This document shows, piece after piece, positions 1 through 33,312 of a stretch of DNA of 33,312 bases. Below the pieces are notes generated by a model, which saw only the letters and a program-made list of their open reading frames with translations, was not told the DNA's origin and did no database searches. Position numbers and translations under genes: made by a program. This DNA comes from Solobacterium sp. (GTDB lineage Bacteria > Bacillota_I > Bacilli_A > Erysipelotrichales > Erysipelotrichaceae). The stretch is taken from positions 1-33,312 of the forward strand of contig JAFOIT010000192.1 of NCBI GenBank assembly GCA_017420585.1, given 5' to 3'. Position 1 is the first letter of the stretch, and every line of letters begins with the position of its first letter.

Positions 1-579
1 AACGAGATCCTGTTCCGGGAAGATTCGCTGTGCGAGAAATGCCGGCAGGAATGGAAACGGCTTGACCGGAGGGCGAAAATCGACGGGATCTCGGCGGCGA
101 TGACCTGGGCCTATGAAGGCGGTTTTATGAAAGCCTTGCTGCAGTACAAGGAATGCGGTGACGAGGCTCTGAAGGATATCTTCCTGGAGCCGGTTCGCCG
201 GCGGCTGAAATGGCAGTACCGGGGCTATACGGTCCTGCTGATGCCCAGCAGCCAGGCCAAACTGGAACAGCGGGGATTTCATCATCTGACCGGCATGTTT
301 GCGGGCCTTGGCCTGCCGCTGCTGGAACCGTTTGAAAAATGCAGTGAAGTGACCCAGCAGGGCCGCTCCCGGCAGGAACGCCTGCGGATGGTGCACGGGC
401 TGCGCCTGAAAAACAATGTCCGGCTGCCGCGGAAGATCCTGCTGGCCGATGATGTCCTGACCACCGGTTCGACCATCCGGGGCGCGCTGAACTGTCTGGA
501 CCGGCAGGCACATCAGATTAAGATTTATACAGCTGCGTACGCTGAAAGGAAAGCGTTCCTTGATGATGAAACAATCTGA
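1..579 (+). CDS. comF: ComF family protein (phosphoribosyltransferase-like), 5' end outside window
   Basis: The reading frame is open from base 1, so the start lies upstream; 192 residues are visible. The N-terminal part shows a Cys-x-x-Cys pair (CEKC, codons 11-14) typical of the ComF zinc-binding region. The C-terminal half is a type I phosphoribosyltransferase domain with the PRPP-binding motif ILLADDVLTTGSTI around bases 436-477. ComF proteins assist import of transforming DNA through the ComFA translocase in naturally competent Bacillota, but many members lie in non-competent species and their enzymatic role is unsettled. A position upstream of secA is common in Bacillota; the ribosome hibernation factor gene often found between comF and secA is absent here. 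Identification is good; natural competence cannot be concluded from this gene alone. Confidence 0.88.
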   Translation, partial: NEILFREDSLCEKCRQEWKRLDRRAKIDGISAAMTWAYEGGFMKALLQYKECGDEALKDIFLEPVRRRLKWQYRGYTVLLMPSSQAKLEQRGFHHLTGMFAGLGLPLLEPFEKCSEVTQQGRSRQERLRMVHGLRLKNNVRLPRKILLADDVLTTGSTIRGALNCLDRQAHQIKIYTAAYAERKAFLDDETI

Positions 580-588
580 CGGTATAAT
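560..588 (+). promoter_or_regulatory. secA promoter
   Basis: A -35 box TTGATG (560-565) and a perfect -10 box TATAAT (583-588) are separated by 17 bases, overlapping the last codons of comF. The predicted transcript starts near 595, about 24 bases before secA. A GGAGGT ribosome-binding site lies at 610-615. This suggests secA can be transcribed independently of comF. Confidence 0.7.
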
Positions 589-618
589 TAACTACGCGAT
601 TTTGATGATGGAGGTACT

Positions 619-2982
619 ATGGCAAATGTCTTTGACAGGCTGCTGAGAACGGATGCCAGAAGACTGCGGGAAGTAGAAAAAAAGGTTGCTCCGGCAGAAG
701 CACTGGCAGACCGCTATGCGGCCATGAGTGATGATGAACTGAAAGCCGAAACACCCAGGCTGAAACAGAAACTGGCTGACGGCGCGACGCTGGATGATAT
801 CCTGCCGGAAGCGTTCGCAACGGCCCGGGAAGCCTGCCGGCGGGTGATCGGGGAATACCCGTACCATGTGCAGATGATCGGCGCAGCAGTCATGCAGGGC
901 GGCGATATTGCCGAAATGAAAACCGGTGAAGGCAAGACACTGACATCTGTCATGGCGGTCTATCTGAATGCGCTGGCCGGCCAGGGCGTCCATGTCGTGA
1001 CGGTCAACGAATATCTTTCCGGCCGTGACGCGGAGTGGATGGGCCAGATTCACCGCTGGCTCGGCCTGACGGTCGGCCTGAACCTGCGGCAGATGACCCC
1101 GGCCCAGAAGCGGGCAGCCTATCTCTGCGATATTACTTATACAACCAACTCGGAACTCGGTTTCGACTATCTGCGGGACAACATGGTGACCCGGGCCCGG
1201 GACCGCGTGCAGCGGGGCCTGAATTTTGCCCTGGTGGATGAAGTCGACTCGATCCTGATCGATGAATCCAGAACCCCGCTGATCATATCCGGCGGGATGA
1301 AGCAGACGGCCAACCTGTACCTGCAGGCGGACCGTTTCGTCAAGAAACTCAAGGCCGGGGATGACTATGAAGTGGACGTCAAGGGCCGTACGGTCCAGCT
1401 CAGTGAGAGCGGTGTGGCCAAGGCGGAGAAAGTCTTCCGCATCAACAACCTTTATAACCTCGAGCATGCCCAGCTGCTGCACCGTATCCAGCAGGCCCTG
1501 AAGGCCAACTACATCATGTCCCGGGATATCGAATATGTCGTGGATCATGAGACGGATGAAATCCATATCGTTGACCCGAATACCGGCCGTCTGATGAAGG
1601 GCCGGGAATGGTCCGACGGCCTGCACCAGGCGGTCTGCGCCAAGGAAGGCATCTCCATCAAGCAGGAAACAACCGTCCTGGCGACCATTACCTACCAGAA
1701 CTTCTTCCGTCTGTACAACAAACTGGCCGGCATGACCGGTACAGCCAAGACCGAGGAAGAGGAATTCCGGGAAATCTACAACATGCTGGTGTATGAAATC
1801 CCGACTAACCGGCCGGTGGCCCGGATCGACAATCCTGATGCCGTATACGGGACAAAGAAGGCCAAGTTCGACGCCCTGGTCAAAGAGGTGGAAGAGCGGC
1901 ATGCCAAGGGCCAGCCGGTGCTGGTCGGCACGATTGCGGTTGAAACATCGGAACTGATCTCGGATCTGCTGAAGAAGCGGAAGATCCCGCATGAAGTACT
2001 GAATGCCAAGAACAATGCCAGGGAAGCTGAAATCATCGCCAAGGCGGGTCAGAAGGGCGCCGTGACCATCGCCACCAACATGGCCGGCCGCGGTACCGAC
2101 ATCAAGCTCGGCGAGGGTGTCCGGGAACTGGGCGGATTGTGCGTGCTGGGTTCCGAACGGCATGAATCCCGGCGTATTGACAACCAGCTGCGCGGCCGTT
2201 CCGGCCGTCAGGGCGATCCGGGTGAATCCAGGTTCTTCGTCTCCGTGCAGGATGACCTGATGATCCGGTTCGGCAGTGAGCGCATGGAAGGTGTCTTCGC
2301 GTCCCTGGGGGATGAAGCCATCGAGTCCAAGACCATTACCAAATCGATTTCCTCGGCCCAGAAGCGGGTTGAAGGCGTCAACTTCGATGCCCGTAAGACA
2401 CTGCTGCAGTATGATGACGTCCTGCGCCAGCAGCGTGAAATCATGTATGAGCAGAGAAACTATATCCTCGACAATGAAGATGTCCACAGCATCGTCAAGG
2501 ATATGTTCTCGCGGGTGCTGAATGATACTGTCAGCGCGCATATCGATCCTGAGTCACGGTCCATGGAAGTGGATGCGGCCGGCCTGATCCAGTCCTTCAA
2601 GAGCCTGGGTCTGGAAGGCATTGCCGCGGAAGAGGAAATCCGCGGCCGCACTTCCGAGGAGATCGTCGCCATGCTGGTGGAGCGAGCCTGGAAGAAGTAC
2701 GATGACAAGATTGACCCGGTGCGCGACAGGATCCGGCCGTTTGAAAGAGAAATGTCACTGCGGACCATCGACCGGGCCTGGGTGGATCATATCGATACCA
2801 TGTCCAAACTCAGGGACGGCATCGGGCTGCGGTCCTATGCCCAGAACAACCCGCTGCAGGCCTATGTGACCGAAGGGTATCAGCTCTTTGAAACGATGAT
2901 GCAGAATATTGCCCATGATATCGTGGCCTACTGCATGAACCTGAAGGTAGAAGCGAGAACAGAAGCGCCGGAGCAGGCGTAA
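619..2982 (+). CDS. secA: Preprotein translocase ATPase SecA
   Basis: SecA is the cytoplasmic motor that drives unfolded preproteins through SecYEG by ATP hydrolysis. The 787-residue product carries a Walker A motif MKTGEGKT (100-107), a Walker B/DEAD-like DEVD (207-210) followed by SILIDESRTPLIISG, a second helicase lobe with NMAGRGTDI and QLRGRSGRQGD, and the helical scaffold/wing region to the end. It stops at ...EARTEAPEQA: the C-terminal zinc-binding CxCxSG...CH tail of many SecAs is absent, which accounts for it being roughly 50 residues shorter than the Bacillus subtilis protein. The start is supported by GGAGGT four bases upstream of the ATG. prfB follows after 13 bases, the common Bacillota order. 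Confidence 0.98.
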   Translation: MANVFDRLLRTDARRLREVEKKVAPAEALADRYAAMSDDELKAETPRLKQKLADGATLDDILPEAFATAREACRRVIGEYPYHVQMIGAAVMQGGDIAEMKTGEGKTLTSVMAVYLNALAGQGVHVVTVNEYLSGRDAEWMGQIHRWLGLTVGLNLRQMTPAQKRAAYLCDITYTTNSELGFDYLRDNMVTRARDRVQRGLNFALVDEVDSILIDESRTPLIISGGMKQTANLYLQADRFVKKLKAGDDYEVDVKGRTVQLSESGVAKAEKVFRINNLYNLEHAQLLHRIQQALKANYIMSRDIEYVVDHETDEIHIVDPNTGRLMKGREWSDGLHQAVCAKEGISIKQETTVLATITYQNFFRLYNKLAGMTGTAKTEEEEFREIYNMLVYEIPTNRPVARIDNPDAVYGTKKAKFDALVKEVEERHAKGQPVLVGTIAVETSELISDLLKKRKIPHEVLNAKNNAREAEIIAKAGQKGAVTIATNMAGRGTDIKLGEGVRELGGLCVLGSERHESRRIDNQLRGRSGRQGDPGESRFFVSVQDDLMIRFGSERMEGVFASLGDEAIESKTITKSISSAQKRVEGVNFDARKTLLQYDDVLRQQREIMYEQRNYILDNEDVHSIVKDMFSRVLNDTVSAHIDPESRSMEVDAAGLIQSFKSLGLEGIAAEEEIRGRTSEEIVAMLVERAWKKYDDKIDPVRDRIRPFEREMSLRTIDRAWVDHIDTMSKLRDGIGLRSYAQNNPLQAYVTEGYQLFETMMQNIAHDIVAYCMNLKVEARTEAPEQA

Positions 2983-2995
2983 CAGGAGAAATACG

Positions 2996-4097
2996 ATGGA
3001 ATTATTTGAAATGAAACAGGGCATTGCCCGCAGCCAGGCCAAATTGGAGCAGCTTGGCTCCTCCCTTTGACTTCCCCGGGAAGCAGGAAATCGTAAAGAA
3101 CAACGAAGAAATCATGAATGGTCCGGATTTCTGGAATGACCAGAAAGCCGCCCAGAGAATCATCAGGGAAACCAATGCGCTGAAGTCACTGATGGAAAAC
3201 CATCAGGAACTCACGAAGCGCCTGGCGGATCTTGATGCCATGGCGGATGAACTCAAGGAGAGCTTTGATCCGGACCTGAAGGAACTTGCCGAAGAAGAAT
3301 ACCGGGATACCATGACGGCCTTTGATGCCTATGAAATCCAGGTGCTGCTGTCCGGGCCGTATGATTCCCATGCGGCCATTCTGGAAATCCATCCGGGGGC
3401 CGGCGGCACCGAGGCCATGGACTGGGCCGGCATGCTTTACCGCATGTACACCCGCTGGGCTGAACGCAAGGGCTACAAGATTACCCTGATGGATTACCAG
3501 GAAGGTGAAGAAGCCGGCATGAAGTCCTGTTCGGTGCTGATTGAAGGCAATATGGCCTACGGTTACCTCAAGGCTGAAAACGGTGTGCACCGGCTCGTGC
3601 GCATCTCCCCGTTTGACGCCAATGCCAGACGGCATACCAGTTTTGCCAGTGTGGAAGTCATGCCGCAGTTTGAGGATGACATGGAAATCGAGATCGATGA
3701 AAAGGATCTCGAAGTCATCACCATGCGCTCCAGCGGTGCCGGCGGACAGCACATCAACAAGACTGACTCGGCGGTCCGCATGATCCACAAGCCGACCGGC
3801 ATCGTCGTCTTCTGCCAGACCCAGCGCTCGCAGCTGCAGAACCGGGAAGCATGCATGAACATGCTCAAGTCCAAGCTGCTGCAGCTCAAGATCCAGGAAC
3901 AGGCCCGGAAAATGGCCGAGATCAAGGGCGAGGTCAAGGCAAATGAATGGGGTTCCCAGATCCGTTCCTACGTCTTCCAGCCGTATACCATGGTCAAGGA
4001 CCTGCGGACCGGCTATGAAGTCGGCAATATCCAGGGGGTCATGGACGGGGATCTGGATGAATTCATCTACAGCTATCTCCGGTCACAGATCGCATAA
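2996..4097 (+). CDS. prfB: Peptide chain release factor 2, expressed by programmed +1 frameshift
   Basis: RF2 recognises UGA/UAA and triggers peptide release. Translation starts at ATG 2996 (AGGAG at 2984-2988, spacing 7), reads 24 codons ending SSL, and meets an in-frame TGA at 3068-3070. A +1 slip at CTT-TGA-C moves ribosomes to GAC at 3069, continuing for 342 codons to TAA at 4095-4097, giving a 366-residue protein. The fused product aligns by eye with known RF2s: coiled N-terminal domain, HPGAGGTEAMDW (about 132-143), the SPF codon-recognition motif (204-206) and the GGQ peptidyl-transferase motif (249-251). The frameshift is the classic RF2 autoregulation: low RF2 slows termination at TGA and favours the slip. 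Treating 3024 as the start, as a simple gene finder would, gives a wrong N-terminus. Confidence 0.96.
3046..3071 (+). other. RF2 programmed frameshift site, atypical stimulator
   Basis: The slippery core CTTTGAC (3065-3071) is canonical. The usual Shine-Dalgarno-like AGGGGG three bases upstream of CTT is missing; that place is CTCCTCC, which resembles the anti-Shine-Dalgarno. Instead GGAGC (3046-3050) and GCTCC (3057-3061) can form a 5-bp hairpin with loop AGCTTG, ending three bases before the slippery codon. The role of the hairpin is inferred. Confidence 0.8.
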
Positions 4098-4110
4098 GCG
4101 GGGTTATTCT
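4082..4110 (+). promoter_or_regulatory. Possible promoter for the RluA-family gene
   Basis: GTCACA (4082-4087) and TATTCT (4105-4110) are 17 bases apart, each four of six to consensus. The pair overlaps the end of prfB and its terminator. It would start transcription near 4117, eight bases before ATG 4125, with no ribosome-binding site in between. Weak evidence. Confidence 0.3.
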
Positions 4111-4119
4111 CCGCTTTTT
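4097..4119 (+). terminator. Intrinsic terminator of prfB
   Basis: AGCGGGG (4097-4103) pairs with CTCCGCT (4109-4115) around loop TTATT, giving 7 bp with one G-T pair, followed by a T run to 4119. It starts on the last base of the prfB stop codon. Confidence 0.8.
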
Positions 4120-4124
4120 CAGTC

Positions 4125-5018
4125 ATGGAAAGAATACTGACATACAAGGCAGAAACAGAAATTACCGTCGGCCGGGTGCTGAAAACAGTCTTCGCCCTGA
4201 GCCGGCACGAAATCTCCCGCCTGAAGTTCCAGCAGGGTCTTTTCGTCAACGGCCGGCAGGCATATGTGCGCGATGTGCTCAAAACCGGGGATCTCCTCAC
4301 GGTCCGGTTCCGTGAACAGACGGATTACCCGGCACTGACTTTGTTTAAACCGGAAATCCTCTACGCGGACCGGGATCTGGTCATGGTGAACAAACCGGCC
4401 GGGATCCCGGTGCATCCTGCGCACGGGCACCTGACGGATTCCCTGGGTACGGCGGTGCAGGCGTGGTATGCGGAGCAGGGGGAGACCGTGGTCATCCATG
4501 CGATCGGCCGGCTGGACCGGGAAGTATCCGGCCTGATGGTCTACGCCCTGAACCGTCCGGCTGCCGCCCGGCTATATGCCGAAAAGGAAAGCGGTATATT
4601 CCGGAAGGAATACCTGGCAGTCTGTACAGGCTGGCCGGAACAGGATGAAGGCTGCTGGGAGGAAGCACTGCTGCGCACCGGGAGGAAAACAGTTATATCC
4701 GCCGAAGGCCGGCCGGCCCGGACGGACTACCGTGTCCTGGCCAGAGGCTGTCTGAACGGCCAGCCGCATGCTTTGCTGGGTCTTTGTATTCAGACCGGAC
4801 GGACCCATCAGATCCGCGCCCACGCAGCCGGGCATGGCCATCCCCTGGCCGGGGACTGCATGTACGGCGGTTCGGGTGAGCTCCTCAGCCGGGCTGCCCT
4901 GCATTGTCTCAGAACGGAACTGGTTTCACCGTTTACCCAAAGAAAAATCATCCGGGAGGCACCGCTTCCGGATGATATGAAATATCTGGTTGAAGAACTC
5001 GGCGGCTTCAGAAAGTGA
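4125..5018 (+). CDS. RluA-family 23S rRNA/tRNA pseudouridine synthase
   Basis: The 297-residue protein has an N-terminal S4-like RNA-binding segment (about 13-60), then the RluA catalytic domain: VNKPAGIPVHP (88-98), GRLDREVSGLMVYA with the catalytic Asp at 131, and the C-terminal QTGRTHQIRAH signature. It converts uridine to pseudouridine in structured RNA; the target (RluC/RluD-like rRNA or tRNA) cannot be decided from sequence. The ATG lies five bases after the T run of the prfB terminator and no Shine-Dalgarno sequence precedes it; ILTYKAE so close to the N-terminus fits the family, so the start seems right and initiation is unusual. The 3' end overlaps nudC by 11 bases. Confidence 0.92.
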   Translation: MERILTYKAETEITVGRVLKTVFALSRHEISRLKFQQGLFVNGRQAYVRDVLKTGDLLTVRFREQTDYPALTLFKPEILYADRDLVMVNKPAGIPVHPAHGHLTDSLGTAVQAWYAEQGETVVIHAIGRLDREVSGLMVYALNRPAAARLYAEKESGIFRKEYLAVCTGWPEQDEGCWEEALLRTGRKTVISAEGRPARTDYRVLARGCLNGQPHALLGLCIQTGRTHQIRAHAAGHGHPLAGDCMYGGSGELLSRAALHCLRTELVSPFTQRKIIREAPLPDDMKYLVEELGGFRK

Positions 5019-5028
5019 AGCCGTTTTT
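5003..5028 (+). terminator. Terminator of the RluA-family gene, shared with both stop codons
   Basis: CGGCTTCA (5003-5010) pairs perfectly with TGAAGCCG (5016-5023) around GAAAG, followed by TTTTT. The forward stop TGA (5016-5018) is in the right arm and the reverse-strand nudC stop (5008-5010) is in the left arm. The T run serves forward transcription only. Confidence 0.88.
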
Positions 5029-5814
5029 AAATTTGCGGATCATGTCGTGGGTCAGGGCAATGTGGTCCTGGCTGTCCGGCAGTTCCTCCCGTGACATCCA
5101 GCGGGCTTCCGCGAGTTCGTTATGGTCCAGCCGGATCTCGCCGGAACCGTCGACCCGGCACCAGAACCCCATCAGCACCGAGCCGGAGAAAGCCCAGGGC
5201 TGGGAACGGTAATAGACAAGGTCCTTTACCTTGAGGCCGGTTTCCTCCATGACTTCCCGGTGCACGGTTTCCTCAACCGTTTCACCGACTTCCGTATACC
5301 CGGCCACCAGGGCATAGTGGGCCGCTGTGCGGTGGGCATAGCGGGTCACCAGCAGCTGGTCTTTATCATTGACAATGGCGACGATGACGGCCGGATCAAT
5401 GCGGGGATAGACGATATGACCGCAGTCCGGGCAGACCATGGCCCGTTCGGTGGTGCTTGGCATGAGTTTTGCGCCGCAGCGGCCGCAGTATACGTTATGA
5501 TCCAGCCAGGTATGAATATGCCAGGCTGTCAGGACAGCAAAGGCCATGCTCTGCGGCTGGAATGTGCGCATCAGGTGCAGGTCCAGAAGAAGGCCCGCGC
5601 TTTCCGGCACTTCGGCCAGGAAGAAGGCCTGCTCATCAATCCGGAACAGGAAAACACAGGCGCTGTCCGCCGGCAGGTCCCGGTAACGGAAAAAGGACTG
5701 CGTATCTTTCAGGCAGACCTGCCGCTCCCGGAAACCGATGATAAAATCATCCGGCTGCGGGGTGACATTTTCCCATGTGTTGTTATAATGATGCGGGGCA
5801 ATTTCCTGAATCAT
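5008..5814 (-). CDS. nudC: NAD(+)/NADH diphosphatase NudC (Nudix hydrolase)
   Basis: NudC hydrolyses NAD(H) to NMN(H) and AMP and in some bacteria removes NAD caps from RNA 5' ends. The 268-residue protein has a four-cysteine zinc ribbon (C110, C113, C128, C131), a Nudix box from G172 to L194 with the REVMEETGL helix, and SQPWAFS (204-210), which matches the SQPW signature that distinguishes NudC from other Nudix enzymes. I chose ATG at 5814 (MIQEIAPHHY...) because GGAGG lies just upstream and the family usually begins this way; the frame stays open 27 codons further but that extension would cross the promoter. The gene is monocistronic and converges on the RluA-family gene. Confidence 0.95.
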   Translation of the reverse strand: MIQEIAPHHYNNTWENVTPQPDDFIIGFRERQVCLKDTQSFFRYRDLPADSACVFLFRIDEQAFFLAEVPESAGLLLDLHLMRTFQPQSMAFAVLTAWHIHTWLDHNVYCGRCGAKLMPSTTERAMVCPDCGHIVYPRIDPAVIVAIVNDKDQLLVTRYAHRTAAHYALVAGYTEVGETVEETVHREVMEETGLKVKDLVYYRSQPWAFSGSVLMGFWCRVDGSGEIRLDHNELAEARWMSREELPDSQDHIALTHDMIRKFKNGFTF

Positions 5815-5856
5815 GTTCCTCCAATGAAAACAGCCCTGTACGGGCCCAACAAATTT

Positions 5857-5862
5857 ATTATA
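5857..5862 (-). promoter_or_regulatory. nudC -10 box
   Basis: On the reverse strand TATAAT lies at 5857-5862 within a very A/T-rich stretch; no good -35 is visible. The transcript would start near 5850, about 36 bases before the ATG. Confidence 0.5.
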
Positions 5863-5958
5863 ATCAATAAAAAAATAAAATGAAAGACTGTTCATCCGGA
5901 CCGGTTCTGCTATCCTGTAATTGAAGATAAGAGATCACAGAAAAAGGAGGTCTCGAAG

Positions 5959-6345
5959 ATGAAGAAGGTACTGCTTGAATATTCATTATAGTTTCCTTCG
6001 GTAAGTGCAGAAAACCGGGGGAAACGAACAAGATCGGAGAGGATGAAGAATAAAACATCCTGATTCTCCCAGTAGAAAAAATAGAAAGTGAAAGGGCTGC
6101 GAGAGGGCAGACCAATGGCAAATTCAGATTAAAAACTGAATCTGGCACGAACCGGGAAACCGGTTGAAAAAAAGAAACAGTTCTTTGGCGGCATAAAAGA
6201 AGAAGAGCCGCAGGAAAAAGGCCGGAGACAACCGGCAGAGAAAAAAATCGGAAAAAAGAAAGAAGATCCCGAAAAAAATCAGACTGAGTCGGAAGAACCA
6301 GCAGAGTCTGAAGCCGGGATCTTTTTTTACCGTAAACAGAGTTAA
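5959..6345 (+). pseudogene. Decayed small lysine/glutamate-rich gene, function unknown
   Basis: A strong AAAGGAGG site (5944-5950) precedes ATG 5959, but the frame stops at TAG 5989 after ten codons. Moving to the frame of 5985 gives plausible coding text (IIVSFGKCRKPGETNKIGEDEE), a stop at 6051, then NILILPVEKIESERAARG... to TGA 6165. Moving again to the frame of 6151 gives a run rich in Lys and Glu (GKPVEKKKQFFGG, KEEEPQEKGRRQ) ending ...GIFFYRKQS at TAA 6343. The pieces join into about 128 residues with two frameshifts and one nonsense codon. The stretch is purine- and A-rich, unlike neighbouring genes. I recognise no family. Alternatives are a ten-codon leader peptide with non-coding DNA behind it, or unrelated short frames. 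Besides this the 560-base gap holds only the nudC and pepP promoters. Confidence 0.4.
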
Positions 6346-6350
6346 TCCCG

Positions 6351-6356
6351 TATAAT
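6351..6356 (+). promoter_or_regulatory. -10 box of the aminopeptidase P operon
   Basis: TATAAT at 6351-6356 predicts a start near 6363 and a 12-base leader carrying GAGGTG before ATG 6375. The -35 region is poor (TTACCG at 6327-6332). Confidence 0.55.
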
Positions 6357-6374
6357 TGTCACTGAGGTGAAAAA

Positions 6375-8168
6375 ATGACAGTAAGAGAGAGAATTGCCGC
6401 CCTGCGTGAGCTGATGGCGGAAAAGGGAATTGATATCTATTATATTCCGAATGAAGATGATCACCTGTCCGATGAATATACAGCGGATTATTTTCAGTGC
6501 AAGACATTCATGAGCGGGTTTACCGGCGATTACGGCTGTGTGATCGTAACACCGGATTTTGCCGGGCTCTGGACAGACGGCAGGCATTTTACCCAGGCTG
6601 AGCACGAACTCGAAGGCAGCGGCATTGAGTTGATGCGGATGCGTCAGGAAGGCGTGCCGACCGCCATGGAGTTCCTGATCGCGAATACGCCGGAAGGCGG
6701 CAGACTCGGCTTCGACGGCCGGGTGGTGTCGGCAGCGGCGGCGAAGCAGCTGGCCGCAGCCCTGAAAAAGAAGGGCGCTGTCATGGTGATGACCGAAGAC
6801 CTGGCCGGCAGGATCTGGGGCGAAGAAAGACCGGCCATGCCGGCCGGCAAATTGTTCACCATGCCGAAGAAGCATACCGGTGAAAGCGCCAGGGACAGAA
6901 TTGCCCGCGTCCGGGAAAAACTGCAGGCAAAGCATGCGGATGTACTGCTGCTGCTGAAGCTGGAGGATCCGTGCTGGCTGCTCAATATCCGCGGCCGTGA
7001 CCTGGACTGCACCCCGGTGGCCTATGCCTTTGCCATGGTGACAGCAGATGAAGTCATCTATTATGTGGACGAAAAGAAAGTCAGCGCGGCTGTACGCCGT
7101 TCCCTGACGTCAGCCAAAGTAACCATCCGCGGCTATGAAGCTTTCGGTGAAGATCTTGCGGCCCTGCGGGACAAGGTGATCTGGGCTGATCTGAATGATC
7201 TCAACGCGGTCTACTACAGCAGCCTGGACAGCAGCGTCTCTGTGATTAATGCGGAATCGCCGGTACTGGCCTTCCGGGCGGTCAAGAACAAGACTGAAAT
7301 CGAAAGCCTGAAGAATGCCCACGTCAAGGACGGCGTGGCCATGGTCCGCTTCCTGTACTGGCTGAAGAATACCATCGGCAAAGAACCGCTGGATGAAGTC
7401 AGCATTCAGAATAAGCTGTATGCGCTGCGGGCAGAGCAGGATGATTATCTCATGCCGTCGTTCCCGACCATCTGCGCCTACAAGGGCAACGCGGCCATGA
7501 TGCACTATACCGCGACCGAACAGAATTATGCCGAAGTACAGCCGGAAGGCTTCCTGCTGGTGGACAGCGGCGGCACATACGCTGACGGGACAACGGATAT
7601 TACCCGGACGATTGTCCTGGGCCCGCTGACCGCAGATGAAAAGATGTATTTCACGAAGGTGCTCAAGGGCATGCTGGCCCTGACCCGGGCGAAGTTCCTG
7701 TATGGCACCACCGGCAACAACCTCGATATCCTGGCCCGCGGCCCGCTGTGGGATATGGACATTGATTACCAGTGCGGGACCGGCCATGGCGTCGGACATG
7801 TGCTGAGCGTGCATGAAGGCCCGCAGTATATCGGCTGGGGCTTCGGCCGCCGCCGTTCCGCGCCGCTGGAACCCGGCATGGTGACCTCCAATGAACCTGG
7901 TGTTTACCTGCCGCATGAACTCGGCATCCGGACCGAAAACGAGCTGCTTGTCGTCAAGGGCACAAAGAACTTCTACGGTCAGTTCCTGGGCTTTGAGACC
8001 CTGACCTGGGTGCCGATTGATCTGGACGCGGTGGACCCTGACCTGCTGACTCCGGAAGAGAAGGCTCAGCTGAACAGCTATCACGCGATGGTCTATGAAA
8101 AGATCAGCCCGTTCCTCGATAAGAAAGAAAAGGCCTGGCTGAAGCAGGCAACCCGTAAACTCGCATGA
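6375..8168 (+). CDS. pepP: Xaa-Pro aminopeptidase (aminopeptidase P, peptidase M24)
   Basis: The 597-residue protein removes N-terminal residues preceding proline. It has two creatinase-like N-terminal domains (about 1-130 and 165-300) and a C-terminal pita-bread catalytic domain. The five dinuclear metal ligands can be read as D397 (LLVDSGG), D408 (TTDITRT), H471 (GTGHGVGH), E507 (TSNEPGVY) and E521 (RTENEL), with spacings matching the long XPNPEP1-type enzymes. Length also fits this long subfamily rather than the approximately 350-residue PepQ type. GAGGTG eight bases before the ATG sets the start. Its TGA overlaps the ATG of the exonuclease III gene (ATGA), implying coupled translation. 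Confidence 0.95.
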   Translation: MTVRERIAALRELMAEKGIDIYYIPNEDDHLSDEYTADYFQCKTFMSGFTGDYGCVIVTPDFAGLWTDGRHFTQAEHELEGSGIELMRMRQEGVPTAMEFLIANTPEGGRLGFDGRVVSAAAAKQLAAALKKKGAVMVMTEDLAGRIWGEERPAMPAGKLFTMPKKHTGESARDRIARVREKLQAKHADVLLLLKLEDPCWLLNIRGRDLDCTPVAYAFAMVTADEVIYYVDEKKVSAAVRRSLTSAKVTIRGYEAFGEDLAALRDKVIWADLNDLNAVYYSSLDSSVSVINAESPVLAFRAVKNKTEIESLKNAHVKDGVAMVRFLYWLKNTIGKEPLDEVSIQNKLYALRAEQDDYLMPSFPTICAYKGNAAMMHYTATEQNYAEVQPEGFLLVDSGGTYADGTTDITRTIVLGPLTADEKMYFTKVLKGMLALTRAKFLYGTTGNNLDILARGPLWDMDIDYQCGTGHGVGHVLSVHEGPQYIGWGFGRRRSAPLEPGMVTSNEPGVYLPHELGIRTENELLVVKGTKNFYGQFLGFETLTWVPIDLDAVDPDLLTPEEKAQLNSYHAMVYEKISPFLDKKEKAWLKQATRKLA

Positions 8169-8920
8169 AATTTGCCAGCTGGAATGTAAACGGCCTGCGG
8201 GCCTGTACGAAAAAGGGATTTCCGGAAGTATTCCGGGAAATCGACGCGGATATCTTCGCCATTCAGGAAACCAAGATGCAGCCGGATCAGCTGGAAGACA
8301 GCCACCGGTTTGCCGGCTATGAAATGTACATGCACAGCGCTGAGCGCAAAGGCTACAGCGGCACCCTGGTCTACACCCGCCGCCGGCCGCTGGCGGTCAG
8401 CTACGACATCGCCGGGGATGACAGCAAAGAGGGCCGGGTCATCACGATGGAATTCGAGGATTTCTGGTTTGTGACCGCTTATGTGCCCAATTCCAAGGAA
8501 GGCCTGGCAAGGCTCCCGTTCCGGCTGGAATGGGAGAAACACCTGCGCGAGCACCTCGTAAAGCTTGATCAGACCAAGCCGGTTATCTATACCGGTGACC
8601 TGAATGTGGCCCATGAGGAAATCGATCTGAAAAACCCCGACAGCAATCACTTCAATGCCGGCTTCAGTGATGAGGAGCGGGCAGCGTTCACGGAACTGCT
8701 CAAAGCCGGCTTTACGGACACATTCCGCTACCTGCACCCGCAGGAAGTCGCTTATTCCTGGTGGAGCTACCGCTTCCGTGCCAGGGAGAAGAATATCGGC
8801 TGGCGGATCGATTACTTTATCGTTTCCGACCGGCTGCGGGACAGACTCACGGACAGCGGGATCCTGAGCTCGGTGGAGGGGTCGGATCACTGCCCGGTTG
8901 TGCTGACAATACAGGATTAG
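8165..8920 (+). CDS. xth: Exodeoxyribonuclease III / AP endonuclease
   Basis: This Mg-dependent enzyme cuts DNA at abasic sites and digests from 3' ends in base excision repair. The 251-residue protein shows the full ExoIII set: SWNVNGLRA (5-13), QETK (34-37) with the metal-binding Glu35, GDLNVAHEEIDLKNP, the SWWSYRFRARE...GWRIDYFIVS segment, and the C-terminal SDHCPV with the catalytic His. The start codon overlaps the upstream pepP stop by four bases and has no separate ribosome-binding site, so expression probably depends on translation of pepP. In Bacillus the homologue is called exoA. Confidence 0.96.
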   Translation: MKFASWNVNGLRACTKKGFPEVFREIDADIFAIQETKMQPDQLEDSHRFAGYEMYMHSAERKGYSGTLVYTRRRPLAVSYDIAGDDSKEGRVITMEFEDFWFVTAYVPNSKEGLARLPFRLEWEKHLREHLVKLDQTKPVIYTGDLNVAHEEIDLKNPDSNHFNAGFSDEERAAFTELLKAGFTDTFRYLHPQEVAYSWWSYRFRAREKNIGWRIDYFIVSDRLRDRLTDSGILSSVEGSDHCPVVLTIQD

Positions 8921-8946
8921 TCATGTCTGTCAGAACATGATAGAAT
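8918..8946 (+). promoter_or_regulatory. pepV promoter with inverted repeat in the spacer
   Basis: TAGTCA (8918-8923) and TAGAAT (8941-8946) are 17 bases apart. TCATGT (8921-8926) and ACATGA (8935-8940) form a 6-bp inverted repeat with an 8-base centre filling the spacer, a position where a repressor could act. It could also be a weak hairpin after xth, but no T run follows. Confidence 0.45.
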
Positions 8947-8976
8947 AGATGCAATAGTTTTCAATGGAGGATAAAC

Positions 8977-10338
8977 ATGGACGTTAAAGAACGTGTAAGA
9001 GGCTATCGGGCAGAACTGCTGGACAGACTGTCACGGCTGGTAGCCATCAACAGTGTTCAGTCAGAAACCCTTCCGGATGCCCCGTTTGGATCAGGTCCGC
9101 GGGACGCTCTGCTGGCAGCCCTTCAGATGCTTGACGAAGATGGCTTCAGAACTGTCAATCTGGATAATTACATCGGCTATGCCGAAATGGGTGAGGGCGA
9201 GCAGCTGATCGGCATCATCGGTCATCTGGACATCGTTCCGGCCCGCCGGGAAGACGGCTGGGATACCGATCCGTTTACCATGACGGAAAAGGACGGCATC
9301 CTGTACGGCCGCGGCGTCGCGGATGACAAGGGCGCGGTTGTGGCGAGCATGATTGCCATGAAGGTTCTGCGTGATATGGGAATCCCGCTGACCAAGCGGA
9401 TCCGCCTGATCATGGGCACCAACGAAGAGAGCGGCTCCAAAGGCCTGGCTTACTACGTGCAGAAAGAGGGAGATGTCGACTTCGGCTTTACCCCGGACGG
9501 AAACTTCCCGGGCACCCATGGCGAAAAGGGTGCTGTGGGCGGTGTCTACCGTTCCAAGCAGACCGGCATCCTGGATATCTACGGCGGCACAGCGCGCAAT
9601 GTTGTCTGCCCGAAGTGCACCATCAAGGTGGCTAAGAACAGCTACTCGGCCAAGAAGCTGGGTGACTTCTTCAACAACAACAATCTGGAATATGAGATCC
9701 AGGAAGGCGAAGACGCCGATACAATCACACTGGTCGGCAAGTCTGCCCATGCGTCCATGCCGGAACTGGGCAAGAACGCGATCTCCTACCTGCTGGTCGG
9801 CCTGAAGGAAGCCGGCTTCCAGGATCCGTTTGTGGAATTCTACTGCAAGCACTTCGGCCTGAATTATGACGGTGAAGGCCTTGGCTGCAAGCTTTCTGAC
9901 GAATACGGCGTCCTGACCCTGAACAACGGTGTCATCGGCATGAAGGACGGGGTGATTGAAGGCTCCATCGATATCCGCTTCCCGGTCACCATGACCATGA
10001 AGCAGGTTACCCGGGCCATGCAGGATTATCTGGAAGACGACAACGGCGTCGTGGAAATCTTCCGCGGCGTGGACCCGCTGTTCTTCCCGATCGATTCCCC
10101 GCTGGTCACCTGCCTGCACCAGGCCTATGTGGCGGTCACCGGCGACACGGAGAATGTCCCGATGACTATGGGCGGCGGCACCTATGCCAAGGGGATCGGC
10201 AACACGATTGCCTTCGGCTGTGCGTTCCCGGGCAGGAATTACCATATCCACGAAGCCAACGAGGAATGTCCGATTGACGAACTGCTGCTGCAGGCGGAAA
10301 TCTACGTGCAGGCCGTTCTGAATCTGCTGGCCCAGTAA
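8977..10338 (+). CDS. pepV: Dipeptidase PepV (Sapep family, peptidase M20)
   Basis: A dinuclear zinc dipeptidase of 453 residues. Visible ligands and catalytic residues are H83 (IIGHLDIVP), D116 (GRGVADDKGA), the E150-E151 pair (GTNEESGS), D174 (FTPDGNFPG) and H425 near the C-terminus (NYHIHEANEE). A lid/dimer-like insert (about 185-370) separates the halves of the catalytic domain, as in lactobacillar PepV. It likely hydrolyses dipeptides imported from outside or left by other peptidases. TGGAGG eight bases before the ATG fixes the start. The gene has its own promoter and terminator. Confidence 0.93.
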   Translation: MDVKERVRGYRAELLDRLSRLVAINSVQSETLPDAPFGSGPRDALLAALQMLDEDGFRTVNLDNYIGYAEMGEGEQLIGIIGHLDIVPARREDGWDTDPFTMTEKDGILYGRGVADDKGAVVASMIAMKVLRDMGIPLTKRIRLIMGTNEESGSKGLAYYVQKEGDVDFGFTPDGNFPGTHGEKGAVGGVYRSKQTGILDIYGGTARNVVCPKCTIKVAKNSYSAKKLGDFFNNNNLEYEIQEGEDADTITLVGKSAHASMPELGKNAISYLLVGLKEAGFQDPFVEFYCKHFGLNYDGEGLGCKLSDEYGVLTLNNGVIGMKDGVIEGSIDIRFPVTMTMKQVTRAMQDYLEDDNGVVEIFRGVDPLFFPIDSPLVTCLHQAYVAVTGDTENVPMTMGGGTYAKGIGNTIAFGCAFPGRNYHIHEANEECPIDELLLQAEIYVQAVLNLLAQ

Positions 10339-10342
10339 CATG

Positions 10343-10366
10343 AAAAGCGCTCCGGCGCTTTTTTTT
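10343..10366 (+). terminator. Terminator of pepV
   Basis: AAAAGCGC (10343-10350) pairs with GCGCTTTT (10355-10362) around TCCG, followed by more T to 10366. Confidence 0.9.
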
Positions 10367-10376
10367 ACGGCAATAA

Positions 10377-10385
10377 TGCTATAAT
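10377..10385 (+). promoter_or_regulatory. Extended -10 promoter of the HAD phosphatase operon
   Basis: TGCTATAAT is a perfect extended -10 box with no clear -35. The start would be near 10392. An in-frame ATG at 10384 lies inside this box, so it cannot be used from this promoter; ATG 10405 follows AGAGG and is preferred. Confidence 0.65.
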
Positions 10386-10404
10386 GGCCCATAGAGGTTC
10401 AAAC

Positions 10405-11241
10405 ATGAAGAAAACAGCGATTCTGTATGATTTTGACAAAACACTGTGTACGAAGGACATGCAGGAATACAGCCTGATCCCGACCCTGGGCTATACCGAT
10501 GCCGGCCAGTTCTGGGCGGAAGTCGGCGAGATGAGCAGGGCCCAGGCCATGGACCCGATCAGTGCCTACCTGTATTTCCTGCAGAAGAAATACATGGAGC
10601 ACGGGACCCCGCTGCGCCGCGATGATTTCACCGTTCCCGGGCAGAAAATCGAGCTGTACCCGGGCTTGGATACATGGTTTGAAAGAATCAACGCCTACGG
10701 GGCCGGACTGGGACTGGAAGTGGAGCATTACGTGATTTCCAGCGGCATGACGGAAATCATTGAAAGTTCCGCCATCGCTGACAAGTTCCGCAGGATCTAT
10801 GCCTGCCGGTATTTCTATGATGAAGAGGGCATTGCCCGCTGGCCGGCCCAGATCGTCAACTATACGACAAAGACACAGTATATCTTCCGGATCAACAAGC
10901 AGGTCCTGGATGAAAGCAATGACAATGATCTGAATTCCTATGTGGATCCGGCCCTGCGGCCGGTGCCGTTTACGCGGATGATCTACATAGCGGACGGGAT
11001 CACGGATGTCCCGTGCATGCGGCTGGTCAAGGAGTACGGCGGCAAGTCCATCGTGGTTTACAATCCGGCTTCGGCCCGGGCCGGGATGACGGCTGACCGG
11101 CTGATCCGGGAAGGCCGGGCAAACTACATGTCGGCGGCGGACTACCGTGAAGGCAGGGACATGGAGAACATCATGAAGATGATTCTCGACCATATCGGCG
11201 CGGATGAGAAACTGATGGAACTGGAGGGGAAATACAGATGA
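10405..11241 (+). CDS. HAD-superfamily phosphatase
   Basis: The 278-residue protein starts MKKTAILYDFDKTL: D9 is the nucleophile and D11 the acid/base of HAD motif I. Motif II is the Ser of VISSGMTEI, and motif IV is MIYIADGITDVPCM with the metal-binding acidic residue. A helical cap (about 25-95) between motifs I and II suggests a phosphoserine-phosphatase-like C1 cap. Substrate is not evident. The protein is longer than SerB-type enzymes, with an insertion around 150-190 (RINKQVLDESNDNDLNSY). Its TGA overlaps the next ATG by four bases, so it is translated together with the amidase-like lipoprotein, which hints at a cell-envelope link but does not prove one. Confidence 0.88.
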   Translation: MKKTAILYDFDKTLCTKDMQEYSLIPTLGYTDAGQFWAEVGEMSRAQAMDPISAYLYFLQKKYMEHGTPLRRDDFTVPGQKIELYPGLDTWFERINAYGAGLGLEVEHYVISSGMTEIIESSAIADKFRRIYACRYFYDEEGIARWPAQIVNYTTKTQYIFRINKQVLDESNDNDLNSYVDPALRPVPFTRMIYIADGITDVPCMRLVKEYGGKSIVVYNPASARAGMTADRLIREGRANYMSAADYREGRDMENIMKMILDHIGADEKLMELEGKYR

Positions 11242-11999
11242 AGACAAAATACGGGAAGGTGCTTCTGACAGCGGTGCTGGCCGCGGTACTCGGCGGCTGT
11301 TCGTCAGGCGGCGGGAAACCGGTCATCCTGCTGGACGCCGGCCATGACCTTCAGGAAGCCGGATATACAGCCTATGATCCGGATCTCGAACTGCCGTTTG
11401 TCAATTATGAGGAAGGGGCAGAAGATGCCGGCCTGATAACCGAAGCGGCATATGATGAAGCGCTGACGGCGGAACTGGAAAGCCTGCTCAAGGCAACCGG
11501 CCAGTTTACCGTTGTGCGGATGAAAGACGCGGATGATACCATGACCATGGCCCAGCGCCTGGAAAAAATCGATAAGGAAAACCCGGACCTGGTGGTTTCC
11601 ATCCATGCCATCCATACGACGGAACAGGGCGCCACAGCCCCGCTGATCTGTGTGGAACCGCCGGCCAGCAATACCCATGACGCTTCCTTCGCGGCCGGCA
11701 GTGCCCTGCAGGCGCATCTGTATCCGGCGGAGCGGGAATCCCGGCTGGTTTACTGCTACTACACACCGGTGCGGCCGGAGACCTGGCAGCTGCATATTGT
11801 ACCGGCTGATGACGCCACGGATTACGGCGAGGAAACCCTGGAAATCATGACCGGCAACAGTGCCCCTGTTGTCCAGATTGCCATGCTGTCCATGCACAGC
11901 CATGAGGATCTCGAAGCCCTGGCTTCGGCGGAAGGCATCCGGCAGACAGCGGAGATGATCAGGGACGGGCTGACAGATTATTTTGCGGATCAGAAGTGA
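11238..11999 (+). CDS. Lipoprotein with degenerate N-acetylmuramoyl-L-alanine amidase fold
   Basis: A signal peptide with a lipobox (VLGGC, lipidated Cys21) precedes a domain that resembles Amidase_3: LLDAGHD gives the first zinc His (H36), E74 is a possible second ligand, and VVSIHAIH gives H123. At the place of the catalytic Glu motif (LVExGFLSN in active enzymes) it reads VVQIAMLSM, putting Gln213 where Glu is needed. The 253-residue protein is thus probably exported and lipid-anchored. It may bind peptidoglycan or regulate other hydrolases rather than cut, by analogy with degenerate amidases. Domain assignment is moderately sure; loss of activity is an inference. It forms an operon with the HAD phosphatase. 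Confidence 0.68.
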   Translation: MKTKYGKVLLTAVLAAVLGGCSSGGGKPVILLDAGHDLQEAGYTAYDPDLELPFVNYEEGAEDAGLITEAAYDEALTAELESLLKATGQFTVVRMKDADDTMTMAQRLEKIDKENPDLVVSIHAIHTTEQGATAPLICVEPPASNTHDASFAAGSALQAHLYPAERESRLVYCYYTPVRPETWQLHIVPADDATDYGEETLEIMTGNSAPVVQIAMLSMHSHEDLEALASAEGIRQTAEMIRDGLTDYFADQK

Positions 12000-12022
12000 A
12001 ACAGGCGTATGCCTGTTTCTTT
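11999..12022 (+). terminator. Terminator of the HAD phosphatase/lipoprotein operon
   Basis: AAACAGGC (11999-12006) pairs with GCCTGTTT (12011-12018) around GTAT, followed by a T-rich tail. Confidence 0.85.
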
Positions 12023-12074
12023 ATTACCGGCCTGTGCGAACTGCGTTTTTTGCGGTAATTATGCGCTTTTCGGG

Positions 12075-12123
12075 TTGAAAATGAAGGTGATTCAGATACA
12101 ATAGTTATTGTCATGTTATGACA
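12075..12123 (+). promoter_or_regulatory. HU promoter with inverted repeat at the transcript start
   Basis: TTGAAA (12075-12080), 16 bases, then TACAAT (12097-12102): each five of six to consensus. The start would fall at about 12109, the first base of TGTCAT-GTT-ATGACA (12109-12123), a 6-bp inverted repeat. This could be an operator or a 5' stabilising hairpin. GGAGG at 12125-12129 is 15 bases from the ATG; AGG at 12137-12139 is nearer. Confidence 0.6.
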
Positions 12124-12144
12124 GGGAGGAGATATTAGGTATTT

Positions 12145-12441
12145 ATGGCAAAAAAGAAAGTTGAAGCACTGACTAAAAAGGTACTTGCGGACAAGCTGGC
12201 AGCAGAAGCCGGCATGACAAAGAAGGCCGCTGCCGAGACTGTCAATTATGTTTTTGAAACAATGGCAGAACAGATGAAGAAGGGCGGCGAAGTTGATATC
12301 AACGGTTTCGGCAAGTTCAGCGTCAAGAAGAGAGCTGCCCGTCAGGGTATCAACCCGCAGACCAAGGAAGTCATCAAGATCAAGGCATCCAAGGTTCCTG
12401 CATTCAAGGCCAGCAAGACCCTGAAAGATCTCGTAAAATAA
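12145..12441 (+). CDS. hup: HU-family DNA-binding protein
   Basis: HU is a small dimeric nucleoid protein that bends DNA. The 98-residue product shows the helical dimerisation half (KVLADKLAAEAGMTKKAAAETVNYVFETMAEQMKKG split over residues 13-47), the signature VDINGFGKFSVKKRAARQGINP, and the DNA-binding beta arm with the intercalating Pro in QGINPQT. Residues 1-12 add a lysine-rich lead (MAKKKVEALTKK) slightly longer than typical. No upstream in-frame start exists because TAG lies at 12136. It is monocistronic between its own promoter and terminator. Confidence 0.97.
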   Translation: MAKKKVEALTKKVLADKLAAEAGMTKKAAAETVNYVFETMAEQMKKGGEVDINGFGKFSVKKRAARQGINPQTKEVIKIKASKVPAFKASKTLKDLVK

Positions 12442-12463
12442 GATTATAAAAGCCGGATATACG

Positions 12464-12498
12464 AAGACAGCGTTCTGTGACCACGCTGTTTTCTTTTT
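12464..12498 (+). terminator. Terminator of HU
   Basis: AAGACAGCGT (12464-12473) pairs with ACGCTGTTTT (12483-12492), ten pairs with one G-T, loop of nine bases, then CTTTTT. Confidence 0.85.
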
Positions 12499-12503
12499 CC
12501 CTG

Positions 12504-12534
12504 TTGACGGTGCCGGGGGCTCTGATTATATACT
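12504..12534 (+). promoter_or_regulatory. Promoter of the aminotransferase gene
   Basis: TTGACG (12504-12509) is followed by overlapping -10 candidates TATATA (12527-12532, spacing 17) and TATACT (12529-12534, spacing 19). The AGGAGG site at 12551-12556 lies six bases before the ATG. Confidence 0.65.
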
Positions 12535-12562
12535 TTTCTAGAGTTGTTAAAGGAGGTTTCCC

Positions 12563-13711
12563 ATGAGCCGACGTTTTCTTGCCCGGAAGTACAACCATGA
12601 CTTCCCGCCCGATGCCTTCAGTTCCAGTGCGCCTGCCCCGGCCGATACCATTTATCTCAATATCGGTGATCCGGATCTTCTGACCCCGAGAGTGATACTG
12701 GACGCGGCCTTTGCGGATGCCTATGCCGGGCATACGAAGTATACCGATACCAGGGGTTATCCGGAACTGCGGCAGGAAATCCTGAAGTTCTGGCAGAACC
12801 GGTACGATGTGCCGCTGCGGGATGAGAATATCTGTGTCACGGCTTCCGGCCAGTTCGGCATGTATGTGGCCTGTCAGACGGTCATCGACCCCGGTGATGA
12901 AGTGCTGATTATCGAACCGTACTTCCTGCCGTACCGTTCGGCAGTGGAGATGGCAGGGGGTGTGCCGGTCTATGTGGAAACACGTTTTGAGGAAGGCTTT
13001 GCGATCCGGACCGAACGCCTGGAAGCGGCGGTGACGCCGAAGACAAAGGCCCTGATCCTGAATAATCCGAACAATCCGACCGGGGCCGTCTACAGCCGGG
13101 AAACTCTGCAGGATGTGGCTGACTTCGCAGTCAGGCATGACCTGCTGGTGCTGGCGGATGATATCTATACATCGTTTGACTACACCAAGCCGTTTATCCC
13201 GATTGCCTCGCTTCCGGGGATGTTCGAGCGGACCGTTACGGTCAATTCAGGCTCCAAGAACTTTGTCATGACCGGCATGCGGATCGGCAACCTGGTGGCG
13301 GACGCGGATATCATCCAGGCCGCGAAGATTGTCGTCGAAGCGACCACCTATTCCTCGCCGTCTATTTCCCAGCGGGCCATGCTGCATGCGTTCCGGCATT
13401 TTGAAGAGTTCGAGCAGGAAGTGGCCGGGGCGTTCAGGGAGCGGGTGGAGTATGCCTATGAGCGGCTTTCCGCCATGCCGTTCATCGATGTCCTGCCGGT
13501 GCAGGGAACGTTCTATATCTTCCCGTGTGTCAGAAAGAGCGGGCTGGACGGGGCTGCCTTCTCAGCCCTGCTGGCCGAGCAGTGCCACATCAAGGTCATC
13601 CCGGGTGAGTTCTTCGGACCCAGCGGCAGGGACCATATCCGGATTTCCTGCACGGTCAGCATGGATACGCTGAAGGAAGCCTTTGACCGGATGGAACGGC
13701 TCACATTCTAA
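12563..13711 (+). CDS. PLP-dependent aminotransferase, class I/II
   Basis: A fold-type I aminotransferase of 382 residues. Landmarks are the N-terminal IGDPDL (34-39), GYPELRQEI, the substrate-domain NPNNPTG (168-174), LADDIYTSFDY with the pyridine-N-binding Asp, the PLP lysine K232 in NSGSKNFVMTGMRIG, and the carboxylate-binding Arg in DHIRISC near the C-terminus. It transfers amino groups between an amino acid and a 2-oxoacid; substrate (Asp, Ala, aromatic or Met-cycle) cannot be fixed. A strong AGGAGG supports the start. It is monocistronic and converges on the MFS transporter through a shared bidirectional terminator. Confidence 0.92.
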   Translation: MSRRFLARKYNHDFPPDAFSSSAPAPADTIYLNIGDPDLLTPRVILDAAFADAYAGHTKYTDTRGYPELRQEILKFWQNRYDVPLRDENICVTASGQFGMYVACQTVIDPGDEVLIIEPYFLPYRSAVEMAGGVPVYVETRFEEGFAIRTERLEAAVTPKTKALILNNPNNPTGAVYSRETLQDVADFAVRHDLLVLADDIYTSFDYTKPFIPIASLPGMFERTVTVNSGSKNFVMTGMRIGNLVADADIIQAAKIVVEATTYSSPSISQRAMLHAFRHFEEFEQEVAGAFRERVEYAYERLSAMPFIDVLPVQGTFYIFPCVRKSGLDGAAFSALLAEQCHIKVIPGEFFGPSGRDHIRISCTVSMDTLKEAFDRMERLTF

Positions 13712-13715
13712 GCAC

Positions 13716-13755
13716 AAAAAAAGCGGCATCTGCCCGGCCGGCAGGTGCCGTTTTT
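13716..13755. terminator. Bidirectional terminator
   Basis: CGGCATCTGCC (13724-13734) pairs with GGCAGGTGCCG (13740-13750), eleven pairs with one G-T, flanked by an A run on the left and a T run on the right. It can stop both the aminotransferase (forward) and the transporter (reverse). Confidence 0.9.
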
Positions 13756-13767
13756 CTCTGCAATGAT

Positions 13768-15036
13768 TTACTTTGCCAGCGGCTGTTTGTCAGCCAGTTT
13801 GAGGAAGACAAAGCCCAGGGCAAAGAAGACAGCCAGGGAAGCGACTGCGATGTTGATCGTGCCGCCCGCCAGCTTGACCCAGGCGATGACCGCCGAGCCG
13901 AGGAATGATGCGCCCTTGGCGAAGATGTCATAGATGCCGAAGTATTCGCCGGAGTTCTCTGCCGGGATGATCTTGGAGAAGTAGCTTCTTGACAGGGACT
14001 GGATGGAGCCCTGGAAGCAGCCGACCCCGAAGGCCAGGATGCCGAAATGCAGCAGGGTCTTCAGTGTCAGGGCATACAGGCAGACACAGAAGTAACCGAC
14101 AATGCAGACGAGAATCAGGGTAACTGTATCGTATTTCTTGGATAATCTAGCAAAGACAAGGGAACCGCCGAAGGCAACGACCTGGGTGGCCAGCAGGAAG
14201 ACAACCTGGCCGACCGTCGGCAGGCCGAGGTCCGTGCCGATATTGATGCAGTTGTCGATGATCGTGCCGACCCCGTCGATATACATGAAGAAGGCAATCA
14301 GGAAGAAGAGGACCTTCTTGTCCCTGGTGGCGATCTTCTTCAGGGTGCTGCCGATTTTGGCAAACACCTTGCGGACGGCGCCTTTTTCCGCTTCCACATA
14401 ATTGATCTGATGATAATTGCGGATCAGCGGCAGGGTGACCAGCAGCCACCAGATGCCGGTGACGCCAAAGCCGATGATCTTGCCGACCTGCGGTGAGAAC
14501 AGCATCAGGTTTTCACTGAGACCGCCGCTGATGACATAGGCAATCATGGCCACGGTGAACGGGATGCACGAACCGATATAACCCCAGGCATAGCCGTAGG
14601 AGGAAACTTCATCCATCCGCTCTTCGGTGGTAACGTCATTGAGCATGGAATCATAGAAGGTCAATGAAGCGGAATAGAAGATCTTGGACAGCACGAAGAT
14701 GACGATGAAGGCTGTCCAGCTGGCCGCGAAGCCGTTGAGGATACAGCCGGCAACACCCAGGGCCACGGCAGTTGTAAAGAAGATCTTCTTCATGCCTTTA
14801 TGATCAGCCAGGGCACCGCATATGGGGCCGAGAACCGCCACCACGATAGTGACCACGGCAATTGCAATGGAATAGTATGCGGTTGCCTGATCGGATGTGA
14901 CCTGGCCGGGTGCCGTACCGATTGCCAGATCCTTGAACCAGATCGGAATCAGCGAACAGGCAAGCATGGTGAAGGCGGAGTTGCCGACATCATAAAGCAC
15001 CCATGCCCGTTCTGTTTTTGTCAGATTTTTAAACAT
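13768..15036 (-). CDS. MFS transporter, UMF1/Atg22-like family
   Basis: The 422-residue protein is polytopic with about twelve hydrophobic segments. Its N-terminus MFKNLTKTERAWVLYDVGNSAFTML carries the WxLYDxGNSAF signature of the UMF1 (Atg22-like) branch of the major facilitator superfamily, and a cytoplasmic loop ADHKGMKK matches the MFS motif A region. Substrates of bacterial members are mostly unknown; amino acid or peptide export has been proposed by analogy with yeast Atg22. I chose ATG 15036, preceded by GGGGGA, over an open extension of 33 codons which would include the promoter. It is transcribed divergently from the membrane-anchored protein gene at 15237. Confidence 0.9.
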   Translation of the reverse strand: MFKNLTKTERAWVLYDVGNSAFTMLACSLIPIWFKDLAIGTAPGQVTSDQATAYYSIAIAVVTIVVAVLGPICGALADHKGMKKIFFTTAVALGVAGCILNGFAASWTAFIVIFVLSKIFYSASLTFYDSMLNDVTTEERMDEVSSYGYAWGYIGSCIPFTVAMIAYVISGGLSENLMLFSPQVGKIIGFGVTGIWWLLVTLPLIRNYHQINYVEAEKGAVRKVFAKIGSTLKKIATRDKKVLFFLIAFFMYIDGVGTIIDNCINIGTDLGLPTVGQVVFLLATQVVAFGGSLVFARLSKKYDTVTLILVCIVGYFCVCLYALTLKTLLHFGILAFGVGCFQGSIQSLSRSYFSKIIPAENSGEYFGIYDIFAKGASFLGSAVIAWVKLAGGTINIAVASLAVFFALGFVFLKLADKQPLAK

Positions 15037-15083
15037 AAATCCCCCGATTTTTACTGTTTGTGCAGAAACACTTCTTAATAAAA

Positions 15084-15112
15084 ATAATAATTGTTTCAAG
15101 CTGGTTTGACAA
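15084..15112 (-). promoter_or_regulatory. MFS transporter promoter
   Basis: On the reverse strand TTGTCA (15107-15112) and TATTAT (15084-15089) are separated by 17 bases, five of six matches each. The predicted start is near 15077. Confidence 0.68.
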
Positions 15113-15130
15113 TGTACGAAAACATGTACG
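15112..15130. repeat. Direct repeat between divergent promoters
   Basis: ATGTACG occurs twice (15112-15118 and 15124-15130), 12 bases apart, just upstream of the reverse -35 and between the two divergent promoters. It could bind a regulator of both genes; no family is suggested. Confidence 0.4.
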
Positions 15131-15139
15131 GACACTGCG

Positions 15140-15169
15140 GTGACAAAGCATCATACCTGCCTCTATAAT
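15140..15169 (+). promoter_or_regulatory. Promoter of the 15237 gene
   Basis: GTGACA (15140-15145), 18 bases, TATAAT (15164-15169). The start is predicted near 15176, giving a leader of about 60 bases with AAGGAG before ATG 15237. Confidence 0.65.
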
Positions 15170-15236
15170 GGGATTGTAAGGAAGCACAGCCGGATCATAA
15201 CCGCCCAGCCCGCACCGGGAGAAGGAGCAGAATATC

Positions 15237-15833
15237 ATGAGTAATACAGAGAAGAAAACCCCATGGCCGATGATTGCCATCGCACTGTGCCTGATTGCCG
15301 CCGCGTTCGGGATTGGCATCCTGTTCGGCCGCAGCCAGACAGCAGCCGCCCCGGAACCGACAGCCACATCTTCCGGTTCAACTGTCAATGTGGTCGGATC
15401 GGTGGATGCGACACCAAAGCCGTCAACGGCGCCGGCCCCGCCAACCCCGGTCCCGGAAAAACCGACAGACCCGCCGGCCACCCCGGTCGTGGTCCTGAAG
15501 CCGGCTGAAATCATCAACAAGCATGAATTCTGGCAGGATGCGGACGGCAAGATGGCACTTTGGGTGAATCAGAGTACCGGATCCATCGATTTCCTGTATA
15601 ACGATGAAGTGTTTACCGTTACCCAGATTCTGCAGGACTTTGAAGATACGATTGACGGATTCTACATGAACAGCAGCCTGATCATGGAAGCCACCAATGG
15701 CGGCTATGAAGCTTCTGCCGGCCTGTATTGTTTCCAGGATGGTCCCGACGAATACATCCAGGCCTGGTTCGGGGAGGACAAGGTCATCCTGCGTCCGGTG
15801 GAAACGAATCCCTTTGCCAAATTCGCCCAGTAA
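15237..15833 (+). CDS. Membrane-anchored protein of unknown function
   Basis: The 198-residue protein has a short cytoplasmic N-terminus, one transmembrane helix (about 10-33, WPMIAIALCLIAAAFGIGILFG), a Pro/Thr/Ala-rich linker (about 35-85), and an extracellular domain of about 110 residues (ALWVNQSTGSIDFLYNDEVF...). The single anchor plus proline-rich spacer implies that the C-terminal domain is held away from the membrane. I do not recognise the domain. It has its own promoter and terminator and shares a divergent control region with the MFS transporter. Confidence 0.8.
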   Translation: MSNTEKKTPWPMIAIALCLIAAAFGIGILFGRSQTAAAPEPTATSSGSTVNVVGSVDATPKPSTAPAPPTPVPEKPTDPPATPVVVLKPAEIINKHEFWQDADGKMALWVNQSTGSIDFLYNDEVFTVTQILQDFEDTIDGFYMNSSLIMEATNGGYEASAGLYCFQDGPDEYIQAWFGEDKVILRPVETNPFAKFAQ

Positions 15834-15861
15834 CCCGGCAGGGACAAGCCGCAAAAGAAAC

Positions 15862-15893
15862 AACCCGCATGGGAAATATCTCATGCGGGTTTT
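15862..15893. terminator. Terminator, probably bidirectional
   Basis: AACCCGCATG (15862-15871) pairs perfectly with CATGCGGGTT (15882-15891), followed by TTTT. On the reverse strand a T-rich stretch lies between it and tRNA-Ala and a short one follows it, so it may also end the tRNA transcript. Confidence 0.85.
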
Positions 15894-15906
15894 GAAAACA
15901 AAAAAA

Positions 15907-15982
15907 TGGTGGAGCTGACGAGACTCGAACTCGCTACCTCATCGCTGCCAGCGATGCGCTCTCCCAGGTGAGCTACAACCCC
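15907..15982 (-). tRNA. tRNA-Ala (anticodon GGC)
   Basis: A 76-base cloverleaf on the reverse strand with encoded CCA. The acceptor stem GGGGTTG/CAGCTCC has two G-T pairs, D stem GCTC/GAGC, anticodon stem CATCG/CGATG with loop CTGGCAG giving GGC, and T arm GCGAG-TTCGAGT-CTCGT. GGC reads GCC and GCT codons. The TGGC-type isoacceptor is often missing from A/T-rich Bacillota, and the codon GCC is very frequent here. Confidence 0.95.
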
Positions 15983-15993
15983 ATTGCACGATT

Positions 15994-16056
15994 ATTATAC
16001 ATGATCTTTTGAAAAAATCCATAGTAATATCACACAATATTGTGCTAATATATTAT
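15994..16056. promoter_or_regulatory. Divergent tRNA promoters with central palindrome
   Basis: Reverse TATAAT at 15994-15999 predicts a start about five bases before tRNA-Ala. Forward TATTAT at 16051-16056 predicts a start one base before tRNA-Arg. Between them CACAATATTGTG (16033-16044) is a perfect 12-base palindrome in the -35/-10 spacer of the tRNA-Arg promoter. Good -35 boxes are not seen for either. Confidence 0.5.
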
Positions 16057-16063
16057 GGCACAT

Positions 16064-16140
16064 GTGCTTGTAGCTCAGTTGGATAGAGTACTAGCCTCCG
16101 AAGCTAGGGGTCAGGAGTTCGAGTCTCCTCAAGCACGCCA
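16064..16140 (+). tRNA. tRNA-Arg (anticodon CCG)
   Basis: A 77-base cloverleaf with encoded CCA: acceptor GTGCTTG/CAAGCAC, D stem GCTC/GAGT, anticodon stem CTAGC/GCTAG with loop CTCCGAA giving CCG, and T arm AGGAG-TTCGAGT-CTCCT. It reads CGG, a codon used heavily in this window. Confidence 0.96.
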
Positions 16141-16151
16141 TCAGTCACAAC

Positions 16152-16178
16152 AGGGCGGCATGGATTGCCGCCTTTTTT
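16152..16178 (+). terminator. Terminator of tRNA-Arg
   Basis: GGCGGCA (16154-16160) pairs with TGCCGCC (16166-16172) around TGGAT, followed by six T. Confidence 0.9.
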
Positions 16179-16252
16179 GCTGGATAATGCACACCGTACC
16201 GTTATTCTTTTTTATTCTGCCGCGATTACCGAATAATGGGCCGCGGTTATCA

Positions 16253-16261
16253 TGCTATGAT
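16253..16261 (+). promoter_or_regulatory. Extended -10 promoter of the TIR gene (leaderless)
   Basis: TGCTATGAT is an extended -10 box ending at 16261. Seven bases on is 16268, the A of the TIR gene ATG, so the transcript is predicted to start on the start codon. The bases between (TTAGGAC) are too close to serve as a ribosome-binding site. Confidence 0.55.
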
Positions 16262-16267
16262 TAGGAC

Positions 16268-19200
16268 ATGGATTACCGCTACAAGGCATTCATATCCTAC
16301 CGTCATAATGACCGGGACACCGCCGTGGCAAAAGCGATCCAGCAGGGCCTGGAACGTTTTCATATTCCTGCATCAATCAGGGAAAAGTACGGTACGGAAC
16401 GGATCGGGCGTGTGTTCCGGGACCAGGAGGAACTGGAAATCACCAGTGACCTTTCAAAGAAGATCATGGATGCGCTGGATGATTCCGAGTACCTGGTCAT
16501 CATCTGCTCGCCGCATTACACGGAATCACGCTGGTGCCTGCTGGAGGCGGAAACATTCATCCGTACCCATGACAGGGATCATGTGCTGTGTGTGCTTTCG
16601 GAAGGAGAGCCGCCGGCTGTCTTTCCGGAAATCCTGCTGCAGGACGGGGCGGAACCGCTGGCCTGTGACTGGCGCATGGACTTCCGGGACGCGAACCGGA
16701 TGGAACTGCCCCGGCTGGCCTCGGCAATGATCGGCTGCACCTATGATGAACTGATCCTGCGGCAGGAGAAGTACCGCCGTAAAAGGCTGATCTCCGTTCT
16801 TTCGGCAGCGGCGGTTCTCGGCACGGCAGCCATCTCTTACCTGCTCTGGAGCAACGCAGCCATTGCCGGCAGCTACCGGCAGTCCCAGATCAGCGAGTCA
16901 AGGCTTCTGGCCAGCCAGTCCCTGGCCGCGGATGAGCGGGTGGACCGGCTTGCGGCATTGCAGTCAGCCCTGGCAGCCCTGCCGTCAGAAGACAGCAGCC
17001 GGCCGGTGACGGATGATGCTGTTTATGCGCTGAGCCGGGCAGTTTATGCCTATACGGTCCCGTATCATATCCGGGAAGACTGGCGGATTGACCTGGCAAA
17101 CGATATTGTTTCCTGGCAGACCAGCCCGGACGGCATGAACATCACGGTGCTGGACAATACCGGCGAATTCCATACCCTGCGGCTGGATTCCCGCCAACAC
17201 CTGGCTTCATTCCGTGCCGGGACAGGCCAGCCCTCCGAACCGGAGCGCGATCCGGCTGGCAATCTTATTACATATGCCGGCGGCAGTGTTTATTCCGTCA
17301 ATCCGGTGACAGGGAAGGAAAACTGGCATCTGCCGCTGAAATACCGGACACTCGGCATGACGGCTGTCAGTCCGGACGGGGCGTATATCGCCGCCGGTGA
17401 CTCTTTTGCCGTACAGGTCATGACCGCTGAGGGAAAACCGTATCTCAGCCTGCCGCTGCCCGAAGATACCGGCGGGTATATCACAGATCTCTGCTGGTCG
17501 GATGACGCACAATACATAGCCGTCCGGCTGCGGCTGGCCGGGCAGGGCTATCAGTTCGGCATCTTTGATTTCAGCACCTCGGAATTCTTCCTGACGGATA
17601 CAGTCAGCACACATACCGATTCCTTCTGTTTCGACCGGCACAATCGTCTGCTGGTACTGTCACACAATGATGAAAACAGTTCCTGGACGTATGGCGGAAC
17701 CGCGCATATCAATCAGGCTGAATACATTCTGCAGGCCTGGGACCGTGATCAGCTGTGCTTTGCGCAGCGCTTTGTCACGGCGGAGGAACCGGGATTCCCG
17801 CTGGTGCGGGCATACGGTGACGGTGCTGTGCTGGTCCTTGGCAGCCGGATCCATGTGCTGGACGGGCAGGGGAGCATAATCAGAACCCTGGAAGCCGGCG
17901 GTATTATTTCCGCATTGCCGGAAACCGGGGAATATTTCCATACTGTGACAGCCGACGGCCGCCGGGGTCTGATCATGGCGGACACCGGCACAGGATCCCT
18001 GCAGAAGTCATTCCCGGCCGGACATGACCGGGTTGAGATGATCACCGGAAAGGACCGGCAGACCCGGTATCTGATCCTGAAGGACGGCAATGTCTGCGTA
18101 TTCACCTATCTGCAGGATGATCACCTGGTTTACCTGCCCGCCGGACAGATGCGTGATGCGCCGCTCGGCGGTCGCAGCAATGCCGGACAGGCGGTCATCA
18201 GCACGACAGAGGGTCTGCTGTTCTGTGATGCAGAGACCCGCGGCGCACACCACCCTGCAGCAGCCGGAAATCACGTGTATCACATCCTGGATATAACCGG
18301 TGATTGTGTATCCGTTCTGGACATTGATGCCGGCAGCGGTTCCCTGCGGCTGCAGAACTATGACCATGCCGGGAAGCTGGTGCAGGAATGGCCGCTGTCC
18401 GTAAATGATGCCCTGACGGCCGACGGGCTGCTTGCGTCACCCCTGGACATCGCTGACAAAGTCTTTCTGGACGCGTATTATTCAGCGCCGGGGGCCGCAT
18501 GTGTGCAGAGCCGGACCCTGTATATCCATGATTATGACAACCCGCAGAAGATTGCCATGCTTAGCCTTGACACAGGTGAGGAGAAGATACTGGAGGTTTC
18601 CCTTCCCGGGACATTCAGCCTGACCGCCATGAACGGCTTCGACCGGGCGTCGGCCCTGACTGCTTCGCCAGACGGAGCATATCTGTATACCGTGATGACT
18701 GACCGGAACAGCACCAGGAAAGCTGTCCTGATTCATCTGCCGGATGGGGAAGTGCTGGAACTGCCTGGCACACCTGACGCGGCCGGAACCGCAGTCTTTT
18801 CCGGACAGCAGCTCGTATATGCCGCCGCAGACGGGTTGTATTGTACAGAAGGCACGGAGCTTTCTGATGTGGTATATTACACAGGGGAACCGGCACTGTC
18901 GTTTGCCGTCCGGGACGGCAGGCTCTTCGCGGTTTATCCCGACGGCACCCTGCAGGTATACAGCCAGGGTGAACGGATCCGCACCGTACAGCTGCCGTTC
19001 GGCACCGGGGCGGTGTACAGTGCTGCCGCGTTCCGCTGGGAGTTCACCGGTGACCGGCTTTGCCTGTACCGGGATGACAGTCTTGACATCATCTCCCTGG
19101 ATTCAGACAGCAGCCTGCCGGTGTATTCCGTACCCGGCGCAGTGCTGGACTATGATCCCGAACGGAAAGAACTGCTGTCATATGCATATGATCCGCAGAA

Positions 19201-19321
19201 AAATGACCTGTATTATTACCCGGGATTATTCCGGGAATACACGGTCAGTGAACTGATTGATATCGGCAATGCGCAGCTGGCCGGCTACAGTACGGCCGGA
19301 AAAGAAGGAGAACAGAAATGA
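16268..19321 (+). CDS. TIR-domain, membrane-anchored beta-propeller protein
   Basis: The 1017-residue protein begins with a TIR domain (1-about 165): YKAFISYRHND at the BB-loop strand, RVFRDQEEL (48-56), LVIICSPHYTESRWCLLEAE, where W89-C90-x-x-E93 matches the position of the catalytic Glu in NAD-cleaving TIR domains. One transmembrane helix follows (about 174-194), then a helical segment rich in LLASQSLAADERVDRLAALQSAL, then about 780 residues of repeated beta strands with TVSPDGAYIAAGD- and SPDGAYLYTVMTD-like motifs typical of WD40/YVTN propellers, probably two blades sets. The layout puts TIR in the cytoplasm and the propeller outside. Proteins of this shape occur in gut Bacillota; I know of no assigned function. 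A signalling or defence NADase switched on by an external signal is a hypothesis. Its TGA overlaps the xpt ATG by four bases. Confidence 0.85.
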   Translation: MDYRYKAFISYRHNDRDTAVAKAIQQGLERFHIPASIREKYGTERIGRVFRDQEELEITSDLSKKIMDALDDSEYLVIICSPHYTESRWCLLEAETFIRTHDRDHVLCVLSEGEPPAVFPEILLQDGAEPLACDWRMDFRDANRMELPRLASAMIGCTYDELILRQEKYRRKRLISVLSAAAVLGTAAISYLLWSNAAIAGSYRQSQISESRLLASQSLAADERVDRLAALQSALAALPSEDSSRPVTDDAVYALSRAVYAYTVPYHIREDWRIDLANDIVSWQTSPDGMNITVLDNTGEFHTLRLDSRQHLASFRAGTGQPSEPERDPAGNLITYAGGSVYSVNPVTGKENWHLPLKYRTLGMTAVSPDGAYIAAGDSFAVQVMTAEGKPYLSLPLPEDTGGYITDLCWSDDAQYIAVRLRLAGQGYQFGIFDFSTSEFFLTDTVSTHTDSFCFDRHNRLLVLSHNDENSSWTYGGTAHINQAEYILQAWDRDQLCFAQRFVTAEEPGFPLVRAYGDGAVLVLGSRIHVLDGQGSIIRTLEAGGIISALPETGEYFHTVTADGRRGLIMADTGTGSLQKSFPAGHDRVEMITGKDRQTRYLILKDGNVCVFTYLQDDHLVYLPAGQMRDAPLGGRSNAGQAVISTTEGLLFCDAETRGAHHPAAAGNHVYHILDITGDCVSVLDIDAGSGSLRLQNYDHAGKLVQEWPLSVNDALTADGLLASPLDIADKVFLDAYYSAPGAACVQSRTLYIHDYDNPQKIAMLSLDTGEEKILEVSLPGTFSLTAMNGFDRASALTASPDGAYLYTVMTDRNSTRKAVLIHLPDGEVLELPGTPDAAGTAVFSGQQLVYAAADGLYCTEGTELSDVVYYTGEPALSFAVRDGRLFAVYPDGTLQVYSQGERIRTVQLPFGTGAVYSAAAFRWEFTGDRLCLYRDDSLDIISLDSDSSLPVYSVPGAVLDYDPERKELLSYAYDPQKNDLYYYPGLFREYTVSELIDIGNAQLAGYSTAGKEGEQK

Positions 19322-19890
19322 AAGAACTGCAGGAAAGAATCTTAAAGGAAGGCAGAATTCTGCCGGGAAGTATTCTGAAAGTGGACAGCTTTCTGAATCA
19401 TCAGATCGATATGGAACTCATGGATCATATCGGCGCGTATTTTCATGAGAAATTCAGGGATGCCGGCATTACCCGGGTGCTGACAATTGAAGCTTCCGGC
19501 ATTCCCATGGCCTGCATGACAGCTTATCATTTCCATGTCCCGGTTGTCTTTGCCAAGAAGGCCCGGGCCGCCAACCTCGGGCCGGATGTATATAAATCCA
19601 CGGTGCATTCCTACACCTATGGCAGGGATTACCAGATCGCGGTGTCCAAGGCGTACCTGCATGCCGGTGACACCGTGCTGATCATCGATGATTTCCTGGC
19701 CAACGGGCAGGCAGTGCACGGACTGATGGATCTGTGTGAACAGGCCGGAGCCCAAGTCGGCGGGATCGGCATCTGTATTGAGAAGGGTTTCCAGCCCGGC
19801 GGTGATGAACTGCGCAGCCGCGGCATCCGGGTCGAAAGCCTGGCCATCATCGATGCCATGGATGATCATCACATCGAACTGAGAAAGTAA
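19318..19890 (+). CDS. xpt: Xanthine phosphoribosyltransferase
   Basis: Xpt salvages xanthine with PRPP to make XMP. The 190-residue protein has the family N-terminus (LKEGRILPGSILKVDSFLNHQID), the TIEASGIP segment, and the PRPP loop VLIIDDFLANGQA (120-132). Length matches Bacillus Xpt. In many Bacillota xpt sits behind a guanine riboswitch with a xanthine permease; here neither is present, and the start codon overlaps the stop of the TIR gene (ATGA) with GGAG inside the TIR coding end. Expression therefore appears coupled to the TIR protein, an unusual pairing. Confidence 0.95.
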   Translation: MKELQERILKEGRILPGSILKVDSFLNHQIDMELMDHIGAYFHEKFRDAGITRVLTIEASGIPMACMTAYHFHVPVVFAKKARAANLGPDVYKSTVHSYTYGRDYQIAVSKAYLHAGDTVLIIDDFLANGQAVHGLMDLCEQAGAQVGGIGICIEKGFQPGGDELRSRGIRVESLAIIDAMDDHHIELRK

Positions 19891-19900
19891 TAGAAAAAGA

Positions 19901-19930
19901 CAGTTTCCGGAATACGGAAACTGCCTTTTT

Positions 19931-19931
<1 letters not shown>
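19901..19931. terminator. Bidirectional terminator between xpt and tgt
   Basis: CAGTTTCCG (19901-19909) pairs perfectly with CGGAAACTG (19915-19923). T runs follow on the forward strand (19926-19931) and, after two bases, on the reverse strand. Confidence 0.92.
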
Positions 19932-21118
<1,187 letters not shown>

Positions 21119-21120
21119 TT

Positions 21121-21576
21121 ATGAAATCGCAGGAAATCAAAATCAGGAATCTGCCGGTCAGTGAGATCAAACCGAGATCGATCCGCGTCAAGCCGGTGGA
21201 AATACTGGTCGCCCTCGTCGCCCTGGGTGTCTATTTCATTTTTCAGCGGAGTTTATTGACCTCGACCGGCATGGTGCTGGTCCTGCTGGGCATCAGCTGT
21301 ATTATCCTGATGCCGGACCGGACCCTGGTGCAGTTTCTGCCGGACTACATGATCATGTACAACAGCCGGGACCGGGAAATCTGCCAGATGGTTTACTGGG
21401 ATGAAGTGGTCAGCTGGCAGTATGAATGGCACGCGATGTCGGACCTGCTCGTGGTGACCCTGCTGGATGGCAGCACGCAGTCGGTGGACATGTATTCCAA
21501 GCGCAGCGTAGCCAAGTACATGCGGCAGTTCGCCCCGAACAAGGAAAAGAAGAGCAGCAGGAACAAAGAGGTGTAA
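21121..21576 (+). CDS. Small two-helix membrane protein, possibly PH-like
   Basis: The 151-residue protein has a basic N-terminus (about 1-25), two hydrophobic segments (about 27-41 and 46-64), then a soluble domain with alternating strands (DYMIMYNSRDREICQMVYWDEVVSWQYEWH, read in two pieces at about 75-103) and DLLVVTLLDGSTQSVDMYSKR. This layout resembles YcxB-like bacterial PH-domain proteins, but the match is only by shape. A lysine-rich tail ends it. It is first in a tight forward cluster with the ArsR-type regulator (four bases downstream) and an exonuclease. The gene seems to be leaderless. Confidence 0.72.
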   Translation: MKSQEIKIRNLPVSEIKPRSIRVKPVEILVALVALGVYFIFQRSLLTSTGMVLVLLGISCIILMPDRTLVQFLPDYMIMYNSRDREICQMVYWDEVVSWQYEWHAMSDLLVVTLLDGSTQSVDMYSKRSVAKYMRQFAPNKEKKSSRNKEV

Positions 21577-21580
21577 GAGG

Positions 21581-21913
21581 ATGGTAAAACTGGTCAATAA
21601 AGACAAGGTCGAGGAATGCCGCCGCGAGATGGCCAAAGAGCGGGACTATGATGATATGAGCCTGATTTTCACGATGTTCGCGGACAGCACCCGGCTCAAG
21701 ATCATGAACGCGCTGTTTGTCAGTGAGCTGTGTGTCGGTGATCTGGCGGCGCTGCTGGAGATGTCTTCCTCCGCCATCAGCCACCAGCTTTCCAGCATGA
21801 AGAAAGCCAAGCTGGTGCGGACCAGACGGGAAGGCAAACTGGTCTATTATTCCATGGCGGATGACCATATCAAGAACATCTATAAGATGGCATTTGAGCA
21901 TATCCACGAATAA
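21581..21913 (+). CDS. ArsR/SmtB-family metal-responsive repressor
   Basis: A 110-residue winged-helix regulator: FADSTRLKIMNAL, the recognition helix SSSAISHQLSSMKKAKLV and the wing TRREGKLVYYSM. The alpha3 metal box ELCVCD of CadC/ArsR is altered to ELCVGD, so that site is probably lost. The C-terminal alpha5 helix DDHIKNIYKMAFEHIHE keeps D94, H96, H107 and E110 with exactly the spacing of the SmtB zinc site (D-x-H...H-x-x-E). Zinc sensing at the dimer interface is therefore likely. No efflux pump is next to it; it sits between a small membrane protein and an exonuclease. Confidence 0.9.
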   Translation: MVKLVNKDKVEECRREMAKERDYDDMSLIFTMFADSTRLKIMNALFVSELCVGDLAALLEMSSSAISHQLSSMKKAKLVRTRREGKLVYYSMADDHIKNIYKMAFEHIHE

Positions 21914-21915
21914 AT

Positions 21916-22473
21916 ATGAAGGTAACGGCAATCGATTTTGAAACAGCCAACAGCAGTCCGGCCAGCGTCTGTGCGGTCGGGCTTTCCGTATTGGAAGACG
22001 GCATGATCGAACCGGTGCTGGAAACCCTGATCCGGCCGGAGAAAAACGTTTCGGCCTTTTATTACGGCAACATCCGCATTCACGGCATCCGGCCGCAGGA
22101 TGTGGTGCACGCCCCGGATTTTGCCCGGGTATACCGGCAGATGAAGCCCCATCTGGAAGACAGCCTGGTAGTGGCCCACAATGCCCGTTTTGACATGGGC
22201 TGCCTGAAGGCTTCATGCCTGAACTGCGGTATTCCCGTGCCGTCATTAAGATACTTTGATACGGTGGAACTGGGCCGCAATGTCTTCCCGGGGCTCGAGC
22301 ATCACCGGCTCAATGACCTGTGTGAATACCTTGATATCGAACTGGAACATCACCGGGCCGGCAGTGACGCGTACGGGTGCCTGATGATCGTTGCCCGGGT
22401 CATGACCCTGACCGGCATCTATGATATTGAGGAAATGCTTCATCAATGCAGAACCAGGATATACACGCTATAA
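21916..22473 (+). CDS. DEDDh 3'-5' exonuclease (DnaQ-like)
   Basis: The 185-residue protein is a stand-alone exonuclease domain related to the DNA polymerase III epsilon subunit. The catalytic residues are D7 and E9 (AIDFETA), D93 (AHNARFDMG), and H146 with D151 (HRAGSDA). It could act in proofreading, repair or RNA trimming. The ATG follows the repressor stop by two bases and lacks a ribosome-binding site, so it is probably translated by reinitiation. The end carries the -10 box of the following dehydrogenase. Confidence 0.9.
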   Translation: MKVTAIDFETANSSPASVCAVGLSVLEDGMIEPVLETLIRPEKNVSAFYYGNIRIHGIRPQDVVHAPDFARVYRQMKPHLEDSLVVAHNARFDMGCLKASCLNCGIPVPSLRYFDTVELGRNVFPGLEHHRLNDLCEYLDIELEHHRAGSDAYGCLMIVARVMTLTGIYDIEEMLHQCRTRIYTL

Positions 22474-22474
22474 T
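22469..22474 (+). promoter_or_regulatory. -10 box of the 2-hydroxyacid dehydrogenase gene
   Basis: TATAAT overlaps the final codons and stop-proximal bases of the exonuclease gene; no -35 is evident. The start is predicted near 22481, and AAGGAT lies before ATG 22501. Confidence 0.5.
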
Positions 22475-22500
22475 CCATTAGTAGAAAGAAGGATAAAACG

Positions 22501-23448
22501 ATGAAAACAGTACTCATGGAATCGCTTGGCATCAGTAATGAACTGCTGGCCGAACTCGAACAGCCGTTTATCGAACAGGGCATGGAGTTCGCTTCATATG
22601 ACCGGACAGCGGACCCGGCTGTGCTGGTCAAAGAAGCGGAAGATGCCGATGTGATGATTCTGGCGAACATGCCGATGCCGGCAGATGTCATCCGCCAGTG
22701 CGGCAAATTGAAGTTTATTGACGTTGCTTTCACCGGTGTGGACCATGTCGGTCTTGAAGCGGCGAAGGAGAAGGGCATCGCCGTGTCCAACGCGTCTGGT
22801 TATTCGACCGAAGCCGTGGCTGAACTGGTGCTGGGCATGGTGATCTCCATGTACCGGAATATGCGCCAGGTGGAAGACAGGGCCCGTACCGGCGGCACCA
22901 AGGACGGCCTGGTCGGCTTTGAGATTGCCGGCAAGACGGTCGGTATTGTCGGCCTCGGCAAGATCGGCAGCCGCAGTGCCGAACTGTTCCATGCCTTCGG
23001 CGCGGAAGTGATTGCCTATACCCGGACACCGGCCCACAATCATCTGGACTACGTGACCTGCATGAGCCTTGAGGAAGTGCTGGAGAAGTCCGACATCGTT
23101 GTGCTGCACTGCCCGCTGAGCGATGCGACCCGGGGCATGATCAATGCCGAACGGCTGGCCATGATGAAGCCGTCTGCCATCCTGGTCAACGCTGCCCGCG
23201 GCCCGGTGGTCAGCACAAAGGACCTGGCTGACGCCCTCAATGCCGGAACGATTGCCGGCGCGTGCCTCGATGTCTTTGACAAGGAACCGCCGCTGCCGGC
23301 TGATGAACCGCTGCTGGCCGCGAAGAACACCCTGGTGACCCCGCATGTGGCCTTTGCGACAAAGGAATCCATGAAACTGCGGGCCGAGATTGTCTTTGAT
23401 AATCTGAAGGCATGGCTGGAAGGAAACCAGAAGAACATCGTTTTATAA
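22501..23448 (+). CDS. D-isomer-specific 2-hydroxyacid dehydrogenase
   Basis: A 315-residue oxidoreductase of the D-2-hydroxyacid family. The Rossmann motif GLGKIG is at 151-156, and the catalytic set is R233 (NAARGPV), E262 (FDKEPPL) and H282 (TPHVAF). The end of the second Rossmann strand reads AYTRT, with Arg175 where NAD-specific enzymes have Asp; this favours NADP(H), as in glyoxylate/hydroxypyruvate reductases. The substrate cannot be named. Annotating it as phosphoglycerate dehydrogenase would not be justified because the C-terminal ACT domain is missing and no serine genes are adjacent. Confidence 0.92.
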   Translation: MKTVLMESLGISNELLAELEQPFIEQGMEFASYDRTADPAVLVKEAEDADVMILANMPMPADVIRQCGKLKFIDVAFTGVDHVGLEAAKEKGIAVSNASGYSTEAVAELVLGMVISMYRNMRQVEDRARTGGTKDGLVGFEIAGKTVGIVGLGKIGSRSAELFHAFGAEVIAYTRTPAHNHLDYVTCMSLEEVLEKSDIVVLHCPLSDATRGMINAERLAMMKPSAILVNAARGPVVSTKDLADALNAGTIAGACLDVFDKEPPLPADEPLLAAKNTLVTPHVAFATKESMKLRAEIVFDNLKAWLEGNQKNIVL

Positions 23449-23488
23449 AAGAAAAGCTGCTGTAAATCTTTTCAGTAAATGAAACATA

Positions 23489-23517
23489 TTTACATTTTCA
23501 GCGCTGCTGTTTATAAT
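23489..23517 (+). promoter_or_regulatory. Promoter of the 23546 gene with palindromic elements
   Basis: TTTACA (23489-23494), 17 bases, TATAAT (23512-23517). CAGCGCTG (23499-23506) is a perfect palindrome inside the spacer, and TGTAAAT (23461-23467) is an inverted copy of ATTTACA (23488-23494), overlapping the -35. Either could be an operator. Confidence 0.68.
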
Positions 23518-23545
23518 TGTCTTACTTGAAAAGGAATACACAACA

Positions 23546-23935
23546 ATGGCTGATTATGAGAACAATGCCTATTTCTGGCTGAAAGTGGACACTCTGTTTC
23601 TATCCAGTACGCTGACGATAAGCCGTCACAAGGGGGAAACACATCCGAACTTCAAAAACCTGGTTTATCCGGTGGAGTATGGTCATCTGACCGATACGGC
23701 CTCAGATAACGGGGAAGGGGTGTCTGTGTATGTCGGTTCACTGCCGCAGAGCATTACGGCCCTGGTGGTGGCTGCCGATATCCTGCAGAAGACCCTGGAT
23801 GTGAAGATCCTTCTCGGCTGCACGGAAGCGGAAACCGAGGAAGTGCTGCATTTCCTGAATCAGACCGATTTCCAGAAGACCGTCCTGATCCGCCGCGGCA
23901 GCACGATTCCTGCCTGGGGCCTGACTGACAACTGA
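23546..23935 (+). CDS. Inorganic pyrophosphatase-like protein, probably degenerate
   Basis: The 129-residue protein resembles family I soluble pyrophosphatases in SRHKGETHPNFKNLVYPVEYGHL (in two parts, 26-48) and the following metal loop. In active enzymes that loop supplies several Asp (DGDPxDV); here it reads DNGEGVSV (54-61), keeping only the first Asp. The protein is shorter than the about 175-residue enzymes. Short homologues are often annotated as inorganic pyrophosphatase, but activity is doubtful for this one. It stands alone with a strong promoter and a shared terminator. Confidence 0.65.
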   Translation: MADYENNAYFWLKVDTLFLSSTLTISRHKGETHPNFKNLVYPVEYGHLTDTASDNGEGVSVYVGSLPQSITALVVAADILQKTLDVKILLGCTEAETEEVLHFLNQTDFQKTVLIRRGSTIPAWGLTDN

Positions 23936-23944
23936 AGCATATGA

Positions 23945-23970
23945 AAACCGGATCCCGCAGGATCCGGTTT
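23945..23970. terminator. Bidirectional terminator
   Basis: AAACCGGATCC (23945-23955) pairs perfectly with GGATCCGGTTT (23960-23970) around CGCA. T-rich bases follow on both strands. The stop codon of the reverse gene (23969-23971) lies at the edge of the hairpin. Confidence 0.9.
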
Positions 23971-24844
23971 ATTTCTGAATCGGATTGCCGTTGAAGTCCG
24001 TATCGATCGGGACACTGTCCAGATCGGTGAACAGGGCCGCGGCTTTTTCTTCGGCCAGATCGTACAGTTCCGCAAAGGAATGGCTGTCAGTCAGTTCCGG
24101 GTAGTCCACATTCGCGTAGACCTGGTGGTCAGGATTGAGCACATCCGGATCTTTCGCGCCTTTGCCGTCCAGCATCATGCCGGTGATCAGCTTGGGCATC
24201 CGCAGCAGGTTCTCCATCCGATCGGCCACCCTGTATTTCGTGAGGCTGCCCGGCTTTAGGGCTTTGGTCAGCCGGTGAATGCCGAAGATGGCTTCCAGCA
24301 GTTTCCGCTCGGAAATATAGGTGCCGAAGATCTCCAGCAGCATCAGGTTGTACATTCTTGCCAGCTTTACGGCGGCGTCCCTGCTTACCTTGAGGTCGTC
24401 ATGGACACTGTAATTCTCCGGGGTCTTGCTGTGCCGGCGCAGGGCCCAGATATCCAGTTCGCCTTCCAGGGCAAAGTGGGCTTCCGAATCGGTGCAGCCG
24501 CGCCGTTCGGCATCCTTGCGGGCATAGCTGCAGATGATCATGTGGCAGCTTGAATCCAGGGCGTAATGGCACAGATACCCGGCATAATAACTGCGCAGCA
24601 GGGGGCGTTCCCTTGTGTAGGCGTCCATCCAGCGCAGGACCTCTTCGACTTTCTCCCCGTGCAGGCGGCTGCCGACCCAGGTCAGGGAACCGGGCAGGAA
24701 GTAGGCGCGGGAAAAGAAAAAGAGATCAGGCCCCTGGGAGCCCAGGCAGTACAGCGGCAGATCCGTAATGGTTTTCTGCAGTTCTTCCGGCAGCCGGGCA
24801 TAGACATCCCGGGCGAATTCCACATGGGTTGTAGCAGCAGGCAT
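23969..24844 (-). CDS. Zinc-dependent phospholipase C-like hydrolase
   Basis: The 291-residue protein fits the zinc-dependent phospholipase C family (alpha-toxin/S1-nuclease fold). Candidate metal ligands are H7, D40 (SQGPD), H62, and the H93-x-x-x-D97-x-x-x-H101 helix in GYLCHYALDSSCH. There is no signal peptide, so it should act in the cytoplasm, unlike secreted toxins; the cytoplasmic members have no well-established substrate. AGGAG sits before ATG 24844. It follows the HD-domain gene by nine bases in the same operon. Confidence 0.85.
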   Translation of the reverse strand: MPAATTHVEFARDVYARLPEELQKTITDLPLYCLGSQGPDLFFFSRAYFLPGSLTWVGSRLHGEKVEEVLRWMDAYTRERPLLRSYYAGYLCHYALDSSCHMIICSYARKDAERRGCTDSEAHFALEGELDIWALRRHSKTPENYSVHDDLKVSRDAAVKLARMYNLMLLEIFGTYISERKLLEAIFGIHRLTKALKPGSLTKYRVADRMENLLRMPKLITGMMLDGKGAKDPDVLNPDHQVYANVDYPELTDSHSFAELYDLAEEKAAALFTDLDSVPIDTDFNGNPIQK

Positions 24845-24853
24845 GATCTTCTC

Positions 24854-25393
24854 CTATCGCGATATTCTCTGAATTGTATTCATGATGGCCGGGGGCACGG
24901 TCTGCACGGTATGCATGCTCAGTTCCATGCCGGCACAGTATTTGTCGGCGAGGGACACAAGCAGCCCTTCAGCCGTAACCGGCCTGCCTTTGGCGGACGG
25001 CCACATGTGGTGCAGGATGCAGTCACGCATGACGTCATCGACTTCCACGTATTTTTCGGCATTGGCCAGCGCTGCCACCGGGTGCACAGCGGCATGATGC
25101 CCGGGGATCGGCTGGGTTTCCTTCTGGCGCCAGTCATACAGGAAAAAGTCGTGCAGCATCGCTCCGCGGGCGGCGCTGCGGGCATTCAGTCCGGCCCGCC
25201 GGCACCACAGGAACGTATACCAGGCCACATTCAGGCAGTGCTGGTAGCGGTTGGTGCTGTAGTGATGGCGGAACTGCTTCAGTTTCTGGTATTCAGGGAT
25301 GGCGACGATATCGCAGACATCCTCCAGAAATTCCATTGCTTCTTCATCCTGGTAATCCAGGAAATCACGTTTTGAACCAAGGACAAATGTCAT
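24854..25393 (-). CDS. HD-domain phosphohydrolase
   Basis: The 179-residue protein has the HD metal site H52 (NRYQHCLNVA), H81-D82 (AMLHDFFLYD) and D150 (LADKY), with extra His at 128-129 (ILHHMWP). HD proteins of this size act on nucleotides or phosphorylated metabolites; the substrate is unknown. GGAGG precedes ATG 25393. It leads a two-gene operon with the phospholipase C-like gene, so the two metal-dependent hydrolases may work in the same process. Confidence 0.88.
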   Translation of the reverse strand: MTFVLGSKRDFLDYQDEEAMEFLEDVCDIVAIPEYQKLKQFRHHYSTNRYQHCLNVAWYTFLWCRRAGLNARSAARGAMLHDFFLYDWRQKETQPIPGHHAAVHPVAALANAEKYVEVDDVMRDCILHHMWPSAKGRPVTAEGLLVSLADKYCAGMELSMHTVQTVPPAIMNTIQRISR

Positions 25394-25417
25394 TCCTATA
25401 CCTCCGAGGCCTTTAAC

Positions 25418-25446
25418 AGAATAGCATTGTTATTCAGTACATTCAA
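25418..25446 (-). promoter_or_regulatory. Promoter of the HD/phospholipase-like operon
   Basis: The reverse strand has TTGAAT (25441-25446), 17 bases, and TATTCT (25418-25423), preceded by TG-C, so it is also an extended -10. Confidence 0.65.
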
Positions 25447-25448
25447 TG

Positions 25449-25470
25449 AAAAACGGAGCTTAACGCTCCG
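25449..25470 (-). terminator. Terminator of the yggS-aminotransferase operon
   Basis: On the reverse strand CGGAGC and GCTCCG (25465-25470 and 25454-25459) form a hairpin with a five-base loop, followed by TTTTT (25453-25449). The stop codon of the aminotransferase is in the loop. The T run abuts the next operon's -35 box. Confidence 0.85.
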
Positions 25471-26701
25471 CTGCAAGCTGATCCTGTACGGCTCTGATCC
25501 GCCTGGCCAGGCCGGCTGCCTGCGCTTTCGGCAGGGAACACAGGGCAATCCGGATGCCGCCGTTTACCCTGACGGTATAGATATGATTGTCCATGAGGGC
25601 CTGGAACATCTCTGCGGCAAAGGCAGGATCCTCATATTTCAGGGTGCAGAAGAAGCCCTCCCGGTACGGATAAAGTTCCAGACTGCATTCCGCCGCTTCC
25701 CGCAGGAAGATCTCACTGCGCTCTTTCAGCAGGCTGACCCCGGCCTGTATTTCTTCCTTCAGGGTATCCCGGTCTGCGGTGACGGCCCAGGCAAAGCATT
25801 CCATGGCGGCGTTGTTGACGTTGGACCAGGTCAGCCGGGCTGTTTTCTCCAGGATGATCTCGATATTCCGGACATCTTCCGGCCGGCGGGCCAGCAGGAT
25901 GGAGGCGCCGCAGCGCATGCCGTAGGCGGTCATTGTCTTCGAAATGCTGAAGAGGATATTCACCATGACACTGTCACTGATCCGGTCCAGATGCCGGCAG
26001 AAGCTGCTGCGGGCCGCCGGGTCATTGACAAAGTCGAAATAGGCGACGTCAATGATCATGACGACCGGGCAGGTTTCCGATACTTCGTTGACCAGATCGA
26101 TCAGGATATCCCATTCACCATCGCTGAGGGAGTAGCCGGTCGGATTGTTGCAGGGTGTGTTGAGCACGAAGACAACCCGGTCCTGCCGGCGGCTGACGTC
26201 TGTCATGGCCTGGCGCAGGGAGGCAAAGTTGAAGTGCCCATCCGCAAACATGTCATAGGTGCGTATCTGCAGGCCGTTATGGCCGGCCATGGCAGCGTAG
26301 GAATTCCAGGCAATCCCCGGCAGGATCACAGTTTCACCCGGATCCAGGAAGGTATTCATGGATGCCCACAGGGCCCCGGTGCCCCCGGGGGCTGCGATGA
26401 CGGTGCGGTGCAGGGTGCGGACATGGTCTTCCAGCACCCATGCGGCCACAGCCTCACGGAATGAAGTATTGCCGGTGAAACTCTCGGCATAACTGGCTTT
26501 CGTCCGGGCGGCCATCGCGTCAAAGTGCTCATACACAGACGGAAAGGCGATGATCTTCTGCTGATCATCGCACAGGGTTCCGATGCTTGCCTGCACGACA
26601 AGGTCACCGTTGACCTCACGGTCATGGCGGGCCCGGGCGGCAGTGGCAAATGAAATATCAGCCAGCGGTGTCAGATCCGCGGACTTTCTGTGAAAACGCA
26701 C
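25460..26701 (-). CDS. PLP-dependent aminotransferase (aromatic/aspartate type)
   Basis: A 413-residue fold-type I aminotransferase, not closely similar to the one at 12563. It shows GGTGALWASMNTFL (106-119), NTPCNNPTGYS (181-191), IIDVAYFDF with the pyridine-binding Asp, and the PLP lysine K255 in FSISKTMTAYGMRCG. NNPTGYS followed by YGMRCG resembles tyrosine/aromatic aminotransferases. It starts with GTG (26701), two bases after the yggS stop, with GGAG eight bases upstream inside yggS, so the two are co-translated. The company of the PLP-handling protein YggS is suggestive of cofactor supply. Confidence 0.88.
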   Translation of the reverse strand: MRFHRKSADLTPLADISFATAARARHDREVNGDLVVQASIGTLCDDQQKIIAFPSVYEHFDAMAARTKASYAESFTGNTSFREAVAAWVLEDHVRTLHRTVIAAPGGTGALWASMNTFLDPGETVILPGIAWNSYAAMAGHNGLQIRTYDMFADGHFNFASLRQAMTDVSRRQDRVVFVLNTPCNNPTGYSLSDGEWDILIDLVNEVSETCPVVMIIDVAYFDFVNDPAARSSFCRHLDRISDSVMVNILFSISKTMTAYGMRCGASILLARRPEDVRNIEIILEKTARLTWSNVNNAAMECFAWAVTADRDTLKEEIQAGVSLLKERSEIFLREAAECSLELYPYREGFFCTLKYEDPAFAAEMFQALMDNHIYTVRVNGGIRIALCSLPKAQAAGLARRIRAVQDQLAAER

Positions 26702-26703
26702 GG

Positions 26704-27354
26704 TTATTCTCCGTCTTCCGTAAACAGGTAAGTGCCGATGCGGACCATGTTGGAGCCGCAGTCAACAGCGATCGGATAGTCATCGCTCATGCCCATGGAC
26801 AGGTAACGGATCTGATCCGCCCCGAATTCCTTCTGCAGGCTGAGGAACAACTCATGCCCCTGTTCGAAGATCCGGCGGATTTCCGCGTCGTCCTCGGTGT
26901 GGGGACCCATGGCCATGATGCCTTCGATTTTGACATACGGGTATTCCCGGCAGGCCCGGATGAATTCCACGGCTTCCGCCGCCGAGAGACCGGTCTTGTT
27001 TTCATCTTCCAGGGCCAGATGGAACTCGGCGAAGCACGGCATCACCTTGTTGATCTTGGCGCATTCCTTGTTGATCTCCCTGGCCAGTTTCAGGGAGTCG
27101 AGGGACTGGATGCGGGCAGCGTAGGGAGCCAGCTGGCGGACCTTGTTGGTCTGCAGGTGGCCGATCATCTGCCACTGGATATCAGCAGGCATGACCTGGG
27201 CCTTGGCGGTGAGATCCTGGACGTGGTTTTCCCCGAAGATCCGCTCGCCGGCCTCATAGAACGGCATGATTTCCTCAACGGAATGACGCTTGGTGACAAC
27301 ACACAATTCAGCCTTTCCGGCAATGATTTCCTTTACTTTATCGTAATGTTTCAT
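26704..27354 (-). CDS. yggS: YggS/PROSC-family PLP homeostasis protein
   Basis: A 216-residue alanine-racemase-like barrel that binds PLP but has no known enzyme activity; it buffers and delivers PLP. The Schiff-base lysine is K22 (LCVVTKRHS), followed by GENHVQDL, WQMIGHLQTNKV and SMGMSDDYPIAV, with GSNMVRIGTYLF at the end, all family signatures. I chose ATG 27354, preceded by GGTGG at eight bases; a GTG at 27366 would start a four-residue-longer form only two bases into the predicted transcript, so a near-leaderless start there is possible. The aminotransferase gene follows. Confidence 0.92.
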   Translation of the reverse strand: MKHYDKVKEIIAGKAELCVVTKRHSVEEIMPFYEAGERIFGENHVQDLTAKAQVMPADIQWQMIGHLQTNKVRQLAPYAARIQSLDSLKLAREINKECAKINKVMPCFAEFHLALEDENKTGLSAAEAVEFIRACREYPYVKIEGIMAMGPHTEDDAEIRRIFEQGHELFLSLQKEFGADQIRYLSMGMSDDYPIAVDCGSNMVRIGTYLFTEDGE

Positions 27355-27374
27355 AATCTTTACCACCCCGGGAA

Positions 27375-27399
27375 ATTATAACATCAGACATGCTATAAT
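27375..27399. promoter_or_regulatory. Symmetric divergent extended -10 promoters
   Basis: Reverse TGTTATAAT (27375-27383) and forward TGCTATAAT (27391-27399) face away from each other with seven bases between, forming an inverted repeat of the promoter itself. Starts are predicted near 27368 (yggS) and 27406 (the CapA-like gene). RNA polymerase could hardly occupy both at once. Confidence 0.68.
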
Positions 27400-27424
27400 G
27401 ACACTGGTTTGGAAGTGATGGGAT

Positions 27425-28525
27425 ATGAATCATAAGGAATTATTCAATGGTGTCTGGAAGGTACTGCTGGTTGCCGCCCTGGTAATTGCCAGCATCAGTC
27501 TGGGCATGAATATCATGCGGATCCGGCTTGAGCACCGCAATGCCGCCGAGCCGTCCTCGCCTGCGGCCGCACAGGAAGAAGTGGCCGTAATCAACGTGCT
27601 CGCCGCCGGGCGGGCGTATTACGGTCTTTATACAGAGAATAAAGATGATTACTGGTCCAATTTCTCAGGCCTGGCCGAGACGGTGGCCAATTATGACCTG
27701 GCAGCCTACAGCCAGCAAACGCTGATCGGCACGGAAGTGCCGTGGCAGTTTGCCGAAGCCGCCACCGGGATCGGTTTCAACCTGATCGGTCTGGCTGACC
27801 CGCATGTCCTGGCCTATGGCAAGGCCGGCATCGACAGTTCCATGGATTACTGGCTGGACAATCCGGATGTACTGGCCAACGGCACGTTTGTCAGCACCGA
27901 CCGGCGGAACCTGATCCCGACCATCCGCACAGGGGAAGTCACGGCCGCGTTCCTGTCCTTTACGGATGACATGAATCACGATATTCCGGAACAGGAGCAG
28001 TACCTGGTCAATGTGTACGATGATGAAAAGAGCCCGGCCCAGGTGGCCAAGGCAGCCGAGCAGGCAGATGTTGTCATCGTTGAGATGTGGTGGGACGGCG
28101 AAGACGGAAAACTGCCGACCGACCGGCAGCGCACCATTGCCAAAGCCCTGGCGGATGCCGGTGCCTCGGTGATCATCGGCAATGCGCCGGATGCCATCCA
28201 GCCGGCCGCCTGGATCGATGATACGCTGATCTTCTACTCAATGGGTACAATGATCAGTGACAGCCCGGAGGATGAAAACCGCCTGGGGGTCATCGGCGCC
28301 GTAACCATTACGAAAACAACCCTGGGCTCCCGCAAGAAGGTCGAGCTGACCAATCCGCGGGTGGACCTGGTGCTCGCCGTGGAAGACGGTACGGGCGGTT
28401 ACCGGACAGCCCTGGTCAGGGACCTCAGCCCGGGTGAATACGATGTCAGCAAAATCAAAACTGCAGAATACATGAAGATCCTGCAGCTGATGGATGATTC
28501 CATCCGGATCGGCGGGCTGGAATAA
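27425..28525 (+). CDS. CapA/PgsA-like protein with lost catalytic residues
   Basis: The 366-residue protein has an N-terminal membrane anchor (about 11-31) and an extracellular domain resembling the CapA family (poly-gamma-glutamate synthesis, calcineurin-like fold). Family landmarks appear at the right places but altered: LADPHVLAYG for the usual NNHxxDxG, VEMWWDGEDGKLPTDRQRTIAKALADAG (two adjacent stretches) for HWGxE...P...Q...A...L...GA, and SVIIGNAPDAIQP for xIIGHHPHVxQ. The metal-binding His are mostly missing, so it is probably not an active metallophosphatase. IFYSMGTMI matches the family's FYSLGNF. No capA-pgsBC cluster is present. It abuts folT, convergent, with no gap and no visible terminator. 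Confidence 0.72.
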   Translation: MNHKELFNGVWKVLLVAALVIASISLGMNIMRIRLEHRNAAEPSSPAAAQEEVAVINVLAAGRAYYGLYTENKDDYWSNFSGLAETVANYDLAAYSQQTLIGTEVPWQFAEAATGIGFNLIGLADPHVLAYGKAGIDSSMDYWLDNPDVLANGTFVSTDRRNLIPTIRTGEVTAAFLSFTDDMNHDIPEQEQYLVNVYDDEKSPAQVAKAAEQADVVIVEMWWDGEDGKLPTDRQRTIAKALADAGASVIIGNAPDAIQPAAWIDDTLIFYSMGTMISDSPEDENRLGVIGAVTITKTTLGSRKKVELTNPRVDLVLAVEDGTGGYRTALVRDLSPGEYDVSKIKTAEYMKILQLMDDSIRIGGLE

Positions 28526-29107
28526 TCAGTCCTGTTTCTCCGGTTCGGGTTTGTTCTGCGGCACGACCAGCTGGCGGCGCTGCAGGAACGGCAATACCAT
28601 TTTGAATATCAGATAGAGAAGCGTGATCTCGACCGGCAGCATGACCGTATTCTTGATCACGCTTTTTCCTGCGTAGTAAAGATATCCGTTGGAATACAGC
28701 ATGCTGGACCAGAGGGATCCGAGCAGGACATTGATCAGATAGTTGACCGATACCTTGGCCCCGATGATGGCCGGCAGGGTAATGCGGCGCCGGTAGAAGA
28801 ACAGGCCGTAGAACAGTTCCCCCAGCATGGCCGATATCGTGTAGCCGATGAAGAACGTGCCGCTGGGCCGGATCATGAAATTGACGGTATTGGAAACCGC
28901 CCCGCTGACCATGCCCGCCACCGGCCCGACCACTGCCGCTTCCACCGAAGTGACCATGTAGCCGAAGTTGATGCGCAGGGTTTCCGACAGGGGGATGGAA
29001 AAGTTTGCCAGGACAGCCTTCAGGGCAATCATGGTGGCCATGATGGCAAGATATTTGGTCTGCCGCAGTTTGACGGCGGAGGATTTCCAGTATTCCTTTG
29101 TAAACAT
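28526..29107 (-). CDS. folT: Folate ECF transporter substrate-binding component FolT
   Basis: The 193-residue membrane protein is an S component that binds folate and works with the shared ECF energising module, encoded elsewhere. About six hydrophobic segments are visible; KYLAIMATMIALKAVLANF and SGTFFIGYTISAMLGELFYGL match the FolT family. ATG 29107 is preceded by AGGAGG with a five-base spacing; a GTG at 29125 in the leader is rejected. A THF riboswitch upstream supports the substrate assignment. Confidence 0.93.
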   Translation of the reverse strand: MFTKEYWKSSAVKLRQTKYLAIMATMIALKAVLANFSIPLSETLRINFGYMVTSVEAAVVGPVAGMVSGAVSNTVNFMIRPSGTFFIGYTISAMLGELFYGLFFYRRRITLPAIIGAKVSVNYLINVLLGSLWSSMLYSNGYLYYAGKSVIKNTVMLPVEITLLYLIFKMVLPFLQRRQLVVPQNKPEPEKQD

Positions 29108-29111
29108 AAAA

Positions 29112-29147
29112 GCCTCCTTTCTCACCGTGTTATGTGAATCAGGAAGC
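29112..29147 (-). promoter_or_regulatory. Shine-Dalgarno sequestering hairpin of folT
   Basis: On the reverse strand GCTTCCT (29147-29141) can pair with AGGAGGC (29118-29112), which is the ribosome-binding site, with an inner TCAC/GTGA stem (29137-29134 with 29125-29122). Upstream ACGTGAA can instead pair with TTCAC, offering a switch. This is a plausible translational expression platform; the fold was judged by eye. Confidence 0.55.
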
Positions 29148-29164
29148 CGCTTTCTTCACGTATT

Positions 29165-29250
29165 TCCGGGAGATGGGATCCTACCGCAAGCCATGCTTTT
29201 CGTCCGTCGGCTTCCCATTTCCGGCAGCACTTAACGCAGGGTCCCTTGAT
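29165..29250 (-). promoter_or_regulatory. Tetrahydrofolate (THF) riboswitch
   Basis: The reverse strand carries the conserved GCGTTAAGTG (29237-29228) and, after a short arm, AATGGGA, as in the THF-I aptamer, plus a closing strand GCGGTAGGATC that pairs with GACCCTGC at the 5' side. The predicted transcript starts at about 29252, right at the aptamer edge, and folT, a classic THF-riboswitch target, is downstream. Ligand-bound RNA would be expected to hide the folT ribosome-binding site. Confidence 0.85.
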
Positions 29251-29258
29251 TTGATTTC

Positions 29259-29287
29259 ATACTAACAATCCGTACGGGCAACGTCAA
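29259..29287 (-). promoter_or_regulatory. folT promoter
   Basis: Reverse-strand TTGACG (29282-29287), 17 bases, TAGTAT (29259-29264), the last preceded by TG-T. The predicted start near 29252 fits the riboswitch boundary. Confidence 0.68.
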
Positions 29288-29295
29288 TACTGAGG

Positions 29296-29324
29296 TTTTC
29301 AAAGCGGCTGAAACAGTGTAAGAT
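29296..29324 (+). promoter_or_regulatory. Promoter of the trhP operon (nearly leaderless)
   Basis: TTTTCA (29296-29301), 17 bases, TAAGAT (29319-29324). The start would be about 29331, two bases before ATG 29333, with no ribosome-binding site. Confidence 0.5.
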
Positions 29325-29332
29325 TTTCCCGT

Positions 29333-30181
29333 ATGACTGTATTGTGCAGCAGTGTCAATTCACCTGAAGAAGCCCGCCGGATGCTGGCGGCAGGTGCCGA
29401 TGAAGCCGTCCTGGCGCTGCGCGGCTGCTGTTTTTCTGCCCTGACGGAACAGGCGCCGGAGAAGCTGAAGGATATTCCCGCGTTTTCGGTTCTGCTGAAC
29501 CGGCTGTTTTTTCCGTCTGAAAGCGAAAAGGTAGAAACAACGCTGGCGGCGCTGCGGGAAATGCCGGGCCTGCGGTTTATTTACTTTTCCGATCCGGCTG
29601 TGCTGCCGGCGGCAGAACAGCTCGGCATGAAGGAGAAACTGATCTACCGGCCGGAAACACTGCTGACCAGCCGGGCGGACGCGCGCTGGTGGCAGAACCG
29701 GGGCATCCATGGCGTCAGTGTCTCCCCGCTGCTGACCGAGCAGGAAGTAAGGGATATCCTGCCGGCGGCCCGGTGTGAGCTGACCATGCACGGGTATCTG
29801 ATGATGACGGTATCCAGACGGCCGCTGCTTTCGGCCTGGGCGGAATATCGGCACCGGGATCTTGCCATGAAAGAAAAGATATTCCTGCTGCGGGAAGAGA
29901 AACGGCAGGAGCACATGCCGGTTTTTGAAAGTGAAGCCGGGACGATGATCTTTACGGATTTTATCCAGGAATCCTTCGGCTATGCCGGGGAATTCGCGGC
30001 CGCAGACCGCTTTTACATTGACGGTACATTTCTGAACGAAGACCTGCTGGCGGATACGGTAACTGCCTACCGGCAGATCATGACCGGCGCAGACGCAGCG
30101 TCAGTATCGGCGGAATATATGAAAAGATGGGGGGACATGCCGTTCTCCACGGGTTATTATGGACAGAAAACGATTCGCTGA
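29333..30181 (+). CDS. trhP1: Peptidase U32-like tRNA hydroxylation protein, first subunit
   Basis: The 282-residue protein resembles the N-terminal barrel of U32-type proteins (AGADEAVLALRG, RFIYFSDPAVLPAAEQLG, IHGVSVSPLLTEQEV, ELTMHGYLMMTVSRRPLL) and corresponds to Bacillus YrrN/TrhP1. TrhP1 and TrhP2 make 5-hydroxyuridine at wobble position 34 of tRNAs. The assignment rests on this weak similarity and on the partner gene directly downstream, which it overlaps by 23 bases. Only Cys residues at the N-terminal region remain, so any cluster is probably in TrhP2. The gene appears almost leaderless. Confidence 0.75.
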   Translation: MTVLCSSVNSPEEARRMLAAGADEAVLALRGCCFSALTEQAPEKLKDIPAFSVLLNRLFFPSESEKVETTLAALREMPGLRFIYFSDPAVLPAAEQLGMKEKLIYRPETLLTSRADARWWQNRGIHGVSVSPLLTEQEVRDILPAARCELTMHGYLMMTVSRRPLLSAWAEYRHRDLAMKEKIFLLREEKRQEHMPVFESEAGTMIFTDFIQESFGYAGEFAAADRFYIDGTFLNEDLLADTVTAYRQIMTGADAASVSAEYMKRWGDMPFSTGYYGQKTIR

Positions 30182-31400
30182 AAAACCGGAACTGCTGGCC
30201 CCGGCGGGTGATCTGGCCCGGGCCATGACGGCTGTCCGCTATGGCGCCGATGCGGTCTATCTGGGCGGTCCGCAGTTTTCACTGCGCTCCCGGGCTTCCA
30301 ACTTCACGCTGGAAGACATTGCCGAGGCATGCCGGTTTGCCCACGAACACGGATCGCATGTCCATGTGACCGTAAATATGATTCCCCACGAAGAAGATTA
30401 TGACGGTCTGAAGGAATATCTGGTACGGCTGCAGGACATCGGGGTGGATGCCCTGATCATTGCGTCCCCGGCCGTCATGGAACTGGCCGGGAAGTATGCG
30501 CCGGAAACGGAGATCCACTGCAGTACGCAGATGAGCGTGACCAATGCCGGGGCCGCCCGCTTCCTTTACGACACGCTGAAGATCGACCGGGTTGTACTGG
30601 CCCGGGAGTGCACGCTGGACGATGTGCGCCGGATCACCGCGGACAGCCCGGTGGCTACAGAAGCTTTTATCCACGGCGGCATGTGCGTGAGTTATTCCGG
30701 CCGCTGCACCTTGAGCAACCGCATGACCCTGCGGGATGCCAACCGGGGCGGCTGCGCGCAGAGCTGCCGGTGGTTCTACCACCTATATGACGGCAGTGCG
30801 GAAATCAGCACGGAAAACAGCCTGTTTACAATGGGCTCAAAGGATCTCTGTGCCGTGCACGAAATCGCCGCGCTCTGGGAAGCCGGTGTGCGGTCGTTCA
30901 AGATCGAAGGCCGCATGAAGACCGAGTATTATGTTGCCTCGATTGTATCAGGTTACCGGCATCTGCTCGATGACCTGTACGAGCACAATGGCATACTGGC
31001 GTCGGAGCGGCTGGAGGCCCACCGGCGGGAGATCATGAAGGGTGAAAACCGGGCAGTCTGGAACGGCTTTTACGGCGGTGTCAGGGGCGCGGAAGGACTC
31101 ATATCGGATCTGAAGGCCGGCAATGACGTCAACCATGACTTCCTCGGCACCGTGGCAGATTATGATCCTGCTGCGGGAACGATGACCATGGTTACGCGGA
31201 ATCCGTTTGACCTTGGCGAGGCCGTGGAAGTGCTCAGCCCGGGACAGGAAAACCGGGTGTTCCGGATCAGTGAAATCAAAAATGAGAACGGGGAATATCT
31301 GGAGATCAGCCGGCAGCCGATGAAGGAACTGCGGCTGAAGGTGCCCTTTGCGGTGCGGAAGGATGATATCCTCAGAAGGAGCAGGGAAGATGATCATTGA
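30159..31400 (+). CDS. trhP2: Peptidase U32 family tRNA hydroxylation protein, second subunit
   Basis: A 413-residue U32 protein with the family signature EAFIHGGMCVSYSGRCTLS (168-186) and C176, C183, C199 and C203 positioned to bind an iron-sulfur cluster. LLAPAGD at the N-terminus, ADAVYLGG and FKIEGRMKTEYYVASIV are typical, and a C-terminal beta-rich domain follows. By relation to Bacillus YrrO/TrhP2 and E. coli TrhP it should take part in 5-hydroxylation of U34 in tRNA. Older annotation calls these collagenase-like proteases. The ATG lies 23 bases inside trhP1, and the 3' end overlaps the methyltransferase gene by 11 bases. Confidence 0.93.
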   Translation: MDRKRFAEKPELLAPAGDLARAMTAVRYGADAVYLGGPQFSLRSRASNFTLEDIAEACRFAHEHGSHVHVTVNMIPHEEDYDGLKEYLVRLQDIGVDALIIASPAVMELAGKYAPETEIHCSTQMSVTNAGAARFLYDTLKIDRVVLARECTLDDVRRITADSPVATEAFIHGGMCVSYSGRCTLSNRMTLRDANRGGCAQSCRWFYHLYDGSAEISTENSLFTMGSKDLCAVHEIAALWEAGVRSFKIEGRMKTEYYVASIVSGYRHLLDDLYEHNGILASERLEAHRREIMKGENRAVWNGFYGGVRGAEGLISDLKAGNDVNHDFLGTVADYDPAAGTMTMVTRNPFDLGEAVEVLSPGQENRVFRISEIKNENGEYLEISRQPMKELRLKVPFAVRKDDILRRSREDDH

Positions 31401-32124
31401 AGGCGGGGTCAGCGTCAAGGCGGCCATGCTGGGCGGCCGGCGCCGGGTGGAACAGATTATGCTGGACCGGGAGCGTCACGACAAGGACGCCGGTTTCATC
31501 GTGCACCAGGCAGAGCGGCAGGGCATCAGGGTGGTCCGCTGTGACCGGCAGGAAATCGATGCGCTCGCGGCGGGCAGGACCCATGGCGGGGTGATTGCCG
31601 AAACCGGCCCGCGGCAGTGGCAGGAACTGCCTGACCTGTTGACCGGGATCCCGTTCGCCGTCCTGCTGGAAGGGGTGGAAGATCCCTTTAACCTCGGCTA
31701 TGTGATCCGTTCGCTTTACAGTGCGGGCTGCACCGGCCTGATCCTGCGGCAGCGGGACTGGCAGCGGGCGGAACCGGTCATCCTCAAATCCAGTGCCGGG
31801 GCTTTTGAATACCTGCCGGTTATCCTGTGTGATGATCCGGCCGAAGCCGTGCAGTACTGCCGTAACCATGGCCTGAAAAGCTATGCGGCCATGCGGAAAG
31901 ACGCCATATCCTACTTTGAGGCGGATTACCGGCAGCCGGTGCTGATCGCCATCGGCGGGGAAATGCGCGGGCTGTCAGCCGGCGTACTGGCCACCTGCGA
32001 ACAGAACATCTACATTCCTTACGCGAATGATTTCCGCAATGCGCTCAACGCGGCCGGGGCAGCTGCAGCCCTGGGCTTTGAAGTGCTGCGGCAGCGGACA
32101 TACGAAGCAGGTATACGGAAATGA
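31390..32124 (+). CDS. TrmH/SpoU-family RNA 2'-O-methyltransferase
   Basis: The 244-residue protein has the SPOUT trefoil-knot motifs: motif 1 LLEGVEDPFNLGYVIRSLY (92-110) with N101 and R107, motif 2 IAIGGEMRGLS (187-197), and motif 3 IYIPYANDFRNALNAAGAA (207-225). Motif 3 is altered from the usual IPMxGxxxSLNxSxA, although LN is kept. The N-terminal 80 residues form a substrate-recognition domain. It methylates a ribose in rRNA or tRNA using S-adenosylmethionine; the site is unknown. ATG 31390, behind AGGAG and GGGAAG, is preferred over an upstream in-frame ATG (31348) that would extend it into trhP2. Confidence 0.9.
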   Translation: MIIEGGVSVKAAMLGGRRRVEQIMLDRERHDKDAGFIVHQAERQGIRVVRCDRQEIDALAAGRTHGGVIAETGPRQWQELPDLLTGIPFAVLLEGVEDPFNLGYVIRSLYSAGCTGLILRQRDWQRAEPVILKSSAGAFEYLPVILCDDPAEAVQYCRNHGLKSYAAMRKDAISYFEADYRQPVLIAIGGEMRGLSAGVLATCEQNIYIPYANDFRNALNAAGAAAALGFEVLRQRTYEAGIRK

Positions 32125-33312
32125 AGAGACTGTTTTCCAGAGACAAAACAATAACGTGGCTTCTGAGCATTGCGGCAGTGCTGGTGCTGTTTCTGACCGA
32201 CTGTCTGCCGGAATACTCGATCGATACCTACAGCACCTTTGCGTCAAGCGAATGGGAGTGGATGCTGTACGGCAACGGGCGGATCATCAGCGCCGCGGTT
32301 TACTGGCTCTACGAAACATATCTGAACTGGTCCATGCCGGTGACCTATGTGGTTTCCTATGCGATCGGTACGGTGTTTCTGATCCTGGCGGTGTACCGCA
32401 CGGCCCGGGTCTATGAACAGTACTGCCCGGATGCCCTGACCGCGGTGTTCCTGGCGGCGTTTGTGCTGCTGAACCTGTTCTGTATCCAGTTCTACCTGTT
32501 TGTTGAAACAGGTCTTCTGAACGCCTCGGTTTTCTTCGCGGTGCTGGCCTTTGAGGCTTTGAACCGCTGGTGGAAGGAACACAAAACCAGGGACCTGGTC
32601 CTGACGGAAGTGTGGCTGTTCTGCGCGGTATTCATCTACCAGACAGCATTGGGCATCTTTGTGGTGCTGTGCCTGCCGCACCTGCTGGAGCATACGCATG
32701 ATTTCCGCGGTTTTGTAAAGAATAATCTCATTCTGGCCGGAATGTACGGCAATGTCATGATCATTGCCTGGCTGATTACCCGCTTTGTGCTGGCCAACCC
32801 GCGCATCGGCAGTACGATGACCATGGCCGAGACCATCCGGAATACCTTTGTGAACATGAAGGATGTGTTCCTGGTCAGCTGCCATGTCATGCCGAAGTAC
32901 TGCTTTGCCCTGCTGTGCACCGGGGCCGTGCTGCTGGCTGTCTTTGTCATCCTGAAGGCCGGCAGGCCCATGCGGCTGTATGAAATCCCGTATCTGGTCT
33001 TTGTCGACCTGCTGGCCGGCTTCGCGCTGTATTTTGTCAAGGCGAGCACGGACTTCTCCCCGCGGATTGTCTATCCGTTCGGGGCCCTGGCCGGGATCCT
33101 GCTGGTGCATCTGTTTGTGAATCACCATGCGGCCATGATGGCTGTCTATGAAAAGCCTGAGAAACTCTGGCTGGCGCTGTTTGCGGGTGTCCTGCTGTTC
33201 CAGGCGGCCAACTTCACCTGGATCTTCCGTGACCGCTACCAGTTCAACGCGAAGGACCGCGAGATCTGCCTGCAGATCGGGGAGAGCATCGACCGCTATG
33301 AGGCCGAAACCG
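32121..33312 (+). CDS. Polytopic membrane protein, possibly GtrII-like glucosyltransferase, 3' end outside window
   Basis: The frame starts at ATG 32121, overlapping the methyltransferase stop by four bases, and stays open for 397 codons to the end of the window. About ten hydrophobic helices are visible. An acidic first external loop TDCLPEYSIDTYSTF is followed by WEWMLYGNGRIISAAVYWLYE, a layout like GtrII-type (Glucos_trans_II) membrane glycosyltransferases, which use lipid-linked sugars. This assignment is tentative; a generic membrane protein is the safe call. Its place at the end of an RNA-modification operon does not suggest function. Confidence 0.7.
   Translation, partial: MKRLFSRDKTITWLLSIAAVLVLFLTDCLPEYSIDTYSTFASSEWEWMLYGNGRIISAAVYWLYETYLNWSMPVTYVVSYAIGTVFLILAVYRTARVYEQYCPDALTAVFLAAFVLLNLFCIQFYLFVETGLLNASVFFAVLAFEALNRWWKEHKTRDLVLTEVWLFCAVFIYQTALGIFVVLCLPHLLEHTHDFRGFVKNNLILAGMYGNVMIIAWLITRFVLANPRIGSTMTMAETIRNTFVNMKDVFLVSCHVMPKYCFALLCTGAVLLAVFVILKAGRPMRLYEIPYLVFVDLLAGFALYFVKASTDFSPRIVYPFGALAGILLVHLFVNHHAAMMAVYEKPEKLWLALFAGVLLFQAANFTWIFRDRYQFNAKDREICLQIGESIDRYEAET

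Follow-up and report, generated by a model that had tools for sequence, protein, structure and literature searches.

The window, by which we mean the whole stretch of 33,312 nucleotides analyzed here, carries at 16268..19321 (+ strand) a gene for a TIR protein with one membrane helix and two beta-propellers, and other members of its family repeatedly adjoin genes for membrane proteins with a ryanodine-receptor (RyR) domain or for DHH/DHHA1 phosphoesterases. On balance, we favor a reading in which the protein is a membrane TIR receptor-enzyme and the product it makes from NAD acts on RyR-domain channels, with the window copy working in trans and the adjoining xpt gene a bystander.

The TIR-propeller protein

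The ORF encodes 1017 amino acids and overlaps the start of xpt by the nucleotides ATGA (19318..19321, +), in agreement with the first-pass annotation. That annotation had also proposed an order of TIR domain, one membrane helix and one propeller; the TIR domain and the helix stand, whereas the propellers number two. Residues 1-155 (16268..16732, +) form the predicted cytoplasmic TIR domain. Residues 8-116 match Pfam TIR_2 with 47.1 bits (cut-off 28, E 4e-12), and strands and helices alternate as in a TIR fold in an AlphaFold2 model with a mean pLDDT of 82, computed from an input of 15 family sequences. The earlier view of the domain as a likely enzyme is supported by motif and model: the putative catalytic glutamate E93 (codon 16544..16546, +) lies in S87-x-W89-xxx-E93, within SxWCxxE, at the start of a modelled helix spanning residues 88-100. 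E93 is identical in 85 of the 85 aligned family TIRs, and S87, W89, R51 and D52 are likewise invariant wherever aligned.

The predicted membrane helix, residues about 174-194 (16787..16849, +), follows the sequence KYRRKR, suggesting an inside N-terminus and an outside C-terminus, and falls within a helix of residues 159-223 in the model. A conserved helical stalk follows at residues 199-262 (16862..17053, +), and pairwise identity averages 44% across residues 198-262. The first propeller, residues 265-616 (17060..18115, +), resembles WD40-type propellers in structure comparison (Z 28.3, rmsd 3.5, 318 residues aligned). The second, residues about 617-990 (18116..19237, +), was recognised from the strand pattern of the model and is the fastest-evolving part of the protein. 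Mean pairwise identity in the family alignment is 52% for the TIR domains and 17-18% for the propellers. The gene is under purifying selection, strongest on the TIR domain: dN/dS is 0.09 for the TIR, 0.18 for the first propeller and 0.30 for the second; the flanking genes xpt and tgt give 0.09 and 0.02. A conserved TIR joined to diverged propellers is the pattern expected of a constrained enzyme below a changing sensor.

Partner genes in the family and the proposed signal

Among 84,980 species genomes scanned, at least 555 relatives were found, most of them in Lachnospiraceae, Clostridiales and Erysipelotrichaceae of the rumen and gut. The 80 wider loci discussed below are the best 80 of these, picked by similarity to the window query. 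Most of the genomes are metagenome-assembled and fragmented, genes outside the window were called with a simple codon-score caller, and E-values across genomes are per genome. Co-occurrence was tested in another set, 200 genomes drawn from a single family, and a further sample of 392 genomes spanned the phylum.

A gene for an RyR-domain protein lies directly upstream of the TIR gene in G000:C137, G019:C57, G006:C146, G007:C23, G021:C28, L101 and L105, with spacings from a 17-nt overlap to a 19-nt gap. It is convergent with the TIR gene in G008:C78 and divergent from it in two Butyrivibrio loci. One subtype of these proteins, marked by a TVGYGD filter, is predicted to be a 2TM K+ channel that has tandem RCK-like domains and, at its C-terminus, a ryanodine-receptor domain; it clears the Pfam cut-offs for Ion_trans_2 (E about 1e-12) and RyR (E about 1e-6). 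Plain sequence searches match its residues 432-478 to ryanodine receptors (E 2e-10) and its residues 15-93 to K+ channels (KvAP/KcsA). The channel model (pLDDT 87) is similar to Slo1 and GsuK along most of the chain; its pore resembles KcsA, and its C-terminal side the RyR repeat structure Bt-hRyR_12. In all copies with the K+ filter the spacing of H440, W443, H465 and D482 is identical to that of H75, W78, H100 and D117 of RyDEP, residues which contact 3'cADPR (PMC13232231). The longer subtype of about 620 amino acids has no K+ filter and spaces its ligand residues differently.

Mapped onto the TIR tree, RyR adjacency requires at least 4 changes, and thus arose or was lost repeatedly; the link recurs. 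RyR and TIR genes occur together in 8 of the 200 genomes, against 3.5 expected (p 0.011), and form four close pairs. Proteins of the partner type are rare, being found in 3 of the 392 genomes of the phylum-wide sample, so that a TIR/RyR module is not general in Bacillota. Two tandem RyR genes, the form of about 620 amino acids followed by the K+-channel form, were also seen in G008 (L198:9563-13005), L200 and L199, and tandem RyR genes of undistinguished subtype at G126:C15:176947-180079. These tandem pairs span two bacterial families and occur with or without an adjoining TIR gene.

The second recurrent neighbor is a DHH/DHHA1 phosphoesterase of about 500 amino acids, related to NrnA, Mn-pyrophosphatase and cyclic-dinucleotide phosphodiesterases. 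It adjoins the TIR gene in 45 of the 80 wider loci, with 31 convergent arrangements, 12 codirectional upstream and 2 downstream. DHH and TIR genes occur together in 16 of the 200 genomes (4.3 expected), close together in 14, and the co-occurrence support is thus weaker for RyR with TIR than for DHH with TIR. About half of the DHH genomes in this sample lack the TIR family, so the DHH protein has other contexts too. The DHH proteins (L109:9228-10775 and 44 similar ones) share a conserved C-terminal extension of about 200 amino acids, often ending in a PGDY motif, which is covered by no Pfam model.

The window copy lies in a clade of 16 tree rows (support 99), four of which adjoin RyR genes, and in its nearest relative outside the clade, L101, the RyR gene stands 2 bp upstream of the TIR gene. 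Next to the window gene itself we found neither an RyR-domain nor a DHH gene; its neighbors are xpt, tgt and tRNAs. A search of its own genome (G000) for a DHH homologue of the 500-residue type found none, and the window copy has no such pair. That genome does hold, on contig C137, a second TIR-propeller gene directly after the C-terminus of an RyR-channel; the channel gene is cut by the contig end, leaving its pore unseen, and is whole in G019 and G006. Contig C70 of the same genome (L202, G000:C70:1-12000) encodes an RyR membrane protein, a protein of about 870 amino acids, a 282-aa TIR protein and a TIR-TPR protein of about 680 amino acids. This cluster, which we regard as a second TIR/RyR system, is conserved in L201 and L209 and in part in L205 and L206.

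These features suggest how such a protein might work. The two fast-evolving propellers would sense something at the cell surface, and the single membrane helix and helical stalk would carry the signal inward, where the intact TIR domain would cleave NAD+ and probably yield an ADP-ribose-type signal. This could gate RyR-domain proteins, the 2TM K+ channels among them, and the DHH phosphoesterases could remove or read it. Signalling by the window copy could reach, in trans, the RyR proteins whose genes lie at other places in its genome. Genomic linkage and residue spacing argue for the combination of TIR and RyR, and distant relatives suggest that the RyR domain may bind the TIR product. We also put forward, more tentatively, a specific form of this reading: a bacterial counterpart of cADPR-ryanodine receptor signalling, in which the propellers would activate the TIR, its ADP-ribose-type product would open the RyR K+ channel, the DHH enzyme would end or read the signal in other lineages, and the window copy would act in trans.

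The main competitor to a signaling role is a stand-alone abortive-infection NADase, whose propellers would respond to a phage or to an event at the surface, and whose TIR would deplete NAD+ with no signal partner. An intact TIR with an invariant E93 would serve such an enzyme equally, and for many members of the family no partner is recognised in the vicinity (46 of the 103 TIR tree rows show neither RyR nor DHH). The recurring RyR and DHH neighbors, however, point to signalling by a nucleotide more than to simple NAD+ depletion, and none of the defence models in PADLOC or NCBIfam gives a clear match; we judge this reading rather unlikely. More doubtful still is a role as an adhesin at the surface or a scaffold of the envelope, in which the TIR would be a non-catalytic oligomerisation or adaptor domain. 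Large propellers outside the cell with no ligand assigned are what such a protein would offer, but the invariant TIR residues described above, and purifying selection that is strongest on the TIR itself, argue against it.

The xpt neighbor and the two-gene transcript

Functional linkage of the TIR protein to its operon partner was put forward as a hypothesis in the first-pass annotation, and it fails. The partner, at 19318..19890 (+), is a genuine xpt, passing the NCBIfam models NF006671 (275 bits, cut-off 177) and TIGR01744 (246.8 bits, cut-off 164.45). Among 60 related genomes, 18 have the TIR family and 57 have xpt-like proteins, and a full xpt adjoins the TIR gene only in G000 and G019. 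G006 is probably a third case: its TIR gene ends one contig, and the tail of xpt opens another, before tgt. The pair is thus confined to three near-identical species. The count of adjacent xpt genes among homologues, set beforehand as the refuting test, gave none nearby in the 80 wider loci, the best 80 of at least 555 relatives. Other TIR relatives in the genus adjoin genes for a ribosomal protein, MATE, LicD, ROK, an M3 peptidase, ABC and others.

In other species the xpt-tgt locus is present without the TIR gene. The order in G018 (L087) is tgt, xpt, M32 carboxypeptidase, tRNA-Ala, HAD hydrolase and tRNA-Arg; in G009 (L081) it is tRNA-Arg, HAD hydrolase, two more genes, M32 and xpt, with tgt further on. 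M32 stands upstream of xpt in seven loci of the genus, and in three of them (L084, L087, L092) overlaps it by the same 4-nt ATGA-type junction, so the TIR gene most likely took a pre-existing slot upstream of xpt that M32 holds in relatives. We conclude that xpt is a housekeeping bystander which shares only a transcript with the TIR gene, and that their adjacency is a positional accident. The idea that they form a functional pair, with the TIR consuming NAD+ and the PRPP-using xpt restoring nucleotides or handling a signal, draws on the ATGA overlap, the common transcript and the retention of the arrangement in G019 and probably G006, but is very improbable, as the pair is missing from all other genus members and the 80 wider loci, the xpt-tgt locus and its 4-nt overlap pre-exist with the M32 peptidase, and xanthine phosphoribosyltransferase is not known to use nicotinamide. 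An ATGA overlap is by itself no proof of a functional pair.

The boundaries of the transcript agree with the earlier view that xpt is the only other gene in the operon. A terminator-like hairpin (16152..16174, +) between tRNA-Arg and the TIR gene and a bidirectional one (19894..19930) between xpt and tgt fit a two-gene unit bounded on both sides. The leaderless start proposed before is likewise sound: the extended -10, TGC-TATGAT (16253..16261, +), ends 6 nt before the ATG and is preserved in the sister species G006. Among 551 gene starts of the same genus, a gap of 6 nt from -10 to start is the sharpest peak, with 16 genes against 0-6 at gaps of 0-5, so leaderless initiation is a habit of the genus and not peculiar to the TIR gene. 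Leaderless genes whose extended -10 stops 6-8 nt short of the start codon occur throughout the genus, including those at 16268, 21121 and 26704 of the window and others in same-genus loci.

Two tRNA genes, tRNA-Ala(ggc) at 15907..15982 (-) and tRNA-Arg(ccg) at 16064..16140 (+), precede the unit, and tgt (19931..21061, -), a syntenic neighbor of xpt in relatives, follows it. The tRNA-Arg gene is a landmark of the xpt locus in relatives too (L081, L087). Relative to xpt, the two tRNAs (window 15907-19890, compared with L087 and L081) are oriented opposite to those of G018, which indicates that the window's lineage underwent a rearrangement of the slot upstream of xpt. Upstream, neither a purine riboswitch nor any other RNA element was found; Rfam matches only the two tRNAs. 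We considered integration at a tRNA and rejected it: 15850-16330 holds no direct repeats, and those across 16020-20000 are short and weak.

Comparison with known systems

PADLOC gives only weak TIR-level matches, and the RyR and DHH partners match none of its models, so assignment to a known defence system was set aside. The window TIR scores 16.7 bits with ThsB_TIR, below the Pfam cut-off of 21.2, and reaches no PADLOC ThsB model at E 0.1. Neither form of the ThsA effector, SIR2-SLOG or TM-macro, was found beside it. A family of TIR proteins with partners recalls Thoeris, in which a TIR enzyme (ThsB) stands beside a nucleotide-binding effector (ThsA), in one class a membrane-anchored macro-domain protein (PMC11204291). 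Here, however, the TIR is itself predicted to be membrane-anchored, with propellers outside, and its family is partnered by RyR-domain K+ channels or DHH proteins, not by a SIR2-SLOG or TM-macro ThsA.

The partner channels keep H, W, H and D at the spacing of phage RyDEP and RyR R12 domains (PF02026; PMC13232231), but RyDEP is a phage anti-defence protein, whereas here the RyR domain is fused to a TIR-adjacent K+ channel. With GsuK, MthK and Slo these channels share a 2TM pore, TVGYGD and tandem RCK-like Rossmann domains, and differ in the added C-terminal ryanodine-receptor domain and the TIR linkage. Our literature search, which covered work other than the Burroughs et al. 2015 survey, found no account of a TIR beside an RyR K+ channel or a DHH enzyme. 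That survey reportedly treats TIR, SLOG and RyR networks, and may already record some of the linkage.

The window gene is a member without a local partner, and its value is that it led to the family. Should the link to RyR channels prove real, it would bring together three subjects that are mostly studied separately: bacterial TIR immunity signals, RyR domains binding cADPR-type nucleotides, and nucleotide-gated K+ channels. The long-disputed effect of cADPR on ryanodine-receptor domains could then be tested in a small bacterial model. The protein resembles Toll-like receptors in combining an outside repeat sensor, one membrane helix and an inside TIR, but it is TIR-first and has propellers in place of leucine-rich repeats, and common descent of the architecture is unsupported. 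Such a TIR receptor would read the exterior of the cell, in contrast to the intracellular phage sensing of Thoeris.
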